Assembly (NCBI GenBank): GCA_021780225.1
Contig: JAJXZF010000021.1
Coordinates: forward strand, 1-64,000
Source of the DNA: Deltaproteobacteria bacterium
GTDB lineage: Bacteria > Desulfobacterota > Binatia > Binatales > Binataceae
Length of the DNA stretch: 64,000 nucleotides
Direction: 5' to 3'
Position numbers and translations under genes: made by a program. Below are positions 1-64,000 of this stretch, one piece after another. The first letter of the stretch is position 1. The number at the start of each line of letters is the position of its first letter. The notes below the pieces were generated by a model. That model was not told where the DNA came from. It worked only from the letters and a program-made list of their open reading frames with translations, and did no database searches.

Positions 1-240
1 CTCCGCCGCTCCCGCGTCGCGCCGTTCGCCGAGCGGAACGGTGTGAGTCAGGCTATGGTTTCCGATCCAATGGCCGGCGTCGCGCGCCTGTTCGGCGAGC
101 CGGCGCCGGCCGGAATCGGCGAGCTTGCCGCCAATCACGAAGAAGGTCGCCAGCAACCGCCGTTCGCGCAGAATCTCGAGCACGCGCGGCGTAACCTCGG
201 GTTCGGGGCCGTTATCGAAGCTGAGCGTAACCTTGCTCAT
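1..240 (-). CDS. Polysaccharide deacetylase (NodB-fold), 3' part cut by window edge
   Basis: Only the first 80 residues lie in the window; the gene runs off the left edge. The N-terminus has the NodB-fold motif 1 as SFDNGP (residues 7-12) and motif 2 as HSLTH (62-66), with ATFFVIGG between them, as in carbohydrate esterase family 4 enzymes that remove acetyl groups from cell-wall or exopolysaccharide sugars. The catalytic-base Asp9 and both metal-binding histidines are present, but the usual second Asp, a metal ligand in classical members, is Asn10. The ATG has an AGGAG about 12 nt upstream. No signal peptide is visible, so a cytoplasmic or atypical member is possible. It follows the miniprotein at 300-419 on the same strand. 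Confidence 0.85.
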   Translation of the reverse strand, partial: MSKVTLSFDNGPEPEVTPRVLEILRERRLLATFFVIGGKLADSGRRRLAEQARDAGHWIGNHSLTHTVPLGERRDAGAAE

Positions 241-299
241 CGCGAAGGCGCTCCTGATCGGTCAATGCGCCGCTTGCGAGCGCAGGCGGCGCGAACCGA

Positions 300-419
300 T
301 TACTTCTTTTGTTCCATCGGCGCGTTGCAGCATTTGATCGTGCCGCCGCCGCCCTTGGTGACGATCACCTGCGAGCCGCATTTGCCACAGATATAGACTT
401 TACCCAGTTGATTGGCCAT
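300..419 (-). CDS. Desulforedoxin-like zinc/iron miniprotein
   Basis: A 39-residue protein starting MANQLGKVYIC, with a CGKCG knuckle and a CC pair near the C-terminus (pattern CxxC...CC). That matches the N-terminal desulforedoxin domain of desulfoferrodoxins, where four cysteines bind one Fe or Zn. No catalytic neelaredoxin domain follows, so it is a stand-alone domain. A close paralogue with the same MAN.LGK.Y.C.KCG framework lies at 5534-5677. It sits 3' of the acyl-CoA ligase/crotonase genes. Function is unknown; electron transfer or zinc binding are both open. The ATG start is supported by the match between the paralogues from residue 1. Confidence 0.75.
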   Translation of the reverse strand: MANQLGKVYICGKCGSQVIVTKGGGGTIKCCNAPMEQKK

Positions 420-453
420 TTCGTTCGATTGCTCCCGGTTTGCGAAATTCCGC

Positions 454-1242
454 CTACGCTCCCTTGAACAGCGGTTTGCGCTTGTTCAAAAAAGCCGTCA
501 CGCCTTCTGCGCGATCGGCCGTGGTTTGTAGCAAAGCGTACAAGTCCTCTTCAAGCCTTATGCCCTGTTCGATCGTCATATCCGCGCCCTTGCGCACGGC
601 GTCCTTCGCCATCCGCATTCCGAGCGGTCCGCGGCCGCGCAGCACGCCGAACAGTTCGTCCGCGATACGCTTCAGCTCCCGCCGGTCGCGCGCCAAGTAC
701 GTCGCGAGCCCCAGCCGCATCGCCTCCGCGCCGTCGAGCGCCGCGCCGCCGAGCAGCATCCGCAACGCATGCGCCGCGCCGATCAGCCGCGGCAGCCGCT
801 GCGTGCCGCCGAAACGCGGCAGCGCGCCCCGTTCGAGCTGAGTCATCGTAAAGCGCGCGTCCTTGACGGTGGCGCGCAGATCGAGCGCCAGCGCCAGCTC
901 CAGCGCTTCGTCGCCAATATCGCCGTTGACCAGCGCGACGGTCGGTTTGCCGATCCGGGCTAGCGTTTCCACCAGCTCCGCGTCGGCGTCCGCGTCGAAA
1001 CCGGGCGCGAAGACTCCACCGGCGCCCGTAATCGCGAGCGCGGCGATCTCGTCATCGTCTTCGACCGTCTCCGCCAGATCGATCAGCTCGCGCGCCATCG
1101 CGCGGCTGACCCGGTTCGCGGCGGCGGGCCGCGTCAAGGTCGCGACCATCACGCCGTCGGCGATCGCGAGTTCAACCGCCCCCGGGCCGCTATCCGCAAG
1201 TTTGCGCGCGCTGGCGCGGGGCTTCCGTCGGCGGGGAGTCAT
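454..1242 (-). CDS. Divergent enoyl-CoA hydratase/isomerase (crotonase) family protein
   Basis: A 262-residue crotonase-fold protein recognisable from VALVNG (an IAAVNG equivalent), LELALALDL and RFGGTQRLPRLIG. Crotonases stabilise an acyl-CoA enolate with two backbone NH groups. Here the usual GGG segment before the ELA motif reads IGDEAL, and the second catalytic Glu (E164 of rat hydratase, in FGQPE) appears as Gln in FTMTQ; the E144 equivalent is kept. It may therefore be an isomerase, thioesterase-like or inactive member rather than a hydratase. An N-terminal extension of about 20 basic residues precedes the domain. It lies 28 bp after the ligase gene and is probably its operon partner. 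Confidence 0.8.
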   Translation of the reverse strand: MTPRRRKPRASARKLADSGPGAVELAIADGVMVATLTRPAAANRVSRAMARELIDLAETVEDDDEIAALAITGAGGVFAPGFDADADAELVETLARIGKPTVALVNGDIGDEALELALALDLRATVKDARFTMTQLERGALPRFGGTQRLPRLIGAAHALRMLLGGAALDGAEAMRLGLATYLARDRRELKRIADELFGVLRGRGPLGMRMAKDAVRKGADMTIEQGIRLEEDLYALLQTTADRAEGVTAFLNKRKPLFKGA

Positions 1243-1270
1243 GGTCGGGATCGGACGCCGTGGGACCGGC

Positions 1271-2821
1271 TCAAGCGTCGGCCTGCTGGCGGGCGTGCAG
1301 CTCCTTGCGCAGGATTTTGCCGAGCGCGTTCTTCGGCAACTCCGCGATAAACTCGATATTCTCCGGCCGCTTGAAGCTCGCCAGCCGCGTCCGGCAGAAC
1401 TCCTGGATATCCTTCGCGCCGGTCTTCTGCCCTTCGCGCAAGACGATGAAGGCTTTGATCGTCTGCCCCCATTCCACCGAGGGTTCGCCGATTACCGCGG
1501 CTTCTTCGACCGCCGGATGGCTCATCAGGACCGTTTCGATCTCGGCCGGGGCGATATTTTCGCCGCCGCGGATAATCATGTCGTCCTTGCGGCCAGCGAA
1601 AAAGATGTAGCCCTCTTCGTCGAGCCAGCCCAAGTCGCCGGTCGCGCGCCAGCCGTCGGCGAGCGCGGCGTCATCCTTGCGCCCGGCGTAGCCTTTCATG
1701 ATGCGCGGGGTGCGGATGACGATTTCGCCGACCTGCCCGGCCCCGATCAATTTGCCGTCGTCGTCGCGCACGCGCACTTCGACGTCGGGCAGCGGCTTGC
1801 CGATCGAGTTGAGCCGCTTGAGCTTGAGCTCGATCTGCTCGGGCGTGCCTTCGATCCTATGGTCGTCGGGACCGAGCACGGTCAGCGACGAGGTGGTTTC
1901 GGTCTGTCCGTAGGCGTTGACGAAGCCGACGTTTTTCGGAAACGCCTCGATCGCGCGCCGGATTACGGCAACCGGCATCGGCGCGCCGCCATAGGCAAGA
2001 TTGGCGAGCGAGGCGAAATCGGTTTTGGCGAAGGCCGGATGGTCCAGCAACTGCTTCATCATCGTCGGCACGACAAAGGCGTGCGTCACCTTCTCGCGCT
2101 GAACCAGTTCGAGCCAGTTGGCCGGATCGAACTGCGGCATCACGACCATCTTCCGGCCGGTCCAGAGGTTGGTCATCATCGCGGTGGCGCCGGCGATATG
2201 ATAGAAGGGCGCGCATACCAGAAAGACGCCCCGCTCGGTTCCGTCCGCCATCTCGACGTTCGCCGTCACGTATGCGGTGAAATCGTGGAAGCTCAGCATC
2301 ACGCCCTTCGGCAGCGAGGTCGTTCCGCTGGTGTACATGAGCACCGAAACGTCCTGTTCCTCGATCTCGGCTTCGACCTCGTCGGGATCGGCTTTGGCGG
2401 CGAGATCGCCCAGGCGGGCGATGGCGCCGTCGCCCTCGCCGACCGCCATGCATTTGACGCCGTTGAGCTTGGGATGAATCCGCTTGACGAGATCGAGGTA
2501 GCGATCGCCGACCAGCAGCAGCCGTGCGTTCGCGGTATTGATCATGTACTCGAGTTCGGGTTCCTTGGCGCGGTAGTTGAGCGGCAAGAAGGTCAGGCCG
2601 GCTTTGGCGGCGGCGTAATAGCTGGCGATATAAAGATGCGAATTCGTGTCGAGAATAGCCAGAACGTCGCGCGGCTTGAGGCCCTGTCGTTTGAAGACGC
2701 CGGTCAGGCGGGCGACCAGATCGTTCAATTCGCCATACGTGAGCCGGTTTCGCCCATAGACGACGATTTCCTGCTCGGGCGCGATCGAGCCGGGGATCGA
2801 AATGAAGTTAACGGTGTTCAC
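1271..2821 (-). CDS. Acyl-CoA synthetase (AMP-forming), fatty-acid/aromatic-acid ligase
   Basis: A 516-residue ANL-superfamily enzyme that activates a carboxylic acid to an acyl-AMP and then an acyl-CoA. The phosphate-binding loop YTSGTTSLPKG is at about residues 163-173, the AYGQTET motif is near 303, the hinge/adenylate region is ATGDLGWLDEEG, and the catalytic C-terminal lysine is in PKNALGKILRKEL. A GTG start is chosen because an AGGAGGT ribosome site sits about 9 nt upstream and the protein then begins at the family's usual point. It lies between two crotonase genes (7 bp after the upstream one, 28 bp before the next), pointing to a short acyl-CoA degradation operon. The substrate cannot be read from sequence. 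Confidence 0.93.
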   Translation of the reverse strand: MNTVNFISIPGSIAPEQEIVVYGRNRLTYGELNDLVARLTGVFKRQGLKPRDVLAILDTNSHLYIASYYAAAKAGLTFLPLNYRAKEPELEYMINTANARLLLVGDRYLDLVKRIHPKLNGVKCMAVGEGDGAIARLGDLAAKADPDEVEAEIEEQDVSVLMYTSGTTSLPKGVMLSFHDFTAYVTANVEMADGTERGVFLVCAPFYHIAGATAMMTNLWTGRKMVVMPQFDPANWLELVQREKVTHAFVVPTMMKQLLDHPAFAKTDFASLANLAYGGAPMPVAVIRRAIEAFPKNVGFVNAYGQTETTSSLTVLGPDDHRIEGTPEQIELKLKRLNSIGKPLPDVEVRVRDDDGKLIGAGQVGEIVIRTPRIMKGYAGRKDDAALADGWRATGDLGWLDEEGYIFFAGRKDDMIIRGGENIAPAEIETVLMSHPAVEEAAVIGEPSVEWGQTIKAFIVLREGQKTGAKDIQEFCRTRLASFKRPENIEFIAELPKNALGKILRKELHARQQADA

Positions 2822-2828
2822 GGACTGA

Positions 2829-3641
2829 TTACCTCCTGCGCGGCGATGACCGCATAGCCGCCGCTTTCCCCAACGGCGCCTTCAAAAAATTTCCGAGCCG
2901 CGCGGCGAGCCGCCTTTCGAGGTCGAGGCCTTCCGCCAAACTGGCGTCAAGCCCCTCCCAAACCGCGAATTTGGCGCAAGCGACCCGCTCGCGCGGCAGC
3001 CGGCTCAGCGACCTGGCCATCCCAAGGGCGGCGCGGTCGAGCGCCCGCCGCGGCACGACATCGGCGACCAAACCTATAAACAAAGCGCGATCCGCGTCAA
3101 TCCACCGGCCGGTCAAATTCAAATCCAGCGCCCATCCGAACGGCAACCGGCGCGTGGCCGTCTGCGTGCCGGCCACCCCGGGAATCATCCCAAGGCCGGT
3201 TTCGGGCAGGCAAAAGCGGGCGTCGTCCGCAGCGATCGCGACATCGCAAAGCAGCGCCATCTCCAGTCCGCCGCCCACCGTAAAGCCGTGGACCGCCGCG
3301 ACGGTCGGCACCGGCAGGGTGCGCAAGCGGCCCCAGACGTCGCGCCGGAAGCGAATCCATCGCGCCGCGATCGGCGAGGGGGCGCTGCCGAACTCGCTAA
3401 CGTCGCCGCCGGTCGAAAAGGCCGGTCCGGCGCCGCGCAGAACCATCGCGCGGACTTCGGGATCGCGATGGACCGCGGTGAGCGCGGCATAGAGCGCATC
3501 GCGCATCGCGACATTATAGGCGTTGAGCCGATCCGGCCGGTTCAGGGTGATCCATGCGATCGCGCCCCGTTTCTCGAAAAGTACGGGTGGCGAGGGCGGG
3601 CGCGAGGCCTTTCGCGCCGCCGCAATAGTGGTTGCGGTCAT
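2829..3641 (-). CDS. Enoyl-CoA hydratase/isomerase
   Basis: A 270-residue crotonase-family enzyme. Unlike the paralogue at 454-1242 it keeps the canonical features: an FSTGGDV oxyanion segment, VHGFTVGGGLEMALLCD with the first catalytic Glu, and LPETGLGMIPGVAGTQ with the second. It probably hydrates or isomerises an enoyl-CoA made downstream of the acyl-CoA ligase at 1271-2821, which follows after 7 bp. It appears to be the first gene of the minus-strand unit, preceded by a 234 bp gap that holds repeat copy A. A basic C-terminal tail ends in SSPRRR. Confidence 0.9.
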   Translation of the reverse strand: MTATTIAAARKASRPPSPPVLFEKRGAIAWITLNRPDRLNAYNVAMRDALYAALTAVHRDPEVRAMVLRGAGPAFSTGGDVSEFGSAPSPIAARWIRFRRDVWGRLRTLPVPTVAAVHGFTVGGGLEMALLCDVAIAADDARFCLPETGLGMIPGVAGTQTATRRLPFGWALDLNLTGRWIDADRALFIGLVADVVPRRALDRAALGMARSLSRLPRERVACAKFAVWEGLDASLAEGLDLERRLAARLGNFLKAPLGKAAAMRSSPRRR

Positions 3642-3680
3642 CGGTGAAGAACGGCGAAAATCAGTATATCAAGGAGAATC

Positions 3681-3870
3681 TAGAGTGGCGTCCTCTAAGT
3701 AAGTTTGCGCTCCGCGTGGATGCCCGGATCAAGTCCGGGCATGACCAACTCAGTTCGTCATTGCCGGGCCCAGACCCGGCAATCCATCCCTTGCCGCCCC
3801 GCAGTGGGCGACCCGCGCGCCGAGCTGACAAGGCGTCAGGTGGAAGTTATTTGCGGAACCCCACACTAGT
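3681..3870 (+). repeat. Interspersed repeat, copy A (~190 bp) with REP-like hairpins
   Basis: Shares most of its length with 59741-59948, in the same orientation. Two internal hairpins are clear: TGCCCGGA-tcaag-TCCGGGCA at about 3720-3741, and TTGCCGGG-cccaga-CCCGGCAA a little further on. The right end reads GTGGAAGTTATTTGCGGAAC then cccacactag. Copy B has an extra ~18 bp near its left part. The copy stops 5 bp short of the stop codon of the minus-strand amidohydrolase at 3876. Inverted cores of this type are common as REP-like elements in alpha-proteobacterial and other GC-rich genomes. Confidence 0.85.
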
Positions 3871-3875
3871 ACGAA

Positions 3876-5432
3876 TTATGGAGAATACAAGTTGGCCGTG
3901 TCGCTCTGCGCGATCGCCGGCCGTCCGCGCTCGTAAACCACCTTGCCGCCGATAATCGTGAGATCGATCGGCAGATTCGCGAGTTCCGAGGGCTTCACGG
4001 CCAGCGGATCGGCGCCTAAAACAATCAGGTCGGCCAGGTATCCCGGCTCGATTTTGCCGGCTTCGAGCCGGCTCAGCCGCGCCGCCCGGTCCGTAAACAA
4101 TTCGAAAGCGGTGGCGACGGGCAGGGACTCCGCCGACGCCAGCTCTTCGCCGTCGGCGCCGCGCCGCATCACTGCGGCGGAGATCGCCACGAGCGGCCGT
4201 GGCGGCGTTACGGGTGCGTCCGTGGCGGCGGCGATCTCGACGCCAGCGTCGAGCAGACCGCGGGCGCGATAGCGAAAAGGCGTCAGGCCCGGGTCGGCGG
4301 CGTATTTTGCGGCTCGATAATGGAGAAAGCCGGGATTCGTCACGACCCAAACGCCCATCCGCGCGATCGCTTCCGGATAATCCGGGGGAATCACTCCGCC
4401 ATGCTCGAGCCGGCAAACCGTGCCGGCCGCCAGGCGCGGATTGATTTCTTTGCGAACCCGATGGACGGCGGTCAGGGCCGCGTTGATTTCATCCAGCTCG
4501 GTGGCGTGAAAAGCGGCGTCCAGGCCGAGGCTCAAGGCCCGTCCGAGGTCGCGCGCCAGCCGTTCCGGCCGCGCCCGCGCGACGTCCATGAATTTCACTC
4601 CGGCCAGCCTGAGGCCGGCGGCATCGACGATTCGTCGCGCTTCGCTTGCGGCGTCGATGAATTTTTCGCCCAGCATCACGCCGGTGCGCTGGCGAATGGC
4701 GCCGGAACCCACCATTCGCGCGAGGGCCGCAACCTGATCGGGCCCGTTGCGCACGGTCGCGTCGGTGAAGGAGGTGATTCCGCCGGCGGCCAATTCCCGG
4801 CTGAAATTGCGCGCCCGGGATTCCAGTTCGGCCGCCGTCACCAACGGCAGACGGTCCGACAGCCATTGCTCCAACCCGGCCACGAAGCCGGTCAACCGGC
4901 CATCGGAGCCGCGGTCGAGCCACGCGCCATCGGGCGGAAGAAAATCGGGCCTTTCGAGTCCAAAAGCCGCGATTGCGCGCGAATTCAACCATGACGCATG
5001 GAGCGTCTGATGGCGCAGGCGGACGGGATTGCGCGGCGCGGTTTGATCCAGTTCATCGCGGGTCGGGCCGCGCCGTTCGGCGATCAAGGCCTCGTCGCAT
5101 CCGAACGCACGGAGCCAATTGCCGGGCGGGGTTCGTCCTGCCGCCAATCGAAGCGCGGCGAACAGATCGCCAAGCGTGCGGCAGCGCTGCACGCTGGCGC
5201 CAGTGGCGGCCGCGGCGCCTTCCATAAAATGGAGATGGCAATCGATGAAGCCGGGCGCGACAGTCCGGTCGTTTAGGCGGATCAGATGGGTACGCGGGCC
5301 TACCAGCGATTTAAGTTCATTAAATCCGCCGTAGGCCATAATCCGGCTGCCGCCGACGGCCACCGAATTGCATTCGGGGTGGCCGAAGACGCGGCCTTCA
5401 TGCAGCACCAGATCGGCTTTCTCCTGGGCCAT
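3876..5432 (-). CDS. Amidohydrolase (YtcJ/amidohydrolase-3 type)
   Basis: A 518-residue metal-dependent hydrolase. It has the composite beta-sandwich plus TIM-barrel layout, with the HLH metal motif in FIDCHLHF (residues 66 and 68), an EHGGV segment, and ATDAPVTPP near the C-terminal part of the barrel, followed by the return of the sandwich (GYLADLIVLGADPL). These enzymes cleave amide or imide bonds of small molecules; the substrate is not predictable. The ATG at 5430-5432 gives the usual N-terminus with a beta-strand LVLHEGRVF. Its TAA stop lies directly beside interspersed repeat copy A. It is separated from the miniprotein gene by 101 bp. Confidence 0.9.
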   Translation of the reverse strand: MAQEKADLVLHEGRVFGHPECNSVAVGGSRIMAYGGFNELKSLVGPRTHLIRLNDRTVAPGFIDCHLHFMEGAAAATGASVQRCRTLGDLFAALRLAAGRTPPGNWLRAFGCDEALIAERRGPTRDELDQTAPRNPVRLRHQTLHASWLNSRAIAAFGLERPDFLPPDGAWLDRGSDGRLTGFVAGLEQWLSDRLPLVTAAELESRARNFSRELAAGGITSFTDATVRNGPDQVAALARMVGSGAIRQRTGVMLGEKFIDAASEARRIVDAAGLRLAGVKFMDVARARPERLARDLGRALSLGLDAAFHATELDEINAALTAVHRVRKEINPRLAAGTVCRLEHGGVIPPDYPEAIARMGVWVVTNPGFLHYRAAKYAADPGLTPFRYRARGLLDAGVEIAAATDAPVTPPRPLVAISAAVMRRGADGEELASAESLPVATAFELFTDRAARLSRLEAGKIEPGYLADLIVLGADPLAVKPSELANLPIDLTIIGGKVVYERGRPAIAQSDTANLYSP

Positions 5433-5533
5433 TGGCGCACCGGTCCCCTCTTTCCTTGAATCGCGCGCGCCCTGCGCAAAATGTCAAAAGGGCGGCCGGC
5501 GACGCGCGGTGGCGCGGGGCCGCCCTGATTGCG

Positions 5534-5677
5534 TCAGTCGGACGACGGAAGCGGCTTGGCCTCTTTCAGCTTCATTTCGCCCTCGCAACATTCAAGCGCG
5601 CCGGAACCGGCCTTGTTGCAAAGAACCTCGGTGCCGCACTTTTCGCACATGTAACGCTTGCCGAGCACGTTAGCCAT
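5534..5677 (-). CDS. Desulforedoxin-like zinc/iron miniprotein (second copy)
   Basis: A 47-residue protein with MANVLGKRYMCEKCG, then a CC pair and a Lys/Pro-rich tail. It is a paralogue of the 39-residue protein at 300-419; both keep MAN.LGK.Y.C.KCG..V....G.G...CC...M. A strong GGAGG site 9 nt before the ATG supports the start. The CxxC plus CC pattern matches desulforedoxin, which binds one Fe or Zn in a small homodimer. An extra Cys at residue 20 is not shared with the paralogue. It lies between ygfZ and the amidohydrolase on the same strand. Role unknown. Confidence 0.8.
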   Translation of the reverse strand: MANVLGKRYMCEKCGTEVLCNKAGSGALECCEGEMKLKEAKPLPSSD

Positions 5678-5776
5678 CGTTGTTTCCTCCATGCGGCGGG
5701 TTAAATGTCCCGACCGCCAAACAAAATCAAACACGCCGAGTATCATTTCGGCGCTTCGGATAAAAGCCTTCGCCCG

Positions 5777-6790
5777 TCATTGGAAAGGCAAATCGCTCAC
5801 CGTAGCTGAAAACTCGCCATTGTCGGCATGAAGCGCAACCGTGGCGCCCGCCGTCCAAGCCTGCTGATGAATTATCGCGAGGCCGATCGCGCCGAAACGA
5901 GGCGAGCGGACGACCGAGGTGAGGCGGCCGACCTCTTTTTCTTCAAATATAACCGCGGCGCCGGACGCGGGCAGGCGATTTCCGGCAATCCCAAGCCCGT
6001 ACAGCTTTTTTCTAATCCCGCCGCGCGCGGTAGCCCGCTCGATCGTCTCCTGTCCGACGTAACATCCTTTGTTGAACGAAATCGCGGGTTCGAGCCGCGC
6101 TTCGAGCGCGATCGTCTTTTCGTTCGTATCGATTCCGACGGCGGCGCGGCCGTTCTCGACGCGGACGATTTCGAGCGTCTCCGGCGTCACGCGAGACGCT
6201 TTGGGACGGTCCGGGGCGGCCAGGATTCTCGCCGATAAATCGCCAATTATCGCGCGTGGAGCGATGATGGAATAGGCGTGCGTTCCATAGCGCGGCAGAT
6301 TCGCGATCGTCAGCCCGTCCGCCTTCACATGCTGCCATTCCACCAGATCGGCAACGCCGGCGCCGGCGACCGCCGCCGCGGCGCGTCCCGACAGCGGTCC
6401 TTCAAGATCGAGCACGGCCGTTTCATCGAGCGTTTCGAACTCGACGTCATCGGCCACCAGCAGACGTTCCAGATGATCCCGGGCGGCCAGCCAAAGCCGG
6501 CGATCGATTTCGATCAACAGCGCATCCGGCTCGGCGTACAGGAAAAAATCGGCGATCAAATGGGCGCGTTCGTTGAGAATCAAGGCCGGGGCGACCGCGC
6601 CGGCCGCGAGACTTTTCACGTCCTGCGAGCACATTCCGTGCATGAACGCGACCCGATCGCTCCCAACCACGCGAATCAGTATCCGATCCTCAAGCCGCGC
6701 GATTCCGGCGCAATCGCGGACCGCTGAATACTCGGCGTCGATCCGAGACTCCGGAAATGCGTTCGATGCGCCTTGCTCCAGTGAACTCAT
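5777..6790 (-). CDS. ygfZ: Folate-binding iron-sulfur cluster repair protein YgfZ
   Basis: A 337-residue member of the GcvT/YgfZ fold. The diagnostic YgfZ/CAF17 signature KGCYVGQE is at residues 241-248, preceded by FN, and the C-terminal barrel ends with the typical small domain. YgfZ uses tetrahydrofolate to help maintain or assemble 4Fe-4S enzymes such as MiaB. The length is normal for the family. The ATG at 6788-6790 is followed by a short Ser/Glu-rich stretch before the domain; an internal start is possible. It is transcribed divergently from the exported protein at 7003. Confidence 0.92.
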   Translation of the reverse strand: MSSLEQGASNAFPESRIDAEYSAVRDCAGIARLEDRILIRVVGSDRVAFMHGMCSQDVKSLAAGAVAPALILNERAHLIADFFLYAEPDALLIEIDRRLWLAARDHLERLLVADDVEFETLDETAVLDLEGPLSGRAAAAVAGAGVADLVEWQHVKADGLTIANLPRYGTHAYSIIAPRAIIGDLSARILAAPDRPKASRVTPETLEIVRVENGRAAVGIDTNEKTIALEARLEPAISFNKGCYVGQETIERATARGGIRKKLYGLGIAGNRLPASGAAVIFEEKEVGRLTSVVRSPRFGAIGLAIIHQQAWTAGATVALHADNGEFSATVSDLPFQ

Positions 6791-6972
6791 CTGAAGGAAT
6801 TTACGGCTTGCGGGCGGATTAACCGCGCCTCAAAAAAATTAACAGATTCGGCGCGCCCGCCACAACTCTATCAGCAGCGAACCTGCTCGGCTGTTTTATC
6901 CGCCGCGAGGTTGGCGCGCGCACAATTTCGCTTCGTCACGTAAGATCTTCTAACCGCTGCGGGAGTTAGGCG

Positions 6973-6978
6973 TATAAT
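6973..6978 (+). promoter_or_regulatory. Candidate -10 element TATAAT for the exported-protein gene
   Basis: A perfect TATAAT lies about 25-30 nt before the candidate starts of the following plus-strand gene. A weak -35-like TTCTAA occurs roughly 17-20 nt upstream. The divergent ygfZ start is at 6790, so this ~200 bp gap is expected to carry promoters in both directions. Confidence 0.45.
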
Positions 6979-7002
6979 CGCTTTATTGGAACGATTTTGG
7001 GG

Positions 7003-9039
7003 ATGCGATCCGTACCGACATTGCGCGTACGAAAAATTCCGGCGCGCGTGACGCGACCATGCGCCGCGCGGCGATTGCGCGTCGCGTGTCTCGCCGCGAT
7101 ACTGCTGGCCGGCCTGAGCGCTTATGCGGGAACGCCCGCTCAGCAGGCCGCTTCGATTAGCGACCAGGCGTTCGCGATGCTTTCCGGCTTGAATGCGGCG
7201 AGCGGCGGCGGAGCCTCGAATCCGGCGGTCGGTCCGATGGCGGTATTTGCCGGAGACGCCCAGACGCTCAGCCACGCGCTGGCGGCCGGCGGAGGAGCGG
7301 CGGCAGCGTCCGCGATGGCGGCGTTGCAGGCCGACGAGAAATCCGTCGATGCCGCCGCCGGGAGTCATCCGCACGGTTTCGACGCGAATCAATGGAATGC
7401 GATCAAGCGGCAGATGGCGGCGCTGGAGGTCGCGGTTCCGGCAGCCGCCGCCGCGCCCGCGGCGCCGCCTGCGGCTGTGGCGCGTCCGGGCGCCGGTTCC
7501 ACTGAAAAGGCCGCGGTCGAGCCCGCCGCCGCACCGGCGCCGCCCGGCGCGCCGCGGGTCGTGATCGAATCCCGCGGTCTCGACGGCGATACGGTGCGTC
7601 TCAAGGGCTATATGGAAGGCGCCGATCTCGCGAGCGCGGGGCTGTTTGAAAACGGACGCGAGCTGCGCGCCTTTCATATCGACAAAGTCGCGGGCGAGGA
7701 ACGCGTCAATTTCGATCTCGGGTTGGGCAATCCCTCTTCAGCGACCACGATAAGAGTTTTCGATTCCGCGGGCCGGATGGGCGAGGCGTCGGTCCTTGAG
7801 CCTGGTTCGGGTGGCGCGGCGCCCCCGTCGATGCCGTCAGCGGCGGTTGGCGAAAGAGAAGCGTCGAATGAGCCGGAAATTCCCGCGATGCGCCCGCCCA
7901 ACGCGCCGACCGAAGAAGCCGGCGTCGAGGTCGATCGCAATTCTCCCAACTCCGCGACCACCAACCTTGCCGTGATTCCCTCGTATGGCAAACCGCGGCC
8001 GTCGCCCTCGAAACGGCATACGATGGCGAGTCGGCTGGCCGATTTCAATATCGACATAATCTCCGTCAATCAGGTGCAGGCCGTTCCGCCCGTGTATGAA
8101 ATCATTGGACAGATACAGGGCCGCGGCGTGAGCCATGCCGGAATCTATATCGACGGCCGTCTCGTCCATCGCATCCCGACTTCGCGCGGCGCGGAAGTTA
8201 ACAGCTTCGATCAGCGCTTCACGCTCGAAGGCGGAAGGGCGACAGTCCGCGCCTATGCGATGGGCGATCAGTTCAATGAAACGCCGGTCGATTTGAGCAA
8301 TTCGCTCGCGTCGGCCGAACCGATGCCGCCCGCCGTCAGCGCGCCGATGGCCGGCGGCGCAATGATCGGCGGCGGGACGCTGGCGGCGCCGATGAACGGC
8401 GCGGGCATCGTCATCCAAATCGCCGCCGTCGGCACGATTTCGACCACGCAATCCGTGGCCTCGGGCGTGATTTCGGGTCCGCGGATCGCGCGCGCCGGGT
8501 TGTATCAGAACGGAATGCTCGTGCAATCGATTCCGGTCAGCCACGGAATCCGCGCGATGATCGGCTCGCTGTTGCCGGGTTCGTCGAACAACGTCAATTT
8601 CAACGTCCGGTTCGATCCGCAGGCCGGACCGGCGACGATTCGCGCCTACGCCAGCAACGGAACCTACGCTGAGCAGCCCGTCGTCGCGGGCGCCACGAAC
8701 AATCCCTACGCCGGCGCCACGACGACCTACGGCGGCTCGTATTCCTACAGCGCGCCGCCGATCGTAATGTCGCCCTACGGCTACGGCGCGTCGCCTTATG
8801 GCTATGGCGCGCCGCCCTACGGAATGAGTCCGTATGGTTACGGGATGCCGCCGTACGGCGCCAGCCCCTACGGCTATGGCGTGTCGCCATACGGAACGTA
8901 TGCGCCCGCGATGCCGCCGAACGGCGTCTACGCGAATCCGGGCGCGGCAAATCCATATTCGGGCGGAACTTTCGGCGCGCCGCCAATCAACCCCTACGCC
9001 CCTCCGGCCAATCCCTTCTCAGGCCCGCCCGTTCGCTGA
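7003..9039 (+). CDS. Exported protein with three related beta-sandwich-like repeats and a PYGYG-rich tail
   Basis: A 678-residue protein of unrecognised family. The N-terminus is basic and then hydrophobic (VACLAAILLAGLSAYAG), consistent with a signal peptide cleaved near residue 42. An Ala/Pro-rich linker follows. Three related segments come next at about residues 185-262, 364-435 and 479-565, each with an AG.y..G.lv..ip.s.G core and ending in ATIRAYA or ATVRAYA-like strands. The tail (about 590-636) is a low-complexity run of SPYGYG/PPYG units. An in-frame TTG at 6997 is an alternative start; ATG 7003 is preferred. The repeats suggest an adhesive or structural envelope protein, which is inference only. 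Confidence 0.8.
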   Translation: MRSVPTLRVRKIPARVTRPCAARRLRVACLAAILLAGLSAYAGTPAQQAASISDQAFAMLSGLNAASGGGASNPAVGPMAVFAGDAQTLSHALAAGGGAAAASAMAALQADEKSVDAAAGSHPHGFDANQWNAIKRQMAALEVAVPAAAAAPAAPPAAVARPGAGSTEKAAVEPAAAPAPPGAPRVVIESRGLDGDTVRLKGYMEGADLASAGLFENGRELRAFHIDKVAGEERVNFDLGLGNPSSATTIRVFDSAGRMGEASVLEPGSGGAAPPSMPSAAVGEREASNEPEIPAMRPPNAPTEEAGVEVDRNSPNSATTNLAVIPSYGKPRPSPSKRHTMASRLADFNIDIISVNQVQAVPPVYEIIGQIQGRGVSHAGIYIDGRLVHRIPTSRGAEVNSFDQRFTLEGGRATVRAYAMGDQFNETPVDLSNSLASAEPMPPAVSAPMAGGAMIGGGTLAAPMNGAGIVIQIAAVGTISTTQSVASGVISGPRIARAGLYQNGMLVQSIPVSHGIRAMIGSLLPGSSNNVNFNVRFDPQAGPATIRAYASNGTYAEQPVVAGATNNPYAGATTTYGGSYSYSAPPIVMSPYGYGASPYGYGAPPYGMSPYGYGMPPYGASPYGYGVSPYGTYAPAMPPNGVYANPGAANPYSGGTFGAPPINPYAPPANPFSGPPVR

Positions 9040-9121
9040 CCGGCGCTTGGCGTTTATTGCGGCAGCGGTCTTGGTTAGGTTATCATTCAGAGTTTACAGC
9101 TAATCCGAGAGTATAAGCATA

Positions 9122-9685
9122 ATGTTGATTCAGGCGACGCAGCTCCGGCCCGGGATGGTGCTCGAATACAACGGCGGTCTCTGGCGCGTCATGACCATCC
9201 AGCACATCACGCCGGGCAACTGGCGCGGCATGGTGCAGACCAAGCTGCGCAATATCCAGTCCGGATCGCAGACTGAAAACCGCTTCCGTTCGGAAGATCG
9301 CGTCGAGCGGGTAATCCTCGATCAGGTCGAAATGGAGTTCCTCTATCAGGAGGGCAACGATTTCCATTTCATGAACACCGAGACCTACGATCAAATCACG
9401 CTGCCGAAGGATTTGATCGAGGACGTCGCCGGGTATCTGACGCCGAACCTGAAAGTCGAAGTCGAATTTCACAACACCACGCCGCTCAATGTGACGCCGC
9501 CGAAGACCGTTACGATGCGGGTGGTCGAGACCGATCCCGGCATCAAGACCGCCGCGGTCACCAACACGCTCAAGCCGGCGAAGCTCGAAACCGGAATGGT
9601 CGTGCAGGTGCCCCACTTTGTGGCCGAGGGCGACCTGATAACGATCAACACCGAAAACAACGAATATCTTTCGCGTTCGAAGTAA
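9122..9685 (+). CDS. efp: Translation elongation factor P
   Basis: A 187-residue, full-length EF-P with the KOW-like N-terminal domain, central OB domain and C-terminal OB domain ending NTENNEYLSRSK. EF-P binds ribosomes stalled on polyproline and promotes peptide-bond formation. The tip loop, KPGKG in E. coli with Lys34 beta-lysylated, is TPGNWRG here, so the position normally modified is Asn33. No epmA, epmB or earP homologue is seen in the window, which fits an unmodified or differently modified factor. The start matches the family. An RNA methyltransferase gene follows at 9708 on the same strand. Confidence 0.97.
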   Translation: MLIQATQLRPGMVLEYNGGLWRVMTIQHITPGNWRGMVQTKLRNIQSGSQTENRFRSEDRVERVILDQVEMEFLYQEGNDFHFMNTETYDQITLPKDLIEDVAGYLTPNLKVEVEFHNTTPLNVTPPKTVTMRVVETDPGIKTAAVTNTLKPAKLETGMVVQVPHFVAEGDLITINTENNEYLSRSK

Positions 9686-9707
9686 TGCGACTGAACATGG
9701 CGCCGCG

Positions 9708-10931
9708 ATGCGCGGCGTTCGCGCCGCCGCCCAAGCGCCAGTGAACGATCGCGGTCACACCGCGCGCCGCCCTCCGGTATCAAAACCGTGGCCGCCGAAA
9801 CCGATACGCGGTGAAATCCGCTTCGGCCCCAATCTCTATCTTGCGCAGACACATCCGGGGCTGGAAGGCATTCTCTGGAGCGAAATAGAAAAACGCCTGG
9901 GCCATGACGGCGCGCGCGAAGTCGCCCGCCGCACGATCCGCGATCGCGCCGGCGCGACGATTTTTCACGCGGAAAAAATCGATCCGCTGCGCGCCCTGCG
10001 CACCGCCGAAGACCTTTTTGCGCTGATCGGTTACCGCCGGCTTGCCGAAGCTCCCGAAGCTCCGGCGCGTTCGGGCGCGACGCTCGAACGGATTCGCGCG
10101 GCGACCCATCGCGCCCGTTTTATCGAGGAAGCTCTCGCCGCGCGCGGACGCATCGCTCCGGGCAGCCGCGCGGGCAAACGGATTCGGTTTCGCGTCGTTG
10201 CGCGGATGGCGGGCGAGCACGAATTTCGCCGCATCGATCTGCGGCGCGTGGTCGAGGGTGCGATGGCCGATCGCGGCGACCATGCCTGGCGCGCGGCCGG
10301 CGACGAAAGCGAAGCCGACGTCGAGCTGTGGGCCACGATTCTGCCCGGCGAATTTATGCTGGCGCTGAGGCTGAGCGACGACCGGATGCGCCATCGCGAA
10401 TACAAGTCCGCGCACATTCCGGGCTCGCTGCGTCCGGCGATCGCGGCGGCGATGGCGTGGTTGTCGGAACCGCAAGACGACGACGTGATGCTCGATCCGT
10501 TCTGCGGCGCCGGCACGATTTTGATCGAGCGCGCGCATCTGGGGCGTTACTCCAAACTGCTCGGCGGCGACAGCGACCCGCACGCGCTTGATGCCGCGCG
10601 CGAAAATATCGGCCCGCGCCATCAGCCGCTCGAATTGCGCGAATGGAACGCCGCCGCATTGCCGCTCCAACGCGCCGCCGTGACCAAAGTCGTAACCAAT
10701 CTGCCGTGGGGCGCGCGACACGGTACGCACGAGGAAAACCGCGCGCTCTATCCGCCGGCAATCGCTGAAATTCGACGCGTCGCCGCGCCGGGCGCGAAGC
10801 TCGTGATGCTTACCGCCGAGACGCGGTTGATGGAACGAACGCTGCGCGCGGAAGGATTGCGCCCGGAGCGGATTCTGCGGGTCTCGATTCTCGGCGCACC
10901 CGCCGCAATTTACGTGGTTCGCAACATCTAA
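9708..10931 (+). CDS. THUMP-domain RNA (guanine-N2)-methyltransferase, RlmL/Trm14-like
   Basis: A protein of about 407 residues with an N-terminal region (NLYLAQTHPGLEGILWSEIE) and THUMP-like domain, then a class I methyltransferase domain. SAM motif I is DPFCGAGTILIE and the catalytic motif IV is TNLPWG, as in N2-guanine methyltransferases of the Trm14/TrmN/RlmL-N group that act on tRNA or rRNA. The start is uncertain: the ATG at 9708 has no good ribosome site and the first ~33 residues look like non-conserved leader, so a downstream GTG near 9741 is possible. It closely follows efp, suggesting a translation-related unit. Confidence 0.85.
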   Translation: MRGVRAAAQAPVNDRGHTARRPPVSKPWPPKPIRGEIRFGPNLYLAQTHPGLEGILWSEIEKRLGHDGAREVARRTIRDRAGATIFHAEKIDPLRALRTAEDLFALIGYRRLAEAPEAPARSGATLERIRAATHRARFIEEALAARGRIAPGSRAGKRIRFRVVARMAGEHEFRRIDLRRVVEGAMADRGDHAWRAAGDESEADVELWATILPGEFMLALRLSDDRMRHREYKSAHIPGSLRPAIAAAMAWLSEPQDDDVMLDPFCGAGTILIERAHLGRYSKLLGGDSDPHALDAARENIGPRHQPLELREWNAAALPLQRAAVTKVVTNLPWGARHGTHEENRALYPPAIAEIRRVAAPGAKLVMLTAETRLMERTLRAEGLRPERILRVSILGAPAAIYVVRNI

Positions 10932-10943
10932 TTCTGTTGGCGG

Positions 10944-10966
10944 ATGGCCGCGTCACGCGCGGCCAT
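10944..10966. terminator. Hairpin between convergent genes
   Basis: A perfect 9-bp inverted repeat, ATGGCCGCG / CGCGGCCAT with a 5-nt loop, lies just after the plus-strand methyltransferase stop. The opposing minus-strand gene ends at 11044. There is no clear T-tract on either side, so termination is only suggested by position. Confidence 0.4.
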
Positions 10967-11043
10967 GACGGCAGAAATAATCGCCGGCGCCAGTTCGGCG
11001 GCGAAAACCGCGGGCGTGAATCGCGCGGCTGAGATGCGGGCCG

Positions 11044-11823
11044 TTACTCGCGCTCGATCAGATAAGTGGCGCTGGCGCGGACGGTGCGGATCGCATCGCC
11101 GTAGCGCGTCATTTTGAGTCCGGCGCGATCGCCCTCCGCCGCCTCTTCCATCAGCGCCCGCAGCCGCGCGGCGCGTTCCGGCGGCGTGCGATTGAACGAA
11201 ATCCAGTCGTCGAAGCCGGCGCGCGTTTCGCGCACGATTTTCATCGCGATCCGAAATCCCTCCGCCGCGAACATCGCCTCGAATTCGCCGGGCGGCAGCG
11301 CCCGCGCGTGGGTCGGATCGCTCAGCCGCTCCATCCGATTGTGGCGCTCCGACTTTTCGGGATCGTCGGCGCTCAGCAGATCGGCGATCAGCATCCAGCC
11401 GTTTTCTCCCACCACCCGCGCCATCTCGGCGAAGACCCGCCGCGGATTGACGAAATGATGAAACGAAAAACGGCAGACCGCGCCGCTGACGCAGCCCGTC
11501 TTGAGCGGCATCCGTTCGAATTCGCCGGCGATGAATTCGGCGTTGCCGGCGCCGCGCGCCTTGGCGTCGGCGCGCGCCCGCGCCAGGGCCGTCGCGGCGA
11601 AGTCGATTCCGATCGCGCCGCGGCATCGCTCGGCAAAGGCGATCGTCGCCGATCCGGCACCGCAGGCGACGTCGAGCACGAGATCGTCGCGGCCGGCGCC
11701 GGCGGTCGAAACCATGAAGGCGACGAACTTGCGATCTCCGGGAGTTTCGGACGGAGCGTAGGCGGAGGCTTGGCGGCGGAATTGCGCAAGCAGCGTAGGG
11801 CTGGTCCAGATCGATTCGCTCAT
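11044..11823 (-). CDS. Class I SAM-dependent methyltransferase (methyltransf_11/UbiE-like)
   Basis: A 259-residue protein with motif I VLDVACGAGSATIAFA, an acidic strand-2 end IGIDFA, motif post-I EFERMPLK, and FSFHHFVNPRRVFAEMARVV typical of small-molecule methyltransferases. The substrate is unknown. Its C-terminus (TVRASATYLIERE) is complete. It follows rsfS on the same strand after 104 bp and may be the last gene of the rplU-to-rsfS group, although a separate promoter is possible. It converges on the RNA methyltransferase gene. Confidence 0.85.
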   Translation of the reverse strand: MSESIWTSPTLLAQFRRQASAYAPSETPGDRKFVAFMVSTAGAGRDDLVLDVACGAGSATIAFAERCRGAIGIDFAATALARARADAKARGAGNAEFIAGEFERMPLKTGCVSGAVCRFSFHHFVNPRRVFAEMARVVGENGWMLIADLLSADDPEKSERHNRMERLSDPTHARALPPGEFEAMFAAEGFRIAMKIVRETRAGFDDWISFNRTPPERAARLRALMEEAAEGDRAGLKMTRYGDAIRTVRASATYLIERE

Positions 11824-11927
11824 CGCGGCGGCTTACCCTCCAGCGCGGAGCGCCGCGCAGGTTGGCGCGATGTTACCGCCGGCGGACGGCGGATGTCACG
11901 AACGATTGCGACGCGAGTATGTTCGGT

Positions 11928-12326
11928 TCAAGCGAGCGCGCGGGGCGCACGTTCGCGCGCCTGCGATCGCCGCGGTTCGGGCAGTTCGATTTCGCGCGCG
12001 TCGGTCCAGTGGCGTTCGAGCCGGTAGAATTCCCGCGCCGGCTCAAGGAACAGATGGATCACGACGTCGGCGTAGTCGAGCACCACCCAGTGCGCGTGGG
12101 CGAGTCCCTCGATCGCGAGCGGCCGCGCGCCGGCGAGCGTCAGGCGCTCCTCGATGCCGCGGGCGATCGCCTGCACCTGCACGTCGGAACGGCCGGTGGC
12201 GACGATAAAATAGTCGGCGATCGAATTGAGATGTTCGACCTCGAGCACGACGAGATCGAACGCTTTCCGGTCCAGCGCCGCCTCCGCGGCGGCCATCGCT
12301 TTTTGATACGAAGTCAGTTTCGCCAT
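11928..12326 (-). CDS. rsfS: Ribosomal silencing factor RsfS
   Basis: A 132-residue RsfS/Iojap protein. It has the conserved DLVVLEV, SIADYFIVATGRSDVQVQAI and HWVVLDYADVVIHLF segments. RsfS binds ribosomal protein L14 on the 50S subunit and blocks subunit joining when nutrients are short. The start is well supported by GGAGG about 5 nt before the ATG. It follows nadD, the usual neighbour in many bacteria. The C-terminal ~20 residues are Arg/Ala/Glu-rich and go beyond the core domain. Confidence 0.95.
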   Translation of the reverse strand: MAKLTSYQKAMAAAEAALDRKAFDLVVLEVEHLNSIADYFIVATGRSDVQVQAIARGIEERLTLAGARPLAIEGLAHAHWVVLDYADVVIHLFLEPAREFYRLERHWTDAREIELPEPRRSQARERAPRALA

Positions 12327-12372
12327 TTCCTCCGGAATCGATCGGCCGGGCGCGCGATCCGTCGCGGCGGAA

Positions 12373-13023
12373 TCATGGTCCGGCCTGATAGAGCGCGTGG
12401 CGCTCGATATAATCGGCGACGTCGCCTGGCACGAGGTAGCGAATCGACTGATGCGCGGCGATTTTTCGCCGGATTAGAGTGGCTGAAACCGGAAAGAATG
12501 TGGTGGCGACGAACGTGAGTGTATGCCCGCTCGGGTTCACGAAAAAATCTTCTTTTGCAGAGTAGCCAAAGCGTTCGAGCGCCGCAAGCATGCGCGGATC
12601 GGGGCCGTCGGCGCTGTCGGCGGGGCGGGTATGCACGGCGAGATTGCTCAGCCGCGCGATCTCGCCGGCTTCCTTCCAGGTGTCCAGTTCGGCGAACTGA
12701 TCGCCGCCCATGATCAGGAATAATTCCGGTGTGGCGCGCGCCGCCGCGATAAAGTGGCGAATCGTGTCGATCGTATAGGAAGGCCCCGAACGCCGCACTT
12801 CGGCCTCGGAGACCATGAAGTGGCGATTGCCCTTGGTCGCGAGCCGGACCATCTCCAGGCGATGCTCCGCCGGCGCAAGGTCGTCGCCCGATTTGTGCGG
12901 CGGCGCGGTCGCCGGAATGAAATAGACGAGATCGAGGCCCAGCTTTTCGCGGTCCTCCTCGGCGGCGCGCAGATGGCCCAGATGGATTGGATTGAAACTT
13001 CCGCCGAACAGTCCGATTCGCAT
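12373..13023 (-). CDS. nadD: Nicotinate-nucleotide adenylyltransferase
   Basis: A 216-residue NadD that transfers AMP from ATP to nicotinate mononucleotide in NAD synthesis. The nucleotidyltransferase signature GLFGGSFNPIHLGHL is at the N-terminus and the C-terminal SATLIRRKIA (the ISSTxIR motif) is present. The ATG at 13021-13023 is chosen because the protein then begins MRIGLFGGSFNP like its homologues; a TTG at 13056 would add 11 residues. It lies between proA and rsfS, with a 43 bp gap to proA. Confidence 0.95.
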   Translation of the reverse strand: MRIGLFGGSFNPIHLGHLRAAEEDREKLGLDLVYFIPATAPPHKSGDDLAPAEHRLEMVRLATKGNRHFMVSEAEVRRSGPSYTIDTIRHFIAAARATPELFLIMGGDQFAELDTWKEAGEIARLSNLAVHTRPADSADGPDPRMLAALERFGYSAKEDFFVNPSGHTLTFVATTFFPVSATLIRRKIAAHQSIRYLVPGDVADYIERHALYQAGP

Positions 13024-13066
13024 CGTCGCCGCCGTCCCGTGCGGCTCGCCGCTCAAGCCCGCCGCC

Positions 13067-14320
13067 TCATCGGCGCACCTGGCCTTCGCCGTGAATCACA
13101 TATTTGTAGATCGTCAGCTCCCGCAGGCCCATCGGTCCGCGCGCGTGCAGGCGGTTCGTCGAGATTCCGGTCTCCGCGCCGAAGCCGAATTCAAAGCCGT
13201 CGGTGAAGCGGGTCGAGGCGTTCACGTAAACGGTCGCGGAATCGACTTCTCGCGCGAAGCGCGCGGCGGCTGCGGAATCGGCGGTGACGATCGCGTCGGC
13301 CAGGCCCGATCCATGGCGGCCGATGAACTCGATCGCCTCGTCGAGCGAAGCGACGGTTTTAACCGCGAGAATCAGGTCGAGGTATTCGGCGTCCCAGTCG
13401 GCATCGGCCGCCGCCGCGCAATCGGGAAGCAGCGTGCGGGCGCGATCGTCGCCGCGCAGCTCGACTCCCGCCGCGCGCATCCGCGCGCCGAGCTTCGGCA
13501 GGAACCGCGCGGCCACGTCCGCGTGAACGATCATCGTTTCCATCGCGTTGCAGACCGACGGCCGGCTGCACTTGGCGTTGAAACAGATTTCCTCGGCCAT
13601 CGCGAGGTCGGCGGCGCGATCGACGTAGGTGTGGCAGACGCCGTCGAAGTGCGGCAGGATCGGCACGGCCGAGCCGGCGAGCGCTTCTTTGAGCGATTTG
13701 CCGCCGCGCGGGATAATCAGGTCGATCGACTCCGGATGGCGTTTCAGGATTTGAATCGCCTCGCGATCGGGGTTGCGCACCATCGCGACGCATGCCGGAT
13801 CGAAACCTTCGGCCTCGATCGCGTCGGCCATCAAGCGTCCCAGCTCGCGATTGGTCTCGAGCGCCTCGCGTCCGCCGCGCAGCACGACCGCGTTGCCCGC
13901 CTTGAAGCCGAGCGCGCCGGCGTCGACGGTGACGTTGGGCCGCGCTTCGTAAATTATCGCGATTACGCCGAGCGGAACGCGGACCTGCCGGATTGCGAGT
14001 CCGTTCGGACGCCGCCACGACGAAATCGTCTCGCCGACCGGATCGGGCAGGGCGGCAATCTCTTCGACTCCGCGCGCGATTGCGCCGATGCGATCGGCGT
14101 CGAGCGCGAGCCGGTCGAGCATCGCGCCCGAGATTCCCGCGGCGCGCGCGTTTTCGAGATCGCCGCGGTTAGCGGCGATCAGCGCGTCGCCGGCGCCGCG
14201 CAGCGATGCGGCGAGCCGCCTGAGCGCGGCGTTCTTGCGCTCGGTCGTGGCGAGCGACAAGCCGCGCGCGGCGCGCCGCGCAGCGGCAAGCAGCGTCAAA
14301 ATTTCAGTTTCGAGGTTCAT
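13067..14320 (-). CDS. proA: Glutamate-5-semialdehyde dehydrogenase (gamma-glutamyl phosphate reductase)
   Basis: A 417-residue ProA, the second step of proline synthesis, reducing gamma-glutamyl phosphate with NADPH. Typical segments include PLGVIAIIYEARPNVTVDA, LRGGREA, IIPRGGKSL, the catalytic-Cys region FNAKCSRPSVCNAMET and GPMGLRELTIYKYV at the end. Its ATG overlaps the proB stop codon by 4 bp (ATGA), so the two are translationally coupled. The length is normal. Confidence 0.97.
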   Translation of the reverse strand: MNLETEILTLLAAARRAARGLSLATTERKNAALRRLAASLRGAGDALIAANRGDLENARAAGISGAMLDRLALDADRIGAIARGVEEIAALPDPVGETISSWRRPNGLAIRQVRVPLGVIAIIYEARPNVTVDAGALGFKAGNAVVLRGGREALETNRELGRLMADAIEAEGFDPACVAMVRNPDREAIQILKRHPESIDLIIPRGGKSLKEALAGSAVPILPHFDGVCHTYVDRAADLAMAEEICFNAKCSRPSVCNAMETMIVHADVAARFLPKLGARMRAAGVELRGDDRARTLLPDCAAAADADWDAEYLDLILAVKTVASLDEAIEFIGRHGSGLADAIVTADSAAAARFAREVDSATVYVNASTRFTDGFEFGFGAETGISTNRLHARGPMGLRELTIYKYVIHGEGQVRR

Positions 14321-15459
14321 CCGAGATCTTCAATCAGCACGAAGTTGTCGCGATGGATGATTTCGTCGGCGATCTTGTAGCCAAGTATCCGCGCGATTTC
14401 GTGCGAACGGGTCCCTTTCAGCCGCGCCACGTCGGCGGCGGGATAATTCACCAGTCCGCGTCCGAATTCCACTCCCTCGTGATCGAGCAGGCTCACGCAA
14501 TCGCCGCTTGTGAACTCGCCACGCACGTCGCGGATTCCCGAGGGCAGCAGGCTGCGTCCGCGATTGCGCAGCGCCTCGGCGGCGCCGCGATCGACCGCGA
14601 GCGCGCCGGCCGGCTTGAGCGCGAAGGCGATCCAGTGTTTGCGCCCGCGCATCCGCCGCCGCGCCGGCACGATCAGGGTGCCGATTTCGCGTTCGGGATC
14701 GAGCGCCGCGAGCAGCGCTTCCGGCTCGCGTCCGGGCGCGATGATCACGCCGATTCCGGCGCGCGCGGCCTGCCGCGCCGCCTTTACCTTGGTGGCCATT
14801 CCGCCGCTGCCGAGCGGCCCCGCGCGTTCGGCGGCGAAACCGCGCATCCCGGCCTCGGCGTCAGCGATCAGCGGGATCAGCCGGGCGTCGGCGCGCTTGC
14901 GCGGATCGCCGGTGTAAAGTCCGCGCACGTCGCTGAGGATAATCAGCGCCTGCGCGCCGGCCATCTCGGCGACCAATGCGGACAGCACGTCGTTGTCGCC
15001 CATCCGGATTTCTTCGACCGCGACGGTGTCGTTCTCATTGACGATCGGAATCGCGCCGGCGTCGAGCAGCGCCGCGATCGTGCGCGTGGCGTTGAGCCGG
15101 CGTTGGCGTTCGGCGACGTCCTGATGGGTAAGGAGAAGTTGCGCGACGGTCCGCCGATGTTCGTCGAAGGCCTTGGCCCATTGCCGCATCAGCTCGATCT
15201 GGCCGGCGGCGGCGGCGGCCTGACGCTCCGCGATCGTGACCGCGCGGCCGCGCAATCGCGCCCGCCCGGCGGCGATCGCGCCGGAAGTGACGAGGACGAT
15301 TTCCAATCCCGCGCGCATCGACTGTTCGATTTGCGCGGCGAGGCCGGCGATCGCGTCCGCGCGCAAGCCGTCCTGATCGGACAGCACCGCGCTGCCGACC
15401 TTGACCACGACCCGGCGCGCGCCGGCGAGCAGTTCGCGCTTGTGGTTCAACTGGGGCAT
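14317..15459 (-). CDS. proB: Glutamate 5-kinase with PUA domain
   Basis: A 380-residue ProB. The amino-acid-kinase domain (VVVKVGSAVLSD, VTSGAIAAGRARL, VNENDTVAVEEIRMGDND, GSGGMATKVKAARQA) takes the first ~260 residues and a PUA domain follows (SLLPSGIRDVRGEFTSGDCVSL). It phosphorylates glutamate to gamma-glutamyl phosphate, the feedback-controlled first step of proline synthesis. Its start lies inside the end of obgE (13 bp overlap) and its stop overlaps proA, showing tight coupling of obgE-proB-proA. Confidence 0.97.
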   Translation of the reverse strand: MPQLNHKRELLAGARRVVVKVGSAVLSDQDGLRADAIAGLAAQIEQSMRAGLEIVLVTSGAIAAGRARLRGRAVTIAERQAAAAAGQIELMRQWAKAFDEHRRTVAQLLLTHQDVAERQRRLNATRTIAALLDAGAIPIVNENDTVAVEEIRMGDNDVLSALVAEMAGAQALIILSDVRGLYTGDPRKRADARLIPLIADAEAGMRGFAAERAGPLGSGGMATKVKAARQAARAGIGVIIAPGREPEALLAALDPEREIGTLIVPARRRMRGRKHWIAFALKPAGALAVDRGAAEALRNRGRSLLPSGIRDVRGEFTSGDCVSLLDHEGVEFGRGLVNYPAADVARLKGTRSHEIARILGYKIADEIIHRDNFVLIEDLG

Positions 15460-16466
15460 GCGGCGGCTGCGGGAGCGTTGGCGGCGGCGAGCCGCGCGGC
15501 GATAGCGGCGACCAAAGGCTCCAGGCCGAGCGCGGCTTCGGCGGAAATGACGAAGGTCGCAAGCCCGCTATGCCCGGCGAGCTCGCGCGCGATCCGTTGC
15601 GCTTCGGACAGTTCGGTCAAATCGAGTTTGTTGAGCGCGATCAGCGACGGCCGCGCGGCCATCGCGGGATCGAACGCCGCGACCTCGCGCCGGACGGTCG
15701 CGAAGTCGCGCTCCGGATCGCCGGTCAGATCGAGCACGTACACCAGCAAGCGGGTGCGCTTCAGATGGCGCAAAAAGCGGATTCCGAGGCCGTGGCCAAG
15801 ATGGGCGCCCTCGATCAGGCCGGGGATGTCGGCGAGGGTGAAAGATTCGTCGTCGGAAACCCGCACCCGGCCCAGATTCGGCGTCAGCGTCGTGAACGGG
15901 TAGGGCGCGACTTTGGGCCGGGCGGCGCTCAGCGCTCGCAGCAGCGTCGATTTGCCCGCATTCGGCAGTCCGACCAACCCGGCCTCCGCGACCAGCCGCA
16001 GCTCCATCCGCACCCACCGCCGTTCGCCCATCGTTCCGGGCGTCGCGATTCGCGGGGCGCGGCGCGTCGAAGAGACGAAATGCATGTTGCCGAGACCGCC
16101 GACGCCCGCCTTGGCGATTACCGCGCGCTCGCCGGGCATCACCAGATCCGCCAGCAGCGCACCGGATTCTTCGTCGAACGCCAAGGCGCCGGGAGGCACG
16201 CGAACGACCAGATCGTCGCCTTTGTGGCCGTATTGCTGTTTGCCGCGCCCCGGTTCGCCATCGCGGGCGATGAGACGCGGTTTGTACTTGAAATCGAGCA
16301 GCGTGGCGAGACCCTCGTCCACCTCGAATACGACATCGCCGCCGCGGCCGCCGTCGCCGCCCGCCGGACCGCCGAACGGACGATACTTTTCGCGCAGGAA
16401 CGCGATCGCGCCGTCGCCGCCCTTGCCGGCCTGCACATAGACTCGCGCTTCGTCGATAAACCGCAT
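15447..16466 (-). CDS. obgE: Obg family GTPase
   Basis: A 339-residue Obg/CgtA. The glycine-rich N-terminal Obg fold (KGGDGAIAFLREKYRPFGGP, GGDGGRGGDVVF) comes first, then the GTPase domain with G1 GLPNAGKS, G3 DIPGL, G4 NKLD and a C-terminal SAEA G5. Obg assists late 50S assembly and stress control. The C-terminus is short and lacks a long OCT domain. The gene normally follows rplU-rpmA; here an LLM oxidoreductase gene and a terminator intervene. The stop overlaps proB by 13 bp. Confidence 0.97.
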   Translation of the reverse strand: MRFIDEARVYVQAGKGGDGAIAFLREKYRPFGGPAGGDGGRGGDVVFEVDEGLATLLDFKYKPRLIARDGEPGRGKQQYGHKGDDLVVRVPPGALAFDEESGALLADLVMPGERAVIAKAGVGGLGNMHFVSSTRRAPRIATPGTMGERRWVRMELRLVAEAGLVGLPNAGKSTLLRALSAARPKVAPYPFTTLTPNLGRVRVSDDESFTLADIPGLIEGAHLGHGLGIRFLRHLKRTRLLVYVLDLTGDPERDFATVRREVAAFDPAMAARPSLIALNKLDLTELSEAQRIARELAGHSGLATFVISAEAALGLEPLVAAIAARLAAANAPAAAACPS

Positions 16467-16557
16467 CGGTGCGCAAAGATTATAGCAAGCGGCAGGATCG
16501 CGTGCGCGGATGGCGCGTCGCGGCCGTCGCGGGAGGTTCCGGGACGGCCACAGGCGC

Positions 16558-17589
16558 CTACAGGCAGAGTTCGGCCAGCGTGCGCAGCGCTTCGATTTGC
16601 GTAGTGCCGATAATCATCGTGCCGATCGGCGCCGATTTCCACGCGGCAAGCTGGTCTTTGATATGCTCGCGCGGTCCCACCAGCGCAACGGCGTCAACCA
16701 GTTCGTCGGGCACGGCGGCGGCGGCTTCTTCCTTGCGGCCCGAGAGATAAAGATCCTGGAGCGTGGTCGCCAGATCGTCGTAGCCGAAATTGCGCACGTA
16801 ACTGTTGTAAAAGTTGCGATTACGCGCGCCCATGCCGCCTATGTAGAGAGCGAGGCTCGCTTTCACCGGCGCACGGCATTTGGCCAGATCTGAACCCATA
16901 TTGCACGGCACATACGGCGCGAGATCGAACGTAGCGATACTTTTGCCGCCGCCGGCCTTGGCGAATCCCGCCTCCAGATGCGGCTGGTAAAGTTGACCGT
17001 ACCAGCCGGGGCTCATCCAGACCGGAATCACGCCGTCCGCAAGTTCCGCCGCCAATTCGATTCCTTTGGGGCTGATCGACGCGGTGTAGATCTTCATGTC
17101 GGGGCGTCCGTGCAGGATGCTGCGCAGCGGCTTGCCCAGACCGGACGCGTCGGAGCCGCGGTACGGGATCTGGTATTCCTTGCCGTTGAACTCCAGCGGC
17201 TTTTCGCGCGCCAAAATCATTTTGAGTATCTGGATATACTCCCGATAGCGCTGTAACGGTTTGCCGTAGGCGACGCCGTGCCAACCCTCGACGACCTGGG
17301 GATTCGACGGGCCCAAGCCGATAATGAAGCGGCCTCCCGACAGTCCGTCGAGGGTCATCGCGGTCATTGCGGTCATCGCCGGCGTCCGCGCGTGCATCTG
17401 CATGATTCCCGCGCCGAGCTTGATCTTCGAGGTCCGCGCGCCGATCCACGCGAGGAACGTAATTACGTCGGAGCCGTAGGCCTCGCCCGACCATACCGAG
17501 TCGTAGCCGAGTTTTTCGGCTTCCAGGATCAGCTCCATCGTCTGGGCCATCCGTGGGCCGGAATAGCCGGTGTTCAATCCGAGGCGCAT
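16558..17589 (-). CDS. LLM-class F420/flavin-dependent oxidoreductase
   Basis: A 343-residue luciferase-like TIM-barrel protein. It begins [11 protein letters not shown] and carries [36 protein letters not shown] and [22 protein letters not shown], all typical of the F420-dependent branch. Such enzymes transfer hydride to or from coenzyme F420, or use FMN; the substrate is unknown. It sits between rpmA and obgE, which are adjacent in many bacteria, and a terminator lies between it and rpmA. It is therefore likely a separate transcription unit placed inside the ribosomal cluster. Confidence 0.9.
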
Positions 17590-17621
17590 GGACGGTTCTC
17601 CTTCGCACGGAGTATAGCGCG

Positions 17622-17663
17622 GAAAAAATGAAAGAGCCCCACGGTGCGCCGCGGGGCTCTTCG
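17622..17663 (-). terminator. Rho-independent terminator after rpmA
   Basis: Read on the minus strand, AAGAGCCCC pairs with GGGGCTCTT around a 12-nt inner segment that adds further pairs, and a TTTCATTTTTT tract follows. It lies 28 bp after the rpmA stop and should end the rplU-rpmA transcript before the LLM gene. Confidence 0.8.
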
Positions 17664-17688
17664 AGTCAAAAGGCTGTCGCGATGGGTA

Positions 17689-17985
17689 TCAGGAGCCGGC
17701 CGCGGCGGCGTCAGAGGCTGTCGCCGATTCCGGCAGCGGCTCGACGCTAACGCGATGCTTGTCGCCGCGGAAAGTTTCGTACTTAACGGTGCCGGCGACC
17801 ATCGCGTAGATCGTGTAGTCGCGGCCCATCCCGACGTTCCTTCCCGGATGGATTCGAGTGCCGACCTGGCGCACGAGAATGTTGCCCGGTATCACGGATT
17901 CGCCCGCGTAAACCTTGATTCCCCGGCGCTGCCCCGGACTGTCCCGGCCGTTGCGGGTCGAGCCTTGCCCTTTTTTGTGAGCCAT
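17689..17985 (-). CDS. rpmA: 50S ribosomal protein L27
   Basis: A 98-residue bL27, beginning [20 protein letters not shown], with the conserved [19 protein letters not shown] and [17 protein letters not shown]27's N-terminal tail reaches the peptidyl-transferase centre. No Firmicutes-type N-terminal prepeptide is present. A Ser/Ala-rich tail of about 15 residues goes beyond the core. The gene follows rplU after a 16 bp gap and is followed by a strong terminator. Confidence 0.98.
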
Positions 17986-18001
17986 TGGCGGTTACCTCGA
18001 A

Positions 18002-18331
18002 TTACACGGACGGCGCGGCGCCGTGCTCGATCGCTTCGATGCGCAGGACGGTTAGTTCCTGACGATGGCCGCGCTTGCGCCGGTAGTTCTTGCGCCGCTT
18101 TTTCTTGAAAACCAGCACTTTCGTGCCCCGCGGCTGCCCGATAATCTTCGCCCGCACCGACGCGTTGGCTACGGTCGGCGCGCCGATCGCGTTAACGGCG
18201 CCGTCGCTGACCGCAAGCACTTCGCCCAGCGCGATCTCCGCTCCGACCTCGCCGGCGATACGTTCGACGGTGATCTGGTCGCCGGGACCGACGCGATATT
18301 GTTTTCCGCCCGTTTTAACTATGGCAAACAT
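18002..18331 (-). CDS. rplU: 50S ribosomal protein L21
   Basis: A 109-residue bL21 starting MFAIVKTGGKQYRV, with KVLVFKKKRRKNYRRKRGHRQ near the C-terminus. The ATG at 18329-18331 is chosen over an upstream in-frame codon because homologues begin with this Met. L21 binds 23S rRNA and L20. It is first in the rplU-rpmA pair. The 142 bp between it and sufT probably holds its promoter and any leader; no clear regulatory structure was identified there. Confidence 0.97.
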   Translation of the reverse strand: MFAIVKTGGKQYRVGPGDQITVERIAGEVGAEIALGEVLAVSDGAVNAIGAPTVANASVRAKIIGQPRGTKVLVFKKKRRKNYRRKRGHRQELTVLRIEAIEHGAAPSV

Positions 18332-18473
18332 TTCTTTCGCCTTAACCGTCAAAAGTAGCCGACGCAAGGGTTCGGGTCAATCCAATCAGCGACGGCCGGA
18401 ACGCCATGCAAAATCCCGGAAATGCCTCGGGAAGCCCTGTCCGCGGCGGCTTTGGCGGCCGCTCGGCGGAAAT

Positions 18474-19010
18474 TCAGTCCAGACCGAGCCGCTCGCGCCC
18501 CTCCGCGGAGATCATTTGCGGATTCCAGGGCGGCTCCCATACGAGATCGACGTTGGCCTCCACGATGCCGGGAATTCCGAGCAGTTTTTCGCGTGCGTCA
18601 AACGCGATCGACGCCCCCATCCCGCATCCCTGCGCGGTCAGCGTCATCTTGACGTCGACGCGCGCGGCCCCATCGCCCTGCGGCGTCAGTTCCATCCCGT
18701 ACACTAGCCCGAGGTCAACGATATTGACGGGAATTTCCGGGTCATAGCAGGTCTTGAGCCGTTCCCAGACCATCGCTTCCAGGTCGCCGCCGGCGCTGTC
18801 GGTCGCGCCCGCGTCGGCGGGAGTTTTGCCGAGCGCGTCGGCGTCCTTGCCGGCGATCCGGAACAGACCGCCGTATGCGGGAACCTGTACGGTGAAGGTC
18901 CCGCCCAACGATTGCGTGATAAAAACTTCGACGCCCGTTTCGAGCATGATTCTGTCGCCGGCGGGAATCCGCACCGCCTCGCACTCGCGCAATAATTGCG
19001 TCCGGTCCAT
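18474..19010 (-). CDS. sufT: Putative iron-sulfur cluster maturation protein SufT (MIP18/DUF59 domain)
   Basis: A 178-residue protein with the SufT-specific N-terminal segment (VRIPAGDRIMLETGVEVFIT, then LGGTFTVQVP), followed by a MIP18 domain with YDPEIPVNIVDLGLVYG, LTAQGCGMG and VWEPPWNPQMIS. The conserved Cys of GCGMG and the Asp-Pro-Glu motif are present. SufT-type proteins assist Fe-S maturation, often inside suf operons; here none of the other suf genes are in view. The start at 19010 is favoured over 19025 because GAGG lies about 9 nt upstream of it. It is upstream of rplU on the same strand. Confidence 0.9.
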   Translation of the reverse strand: MDRTQLLRECEAVRIPAGDRIMLETGVEVFITQSLGGTFTVQVPAYGGLFRIAGKDADALGKTPADAGATDSAGGDLEAMVWERLKTCYDPEIPVNIVDLGLVYGMELTPQGDGAARVDVKMTLTAQGCGMGASIAFDAREKLLGIPGIVEANVDLVWEPPWNPQMISAEGRERLGLD

Positions 19011-19356
19011 TTTCAATTGCCTCAAACTTTGATTTTAGACGCCACGGCGGATGCGCGCCAGCGCTCGTTTTGCGCGTAAAGGCTCCGGTGCAACGACCGC
19101 GGTTTGCGTTCCTCCTGATGATGCGGGATGGTTGAAAAGGGTGGATTCAACGTCCGGTTCCGCGCAATAATGCGCCCATCGATAAGAATTGGCCGTTCGA
19201 TTTAGAGACCATTTGTAGCCGTACTAATTCGTTGCATCTCGGCGTGACCAAAATAGCAAGTATGGCCGACGCAAGCCCAACGTGGTTAGATTTTCGCGTG
19301 CGGCGGCGGGATGCGCATGATTATCCATGATTATTTGCGGAGCGGAGAGGTAACCC
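19011..19356. other. 346-bp divergent intergenic region
   Basis: It separates sufT (minus) from the porin operon (plus) and should carry both promoters. No credible protein-coding frame was seen. It is less GC-rich than its surroundings and holds a small palindrome, GCGCA-ataa-TGCGC, near 19167-19180. A GGAGAGG site sits about 7 nt before the porin ATG. Confidence 0.5.
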
Positions 19357-20856
19357 ATGCGAGGCTTGGCAAGGTGCGCGGTGCTGGTGGCGGCCGTTAT
19401 CGCTTTCGCGGCGGTGGCGGCGATGGCGGACGACATGTCGGTGGCGAGCGGCGCAAGCGATCCAGGCGGGACGCAGGAACAGCAAATCAGGGAAATACGC
19501 CAGGAGTTGGAATTTCTCGAGCGGCGCGTCGATCAGCTCGAAAACGAGAATGGCCGATTGAAAAAGGCCAACGCGGAACTGCAAAAGAACACCCAAAATC
19601 TGCAAAAGTCAACCACGCAGCAAATCAGCGCGTTGCAATCGCAGGCGAGCGAGTCCTCGTCGCCGCAGAATTTTTTCGATGCGATGAATCGTTTCCTCGG
19701 ACGGTATCGATTCACGCTCGTCGGCGGCGCGGCCGGCAGCTATATCTACGACCGCAACAGCAACACCAATACGTTTGCGCTCGACATGGAGCCGATCATC
19801 CTCTGGCAATTGAGCGACAATCTCCTTTTCGAGGGTACGGTAGAGGCGAATCTGCCCGCGGGAGGCTCGGCGGACTTCCAGCTTCCGGTCGCCGATTTCC
19901 AATATTTTCTGAACGACTATGCGGAATTGGTAATGGGCATCTTCGACCAGCCGTTCGGCGACTGGTATGAAGACCAGAGTCCGTTCTGGGTGAACCGGTT
20001 CGTGACGGCGCCGCTGCCCTTCAACGTCAATCCGCTGATTCCGCCGACCGAAATCGGCGTGCAATTGCGCGGCGGCTTCCAGTGGGGCGAGATGGGCCAG
20101 GTGGCCGATTACACGGTATGGTCGGGCAATGGTCCGGGCTACAGCAATTCGACCTGCGGCGCCAACACGCCGCCCAGCCCGCTGCCGACCTGCCCGTCGA
20201 CGGCGTTCGTCGGCGATACGCTGGTGGGGGTGAACAATATCAAGTTGAATACTCATACGCCGTCGTTCGGCGGCCGCTTCCGAATCTACCCGCTGCCGGC
20301 CGATTCCGATTGGGGCCGGCTCGAACTGGGCGTTTCGACGTATGACGGCAAATGGGAAAACGGGCTCTGGCTGACTTCGTGGGGAGTCGATTTCAACTAT
20401 TTCCGCGACAATCTGCAGATGCGCGGCGAATGGATCGAGAGCTACCGGCAGATGCCGGCCGGGCTTGGCTCCGACAACCGCCAGGGCTGGTACGTGCAGG
20501 CGGGTTATTTCCTTACCGGCTTGAAGGCGCCGCTCATTCCGTCCGCGGCCAACCAGTATATCGACCGGCTGGAGCCGCTGATTCGCTATTCCGGAATCAA
20601 TCAGCGCGCGGCCGTTCTCGGCAATATCATCACCACGCCCGAAATTGGATTTACCGGATCGCCGGCGCTCTACGCGCCGCATGCGCGCGAGGTTGCGCTC
20701 GGCCTGGATTATTGGTTCGCGCCCTCGGTCGTATGGCAGAACGAACTCGATCTCGAATTGCCGCGCGCGGGCGGATTTTACAGCGACACCGGCGCGCCGG
20801 TGGGCGCCTATCCGAACGATCGCGCGTTTGTTTCCCAGTTCGCGGTGGGATTCTAA
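19357..20856 (+). CDS. Outer-membrane beta-barrel porin with N-terminal coiled coil
   Basis: A 499-residue exported protein. A signal peptide (MRGLARCAVLVAAVIAFAAV ... AMA-DD) is followed by a coiled coil at about residues 40-95 rich in Glu, Gln and Asn. A long domain of alternating aromatic/polar strands then ends in a terminal Phe (FAVGF), the usual outer-membrane beta-barrel C-terminus. The coiled coil plus barrel resembles trimeric phosphate-selective or SLH-less porins, but the substrate is unknown. It is first in a plus-strand cluster with two cytochromes c and a copper protein (gaps of 17-120 bp), suggesting an envelope redox module. Confidence 0.82.
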   Translation: MRGLARCAVLVAAVIAFAAVAAMADDMSVASGASDPGGTQEQQIREIRQELEFLERRVDQLENENGRLKKANAELQKNTQNLQKSTTQQISALQSQASESSSPQNFFDAMNRFLGRYRFTLVGGAAGSYIYDRNSNTNTFALDMEPIILWQLSDNLLFEGTVEANLPAGGSADFQLPVADFQYFLNDYAELVMGIFDQPFGDWYEDQSPFWVNRFVTAPLPFNVNPLIPPTEIGVQLRGGFQWGEMGQVADYTVWSGNGPGYSNSTCGANTPPSPLPTCPSTAFVGDTLVGVNNIKLNTHTPSFGGRFRIYPLPADSDWGRLELGVSTYDGKWENGLWLTSWGVDFNYFRDNLQMRGEWIESYRQMPAGLGSDNRQGWYVQAGYFLTGLKAPLIPSAANQYIDRLEPLIRYSGINQRAAVLGNIITTPEIGFTGSPALYAPHAREVALGLDYWFAPSVVWQNELDLELPRAGGFYSDTGAPVGAYPNDRAFVSQFAVGF

Positions 20857-20873
20857 CGGTGGAGGCGGTTGGG

Positions 20874-21173
20874 ATGAAGCGGAAAATCAAAATCGGAATC
20901 GCCGCCGCCGTCGCCGCGGCGGCGCTCGCGGCGTTCGGCGGCGGAACCGTGCGCGCCGCGAATGATCTGACGCCGGCGCAGCAAAAACGCCAGATGTTCA
21001 GGCGCGGCGCGGAACTCTGGCCGATTTACTGCAATACCTGCCACAACGCGCGTCCCGGAGGAGAATTCTCTCCAACCGAGTGGAATATGATCCTGATGCA
21101 CATGCGAACGCAGGCGAATCTGCCGCCGCAGGACGCGAACGCGATACTCGAATATCTGAAGGCGTCGCGCTGA
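20874..21173 (+). CDS. Small periplasmic monohaem cytochrome c
   Basis: A 99-residue protein. A signal peptide (KRKIKIGIAAAVAAAALAAF ... VRA-AN) is followed by one haem-binding motif CNTCH and a Met-rich helix (EWNMILMHMRTQANL) that offers candidate axial methionines. The C-terminal helix DANAILEYLKAS is typical of class I cytochromes. The ATG follows GGAGG by about 10 nt and starts 17 bp after the porin stop. It probably carries electrons in the periplasm, between the cytochrome at 21290 and the NirK-like copper protein or a respiratory complex. Confidence 0.88.
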   Translation: MKRKIKIGIAAAVAAAALAAFGGGTVRAANDLTPAQQKRQMFRRGAELWPIYCNTCHNARPGGEFSPTEWNMILMHMRTQANLPPQDANAILEYLKASR

Positions 21174-21289
21174 TGCGCCGCCGCCGCGCTCCGCAACCAA
21201 AGAAAGGTTCCGACGTAATCCATATGGGGGCCGCCGCGGCCGCGGCGGCCCCGCGATCGAACCGGCGAATTCGTGCAAGGAGTCATATA

Positions 21290-21649
21290 GTGAGGAATCT
21301 TGCGTTTGTCTCAATGGCCGGAGCATTGGCGCTGGGCGCGTTGATCATCCGGCCCGCGCAAGCGCGCGCGCAAGGCGCGGCGCTGGATTTCAAAATCTAC
21401 TGCTCGCGATGCCACGGCGAAAACGGCAAGGGCGACGGCGCCGACGCGGGCACGCTCAAAACTCCGCCGCGCAATTTCACCGATTGCGCCGTCATGTCGA
21501 AAATTTCCGACGCCACGATGTTCAAGGCGATCAAGGACGGCGGCGCGTCGGTCGGCCTGCCCAACGACATGCCCGCCTGGTCCGCCGGATTGGACGACGA
21601 CGAGATTCACGGCCTGATTACCTATATCCGCGGTTTTTGCAAAAAATAG
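21290..21649 (+). CDS. Periplasmic monohaem cytochrome c (c6/cbb3-III-like)
   Basis: A 119-residue class I cytochrome with signal peptide (NLAFVSMAGALALGALII ... AQA), CSRCHGENGKGDG haem site and NDMPAWSAGL containing the likely axial Met, ending in a DDEIHGLITYIRGFCKK helix. A GTG start at 21290 is preferred: AAGGAG lies about 7 nt upstream and the signal peptide begins there. An ATG at 21173 overlapping the previous stop would add 39 mostly basic/Ala residues with no sense. The gene precedes the NirK-like copper protein by 23 bp and is probably an electron partner. Confidence 0.87.
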   Translation: MRNLAFVSMAGALALGALIIRPAQARAQGAALDFKIYCSRCHGENGKGDGADAGTLKTPPRNFTDCAVMSKISDATMFKAIKDGGASVGLPNDMPAWSAGLDDDEIHGLITYIRGFCKK

Positions 21650-21672
21650 GCGGCCCGGAGGAGATCACCAAA

Positions 21673-22626
21673 ATGGCGAATTATTCGCGGAAATACTCGA
21701 CGGCCGCCGGTTCGATTGAGACGGTCATGCGGCGGCGTCCGCAGGGCGCGCGCCGCATCGCGAGGCGCGCGGCCGCCGCGCTCGCGCTCGCGGGAATGCT
21801 TGCCGGGCCCATGGCCGCGGCGCACGCCGACAGCCGCAGCTTCACGCTTACCGCGGCGCGCAAGCGCGTTGCGATTGGCGCCGGCATGACTTATGACGCG
21901 TGGACCTACGACGGCGAAGTGCCCGGGCCTGTGATGCACGTCAAGCAGGGCGAAGAAGTGACCATCCATCTGGATAACCGCACCAGCGAGGCGCACGGAA
22001 TCGAGGTGATGGCCGCGCAAATCTCGCCGCGCCATTTCAGCGGCGATCCCACGGCCGCGGTTGATTACTCGTTCAAGGCGGGCGTGCCCGGCGTGTTCGA
22101 CTATCATTGCAGCGCGATTCCGGTGCTCGATCATGTCGCCAGCGGGATGTACGGCATGATGATCGTCGAGCCGTCCAAGGGATGGCCCGACGGTCCTGCG
22201 CAGGAGCTCACGCTCATCCAGGGCGAATTTTACGGCAAACCCAACGACAAGGGATTTGTCACCGCGGACCATGAGGCGATGTTGGCGGCGCAGCCGAGTT
22301 TCATCGTCTTCAACGGCGCGGTCAGCCGCTTCGGCGCGTCGAATCCGATCGAAATCAAAACCGGCAAACTGGTCCGCATTTTCTTCGTCAACGCCGGCCC
22401 GAACCTGGTTTCGACCTTTCACATTTCCGGCGTGATTTTCAGCACGGTTTATCAGAGCGGCAATCCCGCCGACGCGTTGCGCGACGTCCCGAGCTTCAGC
22501 GTCGCTCCGGGGCAGGGCGCGGTGTTCGAGTTCACCGTCAGCGACCCGGGCGATTATCGTTTTTCCGACACCGCGGGCGCGCATTCGTACAAAGGCGCGC
22601 TGGGCATTATCCGCGCGTCGCAATAG
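21673..22626 (+). CDS. NirK-like two-domain multicopper oxidase, type-2 copper site apparently missing
   Basis: A 317-residue exported protein with two cupredoxin domains and the layout of copper nitrite reductase. Type-1 copper ligands are intact: His108, Cys146 and His154 and Met159 in YHC...DHVASGM. The NirK segment FHVIGEIF is conserved as FHISGVIF (His250). However, the type-2 ligand equivalents His100 and His306 appear as Met113 and about Thr300; only His145 remains, and the catalytic Asp98 is Glu111. It may be an electron-transfer cupredoxin or an oxidase with other chemistry. GGAGGAG lies before the ATG. It is last in the porin-cytochrome cluster. Confidence 0.85.
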   Translation: MANYSRKYSTAAGSIETVMRRRPQGARRIARRAAAALALAGMLAGPMAAAHADSRSFTLTAARKRVAIGAGMTYDAWTYDGEVPGPVMHVKQGEEVTIHLDNRTSEAHGIEVMAAQISPRHFSGDPTAAVDYSFKAGVPGVFDYHCSAIPVLDHVASGMYGMMIVEPSKGWPDGPAQELTLIQGEFYGKPNDKGFVTADHEAMLAAQPSFIVFNGAVSRFGASNPIEIKTGKLVRIFFVNAGPNLVSTFHISGVIFSTVYQSGNPADALRDVPSFSVAPGQGAVFEFTVSDPGDYRFSDTAGAHSYKGALGIIRASQ

Positions 22627-22744
22627 GCCGCGGCGACAGCGTTTCCACCGCCCCGTTTCGTGCGCGCCGGCGAGTCTGCTAAATCGCTGGAACAGCGATA
22701 GCGGCGCCCGCGCGATTTCGCCGGGCGGCGCCGGAGCGGTGCGG

Positions 22745-23728
22745 ATGGAAATCGAACCGGGCGGCGTGGACGAGGCGGCGGATGGCGCAACAGGGCGTGC
22801 GCCGCGTTCGGGCGCGCGCGAAAAATTGCTCGCATGGCTCGCGGCTCATCCCGCCGGCGCCGCCGCCGGCGAACTGCTCAGTTTGCTGTTCAAAGGCGCG
22901 GGCCGCGATCCCGAGCTTGGCGCGCGTCTGATTGAAGGGCTGCTCGGCGGCCATCCGGAATGCGCTTTCGATCCGGCGACGGGACTCTGGACGCTCCGCG
23001 CCGGCGCTTCGCTCAGCATACCGCTGGACGCCGCGCGCTTCGTCGTGGCCGATCTCGAAACCACCGGCGGCCGCGCCGCGCCGGATTCGATAATCGAAAT
23101 CGGCGCGTGCGAATTGATCGGCGGGCGCGTCGCGCGGAGCTTCGCGACGCTGGTGCGCCCCGCGATGCGAATCCCGCGCTTCATCGCGCGGCTCACGTCG
23201 ATCGATGACGAAATGGTCGCGGCGGCGCCGCCGATCCGCGAAGCGCTGCCGGCGTTCCGCGATTTTCTCGGCGACGGCGTGATGGTCGCGCACAACGCGC
23301 CGTTCGATTTTTCCTTTCTCGATCTCGAATTCCGCCGCATCTTCGGCGCCGGCATCCGCAACCCGGTGCTCTGTACGCTCAAGCTTTCGCGCCGCCTGCT
23401 GCCAGCGCTCAAAAGCCGGCGGCTTGGCGCGCTCGCGGAACATTTCGGGCTTTCCACCGCCGGGCGGCATCGCGGATGGGGCGACGCGCGGATGACGGCG
23501 GAGTTGCTCGCGATATTTCTCGAGATGGCGGCGAAGGCGGGAATCGCGCGGCTCGACCGGCTGCTCGATTGGGATCAGCGCGGCGCCGTCGACGGAAAGA
23601 TTATAAATTTGAACGGTCCGCGGCTCGAACCCGCGGCGATTCGCGACGCCGCCGCGCCGCGGACGGCCGAACCGAATCAATCGCCGGAGCAACGCAATGC
23701 ACTACGATCCCAGGCTGCGCAACCATAA
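22745..23728 (+). CDS. DnaQ-like DEDDh 3'-5' exonuclease
   Basis: A 327-residue protein. Residues ~1-95 are Ala/Gly-rich with winged-helix character. An exonuclease domain follows with Exo I VADLETTG, Exo II HNAPFDFSFLD, and Exo III HRGWGDARMT with the DEDDh His and last Asp. This family includes DNA polymerase III epsilon and relatives acting in proofreading or repair; there is no polymerase or UvrC/GIY-YIG domain attached. ATG 22745 is preferred over GTG 22739 by GGAG spacing. The last 32 bp overlap the next gene. Confidence 0.88.
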   Translation: MEIEPGGVDEAADGATGRAPRSGAREKLLAWLAAHPAGAAAGELLSLLFKGAGRDPELGARLIEGLLGGHPECAFDPATGLWTLRAGASLSIPLDAARFVVADLETTGGRAAPDSIIEIGACELIGGRVARSFATLVRPAMRIPRFIARLTSIDDEMVAAAPPIREALPAFRDFLGDGVMVAHNAPFDFSFLDLEFRRIFGAGIRNPVLCTLKLSRRLLPALKSRRLGALAEHFGLSTAGRHRGWGDARMTAELLAIFLEMAAKAGIARLDRLLDWDQRGAVDGKIINLNGPRLEPAAIRDAAAPRTAEPNQSPEQRNALRSQAAQP

Positions 23729-24299
23729 CCTGCGCCACGATCCGCTCACCGCGCTGGTCGTGCCGCGGCCAATCGGATGGATTTCGACGATCAGTCCCGC
23801 GGGCGTCGTCAATCTGGCGCCGTACAGTTTCTTCAACGCGGTCGCCGCGAATCCGCCGTTCGTGATGTTCGCCAGCGGAGGCCGCAAACATTCGCAGCGC
23901 AACGCCGAAGCGACCGGCGAGTTCGTGCATAACCTGACGGTCTGGGAGTTGCGCGAGGAGATGAATATCACGTCGGCGGACGTGGGCGAGGAGGTCAGCG
24001 AGCCGGAGCTGGCGAAGCTCGCGATGGCGCCGTCGGTGGCCGTCAAGCCGCCGCGCGTCGCGCGCACTCCCGTCGCGTTCGAATGCAAGTACCTGAAGAC
24101 GGTCGATCTGCCGGGTCCCGGCGGCAAGCCGCATCCGTTTTCGATCGTAATCGGCGAAATCGTGAGCATCTTTATCGACGATTCGGTAATCGTCGGCGGC
24201 AACGTCGATCTCTCGCGTGCGCGGCCGATCGCGCGGCTCGGCTATCTCGACGAATATACGGCTGTCGATACGATCTTCCGGATGAAGCGGCCGGGCTGA
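23697..24299 (+). CDS. Flavin reductase-like (FMN-binding split barrel) protein
   Basis: A 200-residue protein of the flavin-reductase-like family. It has TALVVPRPIGWIST, NLAPYSFFNAVAANPP and the KHSQRNAEATGEFVHNL region, in the order seen in FMN-binding split-barrel proteins. Members are either NAD(P)H:FMN reductases feeding monooxygenases or flavin-binding hydrolases/oxidases. LLM and Rieske oxygenase genes lie on the opposite strand next door, so a reductase role is possible but not shown. It overlaps the exonuclease gene by 32 bp. Confidence 0.88.
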   Translation: MHYDPRLRNHNLRHDPLTALVVPRPIGWISTISPAGVVNLAPYSFFNAVAANPPFVMFASGGRKHSQRNAEATGEFVHNLTVWELREEMNITSADVGEEVSEPELAKLAMAPSVAVKPPRVARTPVAFECKYLKTVDLPGPGGKPHPFSIVIGEIVSIFIDDSVIVGGNVDLSRARPIARLGYLDEYTAVDTIFRMKRPG

Positions 24300-24307
24300 T
24301 CGCCGCC

Positions 24308-24339
24308 AAAAAAAATGGGCCGGCGCGAAACGCCGGCCC
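24308..24339. terminator. Bidirectional Rho-independent terminator
   Basis: A perfect 9-bp stem, GGGCCGGCG / CGCCGGCCC with a 5-nt loop, has eight A's on its left side. On the minus strand these form a T-tract right after the stem. It lies between the convergent flavin-reductase (plus) and LLM (minus) genes. Confidence 0.85.
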
Positions 24340-24370
24340 GTCTGTCGTTAACGTTTAAAGTTGAGCCGCG

Positions 24371-25591
24371 TTACGGCCTGACGCGATCGATCTTTTGATC
24401 CGCGAGCTCGGACGGCTTGTGCCCCGAGGCGGTGCGCGATTCCTTGTAGTCGTGCATCGCTTTCACGATCGCCCGCACCGACGTGTTGAAGAGCTGCTCG
24501 CGTTTGTCCGCGGTCCAATCGCGCGAATAAAGGATCGGCGCGGAGCTGCCCTGGAACTTCGGCATCACGTGCCGCGCGAGCAGTTCGTAAGACTTGAGCG
24601 TTTTTTCGCGCGACGCCCATTCGTGCGCCAGCACCAGCAGGCCGCCGAAGCCGCCGCCTGACGCCTCGACGACCTCGTTGATGCGCTTGATCGCGTCGTC
24701 CGGCGTGCCGACGATCGCGCCGCCCCGGCCAATCATCCGATCGACCGTCATCTCTTCCGCAGGCTGGCCGGGATACTCCTCGAATTGCACGCGCGCCGCG
24801 AGCGTCTCGATGAAATATTTCTGAATCCAGGCGTTGCCGCCTTCGCGCACGTCGTCGGCCGCCTCTTTCGCCGATTCGGCCAGATGGACCGGGAAAACCA
24901 GCCGCCAGTTTTCGCGATCGACGGTCTTGCCGTTCTCCGCCGCGATCTCCTCCGCCATCGCCCATCGTTTCGGCAGGCCGTCGAGACCGCCCTGCGTGAA
25001 CGCCGCGACCGACAGCACGCCGCATCCGAGCTTGCCTGCCGCAACCATCCCAGAGGGCGAAATCGTATTCGCGACGAAAATCGGCAGATGCGGCTGCTGA
25101 AAGGGTTTGACCTGCAAATGGGCGTCGCGGAGCTTGAAGTAGGAGCCGTCGATCGTGACGCCGCCTTCTTCGGTGAACAGCCGCATCACCGCCTGCAAGC
25201 CTTCGACCATCCGATCGCGCTGCGTGGTGGTTTCGATGCCGAGCATATAGGCGTCGCTCGGCAGCGCGCCGGGACCGCATCCCATAATGACCCGGCCGCG
25301 CGTGATCTGGTCGAGCATCGCGAAGCGGTTCGCGATATGGAACGGATGATGGTACGGAACGCTGACCACGCCTGACCCGAGCATAATCCGCTTGGTGCGG
25401 GTCGCCGCGACCGCCATGAACACTTCGGGCGAGGGAATGATCTCCCATCCCGCCGAATGATGCTCGCCGATAAACGCCTCGTCGTAGCCGAGCTCGTCGA
25501 GCCATTCGATAAGCTGGAAATCGCGCTCGTAGGCGAGCGCTGGATTTTCACCGGCCCGATGGAACGGGGCCATAAAGATGCCGAATTTCAT
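24371..25591 (-). CDS. LLM-class flavin-dependent monooxygenase (limonene-monooxygenase-like)
   Basis: A 406-residue bacterial-luciferase-like protein. It starts MKFGIFMAPFHRAGENPALA, with EWLDELGYDEAFIGEHHSAG, GSGVVSVPYHHPFHIANR and RGRVIMGCGPGALPSDAYML, close to the FMN-dependent limonene 1,2-monooxygenase/alkanal-type branch. These use reduced flavin supplied by a reductase; the flavin-reductase-fold gene at 23697 is a candidate partner. The gene lies 150 bp after the dioxygenase alpha subunit on the same strand and probably belongs to that catabolic unit. Confidence 0.9.
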   Translation of the reverse strand: MKFGIFMAPFHRAGENPALAYERDFQLIEWLDELGYDEAFIGEHHSAGWEIIPSPEVFMAVAATRTKRIMLGSGVVSVPYHHPFHIANRFAMLDQITRGRVIMGCGPGALPSDAYMLGIETTTQRDRMVEGLQAVMRLFTEEGGVTIDGSYFKLRDAHLQVKPFQQPHLPIFVANTISPSGMVAAGKLGCGVLSVAAFTQGGLDGLPKRWAMAEEIAAENGKTVDRENWRLVFPVHLAESAKEAADDVREGGNAWIQKYFIETLAARVQFEEYPGQPAEEMTVDRMIGRGGAIVGTPDDAIKRINEVVEASGGGFGGLLVLAHEWASREKTLKSYELLARHVMPKFQGSSAPILYSRDWTADKREQLFNTSVRAIVKAMHDYKESRTASGHKPSELADQKIDRVRP

Positions 25592-25741
25592 TCTGGCTCC
25601 TTGGGAACCGCGCGGACCGGAGTGAAGCGCGCCGCAGCGCGGTCGTCAAAGCCTACGCCTGATTCATCCCGCCCGACAATAGAACGATTTCCGGGCGCGG
25701 CGCGATCGCGGCCGAAAATCGAGATGAAAGTTCAGCGGCTC

Positions 25742-27025
25742 TCAGCGCCGCATCGCGTCTCTGTAATAGCGCCAGATGGCCCGCTGCGTGGTCTCGTCGG
25801 TTTCATGACCCGCGATCGCTCCGCCCGGCTCGCGGTCTTCGCGATGAAGTCCGCGGCGCAGCAGCAGCCATTCATTGACGCGCGCGGCGAACCCCTCCTG
25901 ATTGCGCTCGTAAGCCTCGAAATCGTCGGGCGCGACGCGGCCGGCCGGTCCATGGATGAGATAGGTTTCGGACAGGCGGCGCTGATTGATCTCCTCGGGC
26001 GCGCCTTTGAGCAGCGTCGGGTAGTAGTGAATCACGGTTTCATCGACGCTGACCGGCTGAATCACGCGGAACTGGTTGAGGATCAGAATCAGGTTGGGAA
26101 AGATGCAGAAGTGGGGCGGTCCCTGCGCGATAATGCGGTCGGCCTCATCCGCGCCGTAGCGGCGCTCCATCGCCGCGCGATAATCCGCATACGCTTCGCG
26201 GCTCCATCCGGGCGGCACCACGCGGCCGCCGTTGCGGGTATTGACGGCGTTCAAATCGAGTTGCGCCGCGCCGTTGCCGAGGTCGCGCGCGTGGGCGTCG
26301 CTGCGTTCGCCGAAGATCGCCTCCATGTCGCCCTTGCCGCGCGTCATCATCGCCATCGCCGCGTGATGCAGGATGTTGGGATGGTAGCCGTCGACCGAAT
26401 TTTCCAGCGCCATCTTCCAGTTGCCGCGATAGGAATGCTTGAGCACGCCCGAGCGCACTACCAATTCGCCCGCCGGCGACAGATCGACGAATTGATCGAG
26501 CAATCGGCCCGCGCGGCCGAGCTTTTCTTCGAGACGCGGACCGTCGGAACTCAGACTGGCGAAAATCAGCCCGCGATAGGTCGCGACGCGCGGCGCACGG
26601 GCCAGCGGAAAATCGGCCTTGCGGAACGATTCGTCGTAACCGGCCGCATACGGCACGCCCATCAGTTCGCCGCGATTGTTGAAGGTCCATCCGTGATACG
26701 CGCAGCGGAAGGCGTGGGCGTTGCCGCGCTCGCTCTGGCATACGCTGTTGCCGCGATGCGTGCAGCGGTTGAGCATCAGGTTGACGCCGCCGTCCTCGTC
26801 GCGCGCGACGATTACCGGCTCGAGGCCCATCCGGCGCGTTACGTAATCGCCCGGCTCGGGAATTTCGCTTTCGTGCGCGACGTAGAGCCACTCGCGCCGC
26901 CAGATTTTATCGATTTCGTCCTGAAAGATTGCCGGGTCGTAGTAGAGCCGGCCGTTGACCCGATCGTCGCGCACCAATTCGCCGTAGTCCAAACCGTTCG
27001 AGGCCAGCATCGTCGCCATCGCCAA
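25742..27025 (-). CDS. Aromatic ring-hydroxylating dioxygenase, alpha (Rieske) subunit
   Basis: A 427-residue large subunit. The Rieske [2Fe-2S] site is C88-T-H90 ... C108-x2-H111 in CTHRGN and CAYHGW. The mononuclear iron site is seen in ENSVDGYHPNILHH, with Asp212, His215 and His220; a third carboxylate lies further on. The bridging Asp is probably Asp212. These enzymes add O2 to aromatic or related rings using electrons from a separate reductase/ferredoxin, not found nearby. A beta-subunit gene and an 84-residue protein precede it. Confidence 0.95.
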   Translation of the reverse strand: MAMATMLASNGLDYGELVRDDRVNGRLYYDPAIFQDEIDKIWRREWLYVAHESEIPEPGDYVTRRMGLEPVIVARDEDGGVNLMLNRCTHRGNSVCQSERGNAHAFRCAYHGWTFNNRGELMGVPYAAGYDESFRKADFPLARAPRVATYRGLIFASLSSDGPRLEEKLGRAGRLLDQFVDLSPAGELVVRSGVLKHSYRGNWKMALENSVDGYHPNILHHAAMAMMTRGKGDMEAIFGERSDAHARDLGNGAAQLDLNAVNTRNGGRVVPPGWSREAYADYRAAMERRYGADEADRIIAQGPPHFCIFPNLILILNQFRVIQPVSVDETVIHYYPTLLKGAPEEINQRRLSETYLIHGPAGRVAPDDFEAYERNQEGFAARVNEWLLLRRGLHREDREPGGAIAGHETDETTQRAIWRYYRDAMRR

Positions 27026-27069
27026 ACCTCCAATGCCCGTTGGCGCCCGCCGCTTCCGGATCGGGCGGT

Positions 27070-27324
27070 TTATCCCGCGCCGTTCGCCCCGCGTCCGCCG
27101 TTGCGCCGGGATTTCGCCGGAGCGCGCGGCCGGTCGAAGCGCGCAGGATCGAGAAACGGCGCCAGCTCGTCATGCCGAATCGCCGCCAGCGCCGACAGCT
27201 CCAGAGGATCGAGCATCACGGCGCGGCCGCTGCGGGCGTCGCGGATCTTGAGCCGCGGTCCGTTGCCGCTGTCGTCGCGCTCGATTTCGACCGCCGCGAA
27301 TTCGTTGCTCAACCGCATGACCAT
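27070..27324 (-). CDS. Small hypothetical protein between dioxygenase subunit genes
   Basis: An 84-residue protein with no recognised domain. The first 60 residues form a plausible small beta/alpha unit (FAAVEIERDD, LKIRDARSGRAVMLDPLELSAL) and the last 20 are Arg/Gly/Pro-rich and probably disordered. It sits 36 bp after the beta-subunit stop and 44 bp before the alpha-subunit start. Its position suggests a dioxygenase accessory protein. A GGAGG lies rather far upstream (about 16 nt) of the ATG, so the exact start is uncertain. Confidence 0.65.
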   Translation of the reverse strand: MVMRLSNEFAAVEIERDDSGNGPRLKIRDARSGRAVMLDPLELSALAAIRHDELAPFLDPARFDRPRAPAKSRRNGGRGANGAG

Positions 27325-27360
27325 CGCCGGATCGTCCGCGCCTCCTGCCGCGCCGCCGCG

Positions 27361-27831
27361 TCAAATCAGGAACATCAGGTTCGGCAGCGGCTCGTCGCTG
27401 TTCAACAATAACACCTTCTTGAAACGAATTCGGAAACCCTCGCCCGCCGCCACCAGATGATGGGTCGATTCGCCCGCCCAGAGAATCTGGCGATGGCGAT
27501 GCAGCTCAACCAAGATGAAGCTCGACCGCACCACTATCGGTCCGTCCGCGCCCGGTTCGATTTCGATATTCGACACCAGCCGTTTGAGCCGCGGCGCGTG
27601 CTCCTTGAGCCAGAGCGTCTCTTTGAGCCGGTGAATCCGGTTCCGCAACTGCCGGCCGCGATCGAAAATCACCGAGACGTTGTGCGCCGGGTCGCTCTCG
27701 TCGTCGCCGCAGGGAACCCAATAGGTCGCGTCATCCTCCCACAGCGCGAGCCAGTCGTCATAGCGATGCGCGTCCATCAGGCGCGCCTCGTGATAGAGGA
27801 ACCGCGCGACTCTTTCGGCTAAATGGTCCAT
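27361..27831 (-). CDS. Aromatic ring-hydroxylating dioxygenase, beta subunit
   Basis: A 156-residue SnoaL/NTF2-fold small subunit. It begins MDHLAERVARFLYHEARLMD and contains DDWLALWEDDATYWVPCGDD, LRNRIHRLKET and RIRFKKVLLLNSDEPL, which are characteristic of beta subunits of Rieske dioxygenases. It forms an alpha3beta3 complex with the protein at 25742. The ATG at 27831 is chosen because the family starts here; the frame is open further upstream, but those 64 residues look non-coding. It is first in the beta-small-alpha-LLM order. Confidence 0.92.
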   Translation of the reverse strand: MDHLAERVARFLYHEARLMDAHRYDDWLALWEDDATYWVPCGDDESDPAHNVSVIFDRGRQLRNRIHRLKETLWLKEHAPRLKRLVSNIEIEPGADGPIVVRSSFILVELHRHRQILWAGESTHHLVAAGEGFRIRFKKVLLLNSDEPLPNLMFLI

Positions 27832-28043
27832 CGTGGCTGTGCGTGCGCCGGCTCGCGCCGGGTTACATCGCTGGCCTAGCAAAATTGGCGCGATATTGCA
27901 CGAAGCGCCGATCGCGGCGATATGCCCATGGCGGTCAGCAGGCGTCAATTGTTTCCACCCGTTAATCGGCGAATAATCCGATCTCTCACGGAACGCCGGA
28001 AACGGCGGCGGGCGACGTTTCATCCAGACGAGGTGGCGACAGC

Positions 28044-28850
28044 GTGTTCAGAGGAATTCGATTATCCGCGGTGGTTCATGCGGCGGCGATGGCGCTGGTT
28101 TTATCGGGATGCGTCAGCCGGGCGGGATGGGAGTATCGTCCCAATCCGCCCGCGACGGTCGGCAAGAGCTATCCGGTAGTATTGGCGGTGCGGACCTTCA
28201 AAGACGATCGGCCGGACGCCAATTCGACCTATCTTTGGCTGTGCATGTTGCCGCTGGTGCCGTTCTGCACCGCCGAATACGATCGGCCGGAAAGCGCCAA
28301 CGGATTCCTCACGATGAGCGCGTACGATTTCCGTCCGCAAACGGACTTGGCGAATGCGGCGGCGTCGGAAATGCGCAATGCGGGACTGTTCCGCGACGTT
28401 TACGTGACCGATCGCAAGATCGAGCCGGCGGCGCAACTGATGCTGCGCGGGACGATCGACGACACCAGTTGGCGCGGCTCGCATTACGCGTACATGCTCG
28501 GACCCGATATGGGCATGTTGTACCCGACCGGACTGCCGATCGGCAGAGTGGACGCCACCCTGTCGCTCGATTTGCGCCTCGTCGAACAGGACAACGACCG
28601 AGTGCTTTGGACTTACCGCGTCGCCGGCGAATACAAAATCACCGAGAGCTACTATCACGATTTCAGCAAAGACTTTGGATATCCCGAGATCTTCCGCAAC
28701 GGAATGAAGGGAGCGATCGATTCGCTCCGCGAATACATGGCGAGCCAGCCGGAAAGCTTCTGGAGTTCGATGCCGTATCCGACCGAGCCTGGCATGGCCT
28801 CGCCGTATCCGGCCGCGGCCGATCCCGGCGCCGCCCAGCCGCCGAACTGA
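28044..28850 (+). CDS. Hypothetical lipoprotein
   Basis: A 268-residue protein with a lipoprotein signal peptide: a hydrophobic stretch (VVHAAAMALVLSGC) with the lipobox L-S-G-C, Cys at about residue 23. The mature part has VVLAVRTFKDDRPDANS and DVYVTDRKIEPAAQLMLRGTI, similar in layout to envelope lipoproteins that bind a partner through an alpha/beta fold, but no family is recognised. The C-terminal ~25 residues are Pro/Ala-rich. A GTG start at 28044 is used. It converges on the ArsR-like gene at 28861. Confidence 0.8.
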   Translation: MFRGIRLSAVVHAAAMALVLSGCVSRAGWEYRPNPPATVGKSYPVVLAVRTFKDDRPDANSTYLWLCMLPLVPFCTAEYDRPESANGFLTMSAYDFRPQTDLANAAASEMRNAGLFRDVYVTDRKIEPAAQLMLRGTIDDTSWRGSHYAYMLGPDMGMLYPTGLPIGRVDATLSLDLRLVEQDNDRVLWTYRVAGEYKITESYYHDFSKDFGYPEIFRNGMKGAIDSLREYMASQPESFWSSMPYPTEPGMASPYPAAADPGAAQPPN

Positions 28851-28860
28851 GCGGCAATCC

Positions 28861-29559
28861 CTATAGATTCAGGCCGAGTTCGCGCCGCAGCGCCTCGCGC
28901 CCGTTATCGGTCAAGCGCACGGCGCGGCTGTCGCGCACGTGCGCGATCCATCGATTGTCGAAACATCGCGCCGCCATCGCCACGCCCAGCGATCCGGCAA
29001 GATGGTGCCGGCGTTAGCTCCAGTCGAGGCATCGGCGCGTCAACGGACGGCGTTGCTTGCGCAAGGCGTTGAGATCGACGCCGAAATTCCGGAACCATCG
29101 ATCGCCCGCGGGCGTCACGATAAAAGCGCCGTCGGCTTCGCCCAGATAATCGCGGTCGCGCAGCACGCCGGTCAGCGCGACGCCGAGCGCTCCCGCCAGA
29201 TGACCGTAACAGGTGCGCGCGAATCTGAGCGTGCGCGCCGCGTCGCGTTGCGCCGGCGTGCGGGCCGGCGGCGCGGGCGCAATCGTGGCCATCGCCTCGA
29301 CCAGACGCGCCACCCGCTCGTCGTGCAGGCGGTAGTAGTGATGGCGGCCCTGAACCTCTACGGCGAGCAGCTTGCCGCGGAACAGACGGTCGAGATGTGA
29401 ACTGGCGGTCTGCGGCGAAATTCCGGCGCGGCGGGCGAGTTCGCCCGCCGGCAGCGCGCGCCCATCCATCAGCGCAACCATCATCGCCGCCCGCGAAGAA
29501 TCGCCAATCAACGCGGCGAGGGCGGCCAGATCGGGATCGGAAGAGGTGCGGATTCGCAT
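28861..29559 (-). pseudogene. ArsR-family transcriptional regulator interrupted by an in-frame TAA
   Basis: The first 181 residues carry a winged-helix ArsR domain (GELARRAGISPQTASSHLDRL, VQGRHHYYRLHDERVARLVEAM) and a linked C-terminal domain. It reaches RRCLDWS, then a TAA at 29014-29016. The same frame continues for 50 more codons, starting RRHHLAGSLG and ending RELGLNL with TAG at 28861-28863. That segment looks like the normal continuation of this ArsR subfamily (DWSERR.HLAGALG...), so a Glu codon (GAA) seems to have become TAA. It is either a truncated gene, real readthrough or a base error. The start at MRIRTSS is chosen because an upstream extension is unlikely. Confidence 0.8.
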
Positions 29560-29609
29560 CGTCAGCCTCGATTTTCTGAGTAGCACCACAACGACGCGGA
29601 GCAAACCGA

Positions 29610-29633
29610 ACATTTCGATGTGGGCCGAAATGT
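29610..29633. promoter_or_regulatory. Candidate ArsR operator (inverted repeat)
   Basis: A perfect 8-bp inverted repeat, ACATTTCG - 8 nt - CGAAATGT, lies between the divergent ArsR-like gene (starting 29559) and the cupin-like gene (starting 29700). Symmetry, arm length and position fit a dimeric winged-helix repressor site. Confidence 0.6.
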
Positions 29634-29699
29634 CGATGCGCTTAAATGGCGGCGTCGTTCAAAGCGGTTGACGGACAAGACCACAAAGGAGACCAAACG

Positions 29700-30125
29700 A
29701 TGGCTGCGAAGGCGGCGAAGATTGCGACGGAAAAGATCGACTGGCAGGTGTTTGCCGGTCCTGGTGGGCTGCTTGCTGAACACGACGGCGCGCCCTTCGC
29801 GTATATCAAAGAGCTGAGCGATCGGCGCAAAGACGGCGGCGGCTACGCTTATCTTTTGCGGCTCGTGCCGCCTACGGGTTGCATGGTGCGGATTATCGCC
29901 ATCGCGCGTTCCGACGAGCATGTTTTTTTGCTCGAAGGCGGCTACTGCAACAAGGCCGGTGAACTAATCGCCGCGCCGGGCGCATTTGGGTTGAACGTCA
30001 AAGGCAGTCCGCACAGCGCCTTCTGTGCGGTCGAGACGGTGGGATACGTCGTCTGTACAGGCGATCCTGACGAAATTCGCGGCCTCGATGTCGTGCCGAT
30101 AAACGCCGATCAGGATTGCGCCTGA
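29700..30125 (+). CDS. Cupin-like hypothetical protein, divergent from the ArsR gene
   Basis: A 141-residue soluble protein. Its order of strands (FAYIKELSD, YAYLLRLVPPTGCMV, SDEHVFLLEGGYCNKAGEL, SAFCAVETVGYVVCTG) suggests a cupin fold like those of ChrR or DUF4437 proteins. Family assignment is tentative. It contains several Cys and His residues that could bind metal. AAAGGAG lies about 8 nt before the ATG. The divergent ArsR gene and the palindrome between them suggest it is the regulated target. Confidence 0.7.
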   Translation: MAAKAAKIATEKIDWQVFAGPGGLLAEHDGAPFAYIKELSDRRKDGGGYAYLLRLVPPTGCMVRIIAIARSDEHVFLLEGGYCNKAGELIAAPGAFGLNVKGSPHSAFCAVETVGYVVCTGDPDEIRGLDVVPINADQDCA

Positions 30126-30351
30126 CGCGTGTGCGGCGAGGTCGTCGAACCGGATCGATCGGCGATTCTTCAATGTTAATTTATCAAAATTGTGGTTTTT
30201 ATTGAAAAATTGACGATCTGAATGAAAAATCAGCGTCTATCAGTGTTACATGATGAAATAATTTGCTAAAAAGGGCCTAGCCATTCGCTTGGCAAAAGCG
30301 TTAACTGACTGTGGAGGAGGGCGCGTCCATCGTGGGCGCGGCGCTAAGGTC
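30126..30351. other. AT-rich leader/intergenic segment
   Basis: About 100 bp (roughly 30173-30272) is markedly AT-rich in a GC-rich window. TGAAAAAT occurs twice in it, about 17 bp apart. It then turns GC-rich with GGAGGAGG and a small GCGCG..CGCGC-type hairpin before the ATG at 30352. It may be the promoter and 5' leader of the small membrane protein. No gene was found in it, and it matches no riboswitch that could be recognised by eye. Confidence 0.4.
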
Positions 30352-30558
30352 ATGGCGGATCGCAAGGCAATTCTTGAGTCAATGAGCCGGCGCGGACTGC
30401 TCGATTCGCGCGAAACGTCGGCAAAGCGTCAACGGATCGTGCTCTTTGCGCTCGTGGGTCTGATATTGGCGGCTGCCGCCTATGTCCAATTCGGCGGCGC
30501 GATCGTTCCGGCGGCCCAGACGCGAGCGGATTCGTCGCAAGGTCTGCTGAACCATTAA
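30352..30558 (+). CDS. Small single-pass membrane protein, hypothetical
   Basis: A 68-residue protein. A basic, helical N-terminal half (residues 1-25, many Arg and Lys) precedes one transmembrane helix (VLFALVGLILAAAAYVQF, about 28-45) and a polar C-terminal tail. The GC bias and length support a real gene, but the start is not backed by a strong ribosome site: GGAGGAGG lies about 35 nt upstream and an in-frame upstream TTG at 30289 exists. Function unknown. Confidence 0.55.
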   Translation: MADRKAILESMSRRGLLDSRETSAKRQRIVLFALVGLILAAAAYVQFGGAIVPAAQTRADSSQGLLNH

Positions 30559-30827
30559 TCGAGCTAAGCACAGGCGGAAGCGGGAAGCCCGATCAACGGC
30601 CTGATTCCAGCCGGCTGGTTGGGTAATGGATTTTCCCGTGCGGCGGAAGCTCCCGCCCGCGTTACGGACTCGCCGTGCCCGCTATCCCTGCGGCTATCCA
30701 ACTGAAATTGCGAAGGTCGCGGTGCGCGGGGCGGTTTGCCTTGACGCTCGCGCCCCCTGTCCATTAGCGTTGCGCAAAGACGCGCCAAGATTTTCTTGCG
30801 CGCCAACCCCGCCGGGGAGGCGACCTA

Positions 30828-32510
30828 ATGGCATACGATTTACTCATTCGCAATGGCACTGTAATCGACGGAACCGGAGCGCCGGGACGGCGCGCCGACG
30901 TCGCTATCGTCAACGGTAAAATCGCCGAAATCGGCAAGATCGCCGAAGGCGCCAAGCGTGTAATAGACGCTTCCGACCTGATTGTGGCGCCCGGCTTCGT
31001 CGATCCGCATACCCATTACGACGCTCAAATCTGCTGGGATCCCTATCTCACGTCGTCGTCATGGCACGGCGTGACCACCGTGATGATGGGCAACTGCGGC
31101 GTGGGAATCGCGCCATGCCGGCCCGACGTGCGCGAAATCGCCGCCTGGGACCTCGTCAACGTCGAGGCGATTCCGTTCGACGTGCTCAGCCGCGGCATCA
31201 CTTGGGAATGGGAGAGTTTTCCCGAGTATATCGACGCGGCGGCCCGGCGTGGTTCGGGCATCAATCTCGGCTTCCTCGCGCCGCTGACGCCTTTTCGGCA
31301 TTACGTGATGGGCGAGGAGTCGATGGAGCGCGCGGCGACGGCCGAGGAAACCCGCAAAATCGCCGGCCTGCTCAAGGAAGCGGTCGCTGCCGGCGCCTTT
31401 GGCTTCACCACCACCACCACGCCGCAGCATATCGGCTACAAGGGCCGGCCGCTCGCCTGCCGCAACGCCAGCCGCGACGAATATATCGCCTACGCGCGCG
31501 TGCTGCGCGAGATGGGCCGCGGCGCGATGGAAGTGGCGCTGACGAAGTCGGTCTCCGTGATCAGCGACGAGGAATGTGAATTTCTGGATTTGCTGCTGAC
31601 CGAAAGCGGCCGTCCCGTGACCTGGCTGGCGTTGCTCAATCGCGACGATTTGCCTGACGCCTGTCAGCAGAGCCTTCGCAAAGCGGGCGATCTGATTCGG
31701 CGCGGCGGCGTGCCGCAAGTGACCTGCCGGCCGCTGATCGCGCAGATCGACCTGCGCAACCCGTTTATCTTCGCCAATCTCGCCTGCTGGAACCCGGTCT
31801 TCAACCAGCCCAAGGAACGGCAGGCCGAAATTTACCGCGACCAAAATTTCCGCGGCGCCTTCCGCGACGCGCTGAAACGTCCCGACATCTTCAACGGCAA
31901 CTGGGAGCGGATCGAGGTGAAGGAAGTCTTCACGCCCGCGATGAAGCCGCTGGAAGGGCGCACCGTCGCCGAAATCGCGCGCGAGCGCGGATGCGACGGC
32001 GTCGACACCTTCCTCGACCTCGCGCTCGAAGACGATCTGCGAATCCAGTTCTTGATGGCGCTGTTCAACGCCAACGAAGCTCGGATTCCTGAACTGATCA
32101 GCGATCCGCGCACGATGGTCGGGCTGTCGGACGGCGGCGCCCACGTCGATATGCTCTGCGACGCCGGCTACGCCACCTATCTGCTCGGCACGTGGGTGCG
32201 CGAACGCTTGGCGATGACGCTGGAGCGCGCGGTTCAGCGGATGACTTCCGAGCCGGCCGCATATTTCGGAATTTCCGATCGCGGCCGATTGCAAAAAGGG
32301 CTTGCGGCCGACGTCGTGATTTTCGACTACAACACGGTCGGTTCGGGCCGGCGCGGCGAGATGCGCACCGATCTTCCGGGCGGCGGCCGGCGCCTCGTGA
32401 TGCCGGCGCGCGGCGTCGAATACACCGTCGTCAACGGCGATGTGCTTTACGAGCACGGCAAGGCGAGCGGCGCGATGCCGGGCCGGGTGCTGCGCTCGGG
32501 CGCCTGCTGA
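30828..32510 (+). CDS. N-acyl-D-amino-acid deacylase family amidohydrolase
   Basis: A 560-residue enzyme of the D-aminoacylase group. It has LLIRNGTVIDGTGAPG at the N-terminus, VDPHTHYDAQI with the HxH metal motif (about residues 62-64), MMGNCGVGIAPC with the metal-bridging Cys, and ISDRGRLQKGLAADVVIFD at the C-terminal sandwich. Such enzymes hydrolyse N-acylated D-amino acids, dihydropyrimidine-like or related amides. GGGGAGG lies about 9 nt before the ATG. It leads a plus-strand group with a beta-propeller and an M20 peptidase, suggesting use of amino-acid derivatives. Confidence 0.9.
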   Translation: MAYDLLIRNGTVIDGTGAPGRRADVAIVNGKIAEIGKIAEGAKRVIDASDLIVAPGFVDPHTHYDAQICWDPYLTSSSWHGVTTVMMGNCGVGIAPCRPDVREIAAWDLVNVEAIPFDVLSRGITWEWESFPEYIDAAARRGSGINLGFLAPLTPFRHYVMGEESMERAATAEETRKIAGLLKEAVAAGAFGFTTTTTPQHIGYKGRPLACRNASRDEYIAYARVLREMGRGAMEVALTKSVSVISDEECEFLDLLLTESGRPVTWLALLNRDDLPDACQQSLRKAGDLIRRGGVPQVTCRPLIAQIDLRNPFIFANLACWNPVFNQPKERQAEIYRDQNFRGAFRDALKRPDIFNGNWERIEVKEVFTPAMKPLEGRTVAEIARERGCDGVDTFLDLALEDDLRIQFLMALFNANEARIPELISDPRTMVGLSDGGAHVDMLCDAGYATYLLGTWVRERLAMTLERAVQRMTSEPAAYFGISDRGRLQKGLAADVVIFDYNTVGSGRRGEMRTDLPGGGRRLVMPARGVEYTVVNGDVLYEHGKASGAMPGRVLRSGAC

Positions 32511-32550
32511 CCATCCACGATGACCGCGCAACCGTCGAGGATTAACGGCG

Positions 32551-33552
32551 ATGACAAATCAATTCACGATTTGCGTGGGCACGGTCGGAGCGGGGGTCTG
32601 GTTCAGTCCGGACTGCGGGGAACATTGGCGGCGCAGCAAGATGAAGCTGCCGTTTCACGCCGAACCGGGCGAGATTCAGATTCGCACGCTCGCCGTTTCG
32701 CCCCATAATCCTCATCATCTGCTGGCCGGTTCGGAGGCCGGCCTGTACCGCAGCGAGGACAACGGCGCGACCTGGGACCTCGTGCCGTCGCCGATGGACG
32801 GGATGCAGATTTGGTCGGCGGCGTGGCATCCGGCGGACCCCAACGCGATGCTGGCCGGAACCAAGCCGCCGGCGGTCTTCCATACCTCGAACCGCGGCGA
32901 AAGCTGGCGGCGGCTGGATCTTCCGATTGCGAAGGAATGCCTCGCCGGCGCGCCGAAGGTCACGAATATCCTGTTCGATCCGCGCAATCCGCGGACGATC
33001 TACGTCGGCGTCGAGATCGACGGCGTGTTTCGGAGCCGCGACGGCGGCGAGACTTGGGAGCATCTGCCGCCGCTCGGCGACCAGCCGCTCAACGGTGATA
33101 TTCACGGGCTGGCGATCGCGCCCGGTCCAAATCCGAAGCTGCTCGCGACCACGCCCGACGGTATCTGGAGCAGCCTTGACGAAGGGCGGAGCTGGTCGCT
33201 CCATCCGTTTCCGCGTTTCGCCGAACGCGACACGATCTCCTATTGCCGCGGCGTGGCGCTCAAACCCGACGACGCCAGCGTGATGTTCGTCGGCAACGGC
33301 GACTTTATTCCGGGCAAGCGCGGCGCGATCCAGCGGACGACCGATGGAGGCAAAACGTGGGCGGCGGCGCCGCTGCCGGTCGAACCGAACTCGGTGGTTT
33401 ACTGGCTGGCGACGAATCCGGCCGATCCGAATATCGTGGTGGCCAACAGCCTGCACGGCTACGTCTATCTGAGCACGGACGCGGGCGCCTCCTGGAGCAA
33501 AGTGCGGCGTGAGTTCGGCGAAATTCGCGCGATCGCCTGGGTTCCAAACTGA
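32551..33552 (+). CDS. BNR/Asp-box beta-propeller protein (sialidase-like fold)
   Basis: A 333-residue protein with at least five Asp-box units (S.D.G.TW-type): SPDCGEHW, SEDNGATW, SNRGESW, SRDGGETW, TTDGGKTW and STDAGASW. The repeats support a six- or seven-bladed propeller. No signal peptide is seen. Catalytic sialidase residues (Arg triad, Glu/Tyr) were not identified, so this may be a binding scaffold or a VPS10/glycosyl-hydrolase-like protein rather than an enzyme. It starts 40 bp after the deacylase, probably co-transcribed. Confidence 0.85.
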   Translation: MTNQFTICVGTVGAGVWFSPDCGEHWRRSKMKLPFHAEPGEIQIRTLAVSPHNPHHLLAGSEAGLYRSEDNGATWDLVPSPMDGMQIWSAAWHPADPNAMLAGTKPPAVFHTSNRGESWRRLDLPIAKECLAGAPKVTNILFDPRNPRTIYVGVEIDGVFRSRDGGETWEHLPPLGDQPLNGDIHGLAIAPGPNPKLLATTPDGIWSSLDEGRSWSLHPFPRFAERDTISYCRGVALKPDDASVMFVGNGDFIPGKRGAIQRTTDGGKTWAAAPLPVEPNSVVYWLATNPADPNIVVANSLHGYVYLSTDAGASWSKVRREFGEIRAIAWVPN

Positions 33553-33628
33553 TTCGGCGGCCGCGCGCCATCGCCGGCATCGTCGAGCCTCTCCCGCGCG
33601 GCCGCGCGCCGGGGTAATCTCGTCGGTG

Positions 33629-35044
33629 ATGGAACCTCAGGCGACCACCGCATACGTCGGCCAACTCTGGGACGAAGCGATCGTTCCAGAGTTGGTCGAA
33701 TATATCCGCATCCCGAATAAATCCGCGGCGTTCGATCCGGATTGGCGCGAACGCGGTCTAATCGATCGCGTGGCCGGGCGGTTTGAGGCGTGGGCGCGCC
33801 GCCAGCCGATTCCGGGCATGGCGGTCGAAGTGGTGCGGCTCGAAAAGCGTACTCCGCTGATTTTTATCGATATTCCGGGCGCCGGCGGCGATCCGATCCT
33901 GCTTTATGGCCATCTGGACAAACAGCCGGAGATGGCGGGATGGCGCGCCGGTCTCGACCCGTGGACGCCCGTTATCGAGGGCGATCGGCTCTACGGGCGC
34001 GGCGCCGCCGACGACGGCTATTCGATGTTCGCGGCGCTCGCCGCGATCGGCGCGCTGGCCGCGCAGAAGGTCCCGCATGCGCGATGCGTGCTGGTGATCG
34101 AGGCGTGCGAGGAGAGCGGCAGTTTCGACCTGCCCGCCTATATCGAGCATCTGGCGGCGCGCATCGGAAATCCGGGGCTGGTGATCGCGCTCGACTCCGG
34201 ATGCGGCAATTACGAACAATTGTGGTGCACGACTTCGCTGCGCGGATTGGCCGGCGGCACGCTGACGGTTGAAGTGCTGACCGAAGGCGTCCATTCGGGC
34301 GATGCGGGCGGCGTCGTGCCGTCGAGCTTCAGAGTGGCTCGGCAACTCCTCAGCCGAATCGAGGACGAGCGCACCGGCGCGATTCTGCTGCCGGAATTTC
34401 ACGCGAAAATTCCCGAAGCGCGGCTCGCGCAGGCGCGTGCGGCGGCGCAAGCGCTGGGGCCGGCGATGTACGAGCGGTTCCCTTTCATCGAGGGCGCCGG
34501 TCCGGTTACCCACGATGTGGCTGAGCTGATTCTCAATCGCACTTGGCGGCCCGCGCTCGAAATTGTCGGCGCCGACGGCCTGCCCGAAGCCGGCAACGCC
34601 GGCAACGTGCTGCGGCCGCGCACGGCGCTGAAGCTGTCGCTCCGCCTGCCGCCGGAAATCGACGCGAAGGCGGCGAGCGCCAGGCTCAAGGCGGCGCTCG
34701 AAAGCGATCCGCCGCACGGCGCCCGCGTCACCTTCAAGGGCAATTGGGCGGCTGGCGGATGGAATGCGCCGGCGATGGCCGGGTGGCTTGAGCGTTCGCT
34801 CGATGAGGCGTCACGAACCTTCTTCGGCCGGCCCGCGGCCTACATGGGCGAGGGCGGCACGATTCCGTTCATGGCGATGCTGGGGGAGCGGTTTCCGCAG
34901 GCCCAATTCTTCATCACCGGCGTACTGGGGCCTCATTCAAATGCTCATGGTCCCAACGAGTTTCTGCATATTCCGACCGGCAAGCGGCTGACCGCCTGCG
35001 TCGCCCGGGTGATTGCCGATCATTATCGCGCTCAGCGCGGATAA
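33629..35044 (+). CDS. M20 family metallopeptidase/deacylase
   Basis: A 471-residue di-zinc peptidase. The metal/catalytic elements are YGHLDKQP (His95, Asp97), LYGRGAADDGYSMFAAL (Asp128) and the catalytic Glu in EACEESGSFD, in the order of the ArgE/DapE/ACY1/CPG2 family, with the dimerisation domain in the middle. It likely removes an N-acyl group or cleaves small peptides, in step with the D-aminoacylase relative upstream. ATG 33629 is chosen because the upstream open frame is Arg-rich leader. Confidence 0.9.
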   Translation: MEPQATTAYVGQLWDEAIVPELVEYIRIPNKSAAFDPDWRERGLIDRVAGRFEAWARRQPIPGMAVEVVRLEKRTPLIFIDIPGAGGDPILLYGHLDKQPEMAGWRAGLDPWTPVIEGDRLYGRGAADDGYSMFAALAAIGALAAQKVPHARCVLVIEACEESGSFDLPAYIEHLAARIGNPGLVIALDSGCGNYEQLWCTTSLRGLAGGTLTVEVLTEGVHSGDAGGVVPSSFRVARQLLSRIEDERTGAILLPEFHAKIPEARLAQARAAAQALGPAMYERFPFIEGAGPVTHDVAELILNRTWRPALEIVGADGLPEAGNAGNVLRPRTALKLSLRLPPEIDAKAASARLKAALESDPPHGARVTFKGNWAAGGWNAPAMAGWLERSLDEASRTFFGRPAAYMGEGGTIPFMAMLGERFPQAQFFITGVLGPHSNAHGPNEFLHIPTGKRLTACVARVIADHYRAQRG

Positions 35045-35084
35045 GCGCGGTCGAGCTGCGGTCTGAGCGAACGGGTCGCGCCGG

Positions 35085-36185
35085 TCAGCGCCATTCGCGG
35101 CGCGCGACCTCGCCGATCAGCCGCAGCTTGGCCTGCTGCGCGGCGGCGTCGAGCGGATTGCCCTTGACGCCCGAAGCGAAGCCGCACTGGGTCGAAAGCG
35201 CGAGCTGTTCGTGCGGAAAATGGCGGGAGGCGTCGGCGATGCGCTGATGCAACTCGTCGGCGGTTTCGAGCCGCGGTTTCTTGGTCGAAACCAGTCCCAG
35301 CACGACGGTTTTGTCGCGCGGCACTTCGGCGAGCGGTTCGAAACCGCCCGAGCGGGCGTCGTCGTATTCCAGCAGCAGGGTCGAGTAACGCGTGGCGCCG
35401 CGAAAGACCGCGCGGGCGATCGAGTCGTAGCCGCCGGCGCTGAGCCAGCGGCCGTCATTGTTGCCGCGGCACAGATGAAGCCCGAAACGAACGCCCGCGG
35501 CGTCGGCGAGGCCGTTAAGCATCGCGACGCCTTCGCCCAGCACCCGCGCGGGGTCGATGCCGTTGCGATCGAAGACTTCCGAGCGGGCGGATGGGTCCAC
35601 CAGGATCGCAAGTTCGGGCGCATCGATCTGAATGTATTCGCATCCGAGGCGCGCAAGTTCGTGTATTTCCTCGCGAATAACTTCGGCGCCGTCGGCGAAA
35701 AGCTCGAACGGATCGCGATACACCGCACGCGATTCTTCGGGCGACCAGAACATGAAGAGCATCATCGGGCTTGGCAGGGTGACCTTGAACGGCGTTTTCG
35801 TGCGGGCGCGCGCGTAGGCGAATTCCTCGCCGACGAGCGAACGGCGGCGTCTTAAGCGGCCGGTCGCGGCGAGACCGAGCGAAAGCTGCTCGACCGAACC
35901 GGCGTCGGTGCGCCAGGGTTTCGTCAGTCCAGAGGTGCGCGTGAGTCCCTCGGTGGTCTCGACCAGCGATCCGAGGAAACTGAGCCGGCGCTGCTCGCCG
36001 TCATTGACGACATCGAGGCCGGCTTGTTCCTGAAGAGCGATCGCTTCATCGACGGCGCGATCTTCGATTCGCTTGAACTCGGCGGCGGAAATCTCGCCGC
36101 AGCGCATCCGGCGGCGCGCCTCCGTGAGCCATCCGGGACGCAGCATCGATCCAATCGGTTCGGCGCGAAACAGAGAATTTTTCAT
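35085..36185 (-). CDS. MetE C-terminal-domain-like methyltransferase (core, no folate domain)
   Basis: A 366-residue protein resembling only the zinc-binding C-terminal barrel of cobalamin-independent methionine synthase. The zinc ligands are all visible: HLCRGN (His, Cys), LLEYDDARSGG (Glu) and STQCGFAS (Cys). Such core-MetE proteins methylate homocysteine or other thiols from unusual methyl donors. ATG 36185 is preferred over 36197 because GGAG lies about 6 nt before it. It is one of two core-MetE genes here; the other is at 44383-45540. Confidence 0.85.
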   Translation of the reverse strand: MKNSLFRAEPIGSMLRPGWLTEARRRMRCGEISAAEFKRIEDRAVDEAIALQEQAGLDVVNDGEQRRLSFLGSLVETTEGLTRTSGLTKPWRTDAGSVEQLSLGLAATGRLRRRRSLVGEEFAYARARTKTPFKVTLPSPMMLFMFWSPEESRAVYRDPFELFADGAEVIREEIHELARLGCEYIQIDAPELAILVDPSARSEVFDRNGIDPARVLGEGVAMLNGLADAAGVRFGLHLCRGNNDGRWLSAGGYDSIARAVFRGATRYSTLLLEYDDARSGGFEPLAEVPRDKTVVLGLVSTKKPRLETADELHQRIADASRHFPHEQLALSTQCGFASGVKGNPLDAAAQQAKLRLIGEVARREWR

Positions 36186-36264
36186 CTGGCGCTCCATGCG
36201 CGCGGCCGGGCGTCGCGCGTGCGCGGCAGCATAGCAGAGAAAGCGAAGGCGGCGTTTGCGATCG

Positions 36265-36299
36265 AAAAAACGGGGCGTTCGCCGTTCGACGGACGCCCC
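36265..36299 (-). terminator. Rho-independent terminator of the zinc-ribbon gene
   Basis: On the minus strand GGGGCGT pairs with ACGCCCC around a 14-nt inner segment, followed by TTTTTT. It lies about 25 bp after the stop of the miniprotein at 36324. Confidence 0.8.
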
Positions 36300-36323
36300 G
36301 GAATCGAGATTGGATCGAACGGG

Positions 36324-36506
36324 TCAGTGCTTGGGTTCGATTCGTTTGCCGTACGAAACTTCGCCCTTGTCGACCCGCAGGCTAAAACCGCAATCGGGAT
36401 TGGTGCAGGCCCACGCTTTGAAAATGACCGAAGCGCCTTCCTGCCCGTAGTCGGAGAGCGGAATCAGCGTGCCGTTATTACACTTCTGGCACTTCGGCAG
36501 CTCCAT
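36324..36506 (-). CDS. Zinc-ribbon miniprotein
   Basis: A 60-residue protein with two knuckles, CQKCNNG near the N-terminus and CTNPDCG around the middle, giving a CxxC/CxxxxC four-cysteine zinc-binding pattern typical of zinc ribbons. AGGAGG lies about 7 nt before the ATG at 36506, supporting it over two GTG codons just upstream. A clean terminator follows. It looks like a stand-alone transcription unit. Function unknown; it could be a nucleic-acid or protein-binding adaptor. Confidence 0.8.
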   Translation of the reverse strand: MELPKCQKCNNGTLIPLSDYGQEGASVIFKAWACTNPDCGFSLRVDKGEVSYGKRIEPKH

Positions 36507-36665
36507 CACCACGCCTCCTTGGCCGATCGGCTATCGGCCCCGCTTGCAAACTATCTAACCGATTTTGCTAAATCAATGCGCGTTTCTTCGTCTCTTGGCG
36601 CGCGAAGTTTGCGAAAATAATGCAATATCTCCGCTCGGACGACGCTATCCGCGCCAGACCGATGG

Positions 36666-37064
36666 TCAGTCGGGATAGTTGACGATCTCGAGCTTGATAC
36701 CGTCAGGGTCGGTAAAGAAAACCGCATAGTATCCCGGCCGGTAATCGTATTCGCGCGGTGGATCGAGAATCCGGCCGCCGTGCGATGAAATCTCCCGCGC
36801 CAGTTCATCGATTTGGGCGCGGCGCGGAACTCGAAAGGCGATTTCACGCAGACCAATTCTGGTTTTGTCGAAATTTTCGTTCTGGTTGCGCGCCCGCATC
36901 ACCCAAAGACTGCCGCAATCTCCCCAAAAGCCGATCATCCGTTCCGGCTGGTCGAAATTTTCCACGTTTGGATAGCCCAGATTCGGCATCAGCCACGAAT
37001 AGAAACGAATGGCCGCATCGAAGTCGCCCGCATTGATCATCAAATGGTCGATTCCGCCGCGCAT
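36666..37064 (-). CDS. VOC/glyoxalase family protein
   Basis: A 132-residue vicinal oxygen chelate protein. It begins IDHLMINAGDFDAAIRFYSWLMPNL with the first metal His, and ends YAVFFTDPDGIKLEIVNYPD with the C-terminal metal Glu. Such proteins bind metal for dioxygenase, lyase or glyoxalase chemistry, or resistance functions. The reaction cannot be assigned. It lies between the zinc-ribbon gene and ubiE/menG on the same strand. Confidence 0.88.
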   Translation of the reverse strand: MRGGIDHLMINAGDFDAAIRFYSWLMPNLGYPNVENFDQPERMIGFWGDCGSLWVMRARNQNENFDKTRIGLREIAFRVPRRAQIDELAREISSHGGRILDPPREYDYRPGYYAVFFTDPDGIKLEIVNYPD

Positions 37065-37120
37065 TTGCCGTTCTCCTTCGGCGATCCCAGAATCGTACCG
37101 CGGCGAGCGTCAAGCAAGGA

Positions 37121-37876
37121 TCATGCGGGACGTATCGCTTTGCGGCCCAGATGAATCGCGACCGTGCCGAACCCGGCGACGCGAAAATTGGCCTCGGCGA
37201 AACCGGCCTCGCGCATCATCGCGGCGACCCGCTCGGCGTCGGGGTGGACGCTCAGGGACCGGAAGAGATAGCGGTAGGCGGCGTACTTGCGTCCGACGAC
37301 GATCCCGAGCAGCGGGACGGCCGAGGCGATATAGAGCGAAAACGCCCGGCGCATCGGCCCGCGCGGCGGAGTCAGATCGAGGCAGGCGAGCCGTCCGCCG
37401 GGCTTCAGCACCCGATGCAACTCGGCAAACGCCGCGCCGAGGTCCGCGACATTACGCAACATGAAGCCGTTGACGATGCAATCGAAGGTCGCGTCGGCGA
37501 AGGGCAGCGCCATCGCATCGCCGACGCCCAGGCGGAGGCTGCCGCCGGCATCGGTGGCGGCGAATTTGCGCTGCGCCGCGACGACCATCTCGGTGCAGAA
37601 ATCCATTCCGATCGTCAGGCGGGCGTCGGCTTGAATGAGCTCGCGCGCCAATTCGCCCGTTCCGGTCGCGATATCCAGCGCAACCCCGCCCGCCGGTTCG
37701 GCCATCGCGACAGTCTGACGCCGCCAACGCCGGTCCAGCCCGAGCGTCATGAGGGTGTTGATCGTGTCGTAGCGTGGCACGATACTGGCAAACATTTGAC
37801 GAATTCGTTCCGGTTTGGTGTCTCCGTGGAGATTCACAGAGGCGTCGGGAAGGCTATTTTGACCGGCTGCGCACAC
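37121..37876 (-). CDS. UbiE/MenG demethylmenaquinone/ubiquinone methyltransferase
   Basis: A 251-residue C-methyltransferase. The family signature is RYDTINTLMTLGLDRRWR. SAM motifs are ALDIATGTGELA, IGMDFC and NGFMLRNVADL. It methylates demethylmenaquinone or 2-octaprenyl-6-methoxy-benzoquinol in quinone synthesis; which quinone cannot be told from this window. The start at 37876 follows an AT-rich 389 bp region likely to hold the promoter. Confidence 0.9.
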   Translation of the reverse strand: MCAAGQNSLPDASVNLHGDTKPERIRQMFASIVPRYDTINTLMTLGLDRRWRRQTVAMAEPAGGVALDIATGTGELARELIQADARLTIGMDFCTEMVVAAQRKFAATDAGGSLRLGVGDAMALPFADATFDCIVNGFMLRNVADLGAAFAELHRVLKPGGRLACLDLTPPRGPMRRAFSLYIASAVPLLGIVVGRKYAAYRYLFRSLSVHPDAERVAAMMREAGFAEANFRVAGFGTVAIHLGRKAIRPA

Positions 37877-38265
37877 ATGGAGAATTATAGATGCGCCGCG
37901 GCGAATAGCAAAAAACCTGAGAATTCGTAATTATTGTCTAGCGACCAGCATGGGCCGACGGAAAACTAAATTATTGCGGCATTTGGGTGACAAAAGTTAA
38001 AATACGTGATACGGATCGCTTGATCCGCCAGATTTCGGAGTTCTCGCCGCTATCTTCTCAAGCCGATCCGCTGACGGGAGCAATATCGTCAATAATAAGC
38101 AAATATCGTCTTTAACGGGGGCAATTGGGATGTATTTGCGATATTTTGACCAAATTTCGCGGTAATATGAATATATTGGCATGTAATAACGTCACGTGTT
38201 GAGATATCTCGTGCGAAATGTGATGATTCCGTCAGAAATCACGTCCGGTTTGATGGAGATTGCCG
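37877..38265. other. AT-rich 389-bp intergenic region
   Basis: Markedly richer in A+T than the rest of the window, and without a credible gene. Features seen by eye: CGGATC-gctt-GATCCG stem near 38014-38029; ATATCGTC twice, about 23 bp apart near 38086 and 38104; the perfect palindrome GAGATATCTC near 38202; and GTGAT...ATCAC arms near 38219-38240. It separates ubiE/menG (minus) from two Cys-rich miniproteins (plus), so divergent promoters and an operator are expected. Confidence 0.5.
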
Positions 38266-38463
38266 ATGTTTGTTCATTTTGACCGGGACAGAAGCGAGAA
38301 GTGCGACAACTGCGGCGCGCTCGGCACGATCATGCATATGTCGATCGACCGATTTGACGCGACCTTCAATCTTTGCGTCGGATGTTTCGGCGCGCTCACC
38401 CGCGCTTTTCAAAATGCTTCGGCGAAGCTTAGAATCGAGCCGGTTGAATATCACGAGCCATAA
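38266..38463 (+). CDS. Zinc-finger-like miniprotein
   Basis: A 65-residue protein starting MFVHFDRDRSEKCDNCG and containing a second knuckle CVGCFG about 24 residues later, so a CxxC-x24-CxxC zinc-binding pattern. The C-terminal part is helical and rich in Ala and Glu. GGAG lies about 9 nt before the ATG. A TTG at 38260 in frame is less likely. It is not recognised as a known family. Confidence 0.65.
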   Translation: MFVHFDRDRSEKCDNCGALGTIMHMSIDRFDATFNLCVGCFGALTRAFQNASAKLRIEPVEYHEP

Positions 38464-38491
38464 TTGATGGCCGCGATGTACAGGCATTACG

Positions 38492-38746
38492 ATGGCGTTT
38501 CGATGGTTTCGCCGTCAAACCGGCGGCCGCGGGTGCAAGCACCTTGCGGTAATTCCAAATTCCCTGCGCGGCCGTAATCCAAGCTACTGGCCGGTGGGCG
38601 ACGGGCGTACTCACTTCGACGGATTGTGCGATTACTGCAAACGCGACGTCTGGCGCCACGCTCTGCTCAACGAAGATCCGCCCTGGCGATTGACCGAAGA
38701 TGAAGATTGCGGATGCGTGAAATTCAACGTCCGCTCTTCGCACTAG
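38492..38746 (+). CDS. Cys-rich small hypothetical protein
   Basis: An 84-residue protein with a basic start (MAFRWFRRQTGGRGC), then CDYCKRDVW and CGC further on. Five cysteines with a CxxC pair suggest metal binding. It is 28 bp after the previous miniprotein and is probably co-transcribed with it. No family is recognised. The start has no strong ribosome site and is tentative. Confidence 0.5.
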   Translation: MAFRWFRRQTGGRGCKHLAVIPNSLRGRNPSYWPVGDGRTHFDGLCDYCKRDVWRHALLNEDPPWRLTEDEDCGCVKFNVRSSH

Positions 38747-38839
38747 CATCAAGCTGTAATCCCCGCGCTGGCGCGCTCCTTGGCGCGTCTCGAATCGCTT
38801 CGCGATAGTTGTGACCGGCGCGAGCGGTCCGCCCGCGCC

Positions 38840-39528
38840 CTAGCGCCGCTCGAATTGCTTCGCCCCGTACAGGATTGAACGCGCCTTCTCGTCGAGCGGT
38901 TGCCGCGGCAGGTCCGCCATCACCGCCATCCCGCGCTTGACGGCCGCGCGCGCGCCGATCGCGTCGAGCCAGCGTTTCAGATGCGGCCGGCTTTCAACCT
39001 GCTCGGGTTCGCGGCGGATTCCCACCACCCACGGATAGCAGGCGATGTCGGCGCTCGAATAATCGCCGGCGAGAAATTCGGCTTCCGCCAGGCGGCGATC
39101 CATCACGTTGCACAAGCGGCGGGTTTCATTGGTATAGCGATCGATCGCGTAAGGAATTTTCTCCGGAGCGGCGCGCAGAAAATGTCCGCGCTGGCCGAAC
39201 ATCGATCCGACGTTCGCCATCTGGAACATCAGCCACTGGATTACGACGTAACGTCCGCGCGTGTCCGACGACATCAGCTTGCCGCTCTTTTCCGCCAGAT
39301 ACATCAGGATCGCGCCCGACTCGAAAATCGCGATCGGCGCGCCGCCGGGCCCGTCGGGATCGACGATCGCGGGCATCCGGTTGTTCGGGCTGATTTTGAG
39401 AAATTCCGCTTTGAACTGTTCGCCCTCCCGGATATTGACCGGAACGATTTTGTACGGCATCCCGGTTTCTTCCAGGAAAATCGTGATTTCTGTCCGTTCG
39501 GAGTCGGCCAGTAGTGGAGCTCGATCAT
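38840..39528 (-). pseudogene. Glutathione S-transferase (YfcG-like) with a frameshift near the start
   Basis: The expected N-terminus MIELHYWPTPNGQK is encoded from 39528, with GGGAGGAAG a few nt upstream, but it runs into a frame giving SRFSWKKPGC. In the next frame the family continues from ITIFLEETGMPYKIVP through SPNNRMPAIVDPDG to the end at 38840. A single A missing from a minus-strand AAAA run (AAA at 39487-39489) restores NGQKITIFLEETG exactly. The rest shows a full GST C-terminal domain. It may be a real frameshift, programmed shift or assembly error. Confidence 0.8.
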
Positions 39529-39734
39529 GACGCTTCCTCCCTCGCGCGATACCCCCAGCTTCGCCGCCCGCGCGCGCCCCCGTCAAGCGCCGCACAGGAG
39601 CGTTCAGGCTATCAATGATCGTGGCCTGCGCCACAACTTACCCGCATTCATAAGTAGAGTGGGTTGATGTTTTACCTCTGTGGGGCGGTGGAGCAAGGGG
39701 ACGGAGACAGTCCGCGACGCCGCGAAGGCATGGA

Positions 39735-39755
39735 TTCGCGGGTCAAGCCCGCGAA
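39735..39755. repeat. REP-like hairpin TTCGCGGG-tcaag-CCCGCGAA
   Basis: A perfect 8-bp inverted repeat around the TCAAG-type centre, similar in layout to the hairpins in the interspersed repeats at 3681 and 59741. It lies in a 560 bp non-coding gap between the frameshifted GST and the triple-repeat exported protein. Confidence 0.6.
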
Positions 39756-39879
39756 TGACGTTCCGGTGTTATGCGGTACACGGTCGGATCAAGCGAACCG
39801 CCCGCCAGTCAAGCGCGCGAATGACTAATCGGCGCAGGCCCAATTCGGCGTTCGGCCCGTCGGCGCGCACGGCTCCAAC

Positions 39880-39960
39880 TGTCATTCTGCGGCGCAGCCG
39901 AAGAATCCCAGGATTCTTCGCTTGGTCCTTCGCTTTGCTCAGGACAAGCTCGGAATGACA
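39880..39960. repeat. Palindromic MITE-like repeat unit (~80 bp)
   Basis: The ends are inverted (TGTCATTC / GAATGACA). The interior has a perfect 9-bp palindrome, GAAGAATCC-ca-GGATTCTTC, and a near-perfect CTTGGTCC...GGACAAG pair. TCATTCTG...GAATGACA elements of this general kind occur widely as short interspersed repeats in environmental bacterial genomes. Confidence 0.65.
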
Positions 39961-39975
39961 GGGGTCGGCGTGGAG

Positions 39976-39994
39976 GGCCGGATCAAGTCCGGCC
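39976..39994. repeat. REP-like hairpin GGCCGGA-tcaag-TCCGGCC
   Basis: A perfect 7-bp inverted repeat around TCAAG. The core GGATCAAGTCCGG is shared with the repeats at 3681-3870 and 59741-59948. It ends the three-element nest in the 39.6-40.1 kb gap. Confidence 0.6.
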
Positions 39995-40088
39995 ACGAGT
40001 GAGAAATAAAAAAGAACGAACCGTTCAGGCTCTGCGGCGGTAAATGATCAAGAGGTGTTTCCGCGCGACTCTCATGAATCAGCGTAAT

Positions 40089-40925
40089 TTAAGGCTGTTG
40101 TTTCGCTATGGGCGCGCTGTCCGCGAAGGGCGAATTGTGAACATCCGAGCCTGTCTCGCCGCTCGCCGACGCCGGCGAGATGGGCGCCTTCGAAACGGTT
40201 TCGTTCGCGGCGGCGACCGCTCGCTCGATTATCGGCCAGCACCGTTCGGTTCCTCCATAACCCATCGGCGGCGGCGTCACCCGCCTCTGATGGGCCGCCT
40301 GAAGGAGCCAGCGCGCGCATTCAGGGTCGGGCAGATGCACGGTTTCGCCGTCTATCACCACGTCGGTCGGCGGCGGCTCCGGCACTATTACCAGGATCGC
40401 TCTTTGTGATTTGACTGGCGGCTCATCGGCTTGAGCCCGCAGCGCCTTCTCCATCACCTTCCGACAGTAATCCGCGTCCTTCTGACTCGCCGGCAAAGGA
40501 AGTTCGTGTCTTTGGCGAAGGGCTTGCTCGATCAGTCTCTCGCATTCGAGATTCGGAGGAACCAGTAAAACGTCATTAATTGACCAGCCAGGCTCAAGCG
40601 GCCGGGTCCTCCCCTGAGGATTTCTTTGAAACCCCAACGCCTGCCGCATCATGCCCCGGCATCGCTCTGCCTCGCTCAAATCGTCGGGCACAGGAACTTC
40701 CCGATTTTCTTTGAGCGCGCGCTTAATCAAATGGCCGCATTCTTGGTTTGGCGGAAACAAGTAGACGCCGCCCACATCAATATGAGGCTTTAGTGGAGTC
40801 GTTAGGGGTCCACGAAAATTGGCTTTGACGACCACTCTCTGGCCGCTCCCGGCGAATAGACGTGCGGGCGTTAACGCGAGCACGACCGCCAATCCGCCGG
40901 CCATTCCGAAAAGGATTCTTGTCAT
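40089..40925 (-). CDS. Exported protein with three Cys-pair repeats, uncharacterised
   Basis: A 278-residue protein. A signal peptide (MTRILFGMAGGLAVVLALTP-ARLFA) is followed by three tandem copies of an approximately 45-residue unit at residues 52-97, 118-163 and 194-237. Each has a PP/DP-x-C start, an aliphatic A-L/A-A helix, a P.P turn and a second Cys. The Cys pairs are 63/89, 128/154 and 203/229, so all three have exactly 26-residue spacing, suggesting one disulfide per unit in the periplasm. The family is not recognised. GGAGG lies about 8 nt before the ATG. The last ~40 residues are Ser/Ala-rich. Confidence 0.8.
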   Translation of the reverse strand: MTRILFGMAGGLAVVLALTPARLFAGSGQRVVVKANFRGPLTTPLKPHIDVGGVYLFPPNQECGHLIKRALKENREVPVPDDLSEAERCRGMMRQALGFQRNPQGRTRPLEPGWSINDVLLVPPNLECERLIEQALRQRHELPLPASQKDADYCRKVMEKALRAQADEPPVKSQRAILVIVPEPPPTDVVIDGETVHLPDPECARWLLQAAHQRRVTPPPMGYGGTERCWPIIERAVAAANETVSKAPISPASASGETGSDVHNSPFADSAPIAKQQP

Positions 40926-40979
40926 GTTCCGGACCTCCGCTTTCGGCACGGGGAAACCGGCGTCGGACGGTGAAGCGAA

Positions 40980-42383
40980 TCAAATCTTCGGGCGTTGGGT
41001 GCGCCAACTGGTCGCGCGTTCATAGGCCGCGCCGGCGCGGATCAGCATCGCCTCGCCCAGTCGCGGACCGATTAGCTGCAGGCTCGGCGGCGGCGCGCCG
41101 CGCCCGTCTCCGTCCAGCATCGAGAGCGTCGGATTGCGGCTTATGTTGAACGGCCCGGTGAAGGCGAGCAGCGGATTCGGCCCGGTAAAGGCGCTCGCGT
41201 TGGGCGGAATCGCATCGGCCGGCATGCTCGCCGACGGCATCGAGGGGCACGCGATCAGATCGACCTCATCGAAGAGCTGCTGAAAGCGGTTGGAAAAGCT
41301 TTCGCGCACCATGTGGGCGTTGGCGTAGTCGCGCCCGCTCACCGACGCGCCCACTTCGAGGAACGAGCGGAAGCCGGGGCCGGAGTCGGCCGCGCGCGAA
41401 GGATAGGTCGCGGCGTGCGCCGCGGCGGCCTCGGCGAAACAGAGCGTGCTCCACGCGCCGAGAGCGGGATCGACGTCCGGAATGGCGGCCTTGACGATGC
41501 GCGCGCCGAGCCGTTCGAGCTCGCGGACGGCCGCGGCGATCGCGGCGGCGACGTCGTCGTCGGCGCGTGCGACGTACTTCTCGTCGAAGCCGACGCGGAT
41601 TCCCTTCGCGCCCGCGTCGATGGCGGCGGCGTAATCGTCGAGCGGCGCGTTGAGCGAAGTGTCGTCATGCGGGTCCTGCCCGGCGATTACGCTCAGCGCC
41701 AGCGCGGCGTCGGCGACGGTGCGCACGATCGGACCGATATGATCGAGCGATTCGCCGAGCGGAAAGACGCCGTAGCGGCTGACGCGGCCCCAGGTCGGCT
41801 TAAGTCCGACGACGCCGTTGGCCGCCGAAGGAAAACGGATCGAGCCGCCCGTGTCGGCGCCGATCGCGGCATAGCAGAGGCCGGCCGCGGCCGCGACGCT
41901 GGAACCGCTCGATGACGCGCCCGGCCACAACGCCGGATTCCACGGATTGAGCGGCGGGGGAAAATCGGGATGGTACCAGGCGACGGCGAATTCGGTCAGA
42001 TGGAGCTTGCCGAGCAGCACGGCGCCAGCGGCGGCGAAACGATCGACGACGGCCGCGTTGGCGTCGGGGCGCCAATCGCGCAGCACCTTGCTCGCGCAGG
42101 TAGTCGCGACGCCTTTGGTCCAGCACAGATCCTTGACCGCGACGGGAACGCCGTGGAGCGGCCCGCGCCATTTGCCGGCCGCGATTTCCTGGTCGGCGGC
42201 TTCGGCCTGGCGGATCGCGGAATCGTCGAGAACCGTAATGTAGGCGCGCAACTTCGGGTTGAGTTTATGAATACGGCCGAGGGCCGCGCGCGTGGCCGCG
42301 GCGGACGTAACTTTGCGCGCACGGATCAGTTGCGACAATTCGCTCAAGGGAAGAAAACACAACGACTCGGCTGAGATATCCAT
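40980..42383 (-). CDS. Amidase (amidase-signature family)
   Basis: A 467-residue amidase-signature hydrolase. The catalytic triad is visible: Lys84 in VAVKDLCW, the cis-Ser at about 158 in GASSSGSS and nucleophile Ser181 in GADTGGSIRFP, inside the characteristic Gly/Ser-rich signature. Such enzymes hydrolyse diverse amides and include GatA and indole-acetamide hydrolases; a GatA role is unlikely because no gatB or gatC is nearby. It ends 55 bp before the start of the triple-repeat protein, on the same strand. Confidence 0.93.
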   Translation of the reverse strand: MDISAESLCFLPLSELSQLIRARKVTSAAATRAALGRIHKLNPKLRAYITVLDDSAIRQAEAADQEIAAGKWRGPLHGVPVAVKDLCWTKGVATTCASKVLRDWRPDANAAVVDRFAAAGAVLLGKLHLTEFAVAWYHPDFPPPLNPWNPALWPGASSSGSSVAAAAGLCYAAIGADTGGSIRFPSAANGVVGLKPTWGRVSRYGVFPLGESLDHIGPIVRTVADAALALSVIAGQDPHDDTSLNAPLDDYAAAIDAGAKGIRVGFDEKYVARADDDVAAAIAAAVRELERLGARIVKAAIPDVDPALGAWSTLCFAEAAAAHAATYPSRAADSGPGFRSFLEVGASVSGRDYANAHMVRESFSNRFQQLFDEVDLIACPSMPSASMPADAIPPNASAFTGPNPLLAFTGPFNISRNPTLSMLDGDGRGAPPPSLQLIGPRLGEAMLIRAGAAYERATSWRTQRPKI

Positions 42384-42530
42384 GGGCGCCTCCCGACGAT
42401 CGGTTACTTATTCCAGCGCGGCGCGGCCTTCAACCGCGGGCGTATCCGCGTCCGCGCCGCGAGCGGCCGGGGCGGTTATCCGCGGGCTTTTCGCCCCATC
42501 CGGGAACGTCTTGTGAACTGCCGGCGATCG

Positions 42531-43037
42531 TCAGGCGGGATCGCCCGTCGCCGCCATCCGGGCGAGGCCTTCGAGCCAATGCTGATGTTCGCGGAGCAAT
42601 CCGCGCCGCAAGTACCATCGGCCGAGCGCGGTCAGCGGGCCGCGCTGGGTCTCCTCGGTGACGACGCGGGTAGTGCCGTCGGGCAGCGTCTCCAGTTCCC
42701 ATCCGTGATAGGCGGTGAGTCCGAAGGCGCTGGCGTCCCATCCGAGTTCACGCATCGGGTCGAAGACGACGACGCGGCTTTTCACGCGGACGCCGAAGGT
42801 CTTCCATACGAACTCGGTGCCGGGGGTAAGGTCGGGGCCGGAGCCATTGCGAAAGCGGATCCATCCGCAGTTCCCGTACCATTCGGGCCATCGCGCGGCC
42901 CGGACCAACCATCGCCAGACACGTTCGCGCGGCGCGGAGATAACCAGTTCGTTGCGGGCATGAACGATCGACCGTTCAGGCTCCGCACCATGGGGCCATC
43001 GCATAAGCGGCGTCACCTTTCCGGCAGCAAGCGGCAA
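42531..43037 (-). CDS. SRPBCC (START-like) family protein
   Basis: A 168-residue protein. After a ~25-residue N-terminal segment it shows RNELVISAPRERVWRWLVRAARWPEW, FRNGSGPDLTPGTEFVWKTFGVRV and VTEETQRGPLTALG, the pattern of polyketide-cyclase/START-like proteins that hold hydrophobic ligands in a helix-grip fold. The ligand is unknown. It lies after the amidase (147 bp) on the same strand and diverges from the DedA gene. Confidence 0.82.
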   Translation of the reverse strand: MPLAAGKVTPLMRWPHGAEPERSIVHARNELVISAPRERVWRWLVRAARWPEWYGNCGWIRFRNGSGPDLTPGTEFVWKTFGVRVKSRVVVFDPMRELGWDASAFGLTAYHGWELETLPDGTTRVVTEETQRGPLTALGRWYLRRGLLREHQHWLEGLARMAATGDPA

Positions 43038-43338
43038 TTTGCCGCCGCGCGCGATTCCGACGCGGGAATTGGTCTCATCGAAATAGCTAAGAGCGCGTCG
43101 GCGAACAAGCGACTATTCGTGTCTTTTCGGAATTTTCATCGTCTAAATTGTCCTATTTACAACAATTCTCATGAATTACCCTCACCTCCATGAATCTTCG
43201 GCCCGGCATTCGCGGCGAGGCGCCGAACCGGCGGAGCGCTTCGGCGCGGCGCGGGCGTCTCGCAACGACTATGGCGGCGTGGCAAGTTGGGGCGTAAAAA
43301 AAACGCCGGGCGAGCCGGGCGGGAAACGGATCGGACGG
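43038..43338. other. 301-bp divergent intergenic region
   Basis: It separates the SRPBCC gene (minus) from dedA (plus). The first ~150 bp is relatively AT-rich and is likely to hold promoters. A run of eight A's at about 43298-43305, followed by a GCCGGGCG-rich segment, precedes the DedA start. The frame upstream of the DedA start is open to 43171, but codes for an Arg/Ser-rich stretch unlike DedA proteins and is not accepted as coding. Confidence 0.45.
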
Positions 43339-43968
43339 ATGATCGACAAACTGATAAGCGCGGTCTCAGCGATGATAATCGGAGCGATATCGGCGCTGGG
43401 ATACGGGGGCGTGTTCCTGATGATGGCGATCGAGAGCGCGTGCGTGCCGCTGCCGTCGGAAGTGACGATGCCGTTTTCGGGTTACCTGGTCGCGACGGGC
43501 CGGTTCGGGCTGAACCGGGTCGCGATCGCGGGCGCGGCCGGATGCCTTGCGGGATCGTATGTGGCGTACTGGGTGGGAGCGCGGGGCGGGCGGCGCTTTC
43601 TGGAACGTTACGGGCGATGGGTGCTGATCGCGCCGCATGAGTTGGAGATCGCGGATCGGTTTTTCGAGAAGTGGGGGCCGCACGCCGTCTTCACGGCCCG
43701 GCTGCTGCCGGTGGTGCGCACCTTTATCGCGTTTCCGGCGGGCGTCGCGCGGATGCGCTTGCTGCCGTTCACGATCTACACGCTGGCCGGATCGTATATC
43801 TGGTGCCTCGGACTGGCTTACGCCGGAATGAAACTGGGCCAGCATTGGACGGCGCTCGGCCCGTGGTTCCATCGGTTTGACGGAGTGGTCGCGTTCGCGC
43901 TGGCCGCCGGCGCGGCGGCGCTGCTTTACAATCGAATCAAGTCGGCAGCCGCGGCGGCGCGCGCGTAA
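43339..43968 (+). CDS. DedA family integral membrane protein
   Basis: A 209-residue polytopic protein with about 5-6 hydrophobic segments. Conserved DedA motifs include E-S-A-C-V-P-L-P-S-E (re-entrant loop start) and the ARLLPVVRTFIAFPAGVARM region, with the membrane Glu and Arg residues used in phosphatidyl-lipid or undecaprenyl-phosphate flipping. DedA members maintain membrane lipid topology. ATG 43339 begins MIDKLISAV as in homologues. It is followed by a DUF2007 gene. Confidence 0.92.
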   Translation: MIDKLISAVSAMIIGAISALGYGGVFLMMAIESACVPLPSEVTMPFSGYLVATGRFGLNRVAIAGAAGCLAGSYVAYWVGARGGRRFLERYGRWVLIAPHELEIADRFFEKWGPHAVFTARLLPVVRTFIAFPAGVARMRLLPFTIYTLAGSYIWCLGLAYAGMKLGQHWTALGPWFHRFDGVVAFALAAGAAALLYNRIKSAAAAARA

Positions 43969-44046
43969 GGTCCCCGGCCGTCGCGCAAGCGGCGCTCACG
44001 GTCTTTTGCGCATCGGCGGCGGTCGGGACTATGGTGTCGGCAATCG

Positions 44047-44307
44047 ATGGCTAATTACGGAAGGAATCCGGCGGATCGGCTCGAGGCGGTGTTTTCGGAT
44101 TCGGACCTGGTGCGGCTGGGAATCGCGCGAGACTACCTTGAGAACGCGGGACTCGACGCATTTATATTCGACGCGACGTTTTCTCAATTATACGGCACGG
44201 CGATGCCGGCGCGCCTGATGGTCTATGCGGATTGCGCGGCGGAAGCGCGCGATCGGCTGCGGGAGCTGGGTTTCCTCGATCAACCGCAGGCGGCGCGGCG
44301 CAAATAG
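44047..44307 (+). CDS. DUF2007 domain protein
   Basis: An 86-residue protein with FSDSDLVRLGIARDYLENAGLDAFI followed by MPARLMVYADCAAEARDRLREL, the two halves of the small alpha/beta DUF2007 fold thought to bind a signalling ligand or partner. Function is unproven. It starts 78 bp after dedA and precedes the core-MetE gene by 75 bp. Confidence 0.8.
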   Translation: MANYGRNPADRLEAVFSDSDLVRLGIARDYLENAGLDAFIFDATFSQLYGTAMPARLMVYADCAAEARDRLRELGFLDQPQAARRK

Positions 44308-44382
44308 CAGCCGCGCATCCCGCGCCGTATCCGCCGGCGAACCGCAACGTTGGCGCGCGGGAGCGCGCAAGGAGCGTCCACG

Positions 44383-45540
44383 ATGAAACGCAGCAGCGAG
44401 CGAATCCTCACCACTCATACCGGCAGCCTGCCCCGGCCGGACGATTTGATGGTTATGCTGCGGGCGCGAGAAGCCGGCGAAACGTACGACGCGGCGGCGC
44501 TGGCGGCGCGAATCCGGTCGAGCGTGGCGGAAACGGTCGCGCGGCAGGCGCGCGCGGGAATCGATATCGTCAACGACGGCGAGATGGGCAAGCCGTCGTA
44601 CGCGACGTACGTGAAGGATCGGCTGACGGGCTTCGAGGGCGGCAAGAGCGCGCCGATCTTCGCGGCCGATCTCGGCGAATTTCCGAGCTTCACCAAGCGC
44701 GGCGGCCGCGAAAGCGGCGTGACCGTGATGAAACGGCCGTCGTGCGTCGGGCCGATCAAATATAGCGGGCTGGACGCGCTGCGAACGGACATCGCGAACC
44801 TCAAGAGCGGAACCGCGGGCGCGAAGATCGAAGAGACATTCATGAGCGCGGCGTCGCCCGGCGTCGTCTCATTCTTTCTGAGCGACAATTACTATCACGA
44901 CCACGAACGCTATATTGGCGCGATCGCCGAGGCGATGCGCGCCGAATACGAAGCGATCGCCGAGGCCGGATTGATCCTGCAGGTGGATTGTCCCGACCTT
45001 GCGATGAGCCGGCATATCCAGTTCAAGAACCTGAGCCTCAAGGAATTCCGCAAGACGATCGAACTGCATATCGACGCGCTCAATCATGCGCTTGCGAACG
45101 TGCCGCCCGAGCGCTCGCGGCTCCATCTATGCTGGGGCAATTATGAAGGCCCGCATCATCACGACGTGCCGTTCGCCGATATCGCGGATATCGTTTACAA
45201 AGCGCGGCCGCAGGGACTTTCCTACGAAGCGTCGAATCCGCGGCACGAGCACGAATGGGAAACCTTCAAGGAGATCAAACCGCCGGACGGGAAAATACTC
45301 ATTCCCGGCGTGATCGATTCGGTGACCAACTTCGTCGAACATCCGAAGCTCGTGGGGCAACGGATTGCGAACGTGGCGAACGTCGTGGGACGCGAGCATG
45401 TAATCGCCGGCACGGACTGCGGCTTCGGAACGATCGCGGGCGTGTCGCGCGTTGACGGCGAAATCGCGTGGGCGAAACTCGCGGCGATGGCGGAGGGGGC
45501 GAAGATCGCGACCTCGCGGCTCTGGCCGGGCCGCGCATAA
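44383..45540 (+). CDS. MetE C-terminal-domain-like methyltransferase (core type)
   Basis: A 385-residue core-MetE protein, with THTGSLPRPDDL near the start and the zinc ligands HLCWGN (His, Cys), SYEASNPRHEHE (Glu) and GTDCGFGT (Cys). It lacks the N-terminal folate-binding duplicate of full MetE. It probably methylates a thiol such as homocysteine from an unknown donor. A clear AAGGAG precedes the ATG at 44383. A strong terminator follows. The other paralogue is at 35085-36185. Confidence 0.88.
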   Translation: MKRSSERILTTHTGSLPRPDDLMVMLRAREAGETYDAAALAARIRSSVAETVARQARAGIDIVNDGEMGKPSYATYVKDRLTGFEGGKSAPIFAADLGEFPSFTKRGGRESGVTVMKRPSCVGPIKYSGLDALRTDIANLKSGTAGAKIEETFMSAASPGVVSFFLSDNYYHDHERYIGAIAEAMRAEYEAIAEAGLILQVDCPDLAMSRHIQFKNLSLKEFRKTIELHIDALNHALANVPPERSRLHLCWGNYEGPHHHDVPFADIADIVYKARPQGLSYEASNPRHEHEWETFKEIKPPDGKILIPGVIDSVTNFVEHPKLVGQRIANVANVVGREHVIAGTDCGFGTIAGVSRVDGEIAWAKLAAMAEGAKIATSRLWPGRA

Positions 45541-45558
45541 GTTTCTCGACAATCGAGC

Positions 45559-45590
45559 ATGGCCGGTCCGCCATGCGGCGGACCGGCCAT
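45559..45590. terminator. Bidirectional hairpin terminator
   Basis: A perfect 14-bp stem, ATGGCCGGTCCGCC / GGCGGACCGGCCAT with a 4-nt loop, is followed by TTCTATTTT on the plus strand. It separates the convergent core-MetE and phosphoesterase genes. Confidence 0.85.
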
Positions 45591-45623
45591 TTCTATTTTA
45601 CCGGCCATAGGGCCGGCATTCGG

Positions 45624-47516
45624 CTAATTTTTGTTCTTGCCGAACGTGAACATCTGCATCAGATCGCCGATCGCCGGGCCGTTGGTCGGAACGTAAGGAT
45701 CCGCCTTCGTCGCAACCGGATCGGGCAGATTGTCGCGGCTGTTGTCCGCGATCGTGGGCAGACCCCAGTTGGCCTCGACAAATTTCGCGAACGAAACGTG
45801 GTCATAGTAGTTGTGGACCACGCGGCCGCCTTCCGAATAGGGCGAAACCACCAGCATCGGGATGCGCGTGCCGTCGCCGAAGAAATCGACCGGCTGGATA
45901 TAGCCCGAATCATAGTAGCCGCCGCCTTCGTCAACTGTGATTACGATGGCGGTGTCTTTCCACAGCCTGGGATTAGACTGCACCATATCGATAATCTTGT
46001 GGCAGAAGGACTCGAACAACTCGAACTTCGACGACGCCGGATGTCCGTCGAGGAAACCGTCCGGCTTCACGATCGAGACCGCGGGCAGCGTGCCGTTCTG
46101 GATATCCGAGTAGAGGCTCTGGATGCCTTTCAGATTGGCGCGCAGCGACGGGTTGGTCATGATCTGCTGCGAGTAGAGGAACGGATTGCAGATATTGCAA
46201 TAGGTCGAATCCTCGCCGGTCTCAGTGCCGCCGGCCCATCCTTCGCCATAGTAGCTCCATGACACGTCATGCGCGGAAAGGAGCAATCCAAGGTTCTGCT
46301 GCTGCGTCGGCGGAATGGTGAAAGGCCCCGTCGAACCGTCCGCGTAGGTGTTTTCGCCGGTGCCGAGATAGGCGGGATTGTAGTTGTTGACGATGTAATA
46401 GGCGTTCGGCGCGCAGTCGCCATTGTTGAACGGCTTGTAAGACAACGAATTGAGGTAATCCATGATCGGCGCGACGCCCGGCTGAGTCGAATCCGCGCAA
46501 TTGACGTACGAACCGCCGCTGTAGCCGTCCTGGGTGTAGAAATTGTTGGTTCCGCTCTGCGGATTCGGATTTTCGATCTGGTTCGCAGGCGGGACGCCCG
46601 GCGTGCCGTCGGAGTTGGCGAAATAGATCGTGGCGCCGTAGCCGATCGCGATATGATTCGCGCCCGTTCCGCCCATGATCGCCTGATGATAGTTGTCGCT
46701 GAGGGCGTATTGCTGGGCGAGGTGGGTGAAGTAGGGAACGTCGCCCTGCAGATTGTTGTAGAAGCCCATCGCGATCGAGCCTTCGCCGGTGAATCCCGCG
46801 GGCTCCGGATTGCCGTTGCTGCCGGTCGCGACCGTAGTCTCCACCCAGGGGAAAAGATCGCTCTGGCATCCGCTGAGATTTTGCGCCGTGGCTTTGCTCG
46901 CGTCGCAGTCGGTCTCTTGCCACATCTGAAAGAACCGGTGGACGGGGCTGCCCGCGTAGGCGTCATAAGAGATGAAATTGGTGATGTCGAACGGATCGTT
47001 GGGCAGCGGGCCGTCGGTAAGGAAACGAGTGTCGGGTCCGCTGGTCAAGCCGGTGCCGCCGATCGTCAGCATATAGTAGTCGTTCAGCGGAAGGGCTGGT
47101 TCAACCGCTTCGGCCGCGCTGACGCTGTTGAAGAACGGCGTCGTCGGACCGCCGACGTTCGGCGTCGGCAGCGTCGAGTAGGGGGTCGTCTTGGCCGGGC
47201 TGATTTCGTAAGTCGAGGTGTCCGTGGCTTGATACTGAAGGGCCACGCCCGCGTTGGGTCCGGGCGAACCGTCGGGATTGACAATTCCCTCGGACAAAAG
47301 GTTGCGCACAGTCTGGCCGCTCGGCGGCACGTATGTGCCGAAAACGTTGTCGAACGTGCGGTTTTCGCCGATGATCAGCATCACGTGCTTGATCGGCGTC
47401 TTCGTATTGTCGTCGTTCGACGGCTTGGCCCACGCGAGCGGAGCGGCGAACTGCGTCAGCAGCATCGCGCCCGCGCCCATCGCGGCGGTTAACTTCCTGC
47501 GCCTTTTGGTCTTCAT
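45624..47516 (-). CDS. Secreted phosphoesterase (phospholipase C/acid phosphatase family)
   Basis: A 630-residue exported enzyme. A signal peptide with a basic KTKRRRKLTAAMGAG start precedes a phosphoesterase domain with VMLIIGENRTFDNVFG (metal/nucleophile Thr region) near residue 50 and VDEGGGYYDSG, VSPYSEGGRVVHNYYDH later. This family includes AcpA and bacterial phospholipases C. The first motif supports metal-dependent phosphoester cleavage; it may scavenge phosphate from lipids or organophosphates. The ATG at 47516 follows GGAGGAG and starts the signal peptide. Confidence 0.9.
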   Translation of the reverse strand: MKTKRRRKLTAAMGAGAMLLTQFAAPLAWAKPSNDDNTKTPIKHVMLIIGENRTFDNVFGTYVPPSGQTVRNLLSEGIVNPDGSPGPNAGVALQYQATDTSTYEISPAKTTPYSTLPTPNVGGPTTPFFNSVSAAEAVEPALPLNDYYMLTIGGTGLTSGPDTRFLTDGPLPNDPFDITNFISYDAYAGSPVHRFFQMWQETDCDASKATAQNLSGCQSDLFPWVETTVATGSNGNPEPAGFTGEGSIAMGFYNNLQGDVPYFTHLAQQYALSDNYHQAIMGGTGANHIAIGYGATIYFANSDGTPGVPPANQIENPNPQSGTNNFYTQDGYSGGSYVNCADSTQPGVAPIMDYLNSLSYKPFNNGDCAPNAYYIVNNYNPAYLGTGENTYADGSTGPFTIPPTQQQNLGLLLSAHDVSWSYYGEGWAGGTETGEDSTYCNICNPFLYSQQIMTNPSLRANLKGIQSLYSDIQNGTLPAVSIVKPDGFLDGHPASSKFELFESFCHKIIDMVQSNPRLWKDTAIVITVDEGGGYYDSGYIQPVDFFGDGTRIPMLVVSPYSEGGRVVHNYYDHVSFAKFVEANWGLPTIADNSRDNLPDPVATKADPYVPTNGPAIGDLMQMFTFGKNKN

Positions 47517-47612
47517 TCTTTTTCTCCTCCATGGGACGAACGGGACCATCCCGTCCGGCGAACGCCGCGGGCGCGGCGTCACCCGGACAGTGCGTGTGAA
47601 GACCGGGACTGC

Positions 47613-47732
47613 TCAGAGATGCGCCACCGCAACCGCAAAAACGGTCATCGCGGCCAGCGCGGAGCCGATCGCGAGCCAAAGCCAACCGTGCGCGGACGCG
47701 GTTCGAGCCAATTCGAAACTCCCCCAGCTCAT
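47613..47732 (-). CDS. Possible small single-pass membrane protein
   Basis: A 39-codon frame, MSWGSFELARTASAHGWLWL then AIGSALAAM and a hydrophobic end, in the 414 bp gap before smpB. The composition fits one transmembrane helix. There is no Shine-Dalgarno site and no known homologue, so this is weak. It would be upstream of the phosphoesterase on the same strand. Nothing else was found in the gap. Confidence 0.3.
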   Translation of the reverse strand: MSWGSFELARTASAHGWLWLAIGSALAAMTVFAVAVAHL

Positions 47733-47930
47733 ACGCACGGAGGGAAATACCAGCGGATATTTGCGCGCCGATTACGAAAGACGGCGGAATCGGCTAAATG
47801 GATTTTGCAAAAATTTTGCGAATCGGAGTCGGATTGATTTCGGCAAAAGAGGCTGCGCGCGGCTATGGCGTCTATGGTCGCCGGCGCGTCTCTATAACGT
47901 CGCGTCTTCCACGATTAAACTTGACCGCGC

Positions 47931-48416
47931 ATGGCTCAGGAAAAACGCAACGACGGTGCGGACGGCTACGAACTCGTCGCCGACAATCGCAAGGCGCGGC
48001 ACGACTTCTTTATCGAGGAGACGTTGGAGGCCGGGATGGCCCTCACCGGCACGGAAGTGAAGTCATTGCGCGGGCATCGCGCCAACCTGCGCGACAGCTA
48101 CGCGCGCATCAAAGCGGGTGAAGCTTTCTTACACGGCGTTCACATCGGCGCATACGCGCCAGCCGGGCAGTTCAGTCATAAAGAGACCCGGCCGCGAAAA
48201 TTGCTGATGCATCGGCGCGAGATCGAACGGCTGTGGGGCCGCGTGCGCGAGCGCGGCTATTCGCTGGTGCCGCTGAAAATTTATTTCCGCGACGGCCGGG
48301 CGAAAGTCGAAATCGCGCTCGTGAAGGGCAAACGCCTGTACGACAAACGCGAGGCGATCGCGCGCAAAAGCATGCGCCGTGAAATCGAACGAACGATCAA
48401 GGGACGGAATCGCTGA
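47931..48416 (+). CDS. smpB: SsrA-binding protein SmpB
   Basis: A 161-residue SmpB, needed for tmRNA-based rescue of stalled ribosomes. It has VADNRKARHDFFIEETLEAGMALTGTEVKSLR, a central barrel with HKETRPRKLLMHRREIERL and the basic C-terminal tail (RREIERTIKGRNR) that enters the decoding centre. The start fits the family. No tmRNA gene was recognised next to it. Its stop codon abuts the stop of the opposing htpX gene with no gap. Confidence 0.97.
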   Translation: MAQEKRNDGADGYELVADNRKARHDFFIEETLEAGMALTGTEVKSLRGHRANLRDSYARIKAGEAFLHGVHIGAYAPAGQFSHKETRPRKLLMHRREIERLWGRVRERGYSLVPLKIYFRDGRAKVEIALVKGKRLYDKREAIARKSMRREIERTIKGRNR

Positions 48417-49460
48417 CTAGCCGGATGCCGGCGCTTGCGCGGCGGCCAGGGTCGGGGCTGGACCGCCGGCCGCGAGCGCCCGCAATCGCGCGATACGTTG
48501 TGCGAGCGGCGGATGGGATGACAGCAGGTTGGCGAAGAAATTCCCGCCGTCGCCATCTCCGTCGGCGGCGCGTTCCAACGGATTGACGATGAAAAGATGC
48601 GCGACGCCGCGCGACGCCGAACTCAACGGCGATTCGTGTTTCGCAATCTCCTCCAATGCGCGCAGCAACGCCTGCGGATTCCGGGTGAATTCGACCGACG
48701 ATGCGTCGGCGAGATATTCGCGCTGACGCGAAACCGCCATCGCCAACAGTTGGGAAAAAATCGGCGCCAGCGCGGCAAGGATGAAAACCGCAATCGCGAT
48801 AAGCGCGCCAGCTTCGCCGCTCCCGCCGCTGCTGTTGTTGTCGTCGCGGTCGCGGCTGCCGCCGAATCCCCCGAACCACGACCATCGCCACACAAAATCC
48901 GCCAGCATCGCGATACCGCCGACGAGCACCGCGATCATCATCATGGTGCGGATGTCGTAGTTGCGGATATGCGCCATTTCGTGGCCGAGAACGCCCTGCA
49001 TTTCCTCCCGGTCCATCCGATCGACGAGTCCCTGCGTCACGCAGATTACGGAATGGGCGGGGTCGCGGCCGGTCGCGAACGCATTCGGCGCCGGATCGTC
49101 GATGATATACGCGCGCGGCACAGGCATGCGCGCCGCCAGCGCCATTTCGCGAATCACGTCGAGCGTCATTTGATGCTTGACGGAATCCGCCGCGAGCGGG
49201 CGCGCATGCACCGACAGCAGCACCAGAGACGCTCCGCCGTAATACGAAAGAAGCGACTGGAAGAGTCCGAAGGCGAGCGCGACGACCGTAAGGATCGGCG
49301 CGCCAACCAGCCGGCCGTCGATTATTCTGAGATTGCCGGCAAGAAAATCGAGACCGCAACCGAGCGCGGTGAAGAGTGCGACGAAGACGACGACCAGCAG
49401 CGCCGTTTGACGGCGGTTCTTCCGCTCGAGCCGCCAGAAACTGTCGCGAGGTTGGGCCAT
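48417..49460 (-). CDS. htpX: M48 family membrane metalloprotease HtpX
   Basis: A 347-residue membrane protease with N-terminal and central hydrophobic segments (about 5 in total). The zinc site is VLGHEMAHIRNYD (HExxH) and the downstream metal Glu is in EYLADASS. It degrades misfolded inner-membrane proteins. A Gly/Ser-rich stretch (DRDDNNSSGGSGEAG) lies in a loop. It follows lemA (78 bp) and hsp20 on the same strand, a stress-response neighbourhood. Confidence 0.95.
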   Translation of the reverse strand: MAQPRDSFWRLERKNRRQTALLVVVFVALFTALGCGLDFLAGNLRIIDGRLVGAPILTVVALAFGLFQSLLSYYGGASLVLLSVHARPLAADSVKHQMTLDVIREMALAARMPVPRAYIIDDPAPNAFATGRDPAHSVICVTQGLVDRMDREEMQGVLGHEMAHIRNYDIRTMMMIAVLVGGIAMLADFVWRWSWFGGFGGSRDRDDNNSSGGSGEAGALIAIAVFILAALAPIFSQLLAMAVSRQREYLADASSVEFTRNPQALLRALEEIAKHESPLSSASRGVAHLFIVNPLERAADGDGDGGNFFANLLSSHPPLAQRIARLRALAAGGPAPTLAAAQAPASG

Positions 49461-49538
49461 CGGATTCGCTCAGGGGCGCGAAGCGAAGCAATGATCGGCC
49501 GGCGCAATCATCGTTCGCCGTGCGGTTAATCCGGGCGC

Positions 49539-50102
49539 TCAGGCTTTCGGTGCGCCGAGCGACAAATCCACTTTCGGCAGCGCCTGATCCTCTGGCGCGG
49601 CCTTGAAATATTCGGCCGCCGTGAACCCGAAATTGTTCGCGATCAGATTGGTTGGAAAGACCTGGATTTTGGTGTTCAGCGCCAACACGGCGTCGTTGTA
49701 CGCCTGCCGCGCAAAGGCGATTTGGTTTTCAGTCGTGGTGAGCTGCTCCTGCAACTGCATAACGTTCTGATCGGACTTCAATTGCGGATAATTTTCCATC
49801 ACCGCGAGCAGCCTGCCAAGCCCGGCCGTCAACTGATTTTCGGCGGCGACGCGCGCGCCCTGATCCGGCGCCGCAATCGCGCGATTCCGCGCCTCGACGA
49901 CCCGCGTCAATGTATCGCGCTCGAATTCCATATAGCCTTTGACGGCCTCAACCAGGTTTGGAATCAAATCGTGGCGGCGCTTCAGTTGAACGTCGATTTG
50001 GCGCCATGAGTTATCGACCTCATTGCGCATCCGCACGAGCGAATTGTAAGCCAGGATCGCATAAGCCGCGATCAGTACCAGAACTATTAAAACGACGGTC
50101 AT
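49539..50102 (-). CDS. lemA: LemA family protein
   Basis: A 187-residue LemA protein. A hydrophobic N-terminal helix (VVLIVLVLIAAYAILAYNSLV) is followed by DNSWRQIDVQLKRRHDLIPNLVEAVKGYM and VFPTNLIANNFGF, typical of the family. It forms a bundle of helices in the periplasm or anchored to the membrane. lemA-htpX pairing is common, suggesting co-function in envelope quality control. Confidence 0.95.
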   Translation of the reverse strand: MTVVLIVLVLIAAYAILAYNSLVRMRNEVDNSWRQIDVQLKRRHDLIPNLVEAVKGYMEFERDTLTRVVEARNRAIAAPDQGARVAAENQLTAGLGRLLAVMENYPQLKSDQNVMQLQEQLTTTENQIAFARQAYNDAVLALNTKIQVFPTNLIANNFGFTAAEYFKAAPEDQALPKVDLSLGAPKA

Positions 50103-50168
50103 AGCCGGCAGCCGCCTTTCCTGAGATGCGAATGATTATGCACGCGCAGGCGAACCCAATTAAAGATC

Positions 50169-50214
50169 GACGGCGGGCGCGTGCGAAGCCAGCTTCGCGC
50201 GACCACCCGCCGTC
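50169..50214. terminator. Nested hairpin between hsp20 and lemA
   Basis: A perfect 9-bp outer stem, GACGGCGGG / CCCGCCGTC, encloses an inner GCGAAG / CTTCGC stem. It lies between the hsp20 stop (50277) and the lemA start (50102) on the minus strand. There is no long T-tract, so it may terminate weakly or act as a stabiliser. Confidence 0.5.
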
Positions 50215-50276
50215 CATGATCGTATCATCCTGACCGCGCCGGCGCCGGTCTCAATCCGTGCGCCCGGCCGCCGCGG

Positions 50277-50693
50277 CTAATTGATCTGAATTTTGACCGG
50301 TTTGGTCTCCGGCCGCTTCTCGACCGTTACTTCGAGCACGCCGTCGCGATAATTCGCGCGGATCCGCTCGGCGCTCGCATCCTTGGGCAGTTCAAAGGCG
50401 CGCCGAATCTGTCCCCAGGTGCGTTCCGCGAGCCGCAGCGACGCGCCGTTCGGCAGTTCCGGACGACGGCGTTCAGCCTCCACGATCAACTTGCCTTCTT
50501 CGACCCGCACGTCGATCGTTTCATTTTTGAGGCCCGGCATCTCGAAGTAAAACCGGTATCCTTCCTGATCCTCGACCACATCCACCGGGGCCGACAGCCG
50601 CCGCGCCGCGGGCTGGAATTCCCGCATCACTTCGTTCATCCGATTGCGCATCCAACGGCTGCCGCCAACGCCGTTTTCAATATAAAGTTCCAT
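50277..50693 (-). CDS. Small heat-shock protein, Hsp20/alpha-crystallin
   Basis: A 138-residue small heat-shock protein. The alpha-crystallin domain contains VEDQEGYRFYFEMPGLKNETIDVRVEEGKLIVEAER and the conserved WGQIRRAFELPKDA to YRDGVLEVTVEKR region; the C-terminus has KIQIN near an I-x-I-like motif. It holds unfolding proteins. GGAGGAGG lies about 8 nt before the ATG. An in-frame start 10 codons upstream is less likely. It leads the hsp20-lemA-htpX series. Confidence 0.95.
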   Translation of the reverse strand: MELYIENGVGGSRWMRNRMNEVMREFQPAARRLSAPVDVVEDQEGYRFYFEMPGLKNETIDVRVEEGKLIVEAERRRPELPNGASLRLAERTWGQIRRAFELPKDASAERIRANYRDGVLEVTVEKRPETKPVKIQIN

Positions 50694-50849
50694 CCAAAAC
50701 CTCCTCCGGCAGAAACCGGACAATTTTTTACGTCGGGCTGCGACCGGCGCTCTTGCCTGTACCGGACATCAGCCGTTGAACCAAAACTAAGTACGATTTG
50801 AAAGGCGTCAAGGCGCGGATGCTGGCGCCGATTCGCTTGCGGATCGAGT

Positions 50850-51053
50850 TCAGTCTCGGGATTCAGCCTCGCGCCGGGCGCGATCGGCGTCGGCGGCGAA
50901 TCGCCGCGCCATCGCGGGATCGCCCAATTCGCGCGCCAGAGCTTCGCCTTCTTTCAGCACCGCGAGCGCACGGGCTATGTTGCCTTTGCCGAGATATACT
51001 CCGGCCTTGCGGAAAATCTTGGCGTAACGTTGACCTTTTTCAGCCGCGTTCAT
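50850..51053 (-). CDS. Small helical (TPR-like) hypothetical protein
   Basis: A 67-residue protein, MNAAEKGQRYAKIFRKAGVY then LGKGNIARALAVLKEGEALA, consistent with one or two helical-hairpin repeats (TPR-like). Its ATG shares the CATG tetranucleotide at 51051-51054 with the start of the plus-strand methyltransferase at 51052, so the two coding sequences begin back to back with overlapping start codons. No clear ribosome site is seen for either. Function unknown. Confidence 0.6.
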   Translation of the reverse strand: MNAAEKGQRYAKIFRKAGVYLGKGNIARALAVLKEGEALARELGDPAMARRFAADADRARREAESRD

Positions 51054-51810
51054 GAAGGCGCCGGAAGAGACTGTCCATTCGATCCTAGGCGGCGCGCTGC
51101 GCATCGTCCAGCCGCGCGCCGGCTACCGCTTCGCGCTGGATTCGATACTGCTCAGCCGATTCGCGGGCGTGCGGCCCCGCGACCGCGTGCTCGAGCTGGG
51201 CGCGGGATGCGGCGTGATCTCCGCGGTCGTGGCTGCATTGCGCCGGCCGCGCGAGATTGTCGCGATCGAACTGCAGCCGGAACTCGCACAGGCCGCGGCT
51301 CGAACCGCGGCGCTGAACCGTCTCGACATCGTCCGCGTCGTTCAGGGTGATTTGCGCACGCGCTGGCTGGCGAGCGTCGCGCCGGCCTCGTTCGATTGCG
51401 TAATCGCGAATCCGCCGTACCGCGCCGCCGGCAGCGGACGCGAAAGTCCGAATCTCTCGCGGCGGATAGCGCGCGGCGGGGGCGGCGCGACGCTCGCGGA
51501 ATTTCTCGCCGCGGCCGGACGCTATGCCGCCGACCGCGGCCGCCTCGCGATCGTCTTTGATGCGACCCGCGCCGCCGAATTGATCGTAAAAATGGCCGCG
51601 CACGCGCTCGAACCAAAACGGATGCGTTTCGTTCATCCGCTGCCCGGCGCTCCGGCGGCGAGCGTGCTCATCGAGGCGCGCAAAGGCGGGCGTTCCGAAG
51701 TGATCGTCGAACCTCCGTTAATCGTTCATATCCGCGCGGGAATATACAGCGACGAAGCCCGACATATACTGCATAATGGCGTTTCGTGCGATGGAGGCTC
51801 GAATGACTAA
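51052..51810 (+). CDS. tRNA1(Val) (adenine-N6)-methyltransferase-like protein
   Basis: A 252-residue class I methyltransferase of the TrmN6/YfiC type. It has RIVQPRAGYRFALDSILLSRF (the family opener), motif I VLELGAGCGVISA, motif IV CVIANPPYRA (NPPY, N6-adenine specific). The C-terminal region ends IVHIRAGIYSDEARHIL. YfiC methylates A37 of tRNA-Val1; the exact target here is inferred. The stop overlaps the next gene's start by 8 bp. Confidence 0.85.
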   Translation: MKAPEETVHSILGGALRIVQPRAGYRFALDSILLSRFAGVRPRDRVLELGAGCGVISAVVAALRRPREIVAIELQPELAQAAARTAALNRLDIVRVVQGDLRTRWLASVAPASFDCVIANPPYRAAGSGRESPNLSRRIARGGGGATLAEFLAAAGRYAADRGRLAIVFDATRAAELIVKMAAHALEPKRMRFVHPLPGAPAASVLIEARKGGRSEVIVEPPLIVHIRAGIYSDEARHILHNGVSCDGGSND

Positions 51811-52413
51811 TCCAAAAACTCTCGGCGTGTTGTTGTTCGACGAATTCGAACTGCTCGATGTTTTCGGGCCGTGCGAGGCGTACGGAGTTCGCGATCTGGG
51901 CGGCGCGTTCCGGATCATCATGACCGCCGCGCAAGCCGGACCGATCGCCAGCGCGCCCAAGCGGATTGCGCGTTAAAAGATTGCCCGCCGCTCGATCTGA
52001 TTCTCGTGCCCGGCGGCTTCGGCACGCGCCGCGAAGTCGATAATTCGGACCTGCTGGAGTGGCTGCGCGAGCGCGCGGCGCGGGCGGAAATCGTCAGCTC
52101 GGTATGCACCGGAGCCGCCCTGCTGGCGCGCGCCGGCCTGTTGGACGGCCGTCGCGCCACCACCAACAAGCGCGCCTTCGGATGGGTCGAAAGCCAGGGA
52201 CCGAAGGTCGATTGGATTAAAAGCGCCCGCTGGGTCGAGGATGGCCGCTTCTGGACGTCGTCGGGCGTCTCCGCTGGAATCGACATGGCGCTGGCGATAA
52301 TCGCGCGGCTCGCCGGCTCCGACGCCGCCGAGCAGGCCGCGCGCACAATGGAATACGAGTGGCGTCGCGACTCCGGATGGGATCCCTTCGCCCGGCTCCA
52401 CGGCCTCGCCTGA
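51803..52413 (+). pseudogene. DJ-1/PfpI family protein with a frameshift
   Basis: The N-terminus (TLGVLLFDEFELLDVFGPCE, then AYGVRDLGG) is in frame from ATG 51803 (GGAGG just upstream), but this frame stops at TAA 51974-51976. In another frame the family resumes with CPPLDLILVPGGFGTRREVD, then VSSVCTGAALLARAG (nucleophile Cys) to the end at 52413. One base lost from the CCC run at 51956-51958 would reconnect them as ASAPQADCALKDC. Full-length DJ-1/PfpI proteins have about 200 residues, matching the joined product. Confidence 0.8.
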
Positions 52414-52424
52414 AGCTTCCCGGG

Positions 52425-53288
52425 TCAGCCCGCGGCAAAGAATTCCAGCGCCTTGCGCGCGACCAATTCCGGCTGCTCCATCGGCATGAAATGCGAGGTC
52501 TCCGGCATCACCTCGACCTGCGCCCGCGCCGCCTCGCGTCTGATGCGATCGGCCAGCAAAATGCCGGGCGAATCGCTCTTCTCGCCGAACAACACCAGCA
52601 TCGGCGCGGAGCATTTGAGCATCAAGCCAAGCCCGTCGAAATCGCGCGAGGTTTCGTAAACCCGCGCCTCGATTTCGGGCGAGCAGCGCAGCGAACGGGC
52701 ACCGTGATGCGTTTCGAAGGCGCCGAATTCGCAGTAGTCGCGCAAAATATCCGCGCGCCATGTGTCGCATGGCGGCTTCGCGCGGAAATTCTCGAACATC
52801 GCATCGACGCTGTCGAACGTGCGCTTGCGCTTGAGCGTGCGTTCGCGCAACTCGGTCGGCCGGCGCGCCGGCGGCGTGTTCAAATCCAGGACCACCGGCT
52901 CGACCATCACCGCTCGCGCGATTAATTCCGGACGGCGGCTGCCGACCGCGCCGAACGCCGTCGCTCCCGCGGAATGGCCGATGCCCCGCACCTCTTTCCA
53001 GCCCATCGCGCCAATAAATCCTTCGAGGTCGTCGGCCGTCGTATGCCATCCGTCGATCGGCCGGCGCGGCAGTTCGCTTTCGCCATGCCCGCGCTGGTCA
53101 TAGCTGTAAACGTGTCCGGCGCGCCGCAGCTCGCGCAGAATCGGCGCGTAAATCCGCCCGAGGAAGCCGGTCGCGTGCAGGAAGAGGATCGGCGGACCGT
53201 CGCCGCCCCAATCCCGGTAATGAAGCCGCAGGCCGTTGACGATTACGTCGCCGCCCAGCGGCTCGCCGTCGCGTATCGCAGTATCCAT
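52425..53288 (-). CDS. Alpha/beta hydrolase
   Basis: A 287-residue hydrolase. It has LHYRDWGGDGPPILFLHATGF (oxyanion region), SYDQRGHGESELP, the nucleophile elbow GIGHSAGATAFG and a C-terminal catalytic His in PETSHFMPMEQPELV. The lid and substrate are not identifiable; ester, epoxide or haloalkane hydrolysis are possible. The start at ATG 53288 is chosen because the family begins just before VNGLRLHY; the upstream open frame is discounted. Confidence 0.88.
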   Translation of the reverse strand: MDTAIRDGEPLGGDVIVNGLRLHYRDWGGDGPPILFLHATGFLGRIYAPILRELRRAGHVYSYDQRGHGESELPRRPIDGWHTTADDLEGFIGAMGWKEVRGIGHSAGATAFGAVGSRRPELIARAVMVEPVVLDLNTPPARRPTELRERTLKRKRTFDSVDAMFENFRAKPPCDTWRADILRDYCEFGAFETHHGARSLRCSPEIEARVYETSRDFDGLGLMLKCSAPMLVLFGEKSDSPGILLADRIRREAARAQVEVMPETSHFMPMEQPELVARKALEFFAAG

Positions 53289-53433
53289 CGCGACAAATCT
53301 TAAAAGACCGGACCCGATAAGAGAACCGCGCCGCATGTTTCGGACATCCGAACGCTTTCCCGGCGCGCGGACTTCGGCTAGCACTAGCAGTTCATCAATC
53401 CGCGCGACGCGCGAGGTCTGGAGAGCGCTGGCG

Positions 53434-54042
53434 ATGCTGACGATCGGACTCACGGGCGGAATCGGTTCGGGCAAAAGCACGGTGTCGAAATTTCTCGCCG
53501 AACTTGGCGCGCCGATTATCGACGCCGACAAGGTCGGCCACGCCATCTACCAACCGGACGGGCCGGCGTATCAGGATATGATTGACGCTTTCGGCCGCGG
53601 CATTCTCGCGCCGGACGGCGCGATCGATCGCAAGAAGCTCGGTCCGATCGTTTTTGCGGATCCGGCCGCGCTTAAGCGCCTCAATTCGATCGTTCATCCC
53701 AAGATGTTCGCGCAGATGCGCGAGATGGTGGCCGCGATGCGCGCGCGGGGCGAGCGCAAACCGATCGTGATCGAAGCCGCCATCCTGATCGAGGCGAACT
53801 GGCAGACGCTCTTCGACGAAATCTGGCTGGTGATCGCGTCGAAGGAACGGGTGATCGAGCGCGTCGAACGCGACCGCGGGATGAAGCCGGAGCAGACCGA
53901 GGCGCGGATTCGCGCGCAGCTCTCCGACGACGAACGGCGGCGTCATGCCGCGCTGGTCGTGACCAACGACGGCACGCTGGAAGAATTGCGCGCGCAGGTC
54001 GAAACACTCTGGCAGGGCGCGCTGCGCCGCAATCTGGCCTGA
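53434..54042 (+). CDS. coaE: Dephospho-CoA kinase
   Basis: A 202-residue kinase that phosphorylates dephospho-CoA to CoA. It starts MLTIGLTGGIGSGKSTVSKF with the P-loop, followed by DADKVGHAIY and a lid region with RVERDRGMKPEQTEARI. The length is normal. panE follows after 80 bp on the same strand, so two coenzyme A synthesis steps are adjacent; other coa and pan genes are not in the window. Confidence 0.96.
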   Translation: MLTIGLTGGIGSGKSTVSKFLAELGAPIIDADKVGHAIYQPDGPAYQDMIDAFGRGILAPDGAIDRKKLGPIVFADPAALKRLNSIVHPKMFAQMREMVAAMRARGERKPIVIEAAILIEANWQTLFDEIWLVIASKERVIERVERDRGMKPEQTEARIRAQLSDDERRRHAALVVTNDGTLEELRAQVETLWQGALRRNLA

Positions 54043-54122
54043 CGCGCGCGGGCGGTCGCGCTTGACTGCGCACGCCCGCCGGATGAAAAAGACCGCATCG
54101 GCGGATTTCGGAGGGCGCGGCA

Positions 54123-55064
54123 ATGAAGATCCTCGTGATGGGCGCGGGCGCGGTCGGATGCTACTACGGCGCGCGATTGCAGCAGGCGGGAGAAGAGGTC
54201 GTTCTTTGCGCACGAGGCGAAAATCTGCGCGCGCTGCGCGGACGCGGACTCGAGGTGCGGAGCGCGAAGGGAAATTTCCACCTCGCCGTGGCCGCGACCG
54301 ACCGGCCGGCCGAATTCGCGCCCTACGACCTGATTTTGTTCGCGGTCAAATCCTACGATACTGACGCGGCCGCCGCTCAAATCAAGGATTGCCTCGCGCC
54401 CGAGGGCGTGGTGATGACGATCCAAAACGGGGTCGAAAACGAAGACGCCTTATGCCGGTATTTTCCGCGCGCCGCCGTGATGGGCGGCAATTCGCGGGTC
54501 GGCGCCGAATTAACCGGGCCCGGCCGCGTCAATCATACCGCGCTCGGCATTATCGAATTCGGCGAGCTTGACGGCTCGATCACGCCGCGTGCGGAAATGC
54601 TCGCGCGCGTCTTTCATCGCGCCGGCATCCTCGGCGAGCTCACGACCGATCTGAAGACGATTCGCTGGTACAAGCTGATGGGCAACAACGCGACCAACAC
54701 GGTCGCGACCTTGAGCCGCACCACGCTCGGCCAGATGCTCGAAGATCAGGACGGCTACGATCTGGTGCGGCGGCTGATGCTCGAAACACTGGCCGTCGGC
54801 CGCGCCGAAGGCGCCAACGTCAGCGACGAGCGCGCCGATCTGCAGTTGCGGCAGATTCAAAAAAGCCTCAACGCTTACGCGATCAAGCCTTCGACCTTGC
54901 AGGATCTGGAACGCGGCAAACGTCTCGAATACGACGCCATCAGCGGCGCCGTGCTGCGGGCGGCGCGCCGTCACGGAATGAAAGTTCCCGCGACCGAAAC
55001 GGTTTACACGCTGCTCAAGCTGCTCGACCGCAGCCGTTCCGGCGGCGGCTCGCGCCCCGGCTGA
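54123..55064 (+). CDS. panE: 2-dehydropantoate 2-reductase
   Basis: A 313-residue ketopantoate reductase. It has the Rossmann glycine loop MGAGAVGCYYGARLQQAG, FAVKSYDTDAAA, QNGVENEDAL and a C-terminal domain with KLMGNNATNTVATLSR and the catalytic Lys region. It reduces ketopantoate with NADPH in pantothenate synthesis. The gene lies next to coaE. Length and organisation are normal. Some members of this family act on other 2-keto acids. Confidence 0.92.
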   Translation: MKILVMGAGAVGCYYGARLQQAGEEVVLCARGENLRALRGRGLEVRSAKGNFHLAVAATDRPAEFAPYDLILFAVKSYDTDAAAAQIKDCLAPEGVVMTIQNGVENEDALCRYFPRAAVMGGNSRVGAELTGPGRVNHTALGIIEFGELDGSITPRAEMLARVFHRAGILGELTTDLKTIRWYKLMGNNATNTVATLSRTTLGQMLEDQDGYDLVRRLMLETLAVGRAEGANVSDERADLQLRQIQKSLNAYAIKPSTLQDLERGKRLEYDAISGAVLRAARRHGMKVPATETVYTLLKLLDRSRSGGGSRPG

Positions 55065-55127
55065 CGGCTGCGGACCAATCCGGCGATATTTTCCAACCGC
55101 GCCTGAATCGGCAAAGAATTCCCGCGC

Positions 55128-56654
55128 TTAGGCCGCGCGCGACGCCGCGGATCGTCCGCGCACGTGACCGGTCTGCGCGCGTGCGGCGGCGAGCAACTCG
55201 TTGAATGCGTCTTCGGCCAGATCGCGCATCCGATCGACGTCCGGCATCAGATGCGGTTCGGCCATCATTCCGAAGACCAGCGACTGGTTATAGCTCACAA
55301 TCGCGACATTGTAGCCAAGGTTGGCGCCGAGCGGCACAAGCCCCACCATCTCGACCATTTCGCGTCCGGCCAGATAGAGCGGCACCTGCGCTCCCGGAAC
55401 ATTGGTCGCGATAAAATTGATGCCGGGCGGCGGCAACGGAGCCATCCGCGCGACCCGCGGCGCGAGCGCGGCCAGCTTCGACGCCGCATCGACCGCGTTC
55501 GTCCCGACCAGCGATCCGATTCCCAGCAGAAACGGCGCGACCAGATCGCCAAGATGCATAAGAAGCTCCAGCGCCTGAGCGTCGCCGGCGCTCTTGATTC
55601 GGTTCGTTTCGCGAATCACCGCCTGCAGCCGATCGTTCGCATTCATCGGCTCCGACGGCAATTCCGGAAACATCATTGAGACCCGGTTGCCCAAGGCGCC
55701 GCTTTCCGCGCCGCGCCGCACATTGACCGGGCATCCGATGCGCAGCGGCGCGTGCTCGGCGCGCACGCCGTGTTCGGAAAGATAGCGCGCGGCAGCTTCG
55801 CTCAGGATCGCCAAAACCGCATCGTTCGCGGCGCCGCCGAGCGCGTTGCGAATCGATCGCAGATCGGCGAACGACACCTTCAGCCACGCCAGCGAACGAG
55901 CCGAGCTGACCAATCCGGCGTTCCACGGCGCCGCGACGACGCGCCGGCCAAGCATCGCCGTCATCTTCGCGGCGCAATTCGCGATCGTCGCGGCGCGTTT
56001 CAGCGCTTCACGCGGCGCATCGATCATGCCTGCAAGCTGCCGCGCTTCGTTCAGGCGATTTTGCGCGAGATCGACCAGCGCGGTGGCGAAACTACGCAGC
56101 GCGCTGGGCAGCGGTTGCGGCCGCCACGGCAGCGGCGGCGGTTCCGGAGGCGGAGCTTCGGCGCGGAAATCGAGCGCGACCGTGAGCAACTCCATCCCGG
56201 AAACGCCATCGACGAGACAGTGATGCACCTTCCAAAGGACAGCGGAACGGCCTCCCGGAAGACCCTGAAACAGATGCATCTCCCAAAGCGGTTTTTTGCG
56301 ATCGAGGATTGGCGCGAACGCGGCCATCGCCGCCGCGATAAAAGTCCGCTCGCCGGCCCCGTCAGGCAGGCTGTGCAGTTTGACGTGCTCGCGCAGGTCG
56401 AAATCAGGATCGTCTTCGAGCGTCGCGTGGGCGAGATTGAATGGCGCGAACGCCAGCCGCTGGCGATAACGGGGCAGCAGATGCATCCGCTGCGCCATGT
56501 GATCGAGAATTTCGTCGTAATCGATAGGCGAGCCGAAAATATTCAACGACCCGATATGAAGCGGGCCGCTATGCGATTCACCGTAGATGAACGACGCGTC
56601 CTGCGTGCTCATCCGATGCGAAAGCTTTGCCGACGATTTTCCCGCATTCGCCAT
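55128..56654 (-). CDS. Wax ester synthase/diacylglycerol acyltransferase (WS/DGAT)
   Basis: A 508-residue acyltransferase. The catalytic HHxxxDG motif is HHCLVDG (His144, His145, Asp149), and the second conserved region is LGNRVSMMFPELP. WS/DGAT enzymes join acyl-CoA to fatty alcohol or diacylglycerol, making neutral lipid stores. The N-terminus has MSTQDASFIYGE, typical of the family. It lies beside GNAT, SDR and lipase-like genes, so this region may handle storage lipids. Confidence 0.93.
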   Translation of the reverse strand: MANAGKSSAKLSHRMSTQDASFIYGESHSGPLHIGSLNIFGSPIDYDEILDHMAQRMHLLPRYRQRLAFAPFNLAHATLEDDPDFDLREHVKLHSLPDGAGERTFIAAAMAAFAPILDRKKPLWEMHLFQGLPGGRSAVLWKVHHCLVDGVSGMELLTVALDFRAEAPPPEPPPLPWRPQPLPSALRSFATALVDLAQNRLNEARQLAGMIDAPREALKRAATIANCAAKMTAMLGRRVVAAPWNAGLVSSARSLAWLKVSFADLRSIRNALGGAANDAVLAILSEAAARYLSEHGVRAEHAPLRIGCPVNVRRGAESGALGNRVSMMFPELPSEPMNANDRLQAVIRETNRIKSAGDAQALELLMHLGDLVAPFLLGIGSLVGTNAVDAASKLAALAPRVARMAPLPPPGINFIATNVPGAQVPLYLAGREMVEMVGLVPLGANLGYNVAIVSYNQSLVFGMMAEPHLMPDVDRMRDLAEDAFNELLAAARAQTGHVRGRSAASRAA

Positions 56655-56937
56655 CCGGCTCGCACCCCCGGTTATAATTTAGTAGCCGCACTGCCAATCA
56701 AGGATGCTCCGGCGACTGTTGGCGGGTCAATCGGGCGACTGACTAACGCACAGCTATGGCTATCCAGGGCGTGCACGGCCGGGCGCGGCCCATCGCGCTC
56801 GGCCGCGGCGCCGCTTGCCGGAACTTTTGCCCCCGCAATAGAATCCCGCCGGCGCCGTTGCGACTCCGGTGGTTTGAATCGCAATCGGCTTGCGGGAGTG
56901 ATATGCGTGGCGATGTCTCGCCACGACGGAGATGATC

Positions 56938-57525
56938 ATGGCCAAGTCGCATCCAGGCAACGGACCGGCAGGGTTCCCCAAAGCGCTGAAACTCCCGAAC
57001 GGGCGTAACGTTACGGTGCGCCTCATCGGGTACGAAGATAAAGTGGGAATCCTCGCGTTCGCGCGCTCGTTGCCGCACGACGACTTGCTCTTCCTGCGCA
57101 CCGATATCACCGAGCCCGAAGTGGTCGAAGAATGGTTGTCCAACGTCAAGAAAGGCAATACCGCGACGGTGGTCGCGGAATTCGACGGGAAAATCGTTGG
57201 CTACAGCAGCGTCCACACGGACCAGGCGCGATGGACACGGCGCGTCGGCGAAATCCGGGTGCAAGTCGCCCCGGCTTTTCGCGGCAGCGGCCTCGGGCGT
57301 CATCTGGCGGCGGAAATCTTCAAAATCGGCCAAGAACGAGGAGTGAAGAAGATGGCCGCGATGATGACGCCGGACCAGGCTGGCGCCCGCGCCGCCTTCG
57401 ACAAGCTCGGCTTCCAGGTCGAGGCGCTGCTGCAGGATTGGGTCATCGATCGCGACGGCCATCCGCGCGACCTGCTGATCATGAGTCACGATCTGGAAGG
57501 TCTGAGCGATCAAATCAGCGCCTGA
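56938..57525 (+). CDS. GNAT family N-acetyltransferase
   Basis: A 195-residue acetyltransferase with one GNAT fold: ATVVAEFDGKIVGYSSVH, IRVQVAPAFRGSGLGRHLAAEIF (acetyl-CoA motif A, R/Q-x-x-G-x-G/A) and DQAGARAAFDKLGFQVEA. The acceptor is unknown. ATG 56938 is preferred over 56932, because GGAG is about 8 nt upstream of it but directly abuts the other. It is followed by the SDR gene on the same strand (82 bp gap). Confidence 0.88.
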   Translation: MAKSHPGNGPAGFPKALKLPNGRNVTVRLIGYEDKVGILAFARSLPHDDLLFLRTDITEPEVVEEWLSNVKKGNTATVVAEFDGKIVGYSSVHTDQARWTRRVGEIRVQVAPAFRGSGLGRHLAAEIFKIGQERGVKKMAAMMTPDQAGARAAFDKLGFQVEALLQDWVIDRDGHPRDLLIMSHDLEGLSDQISA

Positions 57526-57607
57526 CCGATAAATTTCTCTCGATTCCGCCGACGCGCGCTGCTTCATTGAAGATGCGGACATCATCCGCCGCAGAGGTAA
57601 GCGTCCG

Positions 57608-58525
57608 ATGGCCAAGCGTAGCGATTCGACGTTAACCGGCAGCGCCCGCGTCGCGTCAAAGGCGGCGGGAGTCACGGCGCGGGCGGCCGACGCCGCGTCC
57701 CGGATGGTTCCGGGCGCCTATTTCCGCGACCGGACGGTGCTTATCGCCGGCGCATCAAGCGGAATCGGACGGGACATCGCTCTGACGTTCGCGCGGATGG
57801 GCGCCAAGGTCGCTCTGCTTGCGCGCCGGCGCTCGATGCTCGACGAGCTCGCCGAAGCAATCCGCAAGGAAGGCGCCGAAGCCCTGCCGCTCGCCGCGGA
57901 CGTGACCCATCGCAGCGAACTCAAGGAAGCCGTCGCGCGAACTTTGACCCACTTCGCGCGTATCGACGTGCTCGTCAACTCCGCCGGCGTCGCTCTGCCC
58001 GGCCCGGTCGAGATCATGCCGCCCGAGGACGTCGAGCGGATGATGTCCGTCAACCTGATGGGCACGCTGCATGCGATGCAGTTGGTTCTGCCGGCGATGC
58101 GCGCGCGCGGGGCGGGCAATATCGTCAATATCGCATCGCTGGCGGGCCGGCGTGGCATGCCCCCGCTGGGCGGCTACTGCGCGACCAAATTCGCCGTGGT
58201 TGGCCTTACGGAAGCCTTGCGCGTCGAACTGTTCGGCAGCGGCGTGAAAGTGTCGCTGGTGATGCCGGGCGTGATCGATACGCCGATGGCACGGGACGCA
58301 AGCGGAGCCGGAATCCTCAAAAATCTGCCCGAATCGATTCCCTTGATGCCTCCGCAATGGGTGACTTGGGCGGTAATTGCCGCCGTTGTGCTTGGCTTGG
58401 CGGAAATCGATGTGCCGCCGGGCGCGGTCGTGATGGAGAAATTGGCGGCGTTCTTCCCCGGCCTGACTGACGCCGCCTTCGCCCTCGGTAACCGGGTTTT
58501 GGATTGGCTCTCGACTCGCGGTTAG
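57608..58525 (+). CDS. Short-chain dehydrogenase/reductase
   Basis: A 305-residue SDR. It has the cofactor motif LIAGASSGIGRDIALTFA, NSAGVAL, and the active-site pair Tyr-x3-Lys in GGYCATKFAVVG, plus NIASLAG with the Ser. A ~35-residue N-terminal leader precedes the Rossmann fold. The C-terminal part has moderately hydrophobic segments, so membrane association is possible. It may oxidise or reduce lipid-related alcohols or ketones, given the neighbouring WS/DGAT and lipase-like genes. Confidence 0.92.
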   Translation: MAKRSDSTLTGSARVASKAAGVTARAADAASRMVPGAYFRDRTVLIAGASSGIGRDIALTFARMGAKVALLARRRSMLDELAEAIRKEGAEALPLAADVTHRSELKEAVARTLTHFARIDVLVNSAGVALPGPVEIMPPEDVERMMSVNLMGTLHAMQLVLPAMRARGAGNIVNIASLAGRRGMPPLGGYCATKFAVVGLTEALRVELFGSGVKVSLVMPGVIDTPMARDASGAGILKNLPESIPLMPPQWVTWAVIAAVVLGLAEIDVPPGAVVMEKLAAFFPGLTDAAFALGNRVLDWLSTRG

Positions 58526-58862
58526 TCGAGCGCGCCCGCTTCGCGACCGAGCGGGACACAACCTGAACACAGTTAGATAATTTGCACAAATCGAATGAAA
58601 TTACACGATTTAGTTGATTTGTGCATTGCAATGGTCGCCAGTGCGCCATCGAATTTGCTGCACATGGTTATCGTCTAAACACATAGGAGCATTCGTGAGG
58701 CGCGATGGGAGCCGTGGAGCTTCAGTCCGGTCTTATCAGGCCGAAAAATCAGGTATCACGAAACGAAAACCACAACCTTCGTCAACGGTTTCGCTTCTTC
58801 GCGCACTTGATTAAAATCGCGTGAATTGCAAGTCTCGGGCGCATCGCGACGAGGGTTTGTCG
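58526..58862. other. 337-bp intergenic region
   Basis: The left ~150 bp is AT-rich compared with the window and includes the inverted repeat at 58583-58625. The rest contains no convincing gene. It separates the SDR and the lipase-like gene, both on the plus strand, and probably holds the promoter for the latter. Confidence 0.5.
58583..58625. promoter_or_regulatory. Inverted repeat, candidate operator
   Basis: A perfect 10-bp inverted repeat, TGCACAAATC - 23 nt - GATTTGTGCA, in an AT-rich stretch 240 bp before the lipase-like gene. The spacing is long for a single dimer site, so two half-sites, a loop, or a transcript hairpin are all possible. Confidence 0.5.
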
Positions 58863-59651
58863 ATGAGTCAAAACGATGGCGGAACCAATCTCTCTTTCAT
58901 GGACTTGTTGCAAGAGTTCCGCGTCGTGCGCGAAGTCGCGACATTCGCCCAGCGCGCATGGACGTGGCCGATTGCCCGCACTGCGGAAAACAAACGCTCG
59001 ATTTTGCTGATTCCCGGCTTTCTGGCCGGCGACGCGACGCTTTATCCGTTTGCCGATTGGCTGCGCGCCCGCGGCCATCAGGTCTATTTTTCGGGCATCA
59101 TGGCGAACACCGATTGCCCGGTGCGCGCGCTCGAACGCCTCGGCAAGATTCTGCAGGATCGCGCCGGCCGTTCCGGAGAAAAATTGGTCGTCATCGGTCA
59201 CAGCCTGGGCGGCATTTATGCGCGCGAACTTGCGCGACGCCATCCGGATTTGGTCGATCAGGTGATTTTGCTCGGTTCGCCGATACATGAACCGCACAAA
59301 CATTCCAATCCGTTCGTGAAGATGCTCGCGACCGTGGCGATGCGGGTGAACGAAATCGGATGCCATTGTCCGCCGGACCGGCTCGCGACCATTTGCGGCG
59401 TGCTCGGCGACACTCCTCCGCAGGGCATTCGCGAAACGCTGATCTATTCCAAAACCGACGGCGTGGTCGATTGGGAAAGCTGTATTGAGGAAGGTGATTA
59501 CGTCGATGCGGTCGAGGTCAAATCGACCCACTGCGGCATCCCGTACAACATGGACACTCTGCGCATCATCCGGGAACGGATCGAACGTGGCGACAAGCCC
59601 GACGATCCGGCGGCGATTCGCGCGGCGCAGGCCCGGATGCAATCCGCCTGA
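58863..59651 (+). CDS. Alpha/beta hydrolase, lipase/esterase-like
   Basis: A 262-residue hydrolase. It has SILLIPGFLAGDATLYPFAD, the nucleophile elbow VIGHSLGGIYARE, and a catalytic acid/His near TDGVVDW and KSTHCGIPYN. The arrangement resembles lactonizing-lipase-like or PGAP1-like enzymes acting on lipids or esters. GAGGG lies about 8 nt before the ATG at 58863. It closes the lipid gene group and is followed by repeat copy B. Confidence 0.85.
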   Translation: MSQNDGGTNLSFMDLLQEFRVVREVATFAQRAWTWPIARTAENKRSILLIPGFLAGDATLYPFADWLRARGHQVYFSGIMANTDCPVRALERLGKILQDRAGRSGEKLVVIGHSLGGIYARELARRHPDLVDQVILLGSPIHEPHKHSNPFVKMLATVAMRVNEIGCHCPPDRLATICGVLGDTPPQGIRETLIYSKTDGVVDWESCIEEGDYVDAVEVKSTHCGIPYNMDTLRIIRERIERGDKPDDPAAIRAAQARMQSA

Positions 59652-59740
59652 GCGTCAATCGGAACTCGCCGATTTCAGCCGAACGATCGGCGCGGTGAAG
59701 TCCTTAATTTGAAGATCGGCCGAGTGGAACGCGGGGCGGC

Positions 59741-59948
59741 TAGCATGGCGTCCCCTGATTAAGTTTGCGCTCCGCGTCTATCTTGCGCCTCGCGTGGATG
59801 CCCGGATCAAGTCCGGACATGACCAACGCTGTGCGTCATTGCCGGGCCCAGACCCGGCAATCCATCCCTGGTCGCCCCGCGGTGGGCGGCCTGCGCGCCA
59901 AGCCGATAAGGCATCAGGTGGAAGTTATTTGCGGGACACCACACTAGC
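59741..59948 (+). repeat. Interspersed repeat, copy B (~208 bp)
   Basis: Homologous to copy A at 3681-3870 in the same orientation, with an ~18 bp extra segment (CTATCTTGCGCCTCGCGT). It keeps the same two hairpins (CCCGGA-tcaag-TCCGG, TTGCCGGG...CCCGGCAA) and the same right end (GTGGAAGTTATTTGCGGG then acaccacactag). Its right end supplies the TAG stop codon (59944-59946) of the minus-strand DUF6285-type gene. Confidence 0.85.
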
Positions 59949-60300
59949 GCGATGTCCACTTGGGATTGTTGATCGCGAGCGCGGCGCCGAGCGAACGCCG
60001 CACGTGATCGCGCAAATTTGCGTCGGACGCGGCGATCGCGCCCGAACGAATGCGCGCGCACAATTCGTCATTCAACGAATCGAGCGGCCCGTCGTGGCCA
60101 AGTATCGCTTTCAGCCGCGCGGCTTCTTCCGCGGCGTGCGCGCCGCGCAATTCAAGCTCACGGCGCACGGTGTTCAGGACATTGATCGTCACCCGCGTTT
60201 GAAAACGGTAATAGCCATTCAGCGTCGGCAGCAATTCCTCTTCGAGGTATTTCATCGCCGCCTGCAACAGGATTGTCGCGTCGGGTTTGCTGGTCGGCAT
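59944..60300 (-). CDS. DUF6285-type protein
   Basis: A 118-residue helical protein with ATILLQAAMKYLEEELLPTL, RFQTRVTINVLNTVRRELEL and DSLNDELCARIRSGAI, matching the small DUF6285 protein commonly found next to an APH-family kinase and an acyl-CoA dehydrogenase. The role is unknown. It starts 31 bp after the kinase stop on the same strand. The last codons (WTSR) and its stop TAG overlap the end of interspersed repeat copy B, so the natural C-terminus may have been altered. Confidence 0.8.
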   Translation of the reverse strand: MPTSKPDATILLQAAMKYLEEELLPTLNGYYRFQTRVTINVLNTVRRELELRGAHAAEEAARLKAILGHDGPLDSLNDELCARIRSGAIAASDANLRDHVRRSLGAALAINNPKWTSR

Positions 60301-60331
60301 CGGCGTTATGCTCCTTGCGCGGCCGGGCGCC

Positions 60332-61348
60332 TCATTCGCGTCCCTCGATCAGGTTGAGAAAGTCCCAGAGCGGCTCCTCGATCCGCCGGCCGATCGCGGA
60401 CTGCTCGACGCTAATCGGCTCCGTCCCGTCGCTGAAAGCCATCCCCTTGCGCAGGCACATGAGCGCCCATTTCACGTCGCCGAACGCCTCCCAGAACATC
60501 ACCTGCTTTGGATCGACGGGAATTCCGCTGGCGCGTTCGTATGCCGCGAAAAGGTCGTCGCGCGAGCCGAACCCGCCCACCGGAGGCTTGCCGCCGAAGC
60601 GCCAGGTCTTCACGCACAGCCATCCGAGGTCCTGCATCGGATCGCCGATCTGGGAAATCTCCCAATCGAGCACGCAGCGGATTCCGTCTTCGCCGACGAT
60701 CAGATTGCCGGTGCGGAAATCTCCATGCAGGACCGTCATCCGCGGATTTCTGGGCGCGTGCTCGGCCGCCCATTTCAACCCGAGCTCGACCGCCGGAAGT
60801 TTCAGTCCGTAGTGATCAGCGTAGCGGTAATATGCGGCCACTTCGGCCGCCGCGTCCTGACGAATCAGGAACGGCGCCTCGCGCGGATCGATTTTGTGGA
60901 TCGTGGCGAGAATTTCGCCGCATTGGCGCGCCATCACGGCTCGCGCGCCGGCGAATTTATCGTCGCGCACGATGCGCGGGCCAAGCGTTTCGCCCGCGAC
61001 GCGGCCCGTAACGTAGCCGCGGCCGATTCTGTCGGCGTCGTCAAAGACCGCATAGACGTGGGGCGCGGGCACGCCGCCGCGCTCCGCCGCCATCGCGATT
61101 TGCGCGTCTTCCTCGGAATTCAGATGCGGCGTCACGCCCGCGAGCGGATCGGGCACGGTCGTCGCCCCGGCGTTCGACATCTGCACAATCAGTTCGAGCC
61201 GTTTTGCGCCGGCGTCGGCGTCGAACGACCAGGTGGTTTTGGTCGCGCCGCCGGTCAGGCGCTGCAGATTGTGCAGCGCGCCGGGAGGGCCGAGATGGCG
61301 CGCGATGGCAGCTTGCAGGCGCTGCGCAAAAATTTCGTCCTGACTCAT
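60332..61348 (-). CDS. APH-family phosphotransferase
   Basis: A 338-residue kinase-fold protein. It has TGGATKTTWSF (a phosphate-binding loop), HGDFRTGNLIV (catalytic Asp) and LDWEISQIGDPMQDLGW (metal Asp). This is the group fused to ACAD10/ACAD11 in animals, where such kinases phosphorylate 4-hydroxyacyl-CoAs for catabolism; this may be the role here. ATG 61348 starts the family-typical MSQDEIFAQRL; upstream open frame is rejected. It lies between the ACAD and DUF6285 genes. Confidence 0.9.
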   Translation of the reverse strand: MSQDEIFAQRLQAAIARHLGPPGALHNLQRLTGGATKTTWSFDADAGAKRLELIVQMSNAGATTVPDPLAGVTPHLNSEEDAQIAMAAERGGVPAPHVYAVFDDADRIGRGYVTGRVAGETLGPRIVRDDKFAGARAVMARQCGEILATIHKIDPREAPFLIRQDAAAEVAAYYRYADHYGLKLPAVELGLKWAAEHAPRNPRMTVLHGDFRTGNLIVGEDGIRCVLDWEISQIGDPMQDLGWLCVKTWRFGGKPPVGGFGSRDDLFAAYERASGIPVDPKQVMFWEAFGDVKWALMCLRKGMAFSDGTEPISVEQSAIGRRIEEPLWDFLNLIEGRE

Positions 61349-61364
61349 CGGCAGCCGCCGCGCC

Positions 61365-62636
61365 TCAGCCTTCGCCGCGCCCCTTGCGGCCGAAGCCGAA
61401 CAAAATCTGCGCCACCCGCCGCATCTGGATCTCCTCGGCGCCCTCGGTGATGCGGTAGCGGCGATGATGCCGGTAGATATGCTCGAACGGCTTGTGGCGC
61501 GAATAGCCGATGCCGCCGTGCACCTGCATCGCACGATCGGCCGCTTCGCACACCAGCCGGTTCGCCCGGTAGTTGCACATCGCAACCTTGTCGGAGAGCT
61601 TTTCGGCCACCTCCGGCTTCGACATTCGATCCATCTCCCACGCCGTTTTGTGGATCAGCGTGCGGAGCATCGCGGCCTCCGTATGCAGTTCGACCAGCGG
61701 CCATTGGATCGCCTGATTGGTCGCGAGCGCCTTGCCGAAGGGCTTGCGCTCCTGCGCGTACTTGACGGCCTCATTGATGCAGAACTGCGCCGCGCCCAGC
61801 GACGACGCCGCCTGCCGGATGCGATTTTCGTGCACGAAATGCTGCGCGACGGCGAGACCGTCCTGCGGATCGCCGAGGATCGCGTCGGCCGGAACCCAGA
61901 CGTCATTCAGCGAAATCCGCGGATGGTCGGTCGGCATGTTGAAAGTCCACAAGTACTCTTCGATTTTGAAGCCGGCGCTGTTGGTCGGGACGATAAAGCA
62001 TCCGATGCCGCGCGGACTGCCGTCGCGCCCTTCGTGCCGCGCGAAAACAAAATCGTGCGTGGCGACGTGCAGGCCAGTGTTCCACATCTTGGCGCCCGTG
62101 ATCCGCCATCCGTCGCCGTCGCGCACCGCCCGCGTCTCCATCCAGGTCGCGTCCGAACCGTGATTCGGCTCGGTCAGGCCGAAGGCGACACGGATTTTGT
62201 CTTCGAGAATCCCCGGGATGAAGCCGGCTTTCTGCGCGGGCGTGCCGAAATCGCGAAACATCAGCACGGTCGGAAGATTGCCGACGATCGAGCTTTCATT
62301 CTGCAAATCGTTGTGCAGGCCAAGGCCCTTGGCCGCCAGATGCGCGCGAATCACCGCCATCCCGAGGTTGGTTCCGTCCTTGCCGCCGTATTCCTTGGGC
62401 AGCGCGTAGCGGTAATGGCCGGCGCGATCGGCCCGCCGGCGCATCTCGCCGAGCAGCGCTTCCCATTCGTGGCGCGGCAGGCCGCCGCGCTCGAAATCGG
62501 TGCGCGCCCATTCGCGGCGATGGTCGAAGAAGCGGATGTTGTCGTTTTCGCGTTCGAGCGGCTTGATTTCCCGTTCGATAAACTCGTCGAGCACGGCCAG
62601 ATAGGCCGTCAATTCGGCGGGCAGATTGAAATCCAA
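61365..62636 (-). CDS. Acyl-CoA dehydrogenase
   Basis: A 423-residue FAD enzyme. It has FGLTEPNHGSDATWMETRA, TGAKMWNTGL and the C-terminal QVHGGIGYSRHKPFEHIYRHHRRYRITEGAEEIQ. It oxidises acyl-CoA at the alpha-beta bond, or, with the APH kinase, may eliminate phosphate from 4-phosphoacyl-CoA as shown for ACAD11. Its stop is 17 bp before the kinase start; all three genes of the triad run on the minus strand. Confidence 0.95.
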   Translation of the reverse strand: MDFNLPAELTAYLAVLDEFIEREIKPLERENDNIRFFDHRREWARTDFERGGLPRHEWEALLGEMRRRADRAGHYRYALPKEYGGKDGTNLGMAVIRAHLAAKGLGLHNDLQNESSIVGNLPTVLMFRDFGTPAQKAGFIPGILEDKIRVAFGLTEPNHGSDATWMETRAVRDGDGWRITGAKMWNTGLHVATHDFVFARHEGRDGSPRGIGCFIVPTNSAGFKIEEYLWTFNMPTDHPRISLNDVWVPADAILGDPQDGLAVAQHFVHENRIRQAASSLGAAQFCINEAVKYAQERKPFGKALATNQAIQWPLVELHTEAAMLRTLIHKTAWEMDRMSKPEVAEKLSDKVAMCNYRANRLVCEAADRAMQVHGGIGYSRHKPFEHIYRHHRRYRITEGAEEIQMRRVAQILFGFGRKGRGEG

Positions 62637-62741
62637 GGTCGTGCGTCTCCTGCGATCGTTTCCGGGGCGTCGCCGCGCCGGGCGTCTTAGGTAAACACGG
62701 CGGCGATGGCAGGCTCAAGCCCGGCGGGGAGCGGCGGAAGC

Positions 62742-62818
62742 TGGCGCGCCCGGAGGGATTTGAACCCCCAACCCTCGGATCCGAAGTCCGATGCTCTGTC
62801 CAGTTGAGCTACGGGCGC
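62742..62818 (-). tRNA. tRNA-Arg (anticodon TCG), CCA encoded
   Basis: A complete cloverleaf: acceptor GCGCCCG/CGGGCGC, anticodon stem TCGGA/TCCGA with loop CTTCGGA (anticodon TCG at 62782-62784), T-stem with TTCAAAT loop, and an encoded 3' CCA (62744-62742). It reads CGA codons and, by wobble, CGG. It lies between the acyl-CoA dehydrogenase gene and a tyrosine integrase gene, so it is a likely island attachment region. Confidence 0.95.
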
Positions 62819-62863
62819 GCACGTTCAAAATCTCCAATAAATTCGATAGATTACAGCCATTTT

Positions 62864-64000
62864 TTAGTTCGATGCTTCGCGCGATTTTGCCGCCTCACTC
62901 GTCGAGTTGGGCATAAGTTGGGCATTTTGAGCACGACTTTCGTCCCTCCCGAGAGACTCCAGCCTGGCGACCACGTCGGAGCTAAGCCGCTGCGGATTGA
63001 TGTACCTCCAGTAGTGCCGGATGAGGGTCTGAAGGTCCTCGTGGCCCATCTGTCGCTGCAGCCAGTCGAGCGGCGCACCTTGCTGAAGCATCAGGGTGGC
63101 GAACGTATGCCGCGTCTGTTTGAGCGCGCGGTACGGAACCCCGGCCTGCTTAACGATTCTTGGCCAGACCCGGAAGCTGAAATTGTGCACCTCGATCGGG
63201 CTGCCGACCCCGTTTGGAAAAACGAACTCGCTCCCGAGTTCGAACCTGCCCGTCACCCAGCGTCGTTGTTCAAGCAGCGCGTTGCGCACGCGCGGCAGCA
63301 TCTCGATATCACGGATACCTCTGCTGCTCTTCGGCGAACTCTCGCCATGAATCGTGAGGCTGCGGCGCACGGCGACCACGCCGCGGTCGAAGAACACATT
63401 TGACCATCGCAGGCCGAACGCCTCACCGCGCCGCATGCCAGTAAAGAACAGGATTTCCAGAAGTCGCCGCTCCCAGTCCGAAGGATCGTCTTCCGAAGCC
63501 GACTGCAGAATGCGCACGACTTCGTCCGCCGTGAACGGGCTCAGCTTCTCACCCGGAGCATCTTCAATCGCGCCCTCGTCTGCGAAGGTCTTGTCCACGT
63601 AAAACATCAGGTCCTTGCCAACATGATCGAGGCGACGTGCCAACTTTATAATCGCCCCGAGTTCACGCAACGCCATCATTTTGCGTCTTGCGCTTAGCGG
63701 GCGACCGGCCTTCGTCGTCTTCGCGTTCAGTTCGAGCTTGAACGCGTTGATGTCGCCGACTTTGATTTCGCGAAGCAGCATCGTGGCGATTTTGGCTGGT
63801 TTGATGTGCGTGCGAAAGATGTCTGTGTACGAATGATGCGTGGAGCGCTTGATCCGGCTCGCGCGGCGCTCGACCAACCAAACCTTCTCCGCGAAGTCGC
63901 CCAGCGTGATCGCCTCATCGGTCTGTAAGCCAAGGCGCTTCACACGCGGGCTATCCGGAAAGCGCTTGGCATAGTCGAAAGTTCCGGTAGCGATTTCGCG
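62864..64000 (-). CDS. Tyrosine recombinase/integrase, 5' end cut by window edge
   Basis: At least 378 residues are visible; the N-terminal arm (EIATGTFDYAKRFPDS) continues past the right edge. A core-binding domain is followed by the catalytic domain with the first Arg in TGMRRGEAFGLRW, QTRHTFATLML, MGHEDLQTLIRHYWRYI (His and the tyrosine nucleophile). The canonical HxxR first His seems to be Lys (K-Q-T-R). It is read toward the tRNA-Arg, 45 bp away, as expected for a genomic-island or phage integrase. The cargo lies to the right of the window. Confidence 0.93.
   Translation of the reverse strand, partial: REIATGTFDYAKRFPDSPRVKRLGLQTDEAITLGDFAEKVWLVERRASRIKRSTHHSYTDIFRTHIKPAKIATMLLREIKVGDINAFKLELNAKTTKAGRPLSARRKMMALRELGAIIKLARRLDHVGKDLMFYVDKTFADEGAIEDAPGEKLSPFTADEVVRILQSASEDDPSDWERRLLEILFFTGMRRGEAFGLRWSNVFFDRGVVAVRRSLTIHGESSPKSSRGIRDIEMLPRVRNALLEQRRWVTGRFELGSEFVFPNGVGSPIEVHNFSFRVWPRIVKQAGVPYRALKQTRHTFATLMLQQGAPLDWLQRQMGHEDLQTLIRHYWRYINPQRLSSDVVARLESLGRDESRAQNAQLMPNSTSEAAKSREASN

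Follow-up and report, generated by a model that had tools for sequence, protein, structure and literature searches.

In the iron oxidase Cyc2, a single-heme cytochrome is fused N-terminally to a porin, and the motif AXPXFAR[Q/K][T/Y] precedes the CXXCH of the cytochrome (PMC8406198). The MtoAB and PioAB systems also combine an outer-membrane porin with cytochromes c, in their case a barrel of 26 strands with a decaheme cytochrome. Rusticyanin and plastocyanin consist of one cupredoxin domain with a single type-1 (T1) copper as the sole redox centre. The copper nitrite reductases, NirK (e.g., Nitrosomonas 4kns and Neisseria AniA 1kbv), convert nitrite to nitric oxide. They are homotrimers of subunits with two cupredoxin domains, and have an electron-carrying T1 site, a type-2 (T2) site at the interface that performs the chemistry and is formed by His100, His135 and His306, and the catalytic pair Asp98 and His255. 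The locus described here resembles each of these systems in part, and differs from all of them.

The locus is found in a 64,000 nt stretch (the window) of a 72-kb contig from the genome of an uncultured soil bacterium of the family Binataceae. The family belongs to Candidatus Binatota, a phylum for which cultures were still lacking when it was described (PMC8262859). The genome is 3.8 Mb and is estimated to be 97 percent complete. Four plus-strand genes at positions 19357-22626, with intergenic gaps of 17, 116 and 23 bp, encode a porin, two monoheme cytochromes c (cytA and cytB) and a 317-aa protein with the NirK fold. The open reading frames, coordinates and strands reported in the first-pass annotation are real. 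The features are as follows.

19357..20856, + strand: outer-membrane porin, OprO/OprP type, 499 aa, with signal peptide, coiled coil at ~41-98 and 16-strand barrel
20874..21173, + strand: cytA, secreted monoheme cytochrome c, 99 aa, one CNTCH, consensus LWPxYCxxCHNARPG...MHM
21290..21649, + strand: cytB, secreted monoheme cytochrome c, 119 aa, one CSRCHG
21673..22626, + strand: two-domain NirK-fold cupredoxin protein, 317 aa, T1 intact, T2 His100 and His306 lost
21994..22149, + strand: T1 ligands H108, C146, H154 and M159, together with H145 (His135), M113 (His100) and E111 (Asp98)
22567..22584, + strand: D299-T300-A301-G302-A303-H304, with T300 at the His306 position and H304 four residues further

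The cytB start codon is GTG, with an ATG at 21314 as a possible alternative. The cytB product matches Pfam Cytochrome_CBB3 at 6e-10, and cytA shows a weak match to the same family. A promoter and terminator scan gave no signal above chance.

The AlphaFold model of the porin (pLDDT 78) displays 16 strands after the coiled coil, and its nearest solved structures by VIA are OprO (4rjw, Z 26.5) and OprP (2o4v, Z 26.2). OprO and OprP are also the barrel templates of Cyc2 in Keffer et al. (PMC8406198). With Cyc2 the locus shares a predicted 16-strand barrel of OprO/OprP type and, alongside it, a gene for a cytochrome with one heme. However the two parts are separate genes, and the porin chain has no CXXCH. 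The cytA consensus, LF..GA.LWP.YC..CHNARPG, lacks the Cyc2 motif, which speaks against the analogy. Compared with MtoAB and PioAB, the joint presence of a porin and cytochromes c is maintained, but the barrel has 16 strands in place of 26 and the cytochromes are monoheme.

A phmmer search of the PDB with the 317-aa protein gives NirK 6tfd as the top match (E 5e-49), and Pfam recognises two domains, Cu-oxidase_3 (64-169) and Cu-oxidase_2 (214-297), where rusticyanin and plastocyanin have one. VIA superposes 256 residues of the AlphaFold model (a monomer, pLDDT 80) on Nitrosomonas NirK 4kns (Z 33.1, rmsd 1.7), and all of the 50 VIA matches listed are NirK, with Z 30-33. The loops that surround the old T2 site, residues 111-130 and 301-310, are modelled with the lowest confidence (~65). 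TIGR02376 is the top NCBIfam model, with a score of 158.5 bits that falls below the curated cut-off of 296.3; T2-complete proteins of the same clade are likewise under the cut-off (170-190 bits). The His-X-His pairs of the trinuclear cluster of laccase-type multicopper oxidases are absent from the protein, and the stretches that match the laccase sites read AHGIEVM and YHCSAI.

Residue numbers were recomputed and the copper ligands were then read from an alignment with ~115 relatives. The T1 set of NirK, His95, Cys136, His145 and Met150, is complete as H108, C146, H154 and M159, so that the protein is predicted to share with rusticyanin and plastocyanin a single T1 copper as its only redox centre. 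Only one of the three T2 ligands is kept, His135 as H145; His100 is replaced by M113 and His306 by T300. In the catalytic pair Asp98 is replaced by E111, and His255 is kept as H250. The alignment agrees with the first-pass annotation on the intact T1 ligands and on all three replacements, the third of which had been placed at about Thr300. The retained H145 and H250 had gone unmentioned there.

Relatives were searched in 148 genomes of the class and in GTDB contigs. The search gave ~21 members of one clade, all from Binataceae with the exception of one Methylomirabilota record (L062), plus numerous NirK-like proteins at a greater distance. The close relatives come almost entirely from MAGs, and two fragments (L170, L182) are unreadable at most ligand positions. 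All three T2 histidines are present in 96 distinct relatives; in these His255 is invariant, and Asp98 is kept in 93 and replaced by Y in 3. Both His100 and His306 are lost in 11 distinct sequences, all from Binataceae and all within the NirK-like clade. Intermediate states are also found: a single T2 histidine is replaced in L169 (His306 by L), in L043 and L168 (His135 by Q) and in a Crenothrix protein, L071 (His100 by L). The T1 ligands are kept in all readable relatives, with two exceptions in which Met is Leu (L062 and L176, both T2-complete), and are invariant among the double-loss proteins. Around the T2 site the double-loss proteins vary, with E, D, N or F at position 111, M, Y, Q or G at 113, H, A, M or D at 250, and T, S, G, D or Q at 300. 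H145 is present in 11 of the 11, H304 in 10 and H250 in 7. No conserved replacement set of metal ligands was found in this group, i.e., no ligand is both group-specific and fixed. A histidine at the H304 position also occurs in 20 of the 96 T2-complete relatives, so it is unspecific and gives no replacement signature. This weakens the case, named in the first-pass annotation as one that would overturn its reading, in which His304 takes the place of His306.

In the tree of the family the earliest branches are T2-complete proteins, with L062 at the base and L046 and L167 next. The NirK-like gene of the latter two is downstream of norB, and the NorB of L046 matches that of a solved cNOR structure at 3e-88. 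Because these basal T2-complete members adjoin a cNOR norB, the ancestor of the T2-lost proteins was probably a nitrite reductase. Next is a 16-member clade that comprises every family member seen in the porin operon, and here T2-complete (L042, L044, L165) and T2-lost proteins are mixed. Parsimony needs three changes for the double T2 loss, but a single clade of double-loss proteins is not rejected by an AU test (p 0.46, with the T2 ligand columns kept in the tree), so there may have been one double loss or several. Among four congeners the dN/dS of the cupredoxin gene is 0.18-0.24, similar to that of its operon partners, which indicates purifying selection and rules out a pseudogene. Thus the recurrence of the four-gene order, the double loss in 11 sequences and the low dN/dS argue that the T2 loss is neither chance nor decay.

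The first-pass annotation had suggested a search for the four-gene order in related genomes; it is found again in 11 other Binataceae genomes, across genera. A query with the porin only detects relatives in 33 Binataceae genomes and in up to 7 other Binatia. Gene adjacency was counted with a custom script, and neighbouring genes were taken from a simple purpose-written gene caller. At all 41 readable loci outside the window the next gene after the porin, on its strand and mostly <=40 bp away, is cytA. At 31 of these 41 loci cytB follows cytA, and a NirK-like family gene is present at 11. The four-gene operon is therefore a variant of a wider porin-cytA module.

The genes that accompany the module elsewhere are varied. 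At ten loci the porin-cytA-cytB trio is followed by an operon of an FAD/FeS oxidoreductase, a Rieske protein, cytochrome b and a haem protein (the Rieske gene is uncalled at two of the ten). At L169 a first trio is followed by the NirK-like gene, a second trio and the cytochrome b operon; at L206 the trio precedes aa3 oxidase subunits. L051 has a canonical NirK after the trio (331 bits, above the TIGR02376 cut-off), and L220 a SCO1-like gene, identified by eye. A guess that genes of 635, 152, 433 and 314 aa downstream of other trios were nosZ-nosL-nosD-nosF was rejected, as sequence and Pfam matches identify their products as the flavoprotein/FeS, Rieske, cytochrome b and haem proteins of that operon; the trio was thus no longer read as serving denitrification only. 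Directly after cytA at L201, L202 and L203, and directly before the porin at L215, is a single-domain T1 protein of the plastocyanin family (Pfam PF00127). The module therefore accepts pure T1 carriers. All four loci lack cytB. In raw counts that ignore kinship, the small cupredoxin is present at 4 of 10 cytB-less loci versus 0 of 31 others, so cytB and the small cupredoxin look interchangeable as soluble carriers. The conservation of the module, together with its respiratory, NirK and small blue copper partners, bears out the idea of an envelope redox cluster put forward in the first-pass annotation.

Searches of the window genome, an incomplete assembly that could hide a gene, detected no relative of NorB, no NosZ above cut-off, no second NirK, nothing related to the cytochrome b query (a bc1 complex is undetected) and no RubisCO, the last of which speaks against iron lithoautotrophy. 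There is one haem-copper oxidase, on contig C109, with an NrfD protein near it, and another NrfD protein is found on C83; the NrfD-type quinol complex is probably alternative complex III. Nitrite reduction would thus have no visible partner, and the respiratory chain looks aerobic. Together with two missing T2 histidines, the replaced catalytic Asp and the low TIGR02376 score, this supports the view that classical nitrite reduction does not take place. In a small sample, with kinship ignored, NOR is found in 2 of 10 genomes that have only T2-lost proteins versus 4 of 6 with T2-complete proteins.

The explanation we favour, with about even confidence, is a NirK-derived, T1-only blue-copper electron relay in a porin-cytochrome respiratory branch. 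With the T2 site lost, the T1 site kept, and the gene in a conserved operon with a pore and two cytochromes, the protein probably became an electron-relay protein, i.e., a former copper nitrite reductase that would now serve in T1 electron transfer only. The module would consist of the OprO/OprP-type outer-membrane porin, the two small secreted cytochromes c and the T1 cupredoxin. Porin-cytA, cytB and the T1 copper may hand electrons to one another and exchange them with the aerobic chain, to which the NrfD-type quinol complex and the haem-copper oxidase belong. By analogy, the porin and cytA might act like a split Cyc2, and the cupredoxin might occupy the place that rusticyanin has in iron oxidisers. 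Positions 111, 113, 250 and 300 drift without a group-specific ligand, which suggests that the T2 pocket is free and that the T1 copper alone works. The first-pass annotation had offered an undescribed oxidase or a relay; the relay is the better half, and the oxidase is unsupported because no conserved alternative set of metal ligands was found.

Some observations weigh against a relay. Wherever the module includes a NirK-like gene, cytB is present too, which leaves no obvious need for a further relay. As a trimer of ~100 kDa the protein would make a bulky carrier, and the ancestral enzyme was an electron sink and not a relay. In addition H145 is retained, as are H250 and H304 in most members, and some metal site could persist.

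A rebuilt interface site should therefore be considered. The T2 pocket may bind copper or another metal via H145, H304 and/or H250 with E111 or M113, H304 and H250 possibly coming from the neighbouring subunit, and the result would be a new periplasmic oxidase or reductase. The frequent retention of the three histidines among double-loss proteins agrees with this, as does the pairing of E or D at 111 with M113 in the window genus. We consider it unlikely, given that H304 is shared with many T2-complete relatives, that four double-loss members have A, M or D at 250, and that the T2-lost group has no specific and fixed new ligand. It is very improbable that the protein is still a nitrite reductase, with a displaced histidine completing the T2 site and cytA and cytB as donors. 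The canonical NirK after the same trio at the sister locus L051, and the three operon members that keep all T2 histidines, would fit such a role; however two of the three T2 ligands and Asp98 are gone, the TIGR02376 score is far under the cut-off, the window genome has no NO reductase, and NOR is less frequent where only T2-lost proteins occur.

Other explanations move the function away from electron relay between the module proteins. The porin may import a small substrate that is oxidised by an enzyme encoded elsewhere, in which case cytA, cytB and the cupredoxin would only collect electrons. OprO/OprP-type porins are solute channels and this one has no heme motif, but its strict pairing with cytA and the lack of any dehydrogenase gene common to the trio loci make this rather unlikely. 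Copper handling in other systems employs cupredoxin folds, and the T1 fold could bind copper for buffering, storage or delivery, either for export or for maturation of the aa3 oxidase, with the porin as entry or exit pore. The SCO1-like gene at L220 would be in keeping with this role, which is nevertheless quite improbable, since a full Cys-His2-Met redox site with two cytochromes points to redox work and the partners of the module elsewhere are respiratory.

A literature search that covered few subscription journals and used some narrow terms turned up nothing on NirK proteins that lack the T2 site, and the absence is thus a weak one. Among papers on nitrite reductase or nirK in Binatota or Binatia, none concerns this gene by title or abstract, and the term 'nirK' is absent from the main Binatota paper.

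If the NirK-like protein is a T1-only relay, the series from T2-complete proteins beside norB, through partial loss (L169; L043 and L168), to double loss would show a nitrite reductase becoming an electron carrier. Counts of nirK in metagenomes can include proteins that are probably unable to reduce nitrite. The porin and cytA, which are strictly linked, are a candidate for a new envelope electron-transfer unit. More tentatively, and with some doubt, the Binataceae may have an outer-membrane conduit of an undescribed type, in which a porin and a separate monoheme cytochrome would do the job of Cyc2, and a nitrite reductase turned blue-copper partner would stand in the place of rusticyanin.

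The gap between cytA and cytB, the genes of the two secreted monoheme cytochromes c (21174-21289), is predicted to be able to form a long GC-rich hairpin, GGGGGCCGCCGCGGCCGCGGCGGCCCC. In congeners the same gap likewise gives strong predicted structures, but these differ from the hairpin of the window.

The porin-cytA-cytB trio is found twice, in tandem, at locus L169 of a relative (G053:C140, 744-11174). One of the two trios is accompanied by a NirK-like gene, whose product has lost His306 as its sole missing type-2 copper ligand, and the other is followed by a flavoprotein and cytochrome b operon. Elsewhere, the NirK-like protein of a Crenothrix polyspora MAG (L071, 8001-8798) has Leu in place of His100, a ligand that is retained in its close relative from L075. 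At L170 (G056:C64, 6478-9649) a second NirK-like gene copy is matched in two pieces only, and pieces of NorB, the nitric oxide reductase subunit, are found near it on the same contig.

On another contig of the window genome (G000:C109:127666-133118), NrfD genes and haem-copper oxidase genes fall inside a stretch of less than 6 kb, in what looks like an alternative complex III and oxidase cluster. A sequence search of the window genus found no relative of the cytochrome b query. A Rieske/cytochrome b operon that also encodes a haem protein and a FAD/FeS subunit resembling GltD recurs in Binataceae (loci L197, L198, L199, L205, L207, L209, L211, L213 and L223); its products possibly make up a bc-type complex that is electronically linked to NAD(P)H.
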